DNA of 64,000 nt from Sipunculus nudus (Eukaryota; Annelida; Sipuncula; Golfingiida; Sipunculidae): assembly GCA_026874595.1 (NCBI GenBank), contig CM049314.1:55783812-55847811 (forward strand), given 5' to 3'. The position numbers were made by a program, and so were the translations under genes. Shown here piece by piece: positions 1 through 64,000 of this stretch (positions are counted from its first letter, which is position 1; every line of letters starts with the position of its first letter). A model generated the notes under the pieces. It did not search any database and was not told the DNA's origin. It saw nothing but the letters and a program-made list of their open reading frames with translations.

Positions 1-1905
1 AGAATCATGATGATCTCTGCATTAGTTGTTCAGATACTTCAGCTTTTGGATCAAATTATCCATTATTCTGAGGGATACTTCGGAGTCCTATAGCTTGAAG
101 GATATGGGCAACAGAGACCTAATATCATGTTTCCACAGACACTTTTCATGGTCCTCCTTGCATGACAAGAATGAAGATTCAAGGTCCCATTGTTACGATT
201 TGTACCCTGTTGACAGATAACAACATCTTTAAAGGTCTCAAAAACATAGAAAAAAATTCGAAAAAATTTATAAAAAAATAGAGGTGGCGCACCCAGTCTG
301 CAGAAACTGATGGAACACCTCATGATCAATATGTATGCCAAAAATCATGATCATCAGTGTTTTAGTTATTAAGATACTGCAGTTTTTGTATAAAATTTTT
401 CTTTATTCTGGGGGGGTATTTTGGAGCCATACAGTTTAAAGAATATGGGTAACAGAGACCTAATTTCAGGTTTCGATGGAGACTTTTCATGTGTCTACCT
501 GTGTGTCAAGAATGAAGATTCTAGTTCAAGTTGTTATGATTTGTGCCCTGTTAACAGATGTTCAGATTTTTAAAGGTCTCAAATATAGACAAAACATTTC
601 GTAATAATCGAAAAATACAGGGGGCGCCACCAGTCTGCAGAAACTGATGAAACATCTCTTGATCAATATGTATCCCAAAAATCATGACCATCAGTGTTGT
701 AGTTATTGAGATGTTGCAGTTTGTTTTTATCAAATTTTTCATTATGTTGGGGGGGTAATTGGGAGCCCCACAGCTCAAAGGATATTGGTAACAGAGACCT
801 TATTTCAGGTTTCCATGGAGACTTTTCATAGGTCCCTCAGTGTGTCAAGAATGAAGATTCTAGGTCCAGTCTTTACGATTTGTGTGCTGTTAACAGATGT
901 TCACATTTTTAAAGGTCTCAAAAATAGAGAAAACAATTCTAAAGAATCGAAAAATACAGGTAGCGCCACCAGTCTGCAGAAACTGATGAAACGTCTCATG
1001 ATCAATAGGTATGCCAAAAATCATGACCTGCAGTGATGTAGTTAATGAGATATTGAAGTTTTTGAATGAAATTTTTGACTATTCTGGGGGGTACTTTGGG
1101 GCCCCATAGCTCAAAGGATATGGGTAACAGAGACCTAATTTCTGGTTTCCATGGAGACTTTTCATAGGTCTCTCAGTGTGTCATGAATGAAGATTCTAGG
1201 TCTAGTCTTTACGATTTGTGCCCTGTTAACAGATGTTCACATTTGTAAAGGTCTCAAAAATAGAGAAATCAATTTGTAAAGAATCGAAAAATACAGGTGG
1301 CGCCACCAGTCTGCAGAAACTTATGAAACATCTCATGATCAATAGGTATGCCAAAAATCATGACCTGCAGTGATGTAGTTAATGAGGTATTGAAGTTTTT
1401 GTATGAAATTTTTTACTATTCTAGGGTGTATTTTGGGGGCCCCATAGCACGAAGGATATGGGTAACAGAGACCTAATTTCTGGTTTCCATGGAGACTTTT
1501 CATAGGTCTCTCAATGTGTCAAGAATAAAGATTCTAGGTCCAGTCTTTACAATTGGTGCCCTGTTAACAGATGTTCAAATTTTTAAAGGTCTCAAAAAAA
1601 AAGAGAAAAATTCTTAAAAAATCGAAAAATACAGGTGGCGCCACCAGTCTGCAGGAACTGATGGTACATTTCATGATCAATATGTATGCCAAAAATCATG
1701 ACCATCAGTGATGTAGTTAATGATATATTGACGTTTTTGTATAAAATTTTTGACTATTCTGGGGGGTACTTTGGGGCCACATAGCTCAAAGAATATGGGT
1801 AACAGAGACCTAATTTCTGGTTTCCAAGGAGATTTTTTATGGACCTCTCAGAATGTCAAGTTACAAGATTCTAGGTCCAGCGGTTACGATTTGTGCCTGG
1901 TTAAC
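1..1905 (+). repeat. ~338-bp tandem repeat, about 5.7 copies
   Basis: The anchor ACAGAGACCT (or a one-base variant) starts at 111, 452, 791, 1127, 1465 and 1802, giving spacings of 341, 339, 336, 338 and 337. Each full unit also holds a GGTGGCGCCACC-type palindrome at 283, 620, 959, 1296 and 1634. The copies at 1296 and 1634 are perfect; the leftmost is the most diverged. Copies differ by scattered substitutions and small indels, so the array is not freshly duplicated. Confidence 0.9.
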
Positions 1906-1962
1906 GGACAGACAGACGGACAGACGGACGGACGGACAGACGGACAGCTAGACGGACGACGG
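1906..1962 (+). repeat. GACG/GGAC microsatellite of the element tail
   Basis: Imperfect run of ACAG, ACGG and GACG tetranucleotides directly after the last core repeat. Similar, shorter tracts precede related hairpins near 35,015 and 50,430. Confidence 0.85.
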
Positions 1963-1978
1963 ACAAAGAGTGATCGCT

Positions 1979-2011
1979 TTAGCTCAGATGACTTACAGTC
2001 AGCTGAGCTAA
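1979..2011 (+). other. 3'-terminal hairpin of Helentron-like element
   Basis: TTAGCTCAG (1979-1987) pairs with CTGAGCTAA (2003-2011). After one A/G mismatch, TGACT pairs with AGTCA around a TAC loop, giving a 14-bp stem with one mismatch. A terminal hairpin is typical of rolling-circle elements. Confidence 0.8.
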
Positions 2012-2025
2012 AAACGGGGGGCCAT

Positions 2026-2832
2026 ATGGTATGTCATTGTACAATTTCTCAATACCACAGAGCAGTTTTCCTGAAGAAAATTATATAATTCGACACGTCC
2101 CATATCAGTTTCTACCATTTATAATATGAGCGCAGAAATGTCTATGGTAGTATAGCTCTTTTGACCTTGGTATCGTCAAACTACCATAGTTCAATTTAGT
2201 TCAGAGTATCCCTCATTAGATTAGCTATATAATTGAATTAAAAATAAACGAATCTATCAAAAACAAAATTTAAAAATACATACAAATATCTCCATCTGTG
2301 TTTTACTGTACCTCTTAAGTAAGACTGATTTTTGAATGTGAATTCACGTTACAGTTGAATACTATTACTCTTGCATTACTCTTCAACATTTCTTATTTTT
2401 CTAAATAGTAATTCATTGACAAGTGTCAAGTCTGTATTTTTAAATACTCAGGAGGAGAAGCTTGTGGTTCTAGGGCATATCAATCAGTAATTTGGTCGCC
2501 AGCTACACTGGCTTGCGCCAATTTAATGTCAATACACAAATTCGTGGAATTTATGTCCTCCGCTTCCACCTCTTATTATTTGAGCTTCCTGTGATCATCA
2601 TGCTCGCCCTTGAAATAAGTTTTAGTTTTTATTGTCCCCTGAAGATGTCTCCACATGTCATAATTTTTGTGTGCATTGGGAATATAAGGGAAATTGTTTG
2701 TTTTGGAGCTGATGATTATAAATTTTCAGACAGACACTTAAAAACCAATCCAAGCCAAGATAAGCATGAAAACAATCAGTGACCAAAATTTGAATGATAT
2801 CGGATAATATATAGGAAATTTATCGCACGGAA
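2026..2832. other. unassigned AT-rich DNA
   Basis: No gene or known repeat recognised. A 96-codon open frame at 2492-2782 has no recognisable domain. The last 70 bases may belong to the element tail described next. Confidence 0.5.
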
Positions 2833-2915
2833 ATGAAAATCCGACGGTTGGAAAGACAGTGGGACAGACAGACAAACCCAAATAAATGTCCCCCGTTCCG
2901 CGGAAGTGAGGGACA
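2833..2915 (+). mobile_element. candidate Helentron-like 3' end (microsatellite plus hairpin)
   Basis: A GGGACAGACAGACAAAC tract is followed by TGTCCC (2887-2892) pairing with GGGACA (2910-2915). Inside it is the perfect palindrome TTCCGCGGAA (2896-2905). The layout copies the tails at 1906-2011 and 35,015-35,075 but the sequence differs. No tandem core is seen upstream, so this may be a solo end. Confidence 0.3.
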
Positions 2916-3271
2916 GTCAACACTGCCAAGCATATCAAGCACAGAGCTCAAGTACAACAGCCATGTAACTGATGTTCACGATATACAAATGTCAGAGGAT
3001 ACCCATATATTTAGCTCTTCAGCATGGTTTTCACAAGATATATAAACGACAAGTCGATTAAAATGCTACTCTTTCTTAGTGATGAACTTTATTGTCAGTA
3101 ACATATTTATGTGAAAAGGTGGGTATAACAATGAACAAGTAGTTCAAGTAGGAAACAAATTAATATTTTATGACTCTAGGCTACATTGAGACCTTAAACG
3201 GCAACTATATCCCTTAATTTAAATAAAGATATTTGTTGTAAAGCTTTCCTTATAATTTTGTGTGTATTATT

Positions 3272-3550
3272 TTTTTTTCAGATCCGTGTACTTGAATTTT
3301 GTGCTGCACCAGATATGATTGAACGCTGTGACAGAGAATGCTCCGATGCCACCATGAAGCATTTTGAACAAGTGAAAGAACCCGAATTGATGCAGGATCA
3401 ATAACAAATACCAAATGTGACCATTTCAGCCCAAAAGACATCATAGTGAGGGTGATCTCAGGATATTAAAAGGAATTTGGAGAAACTGAAGGAGCAACAA
3501 CAGGTACTTGAGACCTTAGCGAAGTAAAAAGAGGATTATTAGCACAAAGT
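3272..3550 (+). pseudogene. possible decayed coding exon, coiled-coil-like end
   Basis: A long T tract ending in CAG (acceptor-like, ends 3282) is followed by about 41 codons open to a TAA near 3402. The same frame then continues past several stops into a heptad-like stretch, NLEKLKEQQQVLETLAK (about 3468-3520), and ends at a donor-like AAAGTAAGTG near 3547. Cys-rich and Glu/Lys-rich segments in one uninterrupted frame, bounded by splice-like signals, suggest a former exon. I do not recognise the protein. Chance is possible: the only support is frame continuity, composition and the splice-like edges. Confidence 0.3.
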
Positions 3551-4804
3551 AAGTGTTATAATATACATATTGCCTCTATTCCAAATTTTGCAAAAAGACA
3601 AAAAGAAAAATGTTACCTACCTATACTACTGCTGTACTTTTAAAGTTGGCATTAAAATTTTATCATTTTAGCTCACTATAATCCTCTACTTGGCATAATT
3701 ATGTCATAATGACATAACTCATGTTTTCATAAAGCAAGGCCTGGATATCGCAATGCTTGCACACGTGATACCTCGCCTGCTAGACTGATCCAGCGGACGC
3801 CATTTCCTAAAGGCTTGGATACTGGTTTATCCGATGAACTATGAATAGTATTCTGCTTGGCTTTTCAACCATATCCAATGACGTTACAGTATATCATACA
3901 TTTACGTGTGAATTAAATTGATATGCTTAATTGAATTGAGGCAGTCGTTGCAGCATGTTGCAAAAATCTTACAATGTATATTATCATGAAAAGTCTTATT
4001 CTGGTTGTTTTAAGATGTGATATTTTAATCTGATTTATGTAATTTTATTATATAACCCCAGAAAGTGCGTCAACCAAAGTGCACTGTTAATAGATATTGT
4101 GAGCAAAATAGTAATATATCATATGAGCAATATAACTGAAAAACTGATGAACAAACTTCTGTCATGCATGTTCACAGATATTGGTCGGAGGACCAACCCT
4201 ATAAAATAAGTGTCATGACCTTAAATTGTAAGATTTACTATGACATTATATGAATGCGTATTTGGTAAAATCATTCAAAAGATGACATTTACAAAGATAG
4301 GACTGATGGATAGCGAGAGTATTTTGCTTTACTTTCTTTTTTTCAAGCAGTTTAACTATCCATCATTTTTCTGAAATTGCGGTTGTCCATTCGGCTTGAT
4401 TTCAATTAGTTGCTTTGTTGGGCCACCTGTGCAGCATATCAATGAATCTGGAAAAGACGATTCTTTCGGAATTAGTGGCAGTTTCTGGTTAAAGTATGCT
4501 TCATCTTTTTTTAAACATAAGTGCTCTCTTTTATCTCTTTTCACAAACAATCTAAAATACAAAATGTCAGCATTATTAGTGCGCTTGTTTTAGCCTTTTT
4601 AGTTCGCTAGTCTTTCCTTTGTCAAAGCTTCAGACAATGACCTATTATTTGTATAATATAATTCAATCTTTCCATTTGAACGTTGCTGACGAAACCTGTG
4701 TACATTATAGCCTGTGCTACTTTGACGTGTATATCAAAGTGTATTACTGGTTGTTTTGCATGAACACCTCAGCTATAGCTTACAATAATAATATTTGTTG
4801 ATTC
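3551..4804. other. unassigned DNA
   Basis: No confident gene. Holds a 19-bp palindrome (3699-3717, arms TTATGTCAT/ATGACATAA) and an unrecognised 68-codon minus-strand frame (4356-4562) without known motifs. Confidence 0.4.
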
Positions 4805-4944
4805 TGATGTATGTTTCCTCTTTTATTTTTGCTTTGAGTGTTAGTATGCAAAGATGGATGAAATTGCATACTAACACTCAAAGCAAAAACAAAAGAGGTA
4901 ACATACATCAAAGACATCAGTGTTAGTACGCAAAGATGGATGAA
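4805..4944. repeat. foldback with ~46-bp arms plus a third partial copy
   Basis: Left arm 4805-4850 and right arm 4865-4910 are inverted copies with only two or three mismatches, around a 14-base loop. The stretch AGTGTTAGTATGCAAAGATG from the left arm and loop (from 4838) recurs in direct orientation at 4918 with one change. The block sits directly before the LINE 5' end. Confidence 0.85.
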
Positions 4945-5050
4945 TTTTGAGACTTCCGGCAAGATGGCTGCCTAGGGTAGACGTGCTTTACGTCGGGCTC
5001 TGTACTAACGCGAAAGCATAACACATAGCCGTGAATAGAAAATATTGGCA

Positions 5051-5904
5051 ATGCCTAAACAACCTGCAAGAGGGAAAACAATCCTAAGAAAAGCATCATG
5101 GAAACATATGTGACCAAAGAAAAGAAAAATAAGAACGATGATGATGATACCCCAGCAGGTGCATGTGCCGCCTCACCTCAGGACATTTAAACCGTACTGG
5201 CGGACGCAGTGTCAGATATGGAACGTGTTGCAAAGCAAGTGAAGAAGGAATTGTCAGACCAGATAAGTGCATTACAAACAGAAATGTCTCTCACTATAAA
5301 TCATTTGTCAGAAGAAAACAACGTTCTTACAAATAAAGTATAGGACTTTGAAACCGGTGTAAAAAATATCAATGAATCGGTTAAGCAGGTAAAAAAGGAA
5401 TGGATAGCTTCAAAAGAAGAAATCAAACAAATGTCCGCTGATATTCAGTTATTGAAAGAGGAAAATAAGAAGAAAGATGAAACTATCAGTACATCACTTG
5501 AGTCTGAATTGAATAAGCAGGAAAGATATTTAAGAGAATGGAATTTAAGACTGATCGGGCTACAAAAAAACGCATGGAAAAAGTTGCCAAATATATTGCA
5601 GATAATAAATTACTAGAGGATAAGATAGAAATTGCTCAAAGAGTAGGAAAAAAAGGGAGAAAAACCTAGGCACATTATTCTCAGACTGTACAGCAGAGAA
5701 ACCAGAAACACGCTGATTGTGCGATCAAAAACTAAGGAACGGGACTCGTCAATCCGATTTGCAGTGGACTTAACATATAAAGACATTCAACTCAAACAAC
5801 GAGCAAAACCTCTCATGCAAGCAGCCCATCTGAGAGGTGAAAAGGTTAGATTTTGGCATGGGCAGTTCTATATCCAAGGGGAACCTGTGCCAATCCCTCA
5901 GTGA
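5051..5904 (+). pseudogene. LINE ORF1 remnant (L1-type RNA-binding protein)
   Basis: The probable start is ATG 5051 (MPKQPARGKTILRKAS), which shifts frame near 5098. The following frame reads through in-frame stops near 5190 and 5341. Residues from 5210 to 5520 are Glu/Lys/Gln-rich heptads, a coiled coil as in L1 ORF1 trimers. LNKQERYLREWNLRLIGL (about 5508-5561) matches the start of the L1 ORF1 RRM. After another shift, IILRLYSRETRNTLIVRSK and the segment ending GQFYIQGEPVPIPQ (to 5904) match the C-terminal RNA-binding domain. The intact protein binds LINE RNA as part of the RNP. Confidence 0.75.
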
Positions 5905-6683
5905 ATGTGGCTCGTTGGCTCGTTACATCGAGGCGTCTAAGTTGAAAGCGTCATCGTGACGTCCAATGACCACAACCAACGCAGTAATCCGAGCAGCTGT
6001 AGACTTCTGTCGCCTGTTAACTGTGGACCCCGGTCACGTTGATCCTTCCTCCGACCTGGTCAACTGGTGCAATAGACCCAATTTTGTTCGCGAAATGAAA
6101 AGAGTGGACTCAAAGAGACAATCACTGCTGTGCAATCGTAAGCAAGCAGACTGAGACGGAACATGGAGCGCCACCATTTTCTTTTGAAAGTAACTTATTT
6201 TGGACAACAACGATAGGAGAGACTTTCTGTGGTTTAAAACCAGCTTCAAAAGTAAATGTTATTAATATAATATGTATAAGCGGCTATTATATTCTCAAAA
6301 GAGCCTCACGGTGAGCTCTTCGAAATTTCAGCATTCTTGCCAAGGCGCAAGGAAGGATAGTTTCATTTCTATTCTATTTTACTTTATTTTTGTACCGAGA
6401 GTAAAGAGTCGATCGTTTTTCAAAATGCAGAACGACAATAGATTATATTATTTTCGTTCAATGTACAATGTGCTTGAATATGTATGTCAATGTATCATGT
6501 TGTTATATTCCAAGCATAGTGTTAGCTATTTCATATTCTATTGGAGATTTTCAGACATGTGATGTGTACATACAAGACGGTAAGATAAGACAAACTTTAA
6601 TCATCTTAACTAAACTTAGTCTTCCTGTATTTTAACAAAACTCATCGGGCTATTTATCAGAATCTTTTATTTAACAAAAATTA
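5905..6683 (+). other. inter-ORF spacer of the LINE
   Basis: No coding similarity recognised. Short open frames (5966-6154, 6272-6562) have no domain. A long spacer between ORF1 and ORF2 is seen in Tx1-type elements. Confidence 0.5.
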
Positions 6684-8740
6684 ATGCCTAAAGACGATAT
6701 AAATATCTTATCATTAAACGTTAGAGGTATAAATAATCACAAAAATAGACGAACTTTTCTACTGGTTACAGTGTAAAACTTATGATATTATTATGCTACA
6801 AGAGACCCATAGTACAGCAGCAGAATATCATAGATGGCAGGCAGAATGTAGTCATAATTTAATACACATCATGGGGATAAAAATGCAAGAGGTGTTGCTA
6901 TATTAATTAAAAATATAGTACACTATGATGTTCACAAAGAGTATATTGATGACCATGGACGTTATATAATTTTAGATGTCACTATAAATAATATAAAGCT
7001 TACTTTATGCAACTTATATGGTCCAAATACTTCAGATACTACGTTTTTCAATCAAATATTCAATCAAATAGAAGACATTTCAAACGAAAAGATAATAATA
7101 GGGGGAGATTGGAACACTGTTATTCAACCACATATAGACCAGTCAAATAATTCAACTATTACAAACAAAAATACTCCTACTTTGATAACAGAATAGTGCG
7201 AAAAACTAGATTTATTGATATCTGGCCTCTCTGAAACCCTTAAGAAAGAAGATATACATGGTCCCGCAGCAAACCAGTATTTACAGCCAGCAGGATTGAT
7301 TTCTTTTTATCCTCCTTAAGTCTGTATGGTCAAATAAACTCGGCAAATATAGTTGAAGGTTATAAAACAGATCATAAAGGTATTACATTAAATTTTAAAA
7401 CTTCCCGAAACAACAGGGGACCGGGCTTCTGGAAATTTAATAATTCATTATTAAACGATTCTGATTATGTAAAAAAAAAATTAAAGGGTGTATAACAGCT
7501 ACTATTGAGGAAAATGATGGCGCAGACCCCGCACTCATGTGGGATACTTTGAAAATGGCAATAAGAAGAAAATCCATAAATTATAGTAAATATAAAAAGA
7601 AGAAGAAAACGTCTGAACTTACAGAATTAGAACGAGAAATTGCAAAATGATAAATAATGATCATACCAAAAACACTAACAACATTGAATTAAATTTATTA
7701 AAACAAAAATTTAATAATTTAATAGAAGAGAAAACTCGTTGCGGGATATTTAGAAGCAAAGTAAGGTGGTATGAAGAAGGGGAGAAACCAACAAAATATT
7801 TCATCAACTTTAAAAAAACGAAATTATAACAGAAAAATTACCAATCATTTGAATATTAACGGAAAATCAGTAAAAGATCCAGATAAAATACTCAAGGAAG
7901 AGATATTGGGGAAAATAAAAATAAAATAACTACGATGATAGATTTTCTAAATGCATCTCAATGCATTTGGTACAACTCCCACATAAAAATAGGTAAAAAA
8001 ATGCTATTTTACAGTAAGCTGTATATGAATGGGGTAACATTCATTTCAGATCTGTTGATCGTTAAAGACAATAAAATGGAATTTATGAATTGCCAAGAAT
8101 TTTGTCATAAATTTAAAGTAAAAATTGACAGTTTTAATTACGCCAGCTTACTGCAAGCTATACCTAAGAAATGGAAGTTTATAATAGCAGCGGCTAATAT
8201 TAATGAATTATCTACCAATTGTATTATTGAAGATTGTGAGGCATTAAGGTATATTAAAAGAGGAACAAAATGTATATACAATAGATTAGTTAGTGTATCC
8301 GTAGTTTCACCCAATAAAATTATAAAAAATGGAATGAGGACATAAACATGGGACAGAAGAAGAGGTGAATGCTGGATTCTGCAATATATATAACACAACA
8401 ATATCAATGAAATTAAGAATGTTTCAGTTTAATATTTTACACCGCAAACTCCCACTTAACCCTTTCCTTCACCGCTTAAACATTGTAGATTGTGAAAACT
8501 GTACCTTCTGTAAAAATGAAATAAAATCTTTAAAACATATATTCTGGGAATGTCCATTTGTGAAATTATTATATAGAGATATTCAAACAATTATCAACAT
8601 AGATTTAAATGAAACATTTCTGCTTGATAAAGCATAAACACTACTGGTATATCTATATAAACAGATGTCAAAAAAAAGAAACCTGATATTCAAGGCTTTA
8701 AATTATTTATAAGTGAAATGCATTCTATTGAACAGACAAT
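6684..8740 (+). pseudogene. LINE ORF2 remnant: endonuclease and C-terminus, RT core deleted
   Basis: Start ATG 6684 gives MPKDDINILSLNVRGINN, the APE-endonuclease N-terminal motif. IIMLQETHS, LTLCNLYGPN, IIIGGDWN, the YTWSRSKPVF-like segment and TDHKGI follow in changing frames up to 7400. GPGFWKFNN and RWYEEGEKPTKYF (7765-7803) are the linker that precedes the RT in L1/Tx1. About 130 bases later (7935 on) the frame is already in the post-RT region (LFYSKLYMNGVTFISDLL, SLLQAIPKKWK). It then reaches the C-terminal Cys/His region CTFCKNEIKSLKHIFWEC (8500-8553). The RT palm, including its catalytic Asp pair, is therefore missing through an internal deletion near 7910-7970. Confidence 0.8.
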
Positions 8741-9180
8741 AGCTAAAAATAAATGTAAATTAGAAACACATAGAAAAATGGTCATATCTCAAATGTTTTT
8801 TAAATTAATATATAATTGCATAATAATTTCGATCTAGATGTTAGATTGTTTCAAAGTAGAAGATACATTGAACTCCTACTCTAGATTATTAGTGGTAACT
8901 TATTGGTCAGATGTTGTCTTTTAGAATTTCACACTGGAAGCGAACTGGAGTATTTATCTTACTAATCTGATAAGATTATAGATAAAAAAATTACATAATT
9001 GCAGTTACAGTAAATTTAATATAACATCTCCATATAGTATATTATATATGTAATTCTGAATACAGTTTTTGTTTTATCTCTTGGTTATATGTTCAAACAT
9101 TATATTACGTTTGTTTATATTTTGAATTAAGAAAATATAAGAAAACAATCATTCCAAGTGAATTAAACTTATGACATGTT

Positions 9181-9480
9181 GTTTCGAGAGTAATTGGTCA
9201 CCCTTTCCTAATGGAATTGGCGAAGATGAATATATTCGTGTATATTTATACCTATAAAGTTTATACGTATGTATATGTACGTGTGTATGTACACATATAT
9301 GTATATGAAGGTATGTGTATATATTATGAACACATGTTTACATGTTTAATATGCGCATGCATGTTTCATATATTGACATGTTTTTTTAGATATATATATT
9401 GTGTCATGGTTACAGAACAGTGTTAAATATTAATTATAATGATAATAAGATTAAGAACAAGGACATAACAAAGACAATAT
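9181..9480. other. AT-rich stretch with TATG-type simple sequence
   Basis: Alternating TATG/TACGTG-like tracts around 9240-9330. It may be LINE 3' UTR or target DNA. No gene. Confidence 0.4.
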
Positions 9481-9484
9481 TATT

Positions 9485-11275
9485 CGGCGTTGATTTTAAC
9501 AAAAACAGATGCATGTACAATCGTCATTTATTTACATAATATATAAAATGTTATCCATTAATATAAATACGCACAATTTCAAGGAAACCTCAGAGATCTT
9601 ATCTATTTTCTAATAAGTTTTAGATGCATTCCTAACAAAAGAATACATTTATTTACATGAAATGTATATATGGATATATTAACATTAGAGCAATGTTTGC
9701 CTGGCGTTAGAAAAAAAGGTTACATAGTAATATTAAATAACATTCGAACAATAGTCGGATAACGTTCGGAAAAGGTTAGCAAAAGTCAAAGTAAAAATAC
9801 ACTGTATTTGCATTTTAAAGAAATTTCAAGATAAATTTTGGATTTCATGTTTGTTTTCTTTAAGTATCAAATACATTAAAAACCAGTGAATACATTTATT
9901 TTCGAGAAATATAAATATGGACAACATACGTTAGGGCGATGTTTGCTTGACGTTAGAAAAATGTTTTATAGTAATATTGAGTAACATTCGAACAATAGTC
10001 AGATAACGTTTGGAAAAGGTTAGTATGGGTCAAAGTAAATACAGACTACGACAAGGTAACTCTGGATTTTACTTTTACTTTCATAAAGTATCAAATACAT
10101 TCGCAAATAAAGAGTACCTTTTTTTCAAGAGATGTATATATGAACAAAATAACATTGGAGCAATGTTGTCCTGGCGTCAGATACAAATATTTTCCCAACA
10201 TTAAATAACATCTGATTAATGTTCGAAAAACGTTAGGAAAATATTAACGTATGGGAAAATATAAATACAATTTCAAGAAAACCTCAGAGTAACTGTGATC
10301 TTATCTATTTTCTAATAAGTTTTAGATACATTTCTAACTAAAGAATACATTTATTTTCATGAAATGTATATACGATTATATTAACATTAGAGCAATGTTT
10401 GCCTGGCGTTAGAAAAAAAAAGGTTATATAGTAATATTAAATAACATTCGAACAATAGTCGGATAACGTTCGGAAAAGGTTAGCAAAAGTCATAGTAAAA
10501 ATACACTGTATTTGCATTTTAAAGAAATTTCAAGATAAATTTTGGATTTGATGTTTGTTTTCATGAAGTATCAAATACATAAAAAAACAGTGAATACATT
10601 TATTTTCGAGAAATATAAATATGGAAAACATACGTTAGGGCGATGTTTGCTTAATGTTTTATAAATGTTTTATAGTAATATTGAGTAACATTCGAACAAT
10701 AGGCAGATAACGTTTGGAAAAGATTAATATGGGTCAAAGTAAATACAGACTACGACAAAGTAACTCTGGATTTTACTTTTGTTTTCATAAAGTATCAAAT
10801 ACATTCGCAAATAAAGAATACGTTTATTTTCAAAATATGTATATATGGACAAAATAACATAAGAGCAATGTTGTCCTGGCGTCCGATAAAAATATTTCCC
10901 CAACATTAAATAACATCTGATTAATGTTCGAAAAACGTTAGGAAAATATTAGCGTATGGAAAAAATATAAATACGCACAATTTCAAGGAAACCTCAGAGT
11001 AACTGTGATCTTATCTATTTTCTAATAAGTTTTAGATACATTCCTAACTAAAGAATACATTTATTTTCATGAAATGTATATACGGATATATTAACATTAG
11101 AACAATGTTTGCCTGGCGTTAGAAAAATATATTATATAGTAATATTGAACAACATTCAAACAATAGTCGAATAACGTTCGTTAGGGAAACGTTATCACAA
11201 TATTATATAACATTCGACAAATGTTCAGAAAACGTCAAGAAACTGTTTGCATAAGGTCAAAGAAAAGGCACGCAC
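9485..11275 (+). repeat. satellite with ~706-bp higher-order unit of three ~235-bp monomers
   Basis: The CAATGTT/CGATGTT anchor lies at 9691, 9937, 10161, 10393, 10641, 10866 and 11103: spacings 246, 224, 232, then 248, 225, 237. Three monomer types thus repeat in the same order. A second anchor, ATCTTATCTATTTTC, recurs at 9596, 10298 and 11008 (702 and 710 apart). Within monomers, AACATTCGAACAAT and AACGTTCGGAAAA-like words are spaced like a short ancestral repeat. No coding potential. Confidence 0.9.
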
Positions 11276-11990
11276 AATTTGTATTTGAAAGAAACCTCAT
11301 TTTACATTGGATCTGATATTTTTATACTAGGTATCGGCTGCTTTTCCTACTGAATATACCCCCCTTAAATCATAACTCTTCATGGTAATTCGGTAATCAT
11401 TGATTTGCAAGAGTATCAACAGCTACTTTTTTTTACTACGTGAATAAACGAAAATAAAGATAAATGTCAGCTGATTGAAATATTCACAACGCATAATTTA
11501 CGTGTTTAAATTGCCAGTGAATATAAATTCTTTTAATAAGTTTGTACAACGTTTTCCCCACCTATAAAAGTAAAGTGTCTTTCAAAACCATCTGACAACC
11601 ATTAAGCATTGCTCACCAAACGTTGCCTGGATGTTGTGAAAACATTTTAGTGAAACTAGACGAAGGGAAAATTATTACATTAAATAACATTATGTAATAT
11701 TTGAATAGGAAAAATATGACGATATATATTATTCTAAACAAAAATTAAAGAAAACTTTCACGTGATATTTATGTTTCCATATGACATTGGGAAAATGTTT
11801 CTGTAAGGTAAAATACTAAACGTTTTTCACAAAACGTCTATACACCATCCGCCGCTTCCCTTTTACAGCCTGTTCATTTTGCTACAACGTTGTGACACTG
11901 TAATGTTGTAGCATAACTTTCTGTCAACTTTATCATGAAAGTTGCGGAAACGTTATGTGTTAGCTGGGCAAATATTATCATAAATACTAT
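11276..11990 (+). repeat. degenerate edge of the 235-bp satellite
   Basis: Weak copies of the same words continue, for example AACGTTGCCTGGATG near 11,620 and AACGTTATGTGTTAGCTGG near 11,949, without regular spacing. Confidence 0.4.
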
Positions 11991-13463
11991 TTGTGTGTAT
12001 ATGTTTGTATGTTTGTTTTATGTACGTTATCTTTCCCATGCATCTTGATCTTAGAGCAATGTATATTACATATGACTGGATGCCTCGATCTATTACCGGT
12101 TCAATTTAGGAATAATGATTATATGTAAGAAAGATAACTAAAATTGCAGTGTTACTGTTAGCGAAGTATTCACATGTTTTGCATTGGACGACAGAGTTAG
12201 GTGTTACAGAAGATACATAGACCTATCCCGTTGTTTGAAAAAGATCGGTCAAACACATTCTTTTGAAAAATTATCCTTTTAAATTTTTCATTCTAAATTC
12301 TAAGCTTAAGTTGTAAGCCGTAAGGGCACATGCCGTTCTGATGAGTACGATTAATCAGGGGTGTTCTATTTCGCTTATACAATCATCGTTTTAATTTTTT
12401 ATTTACCTGTGCAAAAATGATTATGTAAGGTACTTCGATCTTTACGGCCGTCCTATGTCCAGTGGTGGGCATTACACCCTTGTCTGATTTACAAAGCACT
12501 GACCTCGTGCCAAACCCATAATTCCCACCGGCACGCAGCCGTTCCTGTGATGTACTAGAAGGTGCTGCCACCTGACGTATAATCCTAAAACTATAATTGC
12601 GTGATTTATTATATTCCCTTCCAGTAGATGGCGTCAGTAAGGGGGTCTTAAATATGCTGTAAGACTAAATTATTACCAGAAACTGTTCAATGCTCCCTAG
12701 TGGAAAGGAATGTTGACGTTGAGAGCTTGTGGACAAAAATCCATTAATTCATTGGCCCAGGGTATTACAGGAAAGTTCAAAATGAACTGTTACCGCTACT
12801 GGGCCATCCGATAAATGATTATATGGTAAACACTTATATTTAAACATTCCGTTCGGCATTCAAAAAAGTTACATTGTTTAAATAAGCTGATTACCAAGAG
12901 CACATTTTCATCATCTGAACTAATAACTGAATGTCCCACAGGTGTGTTTTACAACCATTTCTATTGCACTCAATATTTAGAGTAGAAGTTTAGGCTCTGC
13001 GATAATATCTGTGGCAGTTTGAGATCGCTTATATACCACCAACGTTACTGGTACCTCGATCCGGAATAATTTAAGGATCTGAAACTTGAACGCAGCCGAG
13101 AGAAATATATGCCATGGTTCATCAACTTGTTGGCTGCATAACAGGTCAGCTCTTCCTGTTAGAGCAAAGGCGGCTTCATTAAGGTGGAAGTTGTGCCCGT
13201 TCTCCGCTTCCGGAACATCACATTTAAAGTTCTCTTAATGCAAGTAAATGACTGCCTTAGCTCGCCATGGTAAAGAAACCTGAGAATAAGTATTATGGTA
13301 ATCCAGATAACCACCAACATGTAATTGGCTGTAAATTTGATGTTACCCTTGCCTTCATAAAAGTTCACCAAAAACCTTTGATAATTGGTCAGATTACAAA
13401 TCAACCATCAAATTAACGGCGATAAAAACATAATGCTTCATTGTGGAGGTGTAAACATTACTC
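11991..13463. other. unassigned DNA
   Basis: No recognised gene or repeat. An 81-codon minus-strand frame (13,159-13,404) has one hydrophobic, membrane-like segment but no family I can name. Confidence 0.4.
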
Positions 13464-13468
13464 ATACT

Positions 13469-13680
13469 CAGAAGCGGATCCAGGGAGGGGTCCAGGGGAT
13501 CCGGACCCCCCCCCCCTTTTTTTCATCCGCTGCAAGCTTTTTGTAAGGGTTTCAGACAAAATGTTGCGGCCTGGACCAACCCCCCCCCCCCCTTTCCGGA
13601 CCTGGTGATCTTTTTTTTATGGTTTTTCATTAGTCCTCATTGGTTGAACCCCCCCTTCCTAAATGCTTGATCCGCCCCTG
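13469..13680 (+). mobile_element. MITE with GCGGATCCAGG-type termini, copy 1
   Basis: The left end CAGAAGCGGATCCAGG and right end TGATCCGCCCCTG are inverted terminal repeats. Both sides are flanked by ATACT (13,464-13,468 and 13,681-13,685), a possible 5-bp target duplication. Inside are two poly-C runs, GGTTTCAGACAAAATGTT and TTTTTCATTAGTCCTC. Other copies lie at 21,260, 23,958, 29,297 (partial) and 54,964. Confidence 0.75.
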
Positions 13681-13730
13681 ATACTGTACTGAAGTTAGAT
13701 AGCAGTCATTCAATTTTCACCTAACTTTGA

Positions 13731-14070
13731 ACCGGCTTCTGTGGCTAAGGGGTAGAGCACAGACAGGAGATCGTGAGTCCGAATCTCAGCCGAGGCGGCG
13801 AGATTTTCGATTGTCGGCCCCTACCCAGGTTGAGCGCTCTGCAGGCTTAATGGAAATACCGCGCCAAACGGGATTGTTTCACTCACAAACGAGCGCGCCT
13901 TTCGGGGGTTCCTCGGTGGTATGACACAGTCAATGGGGACGATTACGCACCCAGGGCCCGCGGGGCAGTAATCACCGGGCCTGGTGGACGCCAGGATATA
14001 AAATGAGAGGAAGCGTGTGATACTGCCCTGTCACGTAATCCGAAACCGAATGGAATTCTGCAGATGTACA
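13731..14070 (+). mobile_element. tRNA-derived SINE, copy 1
   Basis: The head is tRNA-like: box A TGGCTAAGGGG (13,742) and box B GTGAGTCCGAATCTC (13,773). A ~270-bp body follows, ending CCCTGTCACGTAATCCG...TTCTGCAGATGTACAT. The whole length aligns with the copy at 54,184. The anticodon arm is degenerate, so this is a SINE head and not a tRNA gene. Confidence 0.85.
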
Positions 14071-14395
14071 TTACGTAGATAAGTTCGCATAAAAAATAGA
14101 AGCGGTTACCTCCAACAAAAATATATTAAAAAAAACTTTGAACATGGATTCATGAGATCACTCGTCTCGTTGATGTGTAGTTTTGAGTTTGTTGTAAAAT
14201 TAAGCGCTACGTGGCAGTCTACAATCATGACCGGACCAACAAAATAGCAAAATCCTGCTATAAAATAATATATTTTTATTCCCTCTTCCATCCCTTACTT
14301 TCCAATATGGCCATGCACCCTTTTCCATTTCTGGTAGCGGTGTTTTTTTTAGTTGGGGCCAAGCACTTGTACCTGTCTGTATCTATATGTACACA
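14071..14395. other. unassigned DNA
   Basis: Nothing recognised. Confidence 0.4.
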
Positions 14396-14515
14396 ATGCA
14401 GAGTACCTCAACCTGGACCTGTACCTGGCTGTTATGAGTAGGAAGTACCCGGTACCTCTACCTGGAATTAAAGTAGCTGTACCTGGTTTTAGGTACTCCA
14501 GGTACATGTAAGATA
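14396..14515. repeat. degenerate GTACCT minisatellite, left block
   Basis: Words CCTGTACCTGG, GGTACCTCTACCTGG and TACTCCAGGTAC recur in both orientations. A matching block lies at 14,935-15,065. Confidence 0.6.
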
Positions 14516-14934
14516 CTGGAAATGGACACCAGACTTGGGTTACCGGTAATCACATGTACAAGGCTGTCACTCCGGCAGGGCAGTTACCTAAACAAGGCAG
14601 GGTTATTGCCAAGTCTTCATCCTTGCAGCCTTTGAAGCTGGGTTTATTGTTACTAAAAGAGTCATAAAATTCATGATAATTGTGTATATGAATGGAAGTA
14701 TTGATTTCTGTATAAATAGCCTTGTGAAATATATATCAACTTTATACCGGTATATTTATCACTTTTACTTAAGGCAGTCCTGTATATTTGCTAGGCCTGT
14801 ATTTTTCCTTAAGACATATGCAGTGATCATTTAATAATATATTCTGCAATTCTACTACAACTTATTTTCACATATCTACATGAAATGTATCGGTTATCAT
14901 CAGTTCAAAGGTCTTTGAAATTAACCTGTACCTG
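14516..14934. other. spacer between the two GTACCT blocks
   Basis: About 420 bp of AT-rich DNA without recognised features. Confidence 0.4.
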
Positions 14935-15065
14935 TAACTCTACCTGTACCTAGGTACTTTCTAAAGGACGTGGATCTAGGTACTCTATAAAAAAATGCTG
15001 TATCTGTACCTGGACCTGTACCTGACGTTTCACAAGTACCTGTATCTGGGTACTGTCTCATGTTC
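14935..15065. repeat. degenerate GTACCT minisatellite, right block
   Basis: CCTGTACCTGTAACTCTACC, CCTAGGTACT and GGACCTGTACCTGACG words. It resembles the left block, so the pair may be the subterminal repeats of one element. Confidence 0.55.
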
Positions 15066-15430
15066 CTGGCCCCTATGCACCCTGGCTTCATTAGCCAGCT
15101 ATTTCTGTCTATTATTGTGATAATAACTATACAGGTTTGTAAGTAAGTGTGATTTCATGACTTTATAGTTTGTCGTATTTCTACTATGGTTTTATCAAGC
15201 TACTTGTCCTAATTTCAGTGTTGGTTCAGAATAAATAAATTTAAATTGATGGCTTCACTAAAAGGCTATCAAAAAGTTTGTCTGATTTATAATAAAAAAT
15301 CTTCTCACAATTTTGATCTAAAAAAATGATTACAGCAGTGTTAAGACCGGAAACTACAGCCTGTTTATTCAAATAAGCAGAGGCGAGAAGTGTTTGTTTT
15401 TTTCCCATATAACTGTATATGTAAGAAATG

Positions 15431-15435
<5 letters not shown>
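15066..15435. other. unassigned DNA
   Basis: Nothing recognised. Confidence 0.4.

Positions 15436-15487
<52 letters not shown>
15436..15487. repeat. (TA)n microsatellite
   Basis: About 52 bases of alternating TA. Confidence 0.95.
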
Positions 15488-15490
<3 letters not shown>

Positions 15491-16205
15491 CCAATAGACT
15501 AATATATATATAAGCACCGTATGTCATGGATCACTTATTCCGATGACGATAACGGCGGAGTTAGTACTAAAAGTATACTATATATGAGTCAGCGATGACG
15601 CATCAAGATTAGGTCCCCGGTCTGTGAAACGCAAAAATATTGCGGCTCTAATTCCATCAATACGTCCAGCACGCTTTACCTACGAAAAGATTTTAAATCG
15701 TAATTATCTCACTTATGTAGTATGTGTAATTTCAGCTTTGTATTTTTCTCTAATATTTTAACTTTATTTTTACATAATTATGTTAGTCTAATTTTTCTGT
15801 GACAAGGTTAGTGTAGATCAACAAACTTTTTCGTAATATGTTTATCTAGGACAGGTGCATATATGTCGGTGTGAATCACCGGTGTACCAAATGCTCTGTA
15901 AGCTCGCTGACCCCGTATATGGTGATACCAATAGTGGCGTGTTCATAGAAAGTATAAACAACGTAGTGACGTCCCTGATATCAGCTGACATTCCTTACTG
16001 TTTATTACGCTTGATCGATCAATGATAAACTATCCTCTCACCAAGGCCTTGTTTACACATTACTAGTATTAGGCCAATAAACCTGCACGCTTTAAGGTGC
16101 TTGAGCACCTCGAGTTGAGAATAGGGAACGGGACTTCGTCCACACTAGGTTTAAACGCACCCACTATATATATCCAACTTTGGTTCAATCGGTATACATG
16201 GTTTG
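15488..16205. other. unassigned DNA
   Basis: Somewhat higher GC than its surroundings in places; no gene or repeat recognised. Confidence 0.4.
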
Positions 16206-16211
16206 TTGCCT

Positions 16212-16561
16212 TCGCCAGGAGGGTATGTCTTCATCTCGTTCGTGTGTGTGTTTGTGTGTTTGTGAGTTTTTTCACAACATAACTCACCCAGTCTAGAACG
16301 AAATCTCTTGAATTTGCAGGGCATTTAGGGAAATAGCCAATAAAATAATCGATTAGATTTTCGTGTGGATACGGCACATTATCTGGATTATGGAACGTCT
16401 TCAAGAATATTTACAAATGTTAAGTCACACATGCCCAAATGAACCTGGGATTCTGGGGAATATCGGCACAATAAATGAATGCAAGCACGGCTTAGCTAAC
16501 ACCCCGCAATAGGGACACCCACATGGCAGAAGGTTGCATTCCTTAGAATGCAGATTTCTAG
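16212..16561 (+). repeat. dispersed CCGCC/GGCGG repeat, copy A
   Basis: Starts CGCCAGGAGGGTATG, followed by a GTGTGTTTGTG tract, ACTCACCCAG, and GATTAGATTTTCGTGTGGAT. Ends ACATGGCAGAAGGTTGCATT, then CCTTAGAATGCAGATTTCT. Related copies are at 42,495 (-), 44,211 (+), 51,695 (-), 61,060 (+) and 61,465 (-). Class unknown; non-coding. Confidence 0.7.
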
Positions 16562-17049
16562 TATGGAAGCATTCCATGACTACGTACGGTAAAAATTTCC
16601 GATTATTAGAAGAATCTATTTTTCATGTAGTTTAATATATCTTTTCTTATGCGATATAAAGCTTTGTTTCGTGCCTATTTTGTACTAATATGGCCTATTT
16701 AATTAGGCTAGAACATATCGTGGACTATTTGAGAGTAGAAGGACAGGGGGAAATAAAAAGAAAAATCTCCAACAATAGCGTCGGAGTGTCTCTACATATC
16801 ATCCTATGTCTCTACATAGGGCCGCACTTTAAAGCTGTGTTTGAGGTCGAGGATGCAAATATTTTCATATTTTTTACAACTCGTCATAGATAAGTTTGTT
16901 TACATTCTATAACAATATTTGACAGATACGAGAAAATTTCCGGTTTAACTCAGCTTTTTGGAAGACCCCCCGACCTGCATGTTTGATCTGTTGGAGAATT
17001 ATATTTCTGGGATGTAACATACTATATTTACAAAAAGCTAATGGTGTGT
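16562..17049. other. unassigned DNA
   Basis: A 67-codon open frame at 16,690 has no recognisable domain. Nothing else seen. Confidence 0.4.
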
Positions 17050-20000
17050 ACCCATAATTTCAACATGTGATCTGTGACATCCGGGTTTAAGTGTGTACGG
17101 AGAATTGCAGCCCGGTGAGCGGTTTAGACAAACTTGGGGAAGTAAACCTGTCAAGATTCAATACATAAGGGCGCTGGGATTCGACACGAAACCATTTCGT
17201 TGACCGAGTCCATACGAGAATCTACAGTATTCCGAGGACTGAGTCTATAGTATTCCGAGGACCGAGTCCAGGCGAGAATCTATAGTATTCCGAGGACCGA
17301 GTCCAGGCGAGGATCTAAAGTATTCAGAGGACCGAGTCAAGATGAGAATCTATAGTACGTGGACCGAGTCCAGGCGAGAATTTATGGTATTCCGAGGACC
17401 GAGTCCAGGCGAGAATCTATAATATTCCGAGGACCAAGTCCAGAGGAGAATCTATAGTTCCGAGGACGATTCCCGGCGAGAATCAATAGTATTCCGAGGA
17501 CCGGAATCCGGCGAGAATCTATAGTTTTCCGAGGACCGAGTCTAGGCGAGGATCTAAAGTATTCAGAGGACCGAGTCCAGGCGAGAATCTATAGTATTCC
17601 GAGGACCGAGTCCAGGCGAGAATCTACAGTATTCCGTGGACGAGTCCAAGCGAGAACCTACAGTATTTTGAGGACGGAGTCCAGGCGAGAATTTATAGTA
17701 TTCCGAGAACCGAGTCCAGAGGAGAGTCTATAGTATTCCGAGGCCCGAGTCCAGGTGAGAATCTATAGTATTCCGAGGACGATTCCCGGCGAGAATCAAT
17801 AGTATTCCGAGGACCGGAATCCGGCGAGAATCTATAGTTTTCCGAGGACCGAGTCTAGGCGAGGATCTAAAGTATTCAGAGGACCGAGTCCAGGCGAGAA
17901 TCTATAGTATTCCGAGGACCGAGTCCAGGCGAGAATCTACAGTATTCCGTGGACGAGTCCAAGCGAGGATCTAAAGTATTCAGAGGACCGAGTCAAGATG
18001 AGAATCTATAGTACGTGGACCGAGTCCAGGCGAGAATTTATGGTATTCCGAGGACCGAGTCCAGACGAGAATCTATAATATTCCGAGGACCGAGTCCAGA
18101 CGAGAATCTATAGTTCCGAGGACTGAGTCCAGGCGAGAATCTACAGTTTTCCGTGGACGAGTCCAAGCGAGAACCTACAGTATTTTGAGTCCAGGCGAGA
18201 ATTTATAGTATTCGAAAACCGAGTCCAGAGGAGAATCTATAGTTTTCCGAGGCCCGAGTCCAGGTGAGAATCTATAGTATTCCGAGGACGATTCCCGGCG
18301 GGAATCAATAGTATTCCGAGGACCGGAATCCGGCGAGAATCTATAGTTTTCCGAGTACCGAGTCCAGGCGAGAATCTATAGTATTCCGAGGACCGAGGAC
18401 CGGCGAGAATCTATAGTATGACGAGTACCGAGTCCAGGCGAGAATCTGTAGGATTCAAAGACCCGAGTCTCGAGTTCAGGCGAGAATCTATATTTTTCGG
18501 AGGACCTAGTCCAGGCGAGAATCCACTGTATTCCGAGAACCGAGTCCTGGCGAGAATCAATAGTATTCCGAGGACTGAGTTCCGGTGAGAATCTATAATA
18601 TTCCGAGGACCGAGTCCAGGCGAGAATCTATAGTATTCCGAGGACCGAGTCCCGGCGAGAATCTATAGCATTCGAAGACCGAATCTCGAGTCCAGGCGAG
18701 AATCTATAGTTTTCCGAGGACCTAGTCCAGGCGAGAATCTATAGCATTCCTAGGACCGAGTCCAGGCGAGAATCCATAGTATTTTAAGGACTGAGCCCAG
18801 GCGAGAATCTATAGTATTCCGAGGACCGGGTAAAGGAGAGAATCTATAGTATGACGAGGATCGAGTCCAGGCGAGAATCTATAGTATTACGAGGATCGAG
18901 TCTAGGCGAGAATCTATAATATTACGAGGACTGAATCCAGGAGAACACCTATAGTATTACGAGGACCGAGTCCAGGGAAATATATAGAATTCCGAAGACC
19001 GAGTCCCGGCGAGAATCTTTAGCATTCGAAGACCGATTCTCGAGTCCAGGCGAGAATCTATAGTTTTCCGAGGACCTAGTCCAGGCGAGAATCTATAGTA
19101 TTCCGAGGAACGAGTCCAGGAGAGAATCTATAGTATGACGAGGATCGAGTCCAGGCGAGAATCTATAGTATTACGAGGAACGAGTCCAGGCGAGAATCTA
19201 TAGTATTTTAAGGACTGAGCCTAGGCGAGAAGCTATAGTATTCCGAGGACCGGGTACAGGAGAGAATCTATAGTATGACGAGGATCGAGTCCAGGCGAGA
19301 ATCTATAGTATTACGAGGATCGAGTCTAGGCGAGAATCTATAATATTACGAGGACCGAATCCATGAGAACACCTATAGTATTACGAGGACCAAGTCCAGG
19401 GAAATATATAGAATTCCGAAGACCGAGTCCAGGCGAGAATCTATAATATTATGAGGACCGAGTCCAGCAAAGAATCTATAGTATCACGAGGACCGAGTCC
19501 AGACGCGTATCTTTAGTATTACGAGGACCGAGTCAAGGCGAGAATCTAAAGTGTTACGAGGACCGAGTCCCGGCGAGAATCTATAATATTATGAGGACCG
19601 AGTCCAGCAAAGAATCTATAGTATCACGAGGACCGAGTCCAGACGCGTATCTTTAGTATTACGAGGACCGAGTCAAGGCGAGAATCTAAAGTGTTACGAG
19701 GACCGAGTCCCGGCGAGAATCTATAGCATTCGAAGACCGAATCTCGAGTCCAGGCGAGAATCTATAGTTTTCCGAGGACCTAGTCCAGGCGAGAATCTAT
19801 AGTATTCCGAGGACCGGGTACAGGAGAGAATCTATAGTATGACGAGGACCGAGTCTAGGCGAGAATCTATAATATTATGAGGACCGAATCCAGGAGAAAA
19901 CCTATAGTATTACGAGGACCGAGTCCAGGGAAATATATATTATTCCGAAGACCGAGTCCAGGCGAGAATCTATAATATTACAAGGACCGAGTCCAGCAAA

Positions 20001-20150
20001 GAATCTATAGTATCACGAGGACCGAGTCCAGACGCGTATCTTTAGAACTACGAGGACCGACTCCAGGCGAGAATCTATATAGTGGTACGAGGACCGAGTC
20101 CAGGCGAGAAACTAGCTATTTGTGGGGAGAGGGTCGGGGCAAGAGGATGT
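17050..20150 (+). mobile_element. dispersed element carrying the expanded 35-bp array
   Basis: The left flank (17,050-17,199, with CATAATTTCAACATGTGAT and GAGCGGTTTAGACAAACTTG) and the right flank (20,104-20,150, GCGAGAAACTAGCTATTTG then a GGAGAGGGTCGGGGCAAG stretch) both have relatives at 54,933-55,312. There they enclose about one monomer. The satellite is therefore best read as an expansion inside a dispersed element of unknown class. Confidence 0.6.
17200..20112 (+). repeat. 35-bp satellite array, about 83 monomers
   Basis: The monomer reads CGAGAATCTATAGTATTCCG followed by AGGACCGAGTCCAGG (35 bp). Variants include CAATAG for TATAG, TTACG for TTCCG and AGGATCTAAAGTATTCAGAG. Variants recur as sets. 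GATTCCCGGCG recurs at 17,468, 17,781 and 18,290. CAGCAAAGAATC recurs at 19,465 and 19,605 (exactly four monomers apart) and again at 19,994. TATGACGAGGATCG recurs at 19,134 and 19,274 (four monomers apart). This shows nested multi-monomer duplications. Monomers touch one another, so this is not a CRISPR. Confidence 0.97.
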
Positions 20151-20465
20151 ATTTCGGCAAAGTGTATAGCTTGATAACGGATAACTTTTCTCGAACACAC
20201 CCAAATCCTTAAATTATTGTTACCTATCACACAGGCAGGAAGCAGTAGAGGGAAATATTCTTGTGTCAATATAACTAGACATAAATACATTTCCGAAAGA
20301 ACTGAGCCGAATTGCATGGATATGAAATATTCGGACCATGTCGTATTCAATGGCATTTATTGTATTGTGGTCTTCATAGAAATGCAAGATTGCATGGAGC
20401 ATGTATTCTTTTTATTATTCATTTGGAAATTTATATATATATATATATACCTATATATATATATA
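20151..20465. other. unassigned DNA with a short TA tract
   Basis: Nothing recognised apart from TA-rich sequence from about 20,430, which supplies the target site of the next element. Confidence 0.5.
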
Positions 20466-20483
20466 TATTATACCAGACATGGG

Positions 20484-20645
20484 GTATTCGTATTTAGTAT
20501 TTGTATTCATTGTATTCGAATACAGGTATTTCCAGTATTTGTATTCGTATTCGAATACATTTGTAAAATGTACAAAAGTATTTGTATTCGTATTAAAAAA
20601 AATGCAGAAGTATTCATATTCATGATTACTTTTCACGAATACATG
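20484..20645. repeat. left subterminal GTATTCG repeats of the hAT-like element
   Basis: Multiple GTATTTGTATTCG and palindromic TATTCGAATAC words. Clustered subterminal motifs are where hAT transposases usually bind. Confidence 0.75.
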
Positions 20646-21259
20646 AAGTATACATTAATGTTGTTTACTTTTTGTCTTTATCCATTTGGAAAAATGAGCC
20701 GCCATTTCAGTAGTGACTTATTTGGACCCGCTTAAAACATGCACACTAACAATCTTATTTACACACTTTGACATGTTTTACTTTATTCATATTAAATTAA
20801 TATTAATGCGTTTATTCTGTCATGTGTATGTACAAGACATTGCAAGATAACACATCTTGTTAAACATATCTACTGAAGCTTGAAGTGTGGTTACTGTTCA
20901 CCCTAAAGTCTGAGCCAGTCTGAGGAATTCACGCATTAACTAAACAAGCAGTTCAGGCTTGTACTGAGTAACTCTGGCTGTGGATTCTATGCAACTTACT
21001 AGCCATAGACCTAGGCCCAGACAAATAAAGACTATATCAGTTGTTCTGTTAATTGTGAAAATGTGTATCTTTCTGAACAAAAAACATGCCCATACACATA
21101 TATGTATACTGTACTGTAGTTTGACAGTTTTTTTATTGTCCTAGTTCTATAGTTATATTATTATAACAAGTTAATAAATTATAAATCTAGTGTGTAGATT
21201 TAATATAAGAGCAAATATCCCTGAGCTAGTTCTGGTCCAGTGATTGCCTGGGTGTCATC

Positions 21260-21448
21260 CAGGGGTGGATCCAGGATTTAGAAAAAGGAGCGGCCCAATC
21301 CAGGAAAGCTTATGGGAAAACCTATTATAAAGGTCCATAGGTGCGAAAGGGGGGGGGGGGGGGTCCAGGCCGCAAAAATTGGTCTGAAACCCTTAAAAAA
21401 AGGTTACGTTGTTTGGAACCCCTGGACCCTCCCCTGGATCCGCTTCTG
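21260..21448 (-). mobile_element. MITE with GCGGATCCAGG-type termini, copy 2 (nested)
   Basis: CAGGGGTGGATCCAGG at the left and GGATCCGCTTCTG at the right. The central poly-G and GGTCTGAAACCCTT match copy 1 in reverse. It lies inside the hAT-like element, so it inserted later or travelled with it. Confidence 0.75.
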
Positions 21449-21639
21449 TTGTCTTTGTTAGAGTCAGCATGCTGCAACCATCAGTGGTAGTCAGTGTTAG
21501 TTAATTATTAGTGTAAACAGAGACTAACACAAACAACCAGTTAATAAGTTAATTAGCCACACAGAGGTTTCCTACACAGAGGTTTCATATAACAGTTTTA
21601 ACGGCTGCACAAACTAGTTTTCATAAACATTTGCAATAT

Positions 21640-22123
21640 TATACATAAATAATACACTTTATATTTCCGGCAAAATATATATTTGATATAAGTCACGCTC
21701 ATGATTGTATTGCGAAAAAGGCGAGTCTCTCTCTATCTCTCTCTCGTTTCATTTAAAATGATAGCTCAATCTGATATTAATTTCAATTACTATAATTCAA
21801 TGATTTATTAAAACAAATCTGTCTCATTTTATATAATTATGTATAATTAATCGCTCTCTCTTATTTGTCTTATTTTAAATGATACATCAACTTGAAACTT
21901 CATTAAACGTCCCCTCTTTCTCTCTCTCTCTATCTTTTGTTTCAGTGACAAGCATTACTCAAACTGATATTTATTTCAATTACTAAAATTTAATGATTTA
22001 TTTAAATAAGTTTGTCTCATTTGATACTATTATATATAATTACTTAATCTCTCTCTTGTTGTTTTTATTTTAAATGATCAATACATCTGAAACTTAATCA
22101 ATCGTCCCAATTTTCTCTCTTTT

Positions 22124-22166
<43 letters not shown>

Positions 22167-22170
22167 TCAT
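21640..22170. repeat. TC-rich internal repeat, ~193-bp unit twice
   Basis: CTGATATTAATTTCAATTAC at 21,771 and CTGATATTTATTTCAATTAC at 21,964 begin two similar units, each with CTCTCTCT tracts and AATGATTTATT. A long (TC)n follows at 22,124-22,163. Confidence 0.65.
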
Positions 22171-22272
22171 TTTCAATTTTCACTTAATCTTATATTTATA
22201 ATATAGGTACAATCGGTAACACTGTTTAAACGGCTGCAAAAATTACTCTTCATAAACATTTGCAATATTATA

Positions 22273-23392
22273 CAAAAACTAGCAAATACCCGTACTACGC
22301 ACGGTTTTGGGCGAGCATTTAGTTCTGATGTCAAATAGTTTGACAGAGTTGAATGTCTAGGTTGTACAATGTTATCGTCATAAGATCTCTTTGATTCCGA
22401 AATTTGGTATAAGTGATCTGTCTTTGAGTTGACCTTGTGTCGGAGTCTGGATGACTTGAACGAATACGTTTCTGTACGAATGGTGGAATGTCTTCGGACA
22501 AACCCTAAGCACATGTTTGTCTAAAATCACGGCAATCCGCGTGGTGTCAGAGGAGATACGGAAAATTACTCAAAACGCCTTACACTATTTATATAAAGAT
22601 CCATTCTATGCATGGAGTTATGCAAGAGATTGGCCGTAGAATTTTCGAAAAAGTTGATATGATAAATGAAATAATTTTTATATGAAAATATATTATGCTG
22701 AACATCGCCATTTAAAGTTGCCCTCCGAGCCTGTTAAACCGCTAGTAAAGGAATCTGTTTTATTGCATGGTAGTACAGAATAGCGCTGAGACGTGTTCTC
22801 GATATAATTGCATTCCCGTTATCACGCAAAAAAACTGAGCACTCATATGGTCGGACAATCCCGCTGGGCGAAAGTTCGTGGAAGCATTATATTATGTGGT
22901 AAATTTAAAGACCTTTCCTGTTTGAAAGCTGAGCCAATGTTTTCCAGTGAGACAGTGCAAGATTTTCATTCTTTAAAAGATCCCCCTTTTAAGCATTCTC
23001 CTCACGCGATATCCCCTTGTGCACAATAGCCCTTTTTGCTGCACGGAGGTTACCTTTTGAGAAGGGATCACCACTGGGGATTATTTCGGGCAGGTCACCG
23101 TGAAATGTAAGAAAACCCCAGATAGAGCCCCCGGAGTAAAACTCTGTCCCGCCATCACATACTCTATGGCCATTGTGATATTGGGCCCGAAGACACAAAG
23201 AAGAGAGGCGCCCGCGGGGGAGCAAATATTAAAATTATTAATTATGCACGTAATACGCAAATATTGCAAAATAAAAGTGGGTGGAATCTCTTCGGACAAA
23301 TCCGGAGCATATGTATGTCGAAAATCACGGGAATCTGAACGGTGGTATCAGAGGAGATACGGAAAATTACTAAAATCGCCTTACGCTATTAA
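22273..23392 (+). mobile_element. unclassified ~1.1-kb insertion inside the hAT-like element
   Basis: Begins AAACTAGCAAATACCCG, followed by TACTACGCACGG. Ends near TATTAATATATAGA. It interrupts a sequence whose uninterrupted relative lies at 21,625-21,710. TTATACAA occurs on both sides (about 22,267 and 23,400), a likely target duplication. Its ~90-bp end (CTTCGGACAAA...TCAGAGGAGATACGGAAAAT) occurs twice, near 22,494-22,592 and 23,292-23,392, so it is a tandem or composite insertion. Confidence 0.55.
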
Positions 23393-23784
23393 TATATAGA
23401 TTATACAATTTCCAGCAAAATATATATTTAATATATGACACGCTCATTCTTGTATTGTGAACAAGGCAATTCTCTGTCTCTCTATCTCACTCTCTGTCTC
23501 TCTCTGTCTTTCTCTGTCTCTCTCTGTATCTATATCTCTGTCTCTCTTTGCCTCTGTCTCTCTCTCTAATAGGACCTAAACTCTTAATAATCACTACTTC
23601 TACTTGAACGCCATCTATAAGTAATAGTGAATGCATAGTGATAGTATTTCTGTTTTTGTTGCAGAAGAAACACAAGGTTAAGCTGAAGAAGTCAGCAGTA
23701 AAATGTACCAGTGGATATATGATGGTTGCCGTTAATTGTATCAAAAAAGAATGAAACTTATAATTGATAGTTTCTTTGTGTTTC

Positions 23785-23935
23785 AGTAAATTGTATTCAT
23801 ATTGATATTCATGAATACATTTGTATTTGTATTCGTATTCGTTTTCGAATACATTTGTGTTTTGGAGTATTTGTATTCGTATTCGTGTACCCCTGCTGTA
23901 TTCGTATTCCTATTCGAATACATTTATCCTGTATT
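23785..23935. repeat. right subterminal GTATTCG repeats of the hAT-like element
   Basis: GTATTTGTATTCGTATTCG and TTCGAATACATTT words mirror those at the left end. Confidence 0.75.
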
Positions 23936-23957
23936 GGACCCATGTCTGTATTATACA

Positions 23958-24157
23958 CAAGCGGATCCAGGGGAGGGGTCCAGAAGGTCCGGACCCCCCC
24001 CCCCCTTTTTTCATTCGAAGAGACCTTTTTTTAAGGGTTTCAGGCAAAAGGTTTGGCCCGGACCCCCCACCCCACCCCCTCTTTTCCGGACCTGGGGACC
24101 TTTTTTTCATTAGTCCTCCTGGTTTCCCCCTTTTCCTAAATCCTGAATCCGCCCCTG
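23958..24157 (+). mobile_element. MITE with GCGGATCCAGG-type termini, copy 3
   Basis: CAAGCGGATCCAGGGG to TGAATCCGCCCCTG, with the same internal poly-C runs and the stretch TTTTTTTCATTAGTCCTCCT. It starts two bases beyond the target duplication of the hAT-like element. Confidence 0.8.
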
Positions 24158-24882
24158 ATATGTATAATATGGCAAGCGATAGAGGAGTTGAAGTATAAGG
24201 AGCACAGGGGAGGACGGTTACCCCCTCCCAGTGTAGAAACATTTTCTTTTTAATTTAGGCTGCATGTATAAGGGCGCAATCCGGTTATGATTTTTTTTTC
24301 ACTATTAAGCACTAATTGTTCTACTTCACAGAGTTTATAGATCGACAGAATTGGGCGCTCTTTCCCTTAGAAAGGCCCCCCCCCGTAAACTCGACCCAAT
24401 AAAGGTTTACAATATAAAGGTATACTGGTACTACTATTGTGTATGCGTATGATCTTTGTGTCGTATACATAATCTTAATCGCAGTGTTATCGGGCCTATG
24501 AAAAAAAAACCGACCCTCTATCCTTGTTGCCTCCAGCTATATATGATAAACCGGTCAGCCCTGGTTTATTAGTAGGTCAGATAAAAGTCTCAATGTATTT
24601 TATCTATACCTTATATGTATGTATGTTTTTTATATGTCAAAGACTCAATGTCGAATTTTGTATTATCTTTGATACCTATATATCAACTGTCCGGGACATT
24701 TATTATATTATATGACCTTCTGTATTCTTATATACGTATGTTACTGTGTACATATAACAATACAGTTCAATGTTATTATTAACGTCAGTAAAAAGACAAA
24801 TATACACATGCTGATAAAACCACTAAAGATAGCCCCCCCCCCCCCCCGTGTAAAAAAGTAGCCATGCACGTTATCATTATTA

Positions 24883-24935
<53 letters not shown>

Positions 24936-25076
24936 TGAGAGAGAGAGAGAAACCCATTGCATTCAAAATGCTCATGGAGATCGATCTTGCATTTTGGTCT
25001 TTAAATATTTTGTATTTTAAGCTGTTTAAACTTTACAAAATAATAGCACACACACACACGCGCAAACACAAGCATC

Positions 25077-25122
<46 letters not shown>

Positions 25123-25126
25123 GATG
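24158..25126. other. unassigned DNA with simple repeats
   Basis: Holds poly-C at 24,833-24,847, (GA)n at 24,882-24,952, CA/CG dinucleotides near 25,050 and a TA run to 25,120. No gene. Confidence 0.6.
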
Positions 25127-25239
25127 TATGAATGGCCATGCTGGTTCGTTGTATATATATAGATGGAAATAGTATACACAAAGAAGTCGATTCATATACC
25201 TTTCCATCTATAAACAATGAACCAGCATGGCCATTCATA
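25127..25239. repeat. perfect-looking hairpin, ~38-bp arms
   Basis: The left arm (25,127-25,169, GAATGGCCATGCTGGTTCGT...AGATGGAAA) pairs with the right arm (25,201-25,239, TTTCCATCTATAAACAATGAA, CCAGCATGGCCATTC). The loop is about 31 bases and the stem has a small TA bulge. It may be a tiny MITE or foldback; the size also suits a small-RNA precursor. Confidence 0.75.
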
Positions 25240-25639
25240 AATCTTTATATATAACATATGCTGCACATTATATAAGGCCATCGATCAGTTCTCCTTGCTG
25301 CATGTTTAGTCGCTTTGCCGACACATGTAGTGGCACTCTCTACAATAAACCTTTGACCTAACGGTAAAGACCTCTCAGACACCATGCAGGGGGTCGTCGG
25401 ACAACTTTATTGGTCTCGGTTAACTTACAATGAGTCTCGCCTTTCATGGTTGAGTGGACTGTCAGCTTTTTACAAAATATAGCACATAAAGGTTGTAATT
25501 GGTATATTTATGCATGAATCCTTTTTCACTTAACACCGCAGCAGTTCATCGGAAAAGGACGCATTATGAACCATGCAATCGACAGCATCTCCGATTATCG
25601 CTCATTCGTCACACGTGTTTTTGTTTATATTTTGGGCGC
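25240..25639. other. unassigned DNA
   Basis: Nothing recognised. Confidence 0.4.
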
Positions 25640-25670
25640 CCTTATTGACACACGGGGTGTGTCAATAAGG
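25640..25670. repeat. head-to-head terminal repeats (palindrome)
   Basis: CCTTATTGACACAC and GTGTGTCAATAAGG, 14-base perfect arms around GGG, six bases before a third copy of the same terminal repeat. Confidence 0.9.
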
Positions 25671-26369
25671 TCCAGCTTATTGACACACGGTTGAACTGCG
25701 CATGCGTCTAATCTGTCACACTCCCGCTTGATGGCAGGGCGTTCACCGTGTGTCACTAACACCCCTGTCGTGATACTCGATATCTTATTCTATTTGATAA
25801 TTTTTTTTTAACTAGAGAATAATCAACAAATATAATAGGAACAAATTAACTTTATTGAAATAAATACAAGATATAGTAAGTTAATCACAGTGTCTTGTGA
25901 CTAAATATACAATCTATATAAGCACATAATGTCATTCGATACTGAATAATTAAAGTATAGAGATTAACCTGGAGCATTGGATACTTTATTAGCGGTTTAC
26001 TACTTGTACTATAATTTAGACCGTGATTACTAGGAATATGGTCACATTATTCTGTATGAAATGTACGCTTTTCCAGATTTTCAGGATGTAAAATGTACTT
26101 GGTCACAATCAGAGGAACAACCCGAAAACGTTCTGACATAACGATTTAAACATGGTTTGGAGAGAGTACAAGCAGAAATCGCTCTGTAGGTTTTGGAAAA
26201 GTAATGGTCCTTAAATAACTATATAGAGACTGAATGTGCGTGACCATTTTTCGACTAAGGGGGAAATTTTCTAAGTTACTATGAGCCATATGGAATGGTC
26301 ATACCTTCGTCAACAACTCATCATATTGTCCTGATCGATTATAGAAAGTCGTACTCCAAAAAAATTAAT

Positions 26370-26679
26370 CTTATATAGCCAAAGATCAGAGTGGATTTCG
26401 GAAAGGACGCTCCTGTATCGATCATATTTTTGTTGTTACTTCATTATTAAGCAATCGTTTGCCTCAAGAAAGAGAAATACGTCGCCCTGGTGAGTTGGCC
26501 CGGAAAAAGCTTTTGATTCGGTAAATATAGGAAACTACTTTTTGCTGGGCTGTTTTGAGTAAAAACTGATTCCAAATTCTATAATGCCATAAAAAAGTTT
26601 ATATAGTAGTTATTCAGCTAAGGTATGATCAAATAATTTTTTTCACAAATTGGTTTGGAATACCATGCGGGGTACAAGC

Positions 26680-26716
<37 letters not shown>

Positions 26717-26805
26717 CCACCAACCACGTTTGCTATTTATTTCTTTTTATAAAAGTATTTAATATTAACGGCTTAGCAGAAAAAATAATAAGGCCGTATA
26801 AATAA

Positions 26806-26853
<48 letters not shown>

Positions 26854-27850
26854 TTTGTATAGGAAACGGAAGCGACATTATAACTTCGTTTCTATATAGA
26901 CGACATTCTATTAATGACGAACACAGAGGCGGAATTGCAAAATTTACTTTTTACAATCGAGTGTTGTGTAATTCCTGGCAGCTTTAAAAGTGAACACAGT
27001 GAAGTGTTATGCATTTAAAGGGTAACAGGATGACACTTACAAACTTGAAATATTATCATTATGGTACCGAACTGTGAGCGTTCATAAGTGCCTATGTTTT
27101 TACCTACGTTCACGAACACCTAAACTCTGATAAAAGTTCTGATTTCTCAGAGGATGCTGGATTATTAGCTTTTGGTTCAATAATGGACAAATTTAGGAAT
27201 AATAAGAATATATGACCCCTTTACAAAATTATATACTCTGGGGGTAGTAGATTATGCGTCTGAGATATGGGGATATGCCAAAACCCTGTGTGTTAAATTG
27301 CATTTTTTTTAGCTTTCACAGGTATTTTCCTTTGATATTCCTGCTCTAAACGGGACATTTGTTAGATAGTTAACATGTGTGGTTAGTATATCATTTCATT
27401 GATATGTTACGGTTTCGAATCACTTAAGTTTTTTCCAGTTTTTTTCAGCACTTACGACAAAGAAGAAAACGTTAAGAAGTTTTAACCCGATAGCAAAGAT
27501 ATACTTGCTCGGATATGGTGTTGGATACTTGCGCTGAGAAGAGAAACTGACAGATTTCAGACACAATGGATGACACCAAAAATTAAATACATAAATAAAT
27601 ATATAGGAACCTAAAAACTTAAGAAAGAGGTGTTCCATAACTAAAAACGGTGATGTCGAAGAAGAGACAAAGGAGTTTTGATTGTTCTGCCTATTATGAA
27701 CCTCTATCCTTTTCTTTTTGATTAAACATCTTACACTATTACGCATGCAGTTTCCTGATCTTGATGAAACAGTTCAATTGGTTTATTTAATAAATTGTGA
27801 CCATAAGGTTTTGGTAGAATACTTGATCCGCTGTTGGAACAAGTGAAAAT
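26370..27850 (+). pseudogene. LINE reverse-transcriptase fossil (CR1/L2/Jockey-like)
   Basis: Frames read QSGFRKGRSCIDHIFVVTS (26,390 on), EKAFDSVNIGNYF (about 26,506), then the catalytic YIDDILLMTNTEAELQNLL (YIDD codons 26,893-26,904). VVDYASEIWGYAKTLCVKL (27,240-27,300) and the C-terminal LDETVQLVYLINCDHKVLVE (about 27,755) follow. These are successive RT, thumb and post-RT blocks of a CR1/L2/Jockey-group LINE. There are many stops and frame changes, and two TA runs (26,680-26,713; 26,810-26,850) interrupt it. No endonuclease part or 3' tail was seen. Clade is not certain. Confidence 0.75.
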
Positions 27851-28928
27851 ATTTACTTTAACGCTCTTATAGAAAAAAAACCCGCACACTATAATGATTT
27901 ACTGCATTTACATTTGAGGTGATATAAAAGCCGAAAGGGGACTGGATGATTTACTGATGTATCTGAAAAAAGGTTTATATCATGTATGTTTCATATCATT
28001 GTAATTAAAAATAAAATACTAATGAAAGCTGCAAAGAAAGTCCAAACAATCAATCATTCTATAAAATATACACAATATATACAATATCAACATGTTCAGA
28101 TACGGAAACAAACATGCATACGCATTTAATAATATACAAAATATACATAAATATACAAGATTTCTTGGAATATTAAAAAATACCAACTTTTCCAAAAATT
28201 TCTCCACAGTCTTCTTCAGTATTATCCTTCTCGATCTCTGTAAGGGGTTTCAAAATTGCCTGCCCTGCCAAGGGCCCGTGATAAGGTAAATGTGCATTTT
28301 AGAGAAATGTTTAAAGGCTTATTTTATAATCCAAAATTTTATTATACTGTTATAAGGAAAAATGTATACCTATATTAGAATAACTAAAATATTTGATATG
28401 TGTTGACCTTGTCTCGTCCCATGACGATTTATTCCGATTCGCTCTGCTGCTCTCTGATCATATCACAGTTGTGGATCGACTGGATTCCGAAACAAGTATT
28501 GACGAAAAGTGCTCAAATATAAACTTGTGCAATGCAACGTTTTCTTGGCGACGTCATCTACGTCATGCATAACGACTAACGTTATGGTGGAAGATAAAAA
28601 TTTGAGCAGATAAATTCGACTTAGGAGATAGAATTACTCCAAACAACAACACCTTTCATTATATATTTTTTTCCAATAAGTATTCAAAATAAAATACACA
28701 GTTGCCCTGAATAATCCCTGTTACAAAATGGCAAAAGAAACGACTTCGCAATGGATAATACACCACATTTCATGACGCCGAATTTCCTGGTTTCCTTTGA
28801 AGTTACTTGGCCCTTTGATCTAGGATACCAGTGATTAACGGTGCATCAGCTTAATTGCGGTACGCTTGACTGACCACTGCTGACACACGGTGACCGCCGT
28901 GCGCAGATCCTTTCCTGACACAAGGTAA

Positions 28929-29003
28929 CCGAGACTTCCAAATCTCAGTACCCGAGACTGCAAAACACGGTAACCGAGACTTACAACGGGGATAGCCGAG
29001 ACT
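28929..29003. repeat. four CCGAGACT subterminal repeats, ~22-bp spacing
   Basis: CCGAGACT or CCGAGAC starts at 28,929, 28,952, 28,974 and 28,996, just inside the right terminal repeat of the TTATTGACACACGG element. Confidence 0.75.
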
Positions 29004-29296
29004 TTCGGACCGTGTGTCAATAAGCACTACGTTATATTTTGTTATATCAAGACATGTCACGTACCAGATAAACGGTTCCTCATACGATTTTATCTTATTA
29101 TTATTTTCACATGTACAAATAAACAGTAGCTAAACTGTGCAGAAATTTGTCATAATCTTCGTTCTACTTAAGCATTGCTTTGCCGCGTAGTGCGTGATGC
29201 CGTGTAGGTCAGGCGCATATCGGACGTGAAGCTATTCTCTCCGAATAGCCGTGACGTCACGTGAATGATGTAGTGGTTAAGACTATGACGACACTA

Positions 29297-29372
29297 CAGA
29301 AGGGGGTCCGGGGGGGGGGGGGATGGGGGGTGGGGGGTGTCCGACCCGAAGCAACCTTTTTTTAAAGGGTTT
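29297..29372 (+). mobile_element. MITE with GCGGATCC-type termini, truncated copy
   Basis: CAGAAGGGGGTCCGGGG, then poly-G, CCGACCCGAAGCAACC and TTTTTTTAAAGGGTTTTC match the left half of the MITE. The right half is absent and a SINE follows. Confidence 0.5.
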
Positions 29373-29400
29373 TCGAACGTGCACTGATGTCACTTCTCTG

Positions 29401-29516
29401 GTTAGTTTCGTAGCCAAGTCGTTAAGGCAACCGCACCGGAAATCGGAGATCGTGGGCTCGATTCCCACAGACAGTGAACCGACATTTCTGTGTATACCGT
29501 TTCCATCTCTCTCTTT

Positions 29517-29520
<4 letters not shown>
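29401..29520 (+). mobile_element. second type of tRNA-derived SINE (head)
   Basis: TAGCCAAGTCGTTAAGGC (box A, 29,411) and GGGCTCGATTCCC (box B, 29,454-29,466) form a Leu/Ser-type tRNA-like head. About 50 bases and a (TA)n tail follow. The 5' acceptor arm does not pair properly with the 3' side, so it is not called a tRNA gene. Confidence 0.65.

Positions 29521-29522
<2 letters not shown>

Positions 29523-29569
<47 letters not shown>
29523..29569. repeat. (TA)n microsatellite
   Basis: Alternating TA directly after the SINE head. Confidence 0.95.
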
Positions 29570-29572
<3 letters not shown>

Positions 29573-29791
29573 TACAGTTAGTGTTACTTCATGTTCGACA
29601 GAAATGTTTCATGAGCACAGCTGACTAGCCGGCTAATTCTTCAGGGACAAACTGAAGTGATCAGATATGTGGGTTAAGTTCGTCATAATAGTGTATACAT
29701 AATAGTGTATAATGTATACGATACATTTTTTTTTGCTCCCCTGCATGGTTGAGCACTTTCACTATGATGTATTGAAAATCTATGTGTTTTT

Positions 29792-29793
<2 letters not shown>

Positions 29794-29875
<82 letters not shown>
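29794..29875. repeat. (TA)n microsatellite, ~80 bases
   Basis: Pure TA; ends exactly where a hAT-like terminus starts. Confidence 0.95.
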
Positions 29876-29879
<4 letters not shown>

Positions 29880-29953
29880 GTTGAGTCCAAATACTTTCAA
29901 AGTAATCGATTACAATTACAATTACTTTCGTGTTTTCAGAAAAGTAATCGATA
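29876..29953 (+). mobile_element. solo hAT-like left end
   Basis: CAGAGTTGAGTCCAAATACT followed by AAGTAATCGATTACAATTAC words. This is the common hAT terminus style (CAGAGTTGGGC with AGTAATTG subterminal words). No matching right end was found downstream. Confidence 0.5.
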
Positions 29954-31598
29954 TATATATATATATATGAACAGTTACATGCAATTTATTTTTTTTAAAA
30001 TTACACCCCTTAGGACAGACAGTCGTTCCCGACACTAAAACAGGCATATATAAAAGCAGTTATTGCGATCGTTAATTATAATTAACATATACTTCAAATA
30101 ACAAATTTCATGTCACACACATAAAAAAGCACATAAATATACATGGAACCATTTATTTCATATACAGGGTTTTAACTTCACTGCAATAAAGACAGGTTGT
30201 CCAGGTAAATAAATAAAGTCGAGAATTTACCATGCCATTAATTACCTCCATGGACTTTGCCACGGACTTTGCATGATCCAATCGGACTCTGAATTTTGAA
30301 CCACTGTCTGTGTCAAACGTTTAACTGTAAATAACAAACCACTCAGCTTATGGTGTAACGTAATATGCCAAGCCCGATTTAAGGTACAAGAATACTGGAG
30401 TGACTGTCCATTATGAATGCACTGCAGGGGCAACCATGTGTGTGATCTATAATAAACTTTATAAAATAAAAGGGACCCATAAAAAAATATTTTATCAATT
30501 ATATTTTATTTGATAATTTTAAGATTCTTTTTATTTTTAGTTGATTTTATTATTACTTTTTTATATATATTAATATTATAATAATTATTATTATTATTTC
30601 AAATATTTATGCAGGATATTTTAACTGGTCTCAATGCATTTTGATCTTCCTCTAGGCCCGTTGAAAAATTAGAGATATAAAATATACTACAATACATATG
30701 ATCATATACACATATTAAATCTATCAGATATATAATGATAATTAAATTTTGCATATTGTTAAACATATAACAATATATTAATAGAATAAAACATTGCAGC
30801 CACTGTGAAACTTGGATGAATGGAAAAGGAATAATACACTCCAAGAAAAAGGGGTCCAACAAGAAAACAAAAGAGTTCTTAACACTGGATTGAGTTTGCA
30901 TATGTTTTGTCATGAGGTTCTAAGTTACAGACCATCTATGTAAAGTTTATTACATATTGGTTGTTCCATATAGGCATATATATACGGCCTGAGCTCATTG
31001 TGTCCCCCCCCCCCCCATTAAATGGGTTATCTTTTGTTGGTTTAGTTTGGATACGGTTTAATTAAAGAAAATTTTGTGTATATATAGCATTCCATTGTAT
31101 GCGCCGCACTTTTTTTGGAAAAGAAAGGGAGCTAAGGGAGGCACCAGTCAAGAAGTGATACTCCAGTAATTTGACGAAGTCTTGAAAGTTCAGTGCAACT
31201 CTCAGATTCCTAACTTTGGGCAAATAGGCCAACCGTATATATATATATTTCATTCCGCACGTACAATAAGATCCACTCTTTAGGACAAAAATGGTAGTGA
31301 ATGTATAATGTCATTTATGTCCATGCAGGGTACAGAGTTATTATCAGATGGAAAAGAAAAGGAAAAAAAAAATAGTAATTGGCTCGCACTGGGACATTCA
31401 TTTTACTTTGATCAGTGCCGCAACGGAATATATACCAAATTGTGATTTATAGAATGGAATTTTAAGTGTTTACAAGTTAATGAAGTCATACCGCCAGTTC
31501 TTATATGTCACCGAGTCATGTACAGGCTAAACTTAATATAACCTAAGTTATCGATCATTTTAAAGGAAAAACGGATTTTCGTTCTATGGGGCATGTAT
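29954..31598. other. unassigned AT-rich DNA
   Basis: Includes a TTATTA-rich stretch at 30,480-30,600 and poly-C at 31,003. A 63-codon minus-strand frame (31,062-31,253) has no domain I can name. Confidence 0.4.
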
Positions 31599-31600
31599 TT

Positions 31601-31636
<36 letters not shown>

Positions 31637-31648
31637 GTAATAATAATT
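31599..31648. repeat. (AAT)n microsatellite
   Basis: AATAATAAT run; similar AAT runs lie at 31,733-31,752 and 33,167-33,213, on both sides of the next element. Confidence 0.9.
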
Positions 31649-31752
31649 GTACTACCCTCATCCTATAACGATCACATACTATAAACATGCTATCGGAGCC
31701 GTTACACCAATGATAATATTAATGTACTACGATAATAATAATAATAATAATA

Positions 31753-33166
31753 ACTAGAATACGGGTAGTCGACAAGCGACTACGTGTATCCGCCAATATC
31801 AGAGTGGAACGGGTAAGTGAGGCATGGATTGAGTGGCAAGGGGAAATAGAGTGAGGTGTGTTGCATATTACCATGGATGTCCGCAGCCGAAATGTGTATG
31901 TAGGTTGTGCCACCTACCACAAAATCCAGAAAACTGTCCAAGTTGTATACATATGGAAAATTTAAGGCATATACTTCAAACCACTACTGAGATATAGTTG
32001 GAGTCGGCCCCTCCAGTTTTGTGTATGATAAAGAGCTATATGAAATCTATACACAAGCAAAATTATGGCCAAATCGGTCGAAAGGTTTCCGAGATATGAG
32101 ATTGGATTTCTGCAGCGTAAACTAGAATGTAGGTGGCGCCACCAGTCATAAAATCAAGAAAACTGTCCAGGATGTATAAACCTGCAAAATTTTAGGCAGA
32201 TATGTCAACCCACTTCAGAGATATGAGTGATTTTATCCCAAGGCAGACAAACAGACGGAAGCTGTGCAAAAATTGTTGCAGGTGGCGCCACCGGTTTTGC
32301 GGGTGATAAAGAGCTATGTGAGATCTATACACATGCAAAAATTTGGCCCATTCGGTCAAACGGTTCCAGAGATTTTAGCTTGGATGTCTGCCGTGTAAAC
32401 TAGAATGTAGGTGGCGCCACCAGTCATAAAATCAAGAAAGCTGTCCAGGATGTATAAACCTGCAAAATTTTAGGCAGATATGTTAATCCACTGCCGAGAT
32501 ATAAGTGATTTTATCCCACGGCAGACAAACAGACCGACGCTGTGCGAAAATGGTTGCAGGTGGCGCCACCAGTTTTGCGTATGATAAAGAGCTATGTGAG
32601 ATCTATACACATGCAAAATTTTGGCCCAATCGGTCTAAAGGTTCCAGAGATATAAGCATGTATGTCTGCAGCGTGAACGTAAAAGAAGGGCGCGCCACCT
32701 GTCATAAAATCAAGAAAGCTATATCCAGGATTTATACGCATGCCGAATATCAGATGAATTTGTCAAACCACTGCAGAGATATGAGTGATTTTAACCCAAG
32801 GCAGACGAACAGATGGACACTGTGCAAACATGGTTGCAGGTGGCACCACCATTTTTTGTGTATGTTATAAAGTTATCCAAAGGCTATATTTGTACAAAAT
32901 TTTTTCCCTGATCGGTCAAACGGTTCCCAAGATATGTGGGTTTATGTGTGGAAACAGACGCACATATGGACGCTGGGCAGAGGGAAAGGTCAGAGGTAAA
33001 CGCGAATTGGTCAGGCACCAGTTCACATGTGAACCAATAATTGGTGTAAGTTTCGGAAAAATCAGTCCAGTAGTCACAGAGGAGTTCTCCGGAAACGAAC
33101 CCAGCGGCGGCGGAGGAACCCGGTCAAAGACATATAGTATCCGCAAAACTTCGTTTTGGCGGATAC
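31753..33166 (+). mobile_element. Helentron-like element with alternating 129/149-bp repeats
   Basis: The left end holds a hairpin (GTAGTCG/CGACTAC) and then GTATCCGCC (31,786-31,794). The right end holds GTATCCGCAAAAC pairing with GTTTTGGCGGATAC around a TTC loop (33,137-33,166). The core has GGTGGCGCCACC-type palindromes at 32,132, 32,281, 32,410, 32,559, 32,688 and 32,839, alternating 149 and 129 bases apart, so the full unit is 278 bp. AAT repeats lie on both sides. No coding. Assignment to Helentron-like elements is by analogy (inverted ends, terminal hairpin, tandem core). Confidence 0.6.
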
Positions 33167-33262
33167 AATAATAATAATAGTAGTGATGATGATGATGATA
33201 ATAATAATAATAATATGGGAACAATGGGTCACTATGCTCAGCTGACCTTGAAGGTAAAAATA

Positions 33263-33481
33263 TTAAATGGAGATAAAGTCTGGGAAGAAGAGGTAATATA
33301 GGCCATGGTTCGTTGACATGATTGAAGAAATTGTTGCAAATAATATTTTGTGATCTGACCATGTGTTTCCTAATGTTGAAACTGAAGCATGTAAGCAGTT
33401 TGTGAATGTAAGATCTATACAATTACCATGATCATTGGCTGGCTTTTTGATAAATTGTTGACAGTCTGGCAGTTTACACAT
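33263..33481 (-). pseudogene. LINE endonuclease fragment
   Basis: The 72-residue frame contains DHGNCIDLTFTN and, after about 16 residues, WSDHKILFATI. These match the final blocks of APE-type endonucleases of non-LTR elements (hydrophobic-DL-hydrophobic-TN, then SDH with the catalytic His). The part before and the rest of ORF2 are missing. Short; call of modest confidence. Confidence 0.5.
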
Positions 33482-33549
33482 TTGTTAAATTGGATCTATT
33501 TTTTATAATATATATTATAAGACCTATGTATTTTTTTTATTTTATAAAA

Positions 33550-33790
33550 TGTATTCAGTTGAAATATAACCAACGTCCCCAGTCCACAGATGCAAGGATT
33601 TGGTGGTGCTGGTGGCGTGTGTGTGTGGGCGGGGGGGGGGGGGGGGGGGGTTGAATGATGGGACTTACAACATGTATTCAGTTGAAATATAACCAACGTC
33701 CCCATGCAGTCCACAGATGCAAGGATTTGGTGGTGGTGGTAGTGTGTGTGTGTGGGGGGGGGGGGAGGGGGTTGAATGATGGGAGTTACA
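33550..33790. repeat. 123-bp tandem duplication with G tracts
   Basis: TGTATTCAGTTGAAATATAA starts at 33,550 and 33,673. Both copies run through GATGCAAGGATTTGGTGG, a GT tract and a poly-G run (20 G at 33,631-33,650) to TTGAATGATGGGA. Confidence 0.9.
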
Positions 33791-34439
33791 TCTCTGTATT
33801 ATTATATTGATATACGTAGGATTTTCACTAATTAAGCAATTCTTACAGGATAAAAAAATTCATTCACAATTACTACATATTTAAAAAGGACAGACAGACT
33901 GGTAGACAAAAAAGCTGATAATATATGAAGTTTCAATTATTTCTCAATTTCTTTATTATATCATTTTTTAAAGTTAAACATCTGCAATAAAACACAACTG
34001 AATATATGATGCTTTCAAATTTCAGACTTTAATAGCTTAAAAGAATATGAAAGTTATTTCAACAGTGCTTATAGAAAAAAAATTCATAATTAATATATAT
34101 ATATATAAAATGATAATGGAGAGATGATGGACAGAGCTGATCATTTTATGTTCCATTCTCTTGAGGCAAGTATATATTTGAATTTAAGATCTTAATTTTT
34201 TGCTTATCCATTTATTTTTAAATTAAATAAACTTTACACATTTGCAATAAGAACTAATGCCCCAGTGCACAGGTGCAAATGACTGAAAATAACTGTACAC
34301 CTGTCACAGCAGGGGATCTCCCCCAGTGACTGTAATAGATTAGTAACCCTGGCATGGCTATCCTCCAGTGACCAGGAATGGGCTGCCTGCATCTTGACAA
34401 AGCAAGTGACTATCTGTACAATAGAGCCTCAAGAAAAAA
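33791..34439. other. unassigned DNA, possibly body of the next element
   Basis: AT-rich, with CCCCAGTGCACAGG and CTCCCCCAGTGACTG words near 34,260-34,340. No gene. Confidence 0.4.
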
Positions 34440-35075
34440 ATTCAATATCCAGCCTTATTTTCAAGCTTTTATTTTCAAATTTCAATAAACAAATTAAATA
34501 AAACGTGCCATGGTCAAGGATGGGCAAAATTTAAGGACAGATTTTATTTTTATGCTAAAACTTTAAAAATTTACAAAATTCAGATCTAATTTTGGGTATA
34601 CAATTAACTCTTAATTAATCAAAGTTGTATACCTTAAAAAAAGTCTCTAGCATAAAAAAAATCATGTTAAGTGAGTAAATATTTTCCTGATTTTAACAAA
34701 GTTCATTATGTTTGGGCCCATAACTTAAAAAAAAATCACTTGACGGACGCAGTTTCTGGCATGTTTATAGGAAATATTTAGGAGAATAAATCTCGTCACA
34801 TTAAGAAAAACAGTTAAGTGGTTTTGATATTTGGCAGTGCTGAAGTGGTATAATACTTTTTAATGGAAATTTTAGGTTTTTCCTTAATTTCTCGAAGAAA
34901 GGAAGTCACATTGACCCGGTTTTCGATTTGGTAGGAAATTTTGGTGAGATCTGACAGTATGCTGAATTTTGGATTCTTATGTCTAACGGTTTCAAAACGT
35001 GCCAGTCTAATAATGGACGGACGACGGAAAAGGACCACGACTTTAGCTCTGATGACATACAGTCAACTTAGCTAA
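34440..35075 (+). mobile_element. Helentron-like element, second body type, copy 1
   Basis: Aligns with 49,905-50,503. Shared words in order are GTGCCATGGT...GGCAAAATTTA (34,506 / 50,010), AAAAAAAGTCT (34,637 / 50,155), TTTCCTGAT...TTCATTATGTT and GACCCGGTTTTCG...GATCTGACAGTATG (34,913 / 50,334). It ends with a short GGACGGACGACGG tract and the hairpin TTAGCT...AGCTAA (35,043-35,075), nearly the same 3' end as the element at 1-2025. Non-coding. Confidence 0.6.
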
Positions 35076-36150
35076 CAATAAATTTCAAATATTAAGGACG
35101 CTAGACAGTAGATATAGTCTACGTTATTTTTTTAAGAATCCGTACAATGGCAGATATTTACAGTAAACATATTTTGTTTCTGATCATGTCTGTGCTGGTA
35201 TATTACTCTTAAACCGTTTATGAAAACTGATGAAAGTTAATCAGTGGAAATAAAATGCCTAATAATGCAACTGTTACTGTATACACCGTCTTCAATCGAG
35301 GAAGCAATGTTCCTCCCCGACTGGTCATTGCACAGCCAGCTCGCCCTATCTTCACCTATGTGCGGGGAGAAATGATCCGTTAAGCCGATGTATTCTTTGG
35401 GAAGTACTGCTGAGCGATGTGAATATGAACCGCTTGAACTGAGATGATCGCGGACCAATGTACTTGAGGACATATGTACCCAGCTGGCTTGGCCTTCCCA
35501 GGTATCAAGAATACAAAGCCAATGTGCATTACTGCATTCAGGATTTTCACAAAAGTACCGCGGGAAACAACAAATGAACAGCCTGGTGCTCTTTGCAAAG
35601 GTCAGTTATGTAATATTTGGTTTAAACTTGCGGGTTTGGTTGTTTTGGTGACCAAAATGCTTCTATTGTCGCTCAGGAGGAATGTTTGGCCGTGAAACAC
35701 GCGAGCCACATGATAACAACCAGCTGGCCAATCAGTAACGAGAAAAATATCGTGATCGTCTTCGTTGCTAAGTGCTGTGTCATAGGGGAGTGCCGCCCAA
35801 CGTATGCACAATATTTGACCAAGATATAGTTATATTAGAATAAATATGATATATTTTTGTTTATTAAACTGCTTTATCCTCGATTGGGTTCCTTAATATG
35901 CCATAGCTAAACAAATCAACCCAGATGTAATTGGAATTTATTTATCATATATGCACCACATCCCCATACAAGTGGACTAGACTTCCTAGAAACCGTGTCA
36001 TGATGACCCAGTTGGAAGAAATTGACCTACATTTATTTGTGAGGCGTGGGCATCGTATGACCAGGTAGAACCAAAAGTGAATCAGTTACCGGTGCATCCG
36101 CATGATAAGATCTGTCTACCTGAGCTAAGCTGCAGATACAGAATAGTAAA
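35076..36150. other. region upstream of the MID1IP1-like gene
   Basis: No gene recognised. GGCCAATCAG (35,726-35,735) is a possible CCAAT box on the coding strand. CTGCAG at 36,130-36,135, 16 bases before the start codon, could be an acceptor for a 5' UTR intron, but its pyrimidine tract is poor. The minus-strand open frames here have no domains. Confidence 0.35.
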
Positions 36151-36630
36151 ATGATGGAAGGGCATGAAATATCGCGCGTCCCCGTTCATGAGAGAGATAA
36201 AGCTGGCCAGCAATCTCTGCTGTCAGCCATGAACAAGTTTGTTGCTGCTGTCAATGAAATGGACGATACAGTTATGATCCCGAGCCGGTTGAGAGACATG
36301 CCGGCGCAAGCGGAAGGCTCCAACACAACGCTGGTGCCGAAAAAGAATAATATTATTATACAGCCTGACGGACTTTATGGATTTTACACCATGTTAAATG
36401 CTGTCCGGGGAGAACTGGTGAGGGGACCATGCTGCGAACGTGATGATGATGAAAATGAAAACGCACATGTTGATGAACAGTCTCGCCATGTGGCTGCTTC
36501 TTTCAGACACCACCTAACAGGACTGTTTGAAGTTCTGCGACAGTTGACAGATACTGCACAGTACTTGACAAGTCGGTATAAAGAAGAAGTCGGTGATTGT
36601 ATAACAACAACAAAAGTGTCACCTTTGTAA
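36151..36630 (+). CDS. MID1-interacting protein 1 / Spot14-like protein
   Basis: This is a complete single-exon frame of 159 residues in the Spot14/MID1IP1 family. Vertebrate members are small non-enzymatic proteins; MID1IP1 binds and polymerises acetyl-CoA carboxylase to raise fatty-acid synthesis and also binds the microtubule-linked ligase MID1. Three family blocks are visible: residues 20-51 (LLSAMNKFVAAVNEMDDTVM, then IPSRLRDMP), the helix at 73-92 (DGLYGFYTMLNAVRGELVRG), and the C-terminal helix at 118-148 (FRHHLTGLFEVLRQLTDTAQ, then YLTSRYKEEVG). An acidic loop (DDDENEN, 98-104) sits where human MID1IP1 (183 residues) also has a variable acidic linker. The start is the first of two adjacent ATGs; either could be used. 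It is the only intact host gene seen. Assignment is by remembered family motifs. Confidence 0.85.
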   Translation: MMEGHEISRVPVHERDKAGQQSLLSAMNKFVAAVNEMDDTVMIPSRLRDMPAQAEGSNTTLVPKKNNIIIQPDGLYGFYTMLNAVRGELVRGPCCERDDDENENAHVDEQSRHVAASFRHHLTGLFEVLRQLTDTAQYLTSRYKEEVGDCITTTKVSPL

Positions 36631-38014
36631 AAACCAGAAACGCCCTGGTGACAGAACATTCTCATTGTTGGGATATGATCACCATTGGTTACTGTCACCC
36701 TAAACCATAGCAACGGAGGGTGTTACTGGACATTTACAACTCGCGTACATCAACTCTTCTAAAGAATGGTCTGTATTATATATATTTGTATATGACTACC
36801 CTGCCTGAGAGGCGAAGAGGGGTTTTCTGTGCAATACTGCCATCATAATCAAACTAAAAGGTCAGGGGGCAAAGTCATTTTTTAAATTTGCCTCATTCTC
36901 AGGTTATGCTGTTGAAAACAATTGTCAATTCTCTTTTATTTATCTTTGTGTTATAGGTATCACACTCTAGGCCTAGTTCATAAATTAAAAAAAACTGCAT
37001 GAGCAAGTAATCATGTAATGTAAACGAGAATTTTTCAGCAAAATCTAAATCAAATTAATGATAAATTAATGAAAGTATACTATACTGTAGTGTAGCAGCA
37101 ATCTTTCCCGTATAGATCGGTTATCCTGTTACTGCTGCAGTGGATGTTTTTTTTTTATGTCTCAAACGTGGCACAATCAATATTTGCTCATACACAGGGT
37201 ATAAACACTACATATGATGACATACGCGGAGGAGATCATATGACCTGTACTATACTAGTATAATGTGTGAAATGCAATAATCATTAGCTGACCAAGTCGG
37301 CACAAGTGCATGTAAGTTTTTTTCTCCATAAATTACGCTATTGGAATAGGTGTGGATGTAATAGGCATTTTCCTAACTTGCATTGAATTTTTTACTCTCT
37401 AAAATTAAACTGACATTATTATTATACTGGACACTATCGGATGTTTTCACTCTGCAATATTTATGAACTTGTGTTTATCAAATACATTGTCATCGGTGGC
37501 CTAGGCTATGGTCAGTTCCTTAGCAGTTAACTCTTTGGTCATGTTTAACTATAAAAACTCTTTGATCATGTTTAACTATAAACATGTCTTAGTTAAAGCA
37601 TGCAGTCTGTGAAGTTTTTCATTAGTAGCTGATGTAATTTGAGGATTCCAAAATCACTGGTTGCGAAGAAATACACGGGAATCTGCATGATATGTATATA
37701 TACTATATATGTATGTATGGTTATTTCGAGCGTCATATTAACCAGAAGAAATTTATTTATTCTGTATAACAGAAGTTTAACCTCTTGTTTGGTTGGATAT
37801 GCTGATGTTATGCTCTCGGATGATAAATTCGTGAACGGGTACCCGTTTGGCGGGTTGATATGGCCCGAGGCAAAGTTTGTTTACTGTATAGAGGCGTGAA
37901 CGGCCTAGGGTCATTTAGGGTCAGATAGTCAATCAGAGTTGTACCTTTTAAGAGCAAGTATGGATTTGTTAAGTTTGATTGGCAGTTCTAATGAAATCTC
38001 AAATATAATCTCTT
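36631..38014. other. 3' side of the MID1IP1-like gene and unassigned DNA
   Basis: The first few hundred bases should be 3' UTR. An ATTAAA at 36,984-36,989 is a weak polyadenylation candidate. A short duplication of CTCTTTGRTCATGTTTAACT lies near 37,530-37,575. No other gene. Confidence 0.4.
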
Positions 38015-38061
<47 letters not shown>

Positions 38062-38068
38062 GGGAGAG
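38015..38068. repeat. (TA)n(GA)n compound microsatellite
   Basis: TA to about 38,038, then GA. Confidence 0.95.
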
Positions 38069-39849
38069 AACTCGGAAGACTACTTCAGGTATCTTAATAT
38101 TTGAAAATTTACATTGTTTGATGAATAGTCAATCCTACTTGCAAAGCTCCAGTCCTCTTGTACTGTTAGCGCCTGCATGGCCCTAGGTGAATGACTGCAA
38201 CCTGATGATCAGGAAGCATGAGGGGGGGGGGGGGGGTCCCGGAATTTGGAAAGGAAGAGGTATAGGACTGTCTAATGCAGTTGACAGACGGTTTTGTATT
38301 AAAATTATCATACTACATCAAACTATAAATATAATACAGCTTAACATTTGACTGAGGAACTTGTACCACCCCTACCCAGTGGTACCGTCCACATGTTGCT
38401 TGCAGACTGCTTGCTGTTTTCGAGTTGCCAGGATTGCTTCGAGTCAGGTACCGGCAGTTAATCAATTATATCAATGATTCATAAGGTTTTCATGTACTCT
38501 ATTATAGATATAGTTTCAATCATTTGCTCTTAAGCAAAAATGCACAACTGTCCACACCACAAATAGCATAAGAAAACATAACCATTGTTCAATTTTGGTT
38601 GTATTTCTTCATTGAAGGGTTATTGTATTATGAGTTTTTCACGGAGTTTTCCGTCATAGAAAGCATCTTTATATGATACATCTTTTGTAAATTGTGTATA
38701 TCAGCTCCGCATATCGCAAAACTTGTCTAAGCACTTTTAAGATCTGAATCTCTGTGGTATGCATATTCATATATTATGTATGTAATATCCATAGTCACAT
38801 GTCTTCGCATACATATTCATTAAAGGGTCTGTACATAATTCTTTTGAAATGTTTGCATTGGTCCTCTCGTACTATCGAGTGCTTAACATGTAACCGGCCA
38901 CTTGGAGATATATATATGGTTGTATATTTAATTTTTATTTATCAGGAGTTAATATACTTGCTTACTATAAGTTTGTATTTATAAAAGTTGCACAGTTAAT
39001 AATGGGGGTTTAAAGCCCATACTGTACTGTATGTATTTTTATACCCTCATTGGTGTATGTATGAATATTGAAAGAAAACTGTGCATGTAAAAACACTTGA
39101 GCTGTGATCAGTTTCTCACCATGCAAATGTGCAGCCATGGTCGAAGGGTCTTACTCTTGATTGTATGTACATTTACATCATTTCAACACAAACTACCATG
39201 TCCACTGATATTTGTGTATTGAAATAATTGTTGAGTCGGTCGGCCCCGATGTGTGTTGACATGACGTTGCCATTAAAATAATTATATTTCGATATCGCCT
39301 TCGTATTATTTACAATACAACCACGTGTGTACGTATTGTTTGGCCTCAAGGAAAACCACCTGATCCCAACAGACTCCCGATCACCCATGTATTTTCCTAC
39401 TTGTACCTCTTTAGTGTTCGTGTACGTAATGGATCCAGACTGGGGCTCCTGCATGGCGTTTTAGAGATCGACTTTTTATGCCGCGCACAGTGTAACCCTT
39501 GGCACACTGTCCCTTAGTTTTCTTGGTGTTTATAAAAAAAAACCTACTTTCTTATAAAAAAGCCACGTGCATGTGTCTGGGCCAGGCTACCCCAAGTTTC
39601 TCGCGGCCTTTAACGTGGAGACCCGGCTTTGTACATAAATGTGAGAAGAATTTTCCAGTTTTCAGCCAACTGTACAACATCCAAAGGAGGCCTGCATTGA
39701 GATCAAGGGTAGTATCGACAGGGGATGGTACTTAAAACTTGCATGAAAGGAATGTTTATTCGTACTTGGGACCAGCTATATCTAATATATAGTCGATTTT
39801 GTTTCCAAACCCCCACACGGCCATGTCTATGATATTTTGTGTGTATATA
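38069..39849. other. unassigned DNA
   Basis: A poly-G run at 38,222-38,236. The 93-codon minus-strand frame (39,173-39,454) and the 78-codon plus frame (39,499-39,735) have no recognisable domains. Confidence 0.4.
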
Positions 39850-39852
39850 CGT

Positions 39853-39883
<31 letters not shown>

Positions 39884-39891
39884 GGGGGGGG
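39850..39891. repeat. (GT)n followed by 25 G
   Basis: GTGTGT tract, then an uninterrupted G run at 39,867-39,891. Confidence 0.95.
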
Positions 39892-40539
39892 TAATTGTGC
39901 AATTGCGAAATCACTGCCTTCATTCAAATAGTTCGTTGATGCATGAATGAGTTATATTAGATATGTTTTCGAGTGGGAAACCCCCATAAAATTATAGTTA
40001 AAGGGGCGAATGCAGCTGGATCATCACCCCTTGGCAGAGGTATGCGCTTGACTTGATGCGATTCCGGTTTATATATATCATCACTATATACGAATAAAGT
40101 CTTGTATGTATCATTCATCAGAAAACAGACTTGTTATTAAGCACTTCGAGAACTTGGTTTAATTTATTATACCAGAAACTTATATTTATACATTCGTCAC
40201 TTTGAGTTTCTAACCCGTTTGCGGACAATGTTGGACATGCAAATACTGGCTCAGCACGCTAAAGTGCCGGTCACTTTCCACTCTCACTTGAGCAAGCAGA
40301 TCGCGACCTTGTCCTTAACTGACCGCTTGACCAGCACCTGTAAAGAAACTGGTTTGCCGTGACCCCAGGTGAAGTGATCGATCGATCCGTGAGGCGTGCA
40401 TGGCTACTCGGCTAAACACGACCCGCTAAAGTGTTCTTAAAGCCAGCCGTTCACCTATACCTATTCTGTAGAATTTATATGATGTCTGCCTCACATCATG
40501 TACTTATTTATGAACTTTTTGTAATTTCTGTTTAAAAAA
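39892..40539. other. unassigned DNA
   Basis: Nothing recognised; a GC-richer stretch at 40,230-40,450. Confidence 0.4.
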
Positions 40540-40690
40540 AGTCCTTAATACCACCCTAGTGAGTTATACATGAGCTTGTTAACTATATTTGCATGATGTT
40601 AGTAAACACGGTACATGTCCCAATGTTGACAAACATAAAAGCCATGTAACTTAACGTGATTTATTTCCTATGTGGGGAAGTAGAAATGCC
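40540..40690 (+). repeat. unnamed dispersed repeat (pair with 45,940)
   Basis: ATGAGCTTGTTAACTA, GTTAGTAAACACGG and CAATGTTGACAAAC correspond to ATGAGCTTGTTTATC, GTTGGTAAACACAG and CAATGTTGAAAAC at 45,980-46,040. Confidence 0.55.
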
Positions 40691-42061
40691 ATTAGTTAAA
40701 TAACGCCCTTTGTGAAACCTCTACTTCATTTTAACTGCTGTCAAATGTTGTTGATATATGTGTTTGGGCTGTTTTGTCGAGCCTTCCACATGTTATAAAC
40801 ATGTGGATATTTACAAAACGATCAGCCTGTGTGCGGTAGGATTGGCAATTTCTGGCCTGTTTTTATAAAAGGTTCAAGGAATTATCTTTAGTCAATAGAC
40901 GTCTGATATCGAATTAGGCCCCTTTAAGTTACAAGATTGTATGCCGAGAGTATGCGTTCAACGTGTACCCGAAGAAAAGTAAGAATTATGGATGCTTGAG
41001 TGGTCTGACGTCTGATTTAAACGTCAGGGACTTGAGTTGATTGACGCAGATGTCTGTGCTCGCTTGTGGAGACCGTGCGAACTGGGCCGTCACTACGATG
41101 GCATGGATAGCGAATTCATCTGTCACTAAATATACACGTGATTTTCATTCGCAAGGCGTGAAGTTTGACCTATTCACTATGGCTATATATCTGTCTCTAA
41201 ATCTGTGACGTCTTTTGTACTCGGCAAAAGGAAGATGACATAGTTATTTCACCGGAGCAAAATGTAAACATAATGTAAAATAAGGTAATATTCAAATTCG
41301 TAGGTATTTTAGAGGAAAATAAGAACATTTTTTATCTATAAATGCATATGGCAATAACAAACGAAATGTGTGAGGCTATACTAGAATAAGTATATTAGGG
41401 CGACTCCCATAAACAAATCCGTTTTCATTCATAAGCCCAAAGAGGGGTGCATACATTGGCATTTATTTATTTTTTAACTTACACTGGCAACACATTTTTA
41501 CCAGGGCTTTTCCCCCAAGAGATATAAAAAATATTCTGGTATGTGAAGAAAAATTAAAAGTGAATTTTTGGTAGAAAGTAAACAATGGATAGTGTGACAA
41601 TGCAAATATCAGCGTTTACCTGTAATGTCTCACCGTGGTTTCCAAAATGCATATAAGTAAACACATGTAGATGTAACATATTCTTTATATCTCTGATTTG
41701 AAACAGAGCATTGGAGCACAGAACTTTATCTTTGTTGTTGTGTTAACATTTTATGGATACCAGCATTTTAGATGGTGTGTACAAACCACAATCTTTCATG
41801 TGTACATTTTACAACGTAACAACTAGTCTGTGTCCTATCTTCTCCTAATATGAGTTATAAGAAGATATATGTGTGTGTGTGTGTGTGTGTAAGAAGGTGC
41901 ATGGACCAGCGTATATGGTGTTTACTTCCATATGCGAATTGAGCCAATGCGATTGTTCAGACAAATTACAGTTTGTCCAAAACTATTTTACAAAACAAAA
42001 TATATGTTTATTATAGGTCACCAGTATCAGTTTGTAACGCCATCATCATGGCGAAACCCCG
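40691..42061. other. unassigned DNA
   Basis: A (GT)n tract at 41,870-41,890; no gene. Confidence 0.4.
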
Positions 42062-42086
42062 CCCCCCCCCCCCCCCCCCCCCCCCC
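42062..42086. repeat. 25-base poly-C run
   Basis: Uninterrupted C at 42,062-42,086. Confidence 0.95.
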
Positions 42087-42494
42087 GATCAAAATTTAAT
42101 GATTTACTATCACTGAGTTTGATGTCCGCGACCGTATACCTTTCTAAAAATATGATGACTATAAATTAATTATATAGCAGAGCTTGCCTGCGAATCAGTT
42201 TTCTGCCTCCATTAACGTACTTATAAGTGTTCTGTAAAGGTGTTGTCCTCGATTCTCTTCATGCGTAAAATCAAGATGTCAACATTTTTGTATTGTAGTA
42301 ACGTCAGTGCCTCGTCTATCAGACCCGTTCTTCTTCGTTTTGTGTTTTTTTTAATGTTAACCGTAACTGAACTTGTAAGGTAATAGGTGATATATATATA
42401 TATATATTATGTATTACCACATTATGCACGGTAACGCGCACCAAAAGGACAGTTATATTATGAACAGGGATTCTGCATGTGCCAGGAAAAGATG
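42087..42494. other. unassigned DNA
   Basis: Nothing recognised beyond a short TA run near 42,391. Confidence 0.4.
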
Positions 42495-42650
42495 CAACCG
42501 GAAATTTGCATACTAAGGAATGCAAGCCTCCACAATGTGGGATGCTCCCCAAATCAGTTATTTTGCCCATATTCCCAGGATCATAAGTGCCTAAGTGGCT
42601 GTACATTTATGATTTTCCTCGATGACGTTCCAGCATGGGACCGATCCTCA
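42495..42650 (-). repeat. dispersed CCGCC/GGCGG repeat, partial copy B
   Basis: CTAAGGAATGCAAGCCTCC, GGGATGCTCCCC, CCATATTCCCAGG and GACGTTCCAG match the family in reverse. Confidence 0.6.
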
Positions 42651-42671
42651 AAAATCTAATCGGTTAATCAA

Positions 42672-42775
42672 TCATGGGCGTCAATATAGGGGGGGGGGGA
42701 ATGGGGGTATATATCCCCCCCCCTTTTGGCAAGGGGGGGGGGGGTTGTCAATGTAATCACCCCCTCCCCCCACTA
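42672..42775. repeat. G/C-tract MITE-like fragment
   Basis: ATGGGCGTCAATATAGG followed by alternating poly-G and poly-C runs that can fold back on each other. No matching second terminus found. Confidence 0.35.
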
Positions 42776-42956
42776 TTCAGAGAATAATATTTATATGTTT
42801 CAAATTAAATATATAAATAAATAGAATTGCAGAATCTGGTTCTATTTATGAGTTTACTATGAAATATTTATATCTAAATGGTTATCTAAATTATTATATA
42901 CCTTATAACTTATACTTAATTGATATATATTTGATATTTGTCACACAGACAATAAA

Positions 42957-42958
<2 letters not shown>

Positions 42959-43006
<48 letters not shown>
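42959..43006. repeat. (TA)n microsatellite
   Basis: Alternating TA. Confidence 0.95.
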
Positions 43007-43012
<6 letters not shown>

Positions 43013-43140
43013 CTATATATATGTAAAAACATGTCTGTTTTATCCCAATTTGACTACCCTCCACGTCTATTACCCCCATCCCCACCCTTGCGAGTCATCT
43101 CCCCACCCTGCGAGTCCACCCCCCCCCCCCCCCGCTTCAG

Positions 43141-44210
43141 CTACAACGATTTCACCTGGTCAGCTGCTGAACATATGCTGACCCTATAATACCTATGAAT
43201 TGGGCGATGTTTACCCGGGAACAAAGGAATACCCCTTATACATTATCCTTTGAATTATAAATACATTTTTATGATTACCTCTAGTATATAATGGTTTGTT
43301 CCTAGAATGTTACCCTAAATCCCAACAAAATTTCATCAAATTACGTTATTAAAAAGCTAACAAACAATTTTAAACAAACAAACAAATCAAGCCACCAACC
43401 AACCAAGGGAAACAAATATCCTTCATGATGGAGGTTAAATAAATATAAGGAGTTATGTACAACAAAATAAATAAATAAACATATACAGTTCACAGAATAT
43501 GGCGAATGACATTCTAAGATATGTAGACTAAAATTATATTTGATTTAATTTAGAATGACTATCATGCAAACCGGCAACGCTTGGTAGAGTGACCTTAATA
43601 ACATTAATTTAAAAAAAAAACAGAACCTCCGGGCCCGTAAGGTAAAAATAAGGTTCAAGAGATAAAAATATTAAAAATAAGGTACTAAAGAAAGATCCGA
43701 GGGAATGAGAACTCGAAGATTTACAAAATATTGAAGGATCACGACCCCCTAGTTTGTCACATATACACGTAATGTCAGGCTTAAGCACATACTTTGTCAC
43801 ATATACACGTCATGTCAGGCTTAAGCAAGATTGGCAAACCGCCTAACAACTCGGAAACGTGGTTATAATATTCAAAAAGAGGCCATAGCAACACATATAC
43901 ATTGGTGCGGCCTCGACTCACACAGCAGGGCAGTGTGAGTAACCTTTATGCACGGTCAAGACCTATATTTGTTCAGGTGAATTGACCATGCTGATCGGGA
44001 CGGATTGAGGCGATGTTGACCTGACATTGACCCAGATCCTGGCGCAGATTTATGCAATTTCAAAGAATAACATGTGATCCTCCTTCACATGGCATTTCGG
44101 CTTGCGGTGGACTGTGGTTGTCATTTCATCCATTTTGTGTGGGTAATGCTGTTGCATTATGTTTGAATGGCCAGTATAACTATCACTGGATGGTCACTTA
44201 ATATTCGTCT
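43141..44210. other. unassigned DNA with a ~46-bp tandem duplication
   Basis: TTTGTCACATATACACGTAA...TGTCAGGCTTAAGCA occurs at about 43,754 and again at 43,793. No gene. Confidence 0.5.
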
Positions 44211-44500
44211 CCGCCAGGAGGATAAGCGTTAACCCCGTTCACGAGTGTGTGTATGTGTTTTCAAAACATGACACACGGAATCCTGAACGGAATATCATGA
44301 GATGTTCAGGAAATATCCGGAATGGACCAAGGAGGAAGCGACTAGATTTTGGTGTTGATCCGGAACATAACCCAGATTCAAGAATGTGATCAAGGAATAT
44401 TCACAAACGTCCAGTCATGAACCTGGGAATATGGGCCGAATAGGTGAATGCCCACATGGCGGAGGCTTGTTTTCTTTAGAATGCAGATTTCTGGTTCCAT
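44211..44500 (+). repeat. dispersed CCGCC/GGCGG repeat, copy C
   Basis: CCGCCAGGAGGATAAGCGTT at the start; GAACCTGGGAATATGGGC, ACATGGCGGAGGCTTG and TTTAGAATGCAGATTTCTGG at the end. This is the best preserved full-length copy. Confidence 0.75.
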
Positions 44501-45614
44501 CTGCAACAAATTTGGAACCAGTTGAAAAAATGCTCTTGCTGTATCAAACGGAAAGCTTGAAACTCCAATTACCCCATCCACACTCAATTGTTTCATGCAC
44601 TTATTACTAAAAACACGACGTTTCTGACCCCTCGTCAACATATTTTGATGTATGCAAGGTTGCGTTTAGAGGATCACTTGGTAAAAGCAAGTTTAGCAAT
44701 CACGTACTTTTCTATCTATTTATATTTAAAATGATTCGAATCAATATTACGCCGCTAAGTATATCCAACATAAAATATTTAACGATCAAATATTTCAGAT
44801 TTAGTTACAGTTGGAATAAATTTAGTCAACGCATGTGCTATATAACTTCTCCATTTATGTAATTAGTAAAATTTGCAATAGCTGTATTTCGGTCTAAAAA
44901 CATGCAGTGTGCGTTTTTGTCACCAGCGGTTAATCCTTTATATATAGTTTTTTATATAATTCTTAAATTCATGTGGTGGAAATAGGTAGCGTCCCTTTTG
45001 CCATGGATATTCTGTTTTTTTTTTCTTTATTATGAAAGAAAATACTGGTATCCGCACATCACCTAAACAGAGCACATATTCAATGGAAAAAGAGCTTATA
45101 CTAATAAAGACCATTTTCTAATACACGTACACGCGCTCCTTCCATGTAGCATTCATTTCTCTATACCTGCAGTGTTCTGTAAAAAAAATCCACTTCAATG
45201 TGACTCTCGGCAAACCTTATGAAACACTTTGTCAAGAAACCTTAAAAATGTGTGAAATCCTAATAGCTTTTTCAGGATACTCAGGAAAAATAACGCCAAT
45301 AAGGCTACAAAAAATTAGTTGTTCTACGGATTCGCCGCTCCCTTTTTTTTTTTTGCAGATGAGGAACATGTCGTCGGTTATGTTGCGTATTTGTTGTTGC
45401 TCTTAGGCTCAATTAATTAAGGCCAGCTATTCGCATAGGCGGCGAAACCGGGGGGCCTGGGGCTCAACCGTCCCCCCCCCCCCCTTAATAATATGATGGA
45501 AAAACATAAAGAGTACCATGCAGTATTTCTCAATGTACAGTCAGTATATTCTCCTGTAAAGGACTGTAATATACTACCCCTTCCCTATATCAAACCCATA
45601 AGTATGTGTGTGTG
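44501..45614. other. unassigned DNA
   Basis: Contains a CGAAACCGGGGGGCCTGGGG / poly-C MITE-like scrap at 45,440-45,485. No gene. Confidence 0.4.
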
Positions 45615-45617
45615 TAG

Positions 45618-45654
<37 letters not shown>

Positions 45655-45675
45655 TTAGGCAGATCAAACCCATAA

Positions 45676-45710
<35 letters not shown>

Positions 45711-45757
45711 TATATATATATGCCTATATACATGTATAATATGCATAAATATATATA

Positions 45758-45813
<56 letters not shown>
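45615..45813. repeat. compound (TA)n/(GT)n tracts
   Basis: TA, GT, TA and again TA runs, with the phrase AGATCAAACCCATAAGT duplicated from ATATCAAACCCATAAGT at about 45,586. Confidence 0.9.
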
Positions 45814-45817
<4 letters not shown>

Positions 45818-45939
45818 ACTATTGGGCCCTTAATGAATATTATATTTAGCTTCGCAGCCAATGATACGCCTCCCTTATCTATGCAATGTATATGGTTTAT
45901 GGCTTACTCTGCGTACGTACTAATGAACTCTAAGTAATT

Positions 45940-46090
45940 CCTGTTATGAAAAAATCTTAGAACGCCTCCGTGATGGATATATGAGCTTGTTTATCTACAA
46001 GCTGTTGGTAAACACAGCAATGTTGAAAACGAAAAAAAAAATATAACCTATGGTAGTTGATTGCTTATGTTCGGAAATTTAAGGATACTA
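45940..46090 (+). repeat. unnamed dispersed repeat (pair with 40,540)
   Basis: See 40,540-40,690; similarity is partial and old. Confidence 0.5.
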
Positions 46091-46269
46091 GTTGCAAAAC
46101 GCAATTTGCAAAACACTGGTTCGTCTGCCCTTTAAAAAAATCATCAAAGCAAAGAATATAGACTAAATTTTGTAATTAAGAACTGAAGCTAGTATTGTAT
46201 TTTTCTTGGCAAGCTTCCAAATTTCTTGTACAGTGTCTCGACCGGTATATTAAAAAATGCTCGCACCAC

Positions 46270-46272
<3 letters not shown>

Positions 46273-46309
<37 letters not shown>
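46273..46309. repeat. (TC)n microsatellite
   Basis: Pure TC repeat. Confidence 0.95.
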
Positions 46310-46312
<3 letters not shown>

Positions 46313-47287
46313 TTATACACATATATTTGCAATAACTAAAGATATAAAGGGAGTTGGTACGCCCTGTTAGTTTGTGCACTCGGGACCTGCCTCCCTGGTT
46401 ATTCACGCAGGTACACTTAACGGTTAATTGCACAGGGCACATCCGTACAGAATACATTCACGGGACATCAATAAAAATAATTCCTGCATATACAGTATAA
46501 GCGTTGTGTCATAACCTCATTACACGCATAAATGTTAACAAAAATTGCTTTTAACCAATTATTGCGTAGCTAACATATTTCTATAAGTCCTTTTGTACAC
46601 TGAGGCCAACAGATACAAGCAGGTTTTGTTAACAGTTTATTGGTTTTCAGTGCACCATAATGTGTGGGTAATTGGAAACAGGGTTTTGAATGTACCAAGT
46701 TCCTCAGTTAAAGTCCTTGTTCAGAACTGCAAAGTTGTAAATTATTCTCGCCTCGTAATTCATGGTGTGTAGTCTCGCGTGAAGTACCCTCGTCTCGCGT
46801 GAAGTACTCTCCAAGGGCACTCACTAATTGCCGCTTTACGAGGCATACTGCTGAGCATGCAAGGAAAGTTTTCAAGGTCAGCCATGTATATATCGTCAAA
46901 CGTTCAGTGTGCGTTCCTCTGATTTGTCGGAATTCGGATGTTCTGATCCGAGGGGGGCACATTTACCTAAAGGATTTCCAAAGTATCCATTGAAAAAAAT
47001 TATGAAGTTAATATGGGGTTTGCAATTATTATTGGTGAAATTTTTGTATATGTATATACTCTTAAAAACAGACAACTGAATAAAAATGATGTATAAAAAG
47101 GAACCAAATAGTGAACAGGCCAAGTGAAATTTTATTTCCATCTGTGCTCCTTAAAGTTGTATGTTTTCTTTGTGTGAGGAGCCCAGTTCTCTCAGCCAGG
47201 AGCCTTTTTATCATGTATCTTCAAAATCCGTCCAAAGAGCTATCCAATCAAAGAGCCATTTTATTTTTATTTTTTTTTTTATTTTTC

Positions 47288-47290
<3 letters not shown>
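46310..47290. other. unassigned DNA
   Basis: A short duplication (CTCGTCTCGCGTGAAGTAC / GTCTCGCGTGAAGTACCC) near 46,770-46,805; no gene. Confidence 0.4.
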
Positions 47291-47339
<49 letters not shown>

Positions 47340-47372
47340 ATATATATATATATTATATATATATATATATAT
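47291..47372. repeat. imperfect (TA)n tract
   Basis: Alternating TA with a few TT/AA slips. Confidence 0.95.
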
Positions 47373-47524
47373 GTAGTTGTAAATAACACTATTATACATA
47401 TCGGGACAGTGGTGGTGACCTATTTAATTGCTTATATATCGATTATTGGTAGTTTTCTTTTACAACTGATAAAATTGGTTACAGTTTTGTGTAATCGATA
47501 ACATACAATTATGCATGAAAATTA

Positions 47525-47800
47525 TGCAACAATATGAGAAAGCCGGGACACCAAGTTGCAAACAGCATTAAAACTGAACCTTGTGCAGAGAACAAGTGTC
47601 AGCAATCCGTGAATTACCTGAGTGACCTTTGACCTTTGAGCGTGATGTATAAGTCAGATTAATTTATTTAGCTAATATTTTAGGTATAATTCTATACAGC
47701 AGATTTCACGGTTATGTAGAAGCTGTATAAAATAATCGATTAATAATCGATCATTTATTTTCAAACGAACATGTTTTTAAAAGCAATTCTTACCACTCAT
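47525..47800 (+). repeat. unnamed dispersed repeat (pair with 59,935)
   Basis: Ordered shared words: GGACACCAAGTTGC / GGACACAAGATACG; AGTCAGATT / AGTCACACT; ATATTTTAGGTATAATTCT / ATATTAGGTATAATCCT; and TTTCACGGTTATGTAG / TTTCATGGTTATATAG. Non-coding, about 75% similar by eye. Confidence 0.6.
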
Positions 47801-48187
47801 GGACAGCACCTCTCTACAGTTTATAACAAGATTCCTCAGACATTGCTTACGTCAAAACCTCATTTGTTCCACCTCATCGGAAGCCACAGACCGGAAGCCT
47901 GATACATTGACTTCCGCTTTCATCAACGATATACCTAATAACCCCTGCATGGAGACCCTACACGTGGCATCGACTAGCCCTAATATAACAATGAAGCATA
48001 TTAATATACCTCCATTGCCTCAATGACAAATTGACCGCTTTGCCTGATTTAATATTAGACTGATACTATGAATAGTCCCTACTTTCAAAATAAAGCTTTG
48101 TATTGTTGCTTAGTTATTACTTCAAAGGGAACTCATATAAAAAAACCACATGAAAACTTTGTGATAATATGGATGAAACGTATTTGA

Positions 48188-48260
48188 AACAATGGTGCCT
48201 ATTATATCATAACCACGCTACAGAAATGCCATTCGTTTGATGTACCAATGCTACATTATC

Positions 48261-48334
<74 letters not shown>
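48188..48334 (+). repeat. 78-bp block identical to 54,563, with (TA)n
   Basis: AACAATGGTGCCTATTATAT through ACATTATCATTTA is identical in both places, then (TA)n follows; the sequences diverge outside. A recent dispersal is implied. Confidence 0.9.
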
Positions 48335-48337
<3 letters not shown>

Positions 48338-48495
48338 GGAGGAATACCATGCCTGGTTAAAGTATGGTTAAGTAAGGCTTATCGCTGTATAACTAATGGT
48401 ACAATAGACTGTAGAAGGGAGAGGGGATTATTAATATAATTGGTAGTATATAATGTAGCCGCTAACTTTGAATTCAGTGTAGAAATTAAATAACA

Positions 48496-48540
48496 GGCAG
48501 GGGCGTAGCCAGGATTGAGGGAGGGGAGGGCGCCGAAATA
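48496..48540 (+). mobile_element. solo MITE end CAGGGGCGTAGCCAGG
   Basis: CAGGGGCGTAGCCAGGATTG, then a G/A-rich stretch. The motif is of the terminal type seen in many short DNA elements; no opposite end found. Confidence 0.4.
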
Positions 48541-49904
48541 TATGGCAAAGGAAATTGATGCGTGTGTATATATATACATATATATACACACAAAACAACT
48601 CACAATAATTCCACACAACATACTGATGTTCAATTTTAATTAGAACTATCAGTTGTACAAGATGAATAAATAAACATTAAGGGACCCAAGGGTTACGGCG
48701 CTCAGCTATATTTTGTGTAAAATTTAAGTAAATGCAGAATATACGTATTTCCATTGTTATTTTTTTTATATATTAGTATTAGCTAAGCTAAGAGGAAATG
48801 ATCCTGCTATTTGGTGATAATCAAGAACTTAATATATGATTGCCAAACAAATACTTTGACTTGACTGCAAGTATTGGTTATTTAAATACCGTGTTGCATA
48901 TGAAATATTTCAAGATAGACACAGGTTGACAATGAGGACTGATAACTTTATTTCACTTTCTGCTGAGGCAGGGGAATTTAAAGTTTTTATTAAACCCTTT
49001 TTAACATGTCCACTCTGGGCAGGGGAACAACGATTTATTTAATGAATAAATGTAATCATATTGAATTTTTCAAATTTACAAATATGACAAATTTGCATAA
49101 AAAAATCTGCAAATAGATAAGTTTAATTAAAAATATAAGCTGCAGCATTCATTATCCTTGGTTTTGTCATATCAAATCGTGCATACACATTTATTTTAAT
49201 ATTTATTTAAATCATAAAATGCTTTAACTTAATTTGAAAGATTTTAAAGATTAAAACACAAAAAAAAAATGGCATCTTTTAGATTTTTCCTTGATTCACT
49301 ATACCAAAAAAAGGTTTGTACATAAGATTTTTAGTTTAATGAACATGCTTTATTTTATTAACTAAAATGAAAAAAAAAACCCAGTAAAAATAGATTAAAA
49401 CTACCATTTTCAAATCAGGTATAGACACTGTTGGTTTGATTAGGAACAAATAATATCATTATGCTAAATATGATCTCAACTATAATTATATACTGACACA
49501 CATATTATTATAGAAAGCAAACAGTTTTTAACTCTTCTGAAGCAAGGTGTTCCCCTCAACATGCACATCCACACTTTTATAACGAAACCTAACACTTATA
49601 ATTCAATATCTACTCATTGTAACCTTTTGTGATACAAACAAAAACGGAAATTCAATATCCATAAAAGTTCAAGAAAAATGAATTAAAAATATAAAATTAT
49701 TACATATAACTTAAAATGTTTATGCATCCTCACCATGGGGGGGGGGGGGGGGGGGGGGGGGAGCCTAGCTCTGCCAAGCAACGGGAGCTAGCTGCGTTGC
49801 CTGAAGTAGGTTACATAACAGGTGACTAGGTGAGGGCTCCGGCACCGGGCTGGGTTGACTTGATGTAAACAATACTTGACATGGTGTCTGAAAACCTGAA
49901 CAAA
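48541..49904. other. unassigned AT-rich DNA with a 25-G run
   Basis: G run at 49,737-49,761. May be the upstream body of the element that follows; no gene. Confidence 0.45.
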
Positions 49905-50503
49905 AATACTGTTTCTGAACAATTTCTTTCAACTTTCAGATTTCAATAGAGTAAATAATGATGTGTATATGCTGTGAAAATTAAATGATCAGTGCTTACA
50001 GAAAAAAATGTGCCATGGTTAAAGTTTGGCAAAATTTACAGTATTGATATCATATTTATAGTAATAACTTGAAAAAAAAATATTTAAAAAAAAGTTCTGA
50101 TCTAATTTCTTGGCATACAATTTAAGTGTGATTAATATGAACTCTTATCCTTGAAAAAAAGTCTGTAGCTTAAACAGTTTCCTTGTTTATTGAGAAAATA
50201 TATTTCCTGATGTTTTGTCAGGTACATTATGTTCAGATCCAAAACTTCTAATAATTATGCAATTTTGACCAGCAGGCTTCTACTGGAAAACAGTAGTTTT
50301 TCTCTTTTTTTCCAACGAAAAAAAGGTTTAGTGACCCAGTTTTGGGTTTGGTAGAACTTAAGGACATCTGACTGTATGTCGAATTTATTATTCGTAGGTC
50401 CAACAATTTTGAACAATTTCCCTGTTAACCGACGGACGGCAGGCCAGACGGATGACAGACAAAGGACCATTACTATATCTCAGATGTCTAGTAGCTGAGC
50501 TAC
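49905..50503 (+). mobile_element. Helentron-like element, second body type, copy 2
   Basis: Aligns with 34,440-35,075. Ends with CCGACGGACGGCAGG, CAGACGGATGACAGAC and then ATCTCAGATGTCTAGTAGCT with GAGCTAC, a decayed form of the shared 3' hairpin. Confidence 0.6.
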
Positions 50504-50948
50504 AAACATCATGGCTGCAGGATCAAACCTAATTAAATTTAGCTATAAGTCACAAATCTGCCGATATCAGTGACAGGATTTTCATGATTGTGTTTTAGAA
50601 AAATTAATCATTATTAGACTGAGTGAAATTCCGGGAGGACGAGGAGTAATGGTTGCCACTGGGAGGGGAGGGGGCATGCCCCCCTGGGCCCCTGAATAAA
50701 TCAAACAATTAACGTGGTAATCAGTGATATCGGTGGTGAAAAAAAATATATATACCAGAAAACACTTCACCTTGGGTTGCTATGGCTACCGTTTTATTGG
50801 TACCAAGTTAAGATGCCTGTAAGTTAATAATAAGATAGAAGTGATACACACGAATGAATAAATCTCTCTATACTAATTTGACTTTTAGCGATGAACGAAT
50901 GTTGCTATGTGTATATTATAATATAAAAGGATTGCATGGCTCGTTTGT
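50504..50948. other. unassigned DNA with a GC palindrome
   Basis: GGGGGCATGCCCCC at 50,670-50,683, within a GGGAGG...CCTGGGCCCC block typical of MITE interiors. Confidence 0.45.
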
Positions 50949-51020
50949 CAGGTATAGGAGGTAGAGTGGTACCTTGTATTCTGTCAGGTATAGGAGGTAG
51001 AGTGGTACCTTATATTCTAT
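50949..51020. repeat. 36-bp tandem duplication
   Basis: GTCAGGTATAGGAGGTAGAG, then TGGTACCTTRTATTCT, twice in a row with one difference. Confidence 0.9.
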
Positions 51021-51694
51021 GATTGACGAAGCCATTACACAGAGAGGCAAGTTTACTAGGGATGTCTGCTGACTTTTGACCCTGAACCGGGTAGTTTAAC
51101 ACCTGGGTTGGTTTATAGAGGGTGAGTCGCCGACCTTCAAGACATTTACCTCGTAACGAACACATTAGATACTTACTTCGCTAGTCAATGACAAATAGTC
51201 CACATATGATGAGGTTCTTTTAACTCTCTTCTTTCATCGTTGCTAGATGTTTAAAGGTAAGTAATTCCAAGGTTTCCAAGGAAACCCGGTAATAACATTA
51301 CCTTGAGAGGAAAAATTAACTTAGTATTCTAAACCACTCTTGGAAGTTTTGATGAGGCCAAACCAAAGTTAAATGTTCCTTGGTTTATGAGAACAATAAA
51401 AATGGTGCGAGGAAGCAATTGTTTTCAATAATCGGCAAATACACATTAGATAAATTTCAATTTTTGAAGAGGTGCATAAAATTAACACAAAACAATTAGT
51501 CCATTTTCAATTATTTAGGCAAGAGGATAAATTGGCAACATAAATAGAGGATCTGGTCCTCATTTGAAATAAATCAATAAATAATGATCAACAAGGTAAC
51601 AGTGGCAGCGAATGAGTGTTTGCATTCATAAATCTTGCTCATATTTAAGTTCATTCGTGCATAAGTGATAGTACATTGGTAAATATGCCTTAAT
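51021..51694. other. unassigned DNA
   Basis: Nothing recognised. Confidence 0.4.
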
Positions 51695-51827
51695 GGCTTT
51701 CCTGGAACCGAATCAAGAGCCGGATCCACACCACAATGACCCATTCCCTAATTTCCCTGAAAATGTCAAATTCCATTTACAACACACACACGAACGATGA
51801 TGAACGATTATATCCTCCTTGCGGAGG
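51695..51827 (-). repeat. dispersed CCGCC/GGCGG repeat, partial copy D
   Basis: ACCGAATCAAGAGCCGGATC, AATTTCCCTGAAAATGTC, a CACACACACGAACG tract and CCTCCTTGCGGAGGC. Confidence 0.55.
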
Positions 51828-51929
51828 CAATAAACGTTGGACTATCTCTGAAGACGAAACCACGAGACTTAATATAACGGGCTCTCTTAATCTCCAGTAT
51901 TGACTTTTTAGCGAACCTGTGAGTTTATG

Positions 51930-52500
51930 CGATGGTGTAGCGTCGTCCGTCGTCTGTCGTCTTTACATTAACCTATACTATCTCAAAATCGACAGGATCT
52001 ATCATCACCAAATTTTATGCAAAAAATAGTCATTAAAAAACTCTATCAGAATTGGCTTATTTATTTGCTATGTGCATTAACTTTGATTTTATAGGGAAAA
52101 AGCGAGAAAAAAAATCATTCTTAGCATAATATTGAGTTTATCGGCAGTTTACCACAATATGAATGCAACCTGACGCAAGACCACTGCGATACATACGGTA
52201 TCACGACTCGAGTAGGCTAACCCGCCCGATTATCCGATTGGGTTGTCGGGTTGTCACGGCTACCTGAAAAAGCGCATATTTGTACATATTGGATAGCTTT
52301 GTCGCATACAAGAATGTGGTGGTGCCACATACAATAATTTTTGCACCGTGTGTCCCTGCTAATTTCTTAGGAGGGGTTTAATATATCAGCCTGAAATTGG
52401 CCATAGGTATACATCTTGGATAGCTACATCCTATACAAGATGGTGGCGCTACCTAAACCATTTTTGTGATGTGTGCACCCATGCCGGTATTTCAGAAGTG
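51930..52500. mobile_element. third array with GGTGGCGCCACC-like palindromes
   Basis: A GTCGTCCGTCGTCTGTCGTC microsatellite (51,944 on) is followed by two ~124-bp half-units, each with a TTGGATAGCT word, a palindrome relic (GGTGGTGCCACA at 52,318; GGTGGCGCTACC at 52,442) and TTTTTG...GTGTG. Decayed; related to the arrays at 1-1905 and 31,753-33,166 by this motif. Confidence 0.5.
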
Positions 52501-53790
52501 ATGTTTTTGTAATTGGTTCTTGTACAAAATGTGTAGTTCTTGCATTGTTCATATAAATGTTACACATGTAGGCCTACTTGAAAAGTAATGGTCTAGCATT
52601 GAAGCATTATACCTGATGTATAAACCATTGCACAGGTTCGCATTAGGCCTGCTTAGGTCTGTTTAGTATACATCTCGAGGCGAGTATAGATCAAAGATAA
52701 AACAATATCCACGACGACTGTGTCTCTACCTGCATAATAAAACGTTAGGTGTATTTTTTTTTGCGTTGTGACAGGTCTGTGCGACTTTTTTTTTCATTGG
52801 CCGAGTTCACCCGCTGGATAAACCAGTTTGCGGAGATATTTCCCAAAAAATGTCAAATTCATCAGGTTTTATTGGAGAATATATGGCAAATGAGTGTTCA
52901 TAGGACATAGTCCCTATATAGGACACACATGTAGGTAAAATCCCGGGCATATCGGAGATGTGGTCGCAGAATGGTTGCCACCGTCAATTATAATATAGAT
53001 GATATACTTCATCCTTTCATAAAATGTACACATTGCTCGGAAGTGAAGACATAGCACAAGTAAAGTTAGTAAAACATAATCTGGCATTCTTGTTCCGGGA
53101 CATGGCGGAATATATTGCTTTCTGTACTTCTACCGGAACCTTTATCGGTCATGATCCACTCATCATATTATCACTGATGATATTTTAATTTGAGTTTTAT
53201 TTAAAAAAAATATCAGATGTGTGTTTGGTATTTGTATAGACAAGTTGAAATTAGTTCATTGGGTCGAATATATAAATTTAGCATCGTCAGCAGTTTTCTA
53301 AGACGCCTTCACCTAGACCCGCGGATAATGTCTATTGTCTGATGAATTGACACCATCAGATAGATGGTACACAGTGAGTTTTATCATATCTTCTATTTAT
53401 CTTATCTTCCTATCATATTATCTATTGTCTTCCTGAGTCAATTTATCTGTGATAATCATGCACTGACTTACAATATTCTCAGCAAGTGGCGCTAACACCA
53501 TTTTAACACACTTTGATTCCATGTTTTCATTTGACCTACTGGCCGAATACGTTTCCGTATCTTATATCTGCTTCCCTGCCAAATTGTTAGTATGATGGAA
53601 ATAGGTATCCTGTTTCGTAAACATTTTAAATGAAATGTGAAATTATACGATTAAAGGTAAATAAGAATTTTTTAAAAATTTAGTGTGATGTTTAACTATG
53701 TTTAAATGAAGGAAATCCTATCATTCTCATTTACGTTTCGTTATTGGACGTATAGAAACAATGTCGCTTTCTCTCTGGCTAAGAACTGGT
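52501..53790. other. unassigned DNA
   Basis: No gene or known repeat recognised. Confidence 0.4.
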
Positions 53791-53854
53791 CGAGGTGTGT
53801 GTGTGTGTGTGCGTGTGTGTGTGGAAGGGGGGGGTCAAGTATTATTAAAAATGG

Positions 53855-53889
<35 letters not shown>

Positions 53890-53900
53890 TATATACCAAT
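53791..53900. repeat. (GT)n, G run and (TA)n tracts
   Basis: GTGTGTGT at 53,796-53,822, nearby G run, TA at 53,860-53,885. Confidence 0.9.
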
Positions 53901-54183
53901 AGGTACTCACTGCTTGTTGTTCACATAATATTCTAAAAAACGTTCTGGATGATATAGATGATATATTTTTAAACTGGACCAAGAGCGAGTTAAATCAACC
54001 ATTTCTCCTCGTAATGTGTATGGCTGACCGGTCAAAAATTTTCATTGAAATATCAAGAAATAATCTAAAGACCTATAGAGGACAAAAAGATAACAAACAG
54101 CTATACAAGAGTTACAGAACAAAAATAGTTATCCAATTATTAGGGACCACTTTGTATGGTTCAGTTTGCCGCAAGGTGACGAA

Positions 54184-54525
54184 ATCGGCTTCTGTTGCTC
54201 AGGGGTTAGAGCACATGGCTCATAGCTGGGAAGTCGTGAGTTCAAATCTCAGCCGAGGCAGTGAGAATTTCACGGTCGACCCCATCCAGGGTGAGCGCTA
54301 TGCAGGCTAATCGGAAAGGCTGAGCATCACTCACAACCGAGTGCGTCTTTAGGGGTTACCGCGGTGTTAAGACTCAGCAATGGGGTTGATAATACATCCA
54401 TGACCCGCAGGTGCGGTAGACACCAGGCTTTGGTGACACCAGTATATAACATATATGATAGAAAGCGAGTGCTCCCGCCCTGTCACGTAGAGTCCCAAAC
54501 CAAAGTGGAACTCTGCAGATTTACA
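54184..54525 (+). mobile_element. tRNA-derived SINE, copy 2
   Basis: Box A TTGCTCAGGGG (54,195) and box B GTGAGTTCAAATCTC (54,236). The body matches 13,731-14,070 throughout and ends CTCTGCAGATTTACAT, followed by (TA)n. Confidence 0.85.
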
Positions 54526-54562
54526 TATATATATATATATATAAATATATATAAATACAAAT

Positions 54563-54635
54563 AACAATGGTGCCTATTATATCATAACCACGCTACAGAA
54601 ATGCCATTCGTTTGATGTACCAATGCTACATTATC

Positions 54636-54688
<53 letters not shown>
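54563..54688 (+). repeat. 78-bp block identical to 48,188, with (TA)n
   Basis: See 48,188-48,334. It lies 37 bases past the SINE tail. Confidence 0.9.
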
Positions 54689-54691
<3 letters not shown>

Positions 54692-54932
54692 CTACCAAAA
54701 AAGGTGAATAAACATCGGGTAAAACATTAATAGCAACTATTGAATAATGTATTCGTTAATAAATACTTTAATCATTTTCATAAATACTCATATTATTATA
54801 TAAAGTAAAACATATATTATAACACAGAGTTCTTTAAGCAGTCACTTCTTCATGTTTTTCTACGTATACGCCTGGCCCATCTCATCTTTTCTGATGACTC
54901 TTAATTATGTGATTTCTAGTAACTAGCAGTAT

Positions 54933-55312
54933 ACTCATAATTTCATCATGCGACCTGTAATATCCGGGTGGGTCCAGGGGCTCCGGAACCCTCCTTTACC
55001 ATCCGCCGCAATCTTTTTTTAAGTGTTTAAGACAACATTTCGTGGCTTGTGTCCCCCCCCCTTTTCTGGACCTAGTGACTTTTTTTTTAGGTTTTTCATC
55101 AGTCCTCCTTGGTTTGACCCCCCCCCCCCTTTTTCCCCTAAATCCTGGACCCGACCCTTATATTACAATCTCAATCAGCGGTTACGAGAACCTTGGGAAA
55201 ATAAACCTCTCAGGGCCCGATCCTTGGGCAAGTATGCGACAAGAAAGTACTCCGAGGACAACGTCAAGGCGAGAATCTAGCTATAACGGCGAGAGTCTGG
55301 TGGTAAGGTGGA
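54933..55312 (+). mobile_element. single-monomer paralogue of the 35-bp satellite locus
   Basis: The left flank CATAATTTCATCATGCGACC and, after a MITE, CAGCGGTTACGAGAACCTTG match the left flank of the 17-20 kb array. TACTCCGAGGACAACGTCAA with GGCGAGAATCT (55,249-55,278) is about one 35-bp monomer. CTAGCTATAACGGCGAGAGT then GTGGTAAGGTGGATGT matches the right flank at 20,112-20,140. Confidence 0.65.
54964..55159 (+). mobile_element. MITE with GCGGATCCAGG-type termini, copy 4
   Basis: Diverged ends CGGGTGGGTCCAGGGG and CCTGGACCCGACCCTT; internal poly-C and TTTTTCATCAGTCCTCCTTGG as in copies 1 and 3. It interrupts the satellite-paralogue locus. Confidence 0.7.
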
Positions 55313-55384
55313 TGTGACAATTTTTAAAACAGAACAACGTTTGTTAAACCATGCCAAAATAATCATTAAAGCCTATATATGGCA

Positions 55385-55916
55385 CATTAAAGACCCACCG
55401 TTGGATGTTTTAGATCGGCAGAGCAGCGAGCTCCTCGCCTATTTTTAAAATCCTGCCGACATCCGTCGATTTTTATTAATTTTGGTAACATAAGTATAGA
55501 GACCCGGCCGTGTCCAAAGATTTTTCCTGCACCTAAAATGTGGTGGGGCCAGACAAGGCGTCGTTGGAACCACATCCGAGCCTACTCCGAACATCGTTCG
55601 GAACTCGTCCGACGCTCTTTAACTCGACCGAGGCTCCTCAACCCGACCAGTTTGGACCTGTCCGTTGTGTCCTGGCAGAGTTCATGCGACTTGAAACTTC
55701 GCAAGATCCAAAGATCCCCATGCGGTGCTCGCTTGGGGCCCGGCGATCTCTTCCCGAGCTGCTTCCAAGCAAAACTTCGCGAGTCAACGTCGCTCTTCAA
55801 CTCCACACTAAAAAGTGACGATCTCCCCAACGAGCTGTTAAAATTCTGACGAGGCTCGTCCGAGTAAACAATATCCGGCCGAACCTCGTCCATTTTTGGA
55901 CAAAAAAAAAAAAATA
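55385..55916 (+). mobile_element. GC-rich segment ending in A13, possible retroposed sequence
   Basis: Much richer in GC than its surroundings. CTCGTCC, CGAGGCTCC and CCGAAC words recur. It ends GTCCATTTTTGGAC followed by 13 A (55,904-55,916). The composition keeps several frames open (103, 92 and, on the minus strand, 122 codons), none with a recognisable domain. A poly-A end on the plus strand suggests a retroposed RNA or a SINE-like element; a target duplication is not clear. Confidence 0.35.
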
Positions 55917-56885
55917 TGTCATGCAAACTTATATATTTATTTATTTTCATAATACTTACTTATATATGTATATATATTTATCAGTGTAGGCTCTACTAAG
56001 TTGAAACCACTATCACACTAGTACCACTAAAAATATACGAGATGCTTTAATTAATGTGATCTGTGATAACCGTGTTGACGCATTAGACAGACATTGCATG
56101 CTTGATGGAACTAAGAATTGTCGTAGATGCGGTGATTGGTGTGTGATTGTATCAGATCGGGAGCCCCGGAAAAGGCGTCCACGGACAAGCGGTGATTGTC
56201 CCGACGTGGCTCTGATTAGGGGCCGATAACACTGGGCCGGCCGGATATAAGGTGGGTGCAGTGAACCCGTGATCACCGGTCACAGACGCCGGGTTTATTG
56301 CCAATGTGGCTCAGGGGATCTCCGGAATATATCAACCCCAGTGCACCTCTGGTGAAAGATATAAAAATAATCATCCATGTGAACTCAGTATGGACCCTAC
56401 CAGCTCATACGGTTTCTGCAAGCTTTCTCATAACTTGATTTAACAGGACTCAGTATTATTAAGCCTGGTCTTATATATTGACTTAATATTGTGTCCGATA
56501 ACCATATACAGTGAGAATTTCTACAGTATAAGCCCGGTATATACAACAAATCCGTTTTATTTTGTTTTAATACTTGTTTACTTCCCAACGTCAAGACACA
56601 GGAACACCAATCATTAATGAATATATTTTTCGTGGCCACCCCAGCCCCCCCCCCCCTCCCCCCGGAACCGCTTCTGGCTCGGACTTGGACTCGGATGGTG
56701 TTGACTCAATTATGTCACAGGGCATTATTTTCATTAGCACCTGTACATCTACGACTGAAACAGCTGTGATAGAATCTTAGCTTTTTAATCCTTTCTAAAA
56801 GAAAACTCGCTGATATCGGTATTTCATGTATAACAGCCTCATACAGAGACCATCAACAGCCACGATAACATATAAGGTCACAACA
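55917..56885. other. unassigned DNA
   Basis: A GC-richer stretch at 56,130-56,330 and poly-C at 56,646; no gene. Confidence 0.4.
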
Positions 56886-57060
56886 AAGGCGGCGTTAACG
56901 GTCCCCACAGTACCAGGTGTAGCTAATCTTATCTTTAATCAATGATAACAAGACTCCGACTTCTTGTATTTTTCTGTCAATACACTTACCGCCAGCCGGG
57001 AGTTGACCTAGAATTTTTAGTCGGTTTACAGTTTTCCTCTCTCTGTTTAACTTACTTTTA
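56886..57060 (+). repeat. unnamed dispersed repeat (pair with 63,806)
   Basis: GTCCCCACAGTACCAGGTG, AGCTAATCTTATC, CACTTACCGCCAGCCGGGAG and TTGACCTAGA correspond to GTCCCCGTAGTGCCAGGTG, AGCTAATCTTATC, CACTTACCACCAGCCGAG and TTGACCTAGA at 63,823-63,958. Confidence 0.7.
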
Positions 57061-58649
57061 AAAGTTAACAATTGTGTAAACAATGAACTGGAAATTTTAA
57101 TTACATGGACTTCATGGAATATTACTTTACGTTTTCGATTACAAAAATCTGGAAGTTTAAAGTATATTTTTAACCCTTCACAGTGCCGTGGGCCTCCTTG
57201 GCCTTTTTTTATTAATATAAATAGATATAATGCTATAGGGCGTAATTTCATTTTTTATTTTTTATTCATTAACCTAAAACATACTGTAGCACCTAATAAA
57301 TATTGATTAAGATACAACTAAATATTGAGCTAGAAATTTGTAAAGTAAATTTACATAAACAGTGTCAGAAATGTAATCCGATTCAAGCTTGCCGAAGGAC
57401 TTGCCTTCATTGTAATGAATCTTAACCGATTTTTTACAATCTATTTCATGACGCTATTTTAAATACAAGGTTTTAAGAAATCACCGGTGCACGGACATTT
57501 CGCGATACATGTGCAAAGTCATATTTTGTATCGGTATTCTCAGAGGTTCCTGTATCGATATCTATATATATATATATATATCATCCTATGAAAAGCGATG
57601 TCCCGATATTTAAAAATAGTCTTTCAGCAGAATTAAAGGCACCTAAGTATGTAAAGTCATCGTTTGGAAACGAGCTGAATGGTTAATCGTTTAGAAATCA
57701 ATCTAATTAATGGTTTGGGAATGAATTTTATTAGAATAAGCTTGTTTATATTTCTATATGAAAGGAATTTTTCAGCGGTGAATCTAAATTATTATAAACC
57801 ATATATGTATTGAATCGTTTACCTTATCGTGAGCAAAGTATCTTGATACGTATCGCATCGTGTTATAATGTACCGTTACAGACCTATTTAAAATTGTGCA
57901 TATATTCACTATATGTACCTTTGTAAATTTTGTAAAATAAGACAAAATCTCGAATAGAGTCAATTTGCAACTTTATTGAACTTAGTCTCAGAAAGAGAGT
58001 ATGATGTTGATCAGGCAATTTTTACGATTTACCATTTTTAACACAAAACCCAATATATTTTTACGATTTGCTACGATTTACTGAGATTTGCAACGCTGCA
58101 ACTTGCTAAGAAAGAACTTGTTGTGGATACTCTCACATTCAACGACAATAATGTAGAAAATATAAAAAAATCGTGGCAGTCACAGCTTGCATACGAGGTC
58201 TGCTTTAAAGGGGACTATATTCCGATATCTGACATATATTAACAAAAGATAATCCCTTGTTTTTCTTAATTAAAAGAGGTCAGGAAACGCCGATCCCAAA
58301 GCAAGCGGGCAGTACGGTTGTTTTTTTTATCCAACTGTTCATAACATGCGGGGTAACCGCCAAAATAATCAAACACATTAAAGCAGAACATTTTTCGGCA
58401 AATCAGGCGAACATTTGCAAAGGGCATTTTGCAATTAGTGACCATTCAGCTTCAGCATACTAAAGTATACGTAAATAGCGACCTTTACCTCAGGTTACAT
58501 GTCTTTCCCGTTTGTTAAAGTTGCTGTGTTAACCAGCAGCAACAAATCCATACATTCGTCACAGAGGTGTTATTAGAAATTTAAAATACTCAGAGTGATC
58601 CAGAAACCACATAAATCCTACAGAAAAGGTCGGTGAATAGCTTGCTTTA
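57061..58649. other. unassigned DNA
   Basis: ATCGATAC-like words near 57,500-57,570 and 57,850 may be the ends of an old DNA element. No gene. Confidence 0.4.
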
Positions 58650-58707
58650 ACCTTTGGTTATGGTCCGTTGGTTCGGTTACCTTTGGTTATGGTCCGTTGG
58701 TTCGGTT
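58650..58707. repeat. 29-bp tandem duplication
   Basis: CTTTGGTTATGGTCCGTTGG then TTCGGTT, twice without change. Confidence 0.9.
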
Positions 58708-59487
58708 TCATTGCAGGATCATGTTTTTTGTTTGTCACAAGTGTTGAATTATATTTTTGGAATTAGGACAAATCACGATTCATGGTTGACATATCATAAT
58801 AAGGCCCAGAACTGTCCCGTAAATCTGGATCATTTTGATAAAAAAAATAGACTAGGGCAGAAGAGATTTATCTTAGTGTGTTTATAGATCTTTCTGTGAT
58901 TATAATAACTTGGACTCATTTTGTACACGCAACAAATCTATACAGATGTATCTATTGCAGAACAGAAGAGTACTTGATGACTCGCATGAAATTCATCCAG
59001 CCTTGTCTGATATGTGTGGCGTGCCTTGGCCCAAATAAACTAGAAACATGCCTTGTTCATGTAGATATGCCATCGTATCAGGATCAGATACAATATACAG
59101 GTTATCATCAACCTCCTTGTTCTGTACTATATGCGATTAACTTCCACATTTTTCCTGTAGCCTTCCGTGTCAGAGGTCAACAAGAAGCCACACACGCGTG
59201 TAAAGGCGCAAAGCAAACCTCAAAGTCTGTGAATCCGAAGTAACGGAATTTATTTATAAATGTTTATGAATACAGGTTGTAAAGGGTGTCAGTATGTATC
59301 GGACTCTAACTTCTGATAAATTAGTTGTCACACTGACGACTTTTTGAATGTTCTAGTTAGCTTATAGTTGACCCTCTGCATGCGTCTGTGAGCACAAGGC
59401 CATCAAGGCTAACGCTCGCAAGTGGTAGGGTCTGTTATACAGAACTTCTTTATGTATAATTTTCCAAGATGAGACTTGTGCCTTTCT
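58708..59487. other. unassigned DNA with a 121-codon open frame
   Basis: The plus frame 58,878-59,243 has several Cys residues but no motif I recognise; probably chance. Confidence 0.35.
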
Positions 59488-59538
59488 GATTGCCTGTCTG
59501 TCTGCCTGCCTGCCTGCCTGCAAGCCTGCCAGCCTGCC

Positions 59539-59569
<31 letters not shown>

Positions 59570-59592
59570 TTCTGTCTCTCTCTTTCTTTCCA
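59488..59592. repeat. (CTGC/CTGT)n tetranucleotide microsatellite
   Basis: TGCC and TGTC tetranucleotides, then TC-rich sequence. Confidence 0.95.
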
Positions 59593-59934
59593 AAATGGCG
59601 TCATCGAGATGACGTTATTTATACACTACACCTCCTTTGTGGTACTTGCAGCATGAAGATATTATTTCTTAAAAAGAAGTTCGGAAACCCAAAAAAAGTG
59701 TAAAATCTATTTTGTAAACTATCATTTACCAACGAATTTGAACCACATCAAGATCCAAACTAATCTCAATTGCTTGATTGATGGTAGGGATGAGCCAATT
59801 GACCGATTATATCAATGATTGTTTGTTTTCTTTCAGAATCGAAAAAAATTGTTTGCCATTTTTGCATAACTGATTGAGACTTTTAAGTATGCACATGAAA
59901 AGAAGTTATATTAACCAGGAAAAATATTCTTATG
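59593..59934. other. unassigned DNA
   Basis: Nothing recognised. Confidence 0.4.
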
Positions 59935-60240
59935 TTTTAAGAGATATAAGGAAGGCAGGACACAAGATACGAACAACACTTATCTGAAACTTAACCTCAT
60001 GTATAGCGAGAAAGTATCATCAATCTGGTGGTTACCTCGACTTTTAAAAGTGACGTACAAGTCACACTGTGTTTACTCGGTCAACATATTAGGTATAATC
60101 CTGTAAAGCTCATTTCATGGTTATATAGTATGTACGTTATGTAATCAATTTTTTACCATTCATCGGTAATTTTATTGCTTACACTCATGATTTTATGAAC
60201 CTTATTTTACAATCAGTTCTGACCACTGTTTGTTTGTCTC
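59935..60240 (+). repeat. unnamed dispersed repeat (pair with 47,525)
   Basis: See 47,525-47,800. Confidence 0.6.
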
Positions 60241-61059
60241 TCTATTGCCAAATCTTTAAAAGAACTCGCTGATTCTTGAGAAAGCTTTGAGATATCGTGT
60301 TAATAAAGGAGTAAGTATAACCATAGGTAGTCTGCCTGTGCAGCTATGGGTACGGCCTAGGTACAGAACAACGTATACTGCCGCCGTCGCTATTATATAG
60401 ACTAGACTTACGGCTTTGGGAAACAGGTGGGCGATTATTAGAGCATCTCTTCTCCATGTGTACTATATATTGCCAAGGCCATATATATGCATTAATTGTC
60501 AAGCAAAACCCCGTACAAATATAATGTGAAAATGTACAGGGATGAGCAGTTAGCAAACCATCTTCTTCTACTATTTACCGGACATTAAGTCGTCAATCCT
60601 CCGTCCTTTAACTCTCTGTCCAGGCTTTTATTATAATTTTTTTTGGCGGGGGGATGGGGGTGGGGGTGGGGGGGGGGGGGGGGGGCGTACATTCATTATG
60701 GGATAGGCGGCAACGGCCCGGAAACGTGCGCATAAACGTGAGGAAGAACAATCGAGAATCTGGAATGTGTCTATATTAAACAAATGAACCAGTTTAAACC
60801 TGTAGGACAGGTATTTGTCAACTTATAAAATGCAATAACGTTGTTTTAAAAATATGTGTGAAACAAGTTTATATTTATTCTTTTCTTCTCACAGGTCACG
60901 TTGACACCAATCTTGATGGAACATATTTCCAGTTATAGATCTATGCCTGTATACTCGAACGTTTCTTTATCTATCTTCTTTTAACTCCGTTTCAAGACTT
61001 AATAAAAAACTTCATATCCAGCTCAAATCGATTGCTTGTAATTTCGAAAAGTTTCGCCT
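60241..61059. other. unassigned DNA with G-rich tract
   Basis: GGGGATGGGGGTGGGGG then an 18-G run near 60,650-60,685. No gene. Confidence 0.5.
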
Positions 61060-61240
61060 CCGCCTTGAGGGTATACGTTAATCCCCATTCGTTTATGTGT
61101 TTGAGGGTGTGTTTGTGTATGTGTCTATTTGTTCACAACATTACTCACGCAAACCTGAACGTAACCTCATGAGATTTTCAGGGCATTTCGGGAACCAGTC
61201 AAGAAACGACTGATTAGATTTTATTGTGGATACAGCACAT
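61060..61240 (+). repeat. dispersed CCGCC/GGCGG repeat, partial copy E
   Basis: CCGCCTTGAGGGTATACGTT, a GTGTTTGTGTATGTG tract, ACTCACGCAAACCTGAACG and GATTAGATTTTATTGTGGAT. Confidence 0.65.
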
Positions 61241-61464
61241 GACCCTAAAGGAAGAAAAAAAAATGAAACCAATGGTTTAGCATCCAGGTCCACACACATA
61301 ATATTTTTACATATTTTTACTTGCTTATTCGTACAAATGAATAAGTTATATCATTGCATAATAATTACTTATATCCAACCATATCTCCCATCAAAAATTA
61401 CTTTATTAATATCTGTATGCTTACGCTCGCGCATTGTAAGCTGTCACTGAAAACATATGCTGAC

Positions 61465-61638
61465 TAGAAATTTTCATTCTAAGGAATGCAATCCTCCGCC
61501 ATCTGGGGGGTCCCTATTGTGTAATGCTCCCAAAACCGTGTTTGCTTTCACTAATTCGGCCAATATTCCCATGCAGGTTCATTCGAGCACATGTGACTCT
61601 TACATTTGTGAATATAACTTAATGACGTTCCTGAAACC

Positions 61639-61692
<54 letters not shown>

Positions 61693-61894
61693 TATATATA
61701 TATACACACAAATATGTATATACATACATATTTAGGCCTATGCGCTTGATTTGCGATATATATATTCGATATAAATGCGATTCTAATTTGGCCAATTCCC
61801 GTATTTTCATCAGATTCCGTTAATGATTGATTTATTATGTGAACACAAGCACACTCAAACACGAAGGGGGATTAACACAGCCTACTGGCGGAGG
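61465..61894 (-). repeat. dispersed CCGCC/GGCGG repeat, copy F, interrupted by (TA)n
   Basis: CTAGAAATTTTCATTCTAAG with GAATGCAATCCTCCGCC at one end, GGATTAACACAGCC and TACTGGCGGAGG at the other. A (TA)n insertion lies at 61,641-61,702. Together with copy E it forms an inverted pair. Confidence 0.65.
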
Positions 61895-61984
61895 TATTAA
61901 TACTGATTAAGTACACAGATTAACTAGCTCACACTGGATTAGTGAACGATTAATAATCTGTATAGGCCTTGAGCAGCGCCCAGT

Positions 61985-62020
61985 ATGTAGTATGTAGTAT
62001 GTAGTATGTAGTATGTAGGC
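61985..62020. repeat. (GTATGTA)n heptanucleotide repeat
   Basis: About five perfect copies of a 7-base unit. Confidence 0.95.
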
Positions 62021-62196
62021 TAAAGTTGTCATTATCTGATTTGTATTACCAGGAATAAATGAATTGCATATCGATAAAGTCATGCCGTGTAGCAAAGCGA
62101 TAGCAGTATTTCATCCATGTGTTTGAACCGACATGAACGTAGACGGAGCACATACGATTCTTTCACAACAGCGCATTGGTTTAATTAATTAAATTA

Positions 62197-63671
62197 CAGT
62201 CGAATCTGTATAATGCGACCACCCAAGGGACTGGGCACAAGTTGTCGTAATAGACAGGTTCTGAAATTTCAGGAACTGCACAAATTTAGATGACATGTAA
62301 GACGGAAGTATGCATATTAGTAGGCCTGCCACGTTTACACGACTCCGTTTCGATAAATTTCTGTCAACGTTTACAGAACGACAGACCATTTACACGAAAG
62401 GCTTTACATCGTCGGTAAATCTGTGATCTGTAATAAATAAGAACATATTATTTGAAGACGCAGAATCCAACTGCGTATTAAGGTGGATTTAATTTAATGA
62501 GGGTTTCACTATTATAAATAAGAATTTTAGCCTTTGTTTTTTTAATTATACAGGTTTTCTTTTAAATAAGATGTAACGCGGGGTGCCGCCAGTATTGAAT
62601 ATGACATCGCCATTGTGAATATGCTCCCATTATAAACCGCCGTTAAACCACCAAAATGAATGACCAGTTTCGTGTTGCCGCCAAATTTGCATTAAACCTT
62701 TAGTTAATTGATCATCAAATGTTGATTTAATGGCCCCTTCACTAGCTCCTACGAGCTCACGAGCGCTAGTTTAGGTGAGAGAAGAAATAGGAGTACACAT
62801 GTACCCAAATTGGTAACCACGTGTCATTTGTTCTTCGAAACTCATTTGCATAGTCCTTGACGGCAATTCTTCCGAATATTGCCGACTGGCTACTGTGCAT
62901 GCAAGCGGGCCAATAATAACGTCTTACGGAAAATGCAAATTATCAGGCCGTTGACCAATTTCGAATGATCTCAAATCAGTTCTTAGAACGATTATGGCTG
63001 TCAGAAATTCCCGGCGGAGGCAACGTTCACAGCCAGGGAGCAGCTGCTTATTTCTCCGGTGGAAAATTCTTAATAACTATGCGCTTGTTATAATCCCCGC
63101 GTTATAAAAAACCGCGTTGTCAGCTACAAACCCCTCTATGAACGACCCAAAATTGTTTGCTGACGTCACTGGTTACTAACATCATGTGCTTCATAGGAAC
63201 ATCATATATTATCATATCTTTGTAATAATGCCTTGCATGACACACTGAATAGATCATAGACAAACCTCGGGGCACAGGTCAAAGATTAACTTTTGGGGAC
63301 ATACATTCATGTGTGGTCGTGTGAGCCATTCACGTGACCTAACAGTGGCTACGGGCCCAGAGTCGGCCGTGGGTCCTCCCAACGACCACCAGAGAAACAT
63401 ACAGCGGCGCAAGTCACCGCAGCTTCACGCATGGTCAATCAACCGACCGGTTAGCGCTGGTAAGTGAGCATGCTCAATGAGTGCCAGGCATTAGGCAGGT
63501 CAATTTATCACTTTGGTCGGGAAAATTGCCCTTAATCCGTAATAGCCAGGTGGTCGTATTTCACAGGTTTTATCTATATAATATAACCAAATTTCGAAAG
63601 GGACTGATATCCAGTGGTCGTAATAGCCAGTTGCCCGCAGTTTACAGGTGGTCGTTCAGACAGGTTGGAAT
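62197..63671. mobile_element. possible DNA element with GCGACCACC-type ends
   Basis: The left end CAGTCGAATCTGTATAATGC then GACCACC resembles the reverse complement of the right end (GGTGGTCGTTCAGACAGGTT then GGAATG). A further inner match is CAAGTTGTCGTAATAGACAG against CGTAATAGCCAGTTG. GTAATAGCCAGGTGGTCG words recur at 63,540 and 63,620. No transposase is seen inside and no target duplication found. Confidence 0.45.
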
Positions 63672-63805
63672 GTATTTCAATATCACATGTTTATCACTGT
63701 ATGGACTCAATAGCGAGTCTCTTAAACCGTTCTACAAGACACACTTGGTATCGATATGTCATGTAGAACAGTGTCATAGACAGGGCCCATTAATAAATAA
63801 CGTGC

Positions 63806-64000
63806 AAAAGCGGCCTTAATGGGTCCCCGTAGTGCCAGGTGCAGCTAATCTTATCTTATGACTTTAATCAAGGATAAAAAGGGACAGATTTCTTATATTT
63901 TGTTGTTGCTGCACTTACCACCAGCCGAGTTTTGAAATGGGATTCTCCTTGACCTAGACTTCTGGTCGTTTTCACAGTCTTTTCCCAATCTGTTGTTACT
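63806..64000 (+). repeat. unnamed dispersed repeat (pair with 56,886), runs off the window
   Basis: See 56,886-57,060. Confidence 0.7.

Follow-up and report, generated by a model that had tools for sequence, protein, structure and literature searches.

A 35-bp satellite of Sipunculus nudus, probably born in place within one copy of a dispersed 286-bp element

Minisatellites derived from transposable elements have been described in several animals. In the passages cited here, a 2019 review (PMC6947457) names Alu, B1 and MaLR as sources of minisatellites, gives a model of slippage at short repeats, and refers to a mouse LTR pair (Kelly 1994), to B1 (Bois 1998) and to Alu (Jurka and Gentles 2006). 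As at the locus described below, a short unit comes from a dispersed element. According to the same passages, two mouse arrays have similar origins in transposon-like LTRs, and a role of short flanking repeats in the first step has been suggested (Haber and Louis 1998, cited in PMC6947457). Unlike the minisatellites of those passages, nine of the arrays reported here abut one 10-bp zone of a single small element, the units run on both sides of that zone, and one array extends over ~47 kb.

Almost any part of any transposable element can tandemize, as stated in the relevant part of a 2025 review (PMC12628747). Among its examples, the Xenopus MITE miDNA4 (Scalvenzi and Pollet) holds an internal sequence that is present once or in an array whose copy number varies, as is the case here, and microhomology has been proposed for both. 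For miDNA4, capture of a pre-existing tandem repeat by a Tc1/mariner MITE was proposed, whereas here slices of the element itself become units; unlike in that MITE, we saw no clear TIR and no target-site duplication. Xenopus Xstir (Hikosaka and Kawahara) likewise has tandem repeats made from internal element sequence, but its model joins two neighbouring elements, whereas each of our arrays reads as lying within a single copy (PMC12628747, same part). The oyster Helentron Cg_HINE, in the portion of its description used here (PMC7492417), is dispersed and non-autonomous, with tandem repeats at the centre of some copies, a T-rich left target and no target-site duplication found, all of which are features in common with our element. 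In contrast to Cg_HINE, our consensus has neither a pair of subTIRs nor a microsatellite on the left, copies normally have a single core, and units measure 21-53 bp as compared to 138-181 bp. Moreover, our arrays read as born in place, whereas those of Cg_HINE are carried (PMC7492417, same portion).

A search of the open-licence literature, repeat databases excluded, found no report of the 286-bp element or its units, and a search with the monomer string returned no paper on repeats by title. Even though minisatellites derived from transposable elements are a known kind, a replicate series around one 10-bp zone is apparently new.

In this study, we analyse a stretch of 64,000 nucleotides from Sipunculus nudus (the window), which contains a 35-bp tandem array. 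With a probability of about three in four, we regard this array as a satellite born in place in one old element copy, at a weak point around consensus position 182-191, and grown by block duplication. The copy that holds the window array is called locus 1, and the array itself, on contig 9, is called C9.

The window array and its relative at locus 2

TRF finds the window array at 17244-20114, with period 35 and 82.1 copies. Cyclic alignment places 83 units in 17221-20110, including two short ones of 23 and 28 bp, and besides these a degenerate first unit at 17191-17220. The mean pairwise identity of the units is 0.83 by segmentation. Block duplications within the array span three to seven units; units 8-13 and 17-22 are 0.995 identical and units 46-52 and 58-64 are 0.967 identical. 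The array has therefore grown by duplicating several units together, and the exact four-unit repeat given in Table 1 is the youngest growth step visible in it. The array is embedded in an element copy, with element sequence on both flanks. The left flank alone is identical to consensus 9-151 at 122 of 142 positions, and the first 8 bases of the copy (from 17038) are placed by extrapolation. As expected for animal DNA, viral and prokaryote collections gave no match to the 35-bp monomer pattern, and plasmids gave none to window 17000-17700.

Table 1. Positions of locus 1, locus 2 and the arrays found in other copies of the element
Feature	Position	Strand	Details
Left half of 286-bp element, consensus ~1-150	17038..17190	+	consensus 9-184 aligned to 17046-17224, 80.6%, E 1e-42
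35-bp tandem array, consensus 151-185	17191..20110	+	TRF, segmentation, unit placement 32/35
Four units 19440-19579, repeated exactly at 19580-19719	19440..19719	+	units 65-68 = 69-72, identity 1.0
Right part of window element copy, consensus ~187-286	20111..20225	+	74/95 to consensus 187-281; BLAST 158-281 to 20088-20220
Locus 2, left end, consensus 2-49	54921..54969	+	87.5% over 48 bp, 54922-54969
Unrelated repeat nested in locus 2	54970..55163	+	relatives 13488-13683, 23956-24164, 21260-21448(-)
Rest of locus 2, consensus 79-267	55174..55360	+	75.6%, E 7e-32
Single core (unit equivalent) of locus 2	55247..55279	+	28/33 to array consensus; sole core match there
C3	C3:756994-761359	-	36 bp x120 (TRF), core array
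C5a	C5:6653158-6655862		29 bp x96 (TRF), core array
C5b	C5:92871970-92873370		28 bp x50 (TRF), core array
C6	C6:1620116-1620709	-	53 bp x11 (TRF), core array
C5c	C5:23960249-23960925	-	28 bp x24 (TRF), core array
C3b	C3:71916505-71916715	-	42 bp x5 (TRF), core array
C13	C13:58063670-58063883	-	22 bp x10 (TRF), core array
C8, right-hand array	C8:11242421-11289187	-	26-bp unit = consensus 191-212 + four bases
C7	C7:61542236-61542514	-	21 bp x13, from element 5' end
C16	C16:55379676-55379772	-	~50 bp, 2-3 copies, outside core

An earlier note on this DNA had stated that both array flanks have relatives in the same block order at a second locus (locus 2, 54921-55360), and this is confirmed by alignment and by the family consensus. 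On the left, 17046-17086 and 54929-54969 are identical at 34 of 41 positions, and 17118-17153 and 55177-55212 at 29 of 36. None of 300 dinucleotide shuffles and none of 233 other places in the window reached the scores of these two pieces, so that the comparison with shuffled sequence proposed in that note came out in its favour. The right join, CGAGAA-CTAGCTAT, agrees at 14 of 15 positions and is short. It was reached by 0 of 300 shuffles, but 4 of 233 other window places score equally, and the right-flank match by itself is therefore weak evidence of a relation between the two loci. The consensus supports the right flank, with matches to 20088-20220 (E 2e-19) and 55174-55360 (E 7e-32). As to the extent of the element, the right limit given previously does not hold: the element reaches further right, to ~20225 and ~55360. 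The count of about 83 monomers here and about one at locus 2 agrees with our 83 units plus a degenerate one and the single core at 55247-55279. When the consensus was compared with the window (E<=0.01, not counting matches that begin within the array), loci 1 and 2 alone were found. Low-scoring left-flank relatives near 14.9 kb (minus strand), 56.05 kb and 6.5 kb were not taken as element copies.

By its alignment to the consensus, locus 2 is an ordinary single-core element copy, interrupted by an unrelated insert. The inserted repeat belongs to a family with four window copies (13469-13688, 21260-21448 on the minus strand, 23956-24164 and 54970-55163) of ~190-220 bp with C/G runs, perhaps a MITE. 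Elsewhere in the window, 36124-36630 encodes in one open frame a protein of the Spot 14 family (Pfam PF07084, E 2e-28), and at 9560-11180 a segment of ~0.9 kb is repeated at a 700-bp offset with 92% identity.

A dispersed family in which a single core is usual

Dispersed copies at 73-84% identity were obtained with the left flank as query (best 40 of 562 candidates scored). From an alignment of 26 copies we derived a sharply bounded consensus of 286 bp, to which these copies are on average 0.83 identical; the family is therefore old. The consensus as query yielded 6,091 first-look candidates in the 1.43-Gb genome, and the 40 of these 6,091 that were scored match most of the consensus length at 83-88% identity. 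Judged by its longest open frame of 72 codons, the element is non-coding.

Cores were counted in 57 distinct fetched copies, a set from which L037 (locus 2) and L001 and L009-L016 (the window array) were left out. One core was present in 48 copies, none above threshold in nine (seven at a laxer threshold) and two or more in none; TRF likewise detected no core tandem of unit length in the 57 copies. A single core is thus the usual state of the family. A search with the core pattern gave 749 matches in all and the backward control gave 0. Of the 100 listed among these 749 matches, the C3 and C9 arrays account for 26 and other places for 74, and two of the latter (C5:23960363 and C3:71916684) are arrays.

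Concerning locus 2, the earlier note had seen in it a special sister, an unexpanded copy of locus 1 preserved nearby, and this part of the note was not borne out. The equal block order and CTAGCTAT, which is common to both loci and present in 0 of 57 other copies, speak for such a preserved pre-expansion sister, but we consider it very improbable. A single core is the family norm, and in the sampled set many copies resemble locus 1 more closely than locus 2 does. The identity of loci 1 and 2 is 0.686, lower than that of any pair formed by 48 other full copies (mean 0.773), in a comparison which left out 9 of 57 copies spanning <250 bp and in which the choice of the 48 by similarity to query or consensus biases the pairwise identities upward. 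The two loci have one non-consensus base in common, as compared to a mean of 2.35 for other pairs. Their outer flanks gave no match to each other in a self-comparison of the window (E<=1e-4). The absence of CTAGCTAT from the 57 other copies leaves room for a slightly closer relation of the right ends. Tandem arrays can collapse by unequal exchange, and a copy of the locus-2 type might accordingly be a contracted array and not an unexpanded one. This is the least probable of the explanations considered here, since a single core in 48 of 57 copies makes one core the ancestral state by parsimony.

Concerning the class of the element, inverted-repeat pairs in the consensus (end regions of 60/80 bp) reach at best 7 bp, equalled by 141 of 500 shuffles. 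A MITE was rejected: the terminal match is only 7 bp, inset from both ends and borderline (equalled by 22 of 500 shuffles, 40/40 bp), and there is no duplication. No repeat of 2-9 bp exceeded permuted pairs as a target-site duplication in the 33 copies with both ends, in which T stands at -7 and -6 in 24 and 25 copies, respectively. A T-rich target without target-site duplication is a Helentron/HINE trait. Assignment to this class was nevertheless rejected, the subterminal inverted repeats of 11-12 bp not being present in the consensus. Locus 1 has one 11-bp inverted pair with a mismatch, its left arm at the outer edge, as also have 2 of 30 shuffles; locus 2 has no such pair. The consensus contains two candidates for a 3' palindrome, another Helentron/HINE trait: ATCCT..AGGAT at its very end and AAAGCG..CGCTTT at 232-249. 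A Helitron-like origin is possible, with the subTIR hallmark missing from the consensus. A SINE was rejected as well: the search for a tRNA, 5S or 7SL head, which covered the sequences of loci 1 and 2, gave no Rfam match at E<=1 within window 16900-20300, and neither locus had a match that reached the gathering score.

Two other repeats of the window belong beside these classes. At 44-1957, a 337-bp unit repeated 5.5 times is followed by an (ACGG/ACAG)n microsatellite, an anatomy which we take to resemble that of HINE-type elements. The repeats at 54183-54526 and 13730-14071 are 72% identical and probably form a tRNA-derived SINE pair, the former opening with a head that resembles a tRNA (Rfam tRNA, 31.4 bits, 54188-54260).

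Arrays in other copies and the zone at 182-191

At least 11 tandem arrays (the window array and ten others) sit in different copies of the one element, with units of 21-53 bp and sizes from 2-3 to ~1,800 copies. The proposal of the earlier note that the satellite grew inside a dispersed element, to be checked on whether other arrays in the genome share the flanks, stands, because other same-core arrays lie in the same element. Element sequence is found on both sides of C3, C5a, C5b, C6, C3b and C13, on the left side only of C5c and on the right side only of C8. Eight core arrays, including that of the window, have units that are slices of consensus 137-191. Their left ends vary (137, 150, 151, 157, 157, 157, 159 and 166), their right ends all lie at 182-191, and consensus 166-182 is common to all eight. 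A ninth array (C8) starts at 191 and runs the opposite way. C7 and C16 lie elsewhere, and tandem growth is hence not confined to the 182-191 zone. Contiguous slices account for the units of C9 (32/35), C5a (26/29), C3b (39/42), C13 (21/22) and C7 (21/21). Imperfect slices are those of C5b, with one deletion, and of C3, C6, C5c and C8, with 4, 3, 2 and 4 extra bases, respectively.

Of the element, C8 retains just the right part: at its right edge the array passes into consensus 191-286 (83%), and no element sequence was found past its far edge. All nine stretches read edge to edge are array; if unbroken, C8 is ~46.8 kb long with ~1,800 units. The C7 unit seems to hold an ATAATT that both target and element had. 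In the C3 copy, consensus ~35 to 157 is missing. To derive the C3 unit from the element, 4 extra bases and an earlier deletion are required, and GACC of the left fragment seems to be part of this unit. DNA left of the C3 element together with its first bases is present in three copies, one at the left edge and two within the array (matches to consensus 9-35 at 2619, 3864 and 4818 of reversed L017); array growth can therefore take in flanking DNA. C5c lies in a rearranged element copy, and its right end is not placeable.

Further arrays were seen near element copies. Positions 1-952 and 1305-1683 of L017 hold arrays with 47-bp and ~29-bp units, ~0.7-1.4 kb past the right end of the C3 element; arrays cluster locally. 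L083, L084 and L086, inspected as possible arrays, are not element arrays; L083 1-207 (reversed) is a 19/38-bp array ~45 bp from an ordinary element copy and unrelated to the element. In L032, an ordinary copy, the GGAGAGAG tract of the element, where satellite units end elsewhere, has expanded to a long GA microsatellite.

The core might not be special at all, arrays arising anywhere in the element and queries based on the core producing the appearance of a hotspot. Early queries were indeed made from core units, five arrays having come via the earlier note or core-unit queries and three via the core part of control queries, and the arrays C7 and C16 lie outside the core. The two control queries contained trimers of consensus 1-144 and 191-286 beside a core trimer (145-156 not covered), and the best 40 of 666 and the best 40 of 289 candidates were scored; because of this, the number of arrays in other parts of the element may be underestimated. 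Among the matches listed are seven core arrays, C8, C7 and C16, with C6 missed. Eight of these ten loci have one end at 182-191, for which uniform placement gives a binomial probability of ~5e-8, a rough value that assumes independent loci and complete scoring, neither of which holds. Moreover, 16 of 16 further long non-core matches (L099-L114) are ordinary copies without an element array, and four ordinary copies, L045, L046, L058 and L066, gave matches of this same shape. Conservation does not favour the core either, with 20-bp means of 0.85-0.87 there and 0.82-0.92 along the element. A query with the C6 unit found no further array. Taken with these results, an ordinary core is unlikely.

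Slightly less likely still is that the arrays are cargo, that is, that an array-bearing subfamily transposed and its loci differ by later drift. The part of the oyster work cited above describes HINE-type elements of the Pacific oyster with central tandem repeats between conserved flanks (PMC7492417), and C5a and C5b have the same GGA junction. However, units differ in length and phase, from 21 to 53 bp, and two cores are found in 0 of 57 ordinary copies. In 351 of 359 monomers from five arrays (C9, C3, C5a, C5b and C6), nearest neighbours are in the own array only, and the outer flanks of these five loci have no similarity. The distance from array to single core is 0.224-0.259 for four of the five arrays, as compared to 0.249 between single cores, and 0.312 for C6. 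The differing slices, unrelated flanks and clustering by array point to separate births in place. The independence of C5a and C5b is doubtful because the junction is common to both, and these two may not be independent births. Most likely, the arrays were born in place, repeatedly, in old copies and at one weak point.

Birth, growth and meaning of the arrays

In the mechanism that we propose, the weak point would lie at consensus ~182-191 (CTATCTGCGGAGAGAG), adjoining a purine (GA) tract that may cause stalling. In rare copies, a short stretch beside it would be duplicated in tandem, 22-53 bp leftward at eight loci and 26 bp rightward at one (C8), and the initial pair would then be enlarged by duplication of unit blocks. 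The first step could be slippage during replication, or repair, between short matches (GGA/GGA at spacings of 29 and 53 bp, GCG/GCG), and array births would come long after element insertion.

Junctions and folding were considered with respect to this first step. GGA occurs at consensus 137, 161 and 190, giving spacings of 53 bp (C6) and 29 bp (C5a and C5b; 28 after one deletion), and a GCG match fits the C13 junction. The microhomology at the C5a/C5b junction is 7/10, in the top 0.5% of 7,316 pairs. The C3 and C6 junctions have 3-bp runs only, found in 10% of pairs, and at the window junction microhomology is not evident (4/10 matches, a level that 26% of random pairs reach). Predicted unit structure does not stand out, with z 0.22 for one unit and, for two units, -1.40 on one strand and -1.14 on the other. 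In DNA folds of 45 bases placed along the consensus, z does not dip at the core; its minimum (~-2.4) falls in windows starting at 205-214.

With regard to timing, the window unit differs from the element at 3 of 35 positions, the units differ by 9.6% from their consensus and the flanks by 17.3% from the element. The unit-element distance and the unit spread sum close to the flank divergence, a hint that the window array was born about midway in the life of its element copy; the clock has ~30 sites per array and ignores homogenisation. The corresponding values are 10.3% + 10.0% and flanks of 20.5% for C5a, and 14% + 7% and 17.5% for C6. For C5b, 3.7-7.1% + 7.7% remains below the 15.9% of the flanks, and C3 does not fit (6% + 15% versus 11% over a short flank).

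The start of a satellite is usually seen once, after the fact. At least 11 arrays in one 286-bp background, with single-core copies as controls, are natural replicates of satellite birth, among which start site, first junction, growth mode and age can be compared. More tentatively, at somewhat under even odds, the element would be a sequence-encoded site of satellite nucleation: a fixed break or stall point beside GGAGAGAG that repeatedly starts satellites, on both sides, in long-dead copies. If this is true, the dispersed copies, in their thousands, would form a permanent reservoir from which satellites can be seeded.
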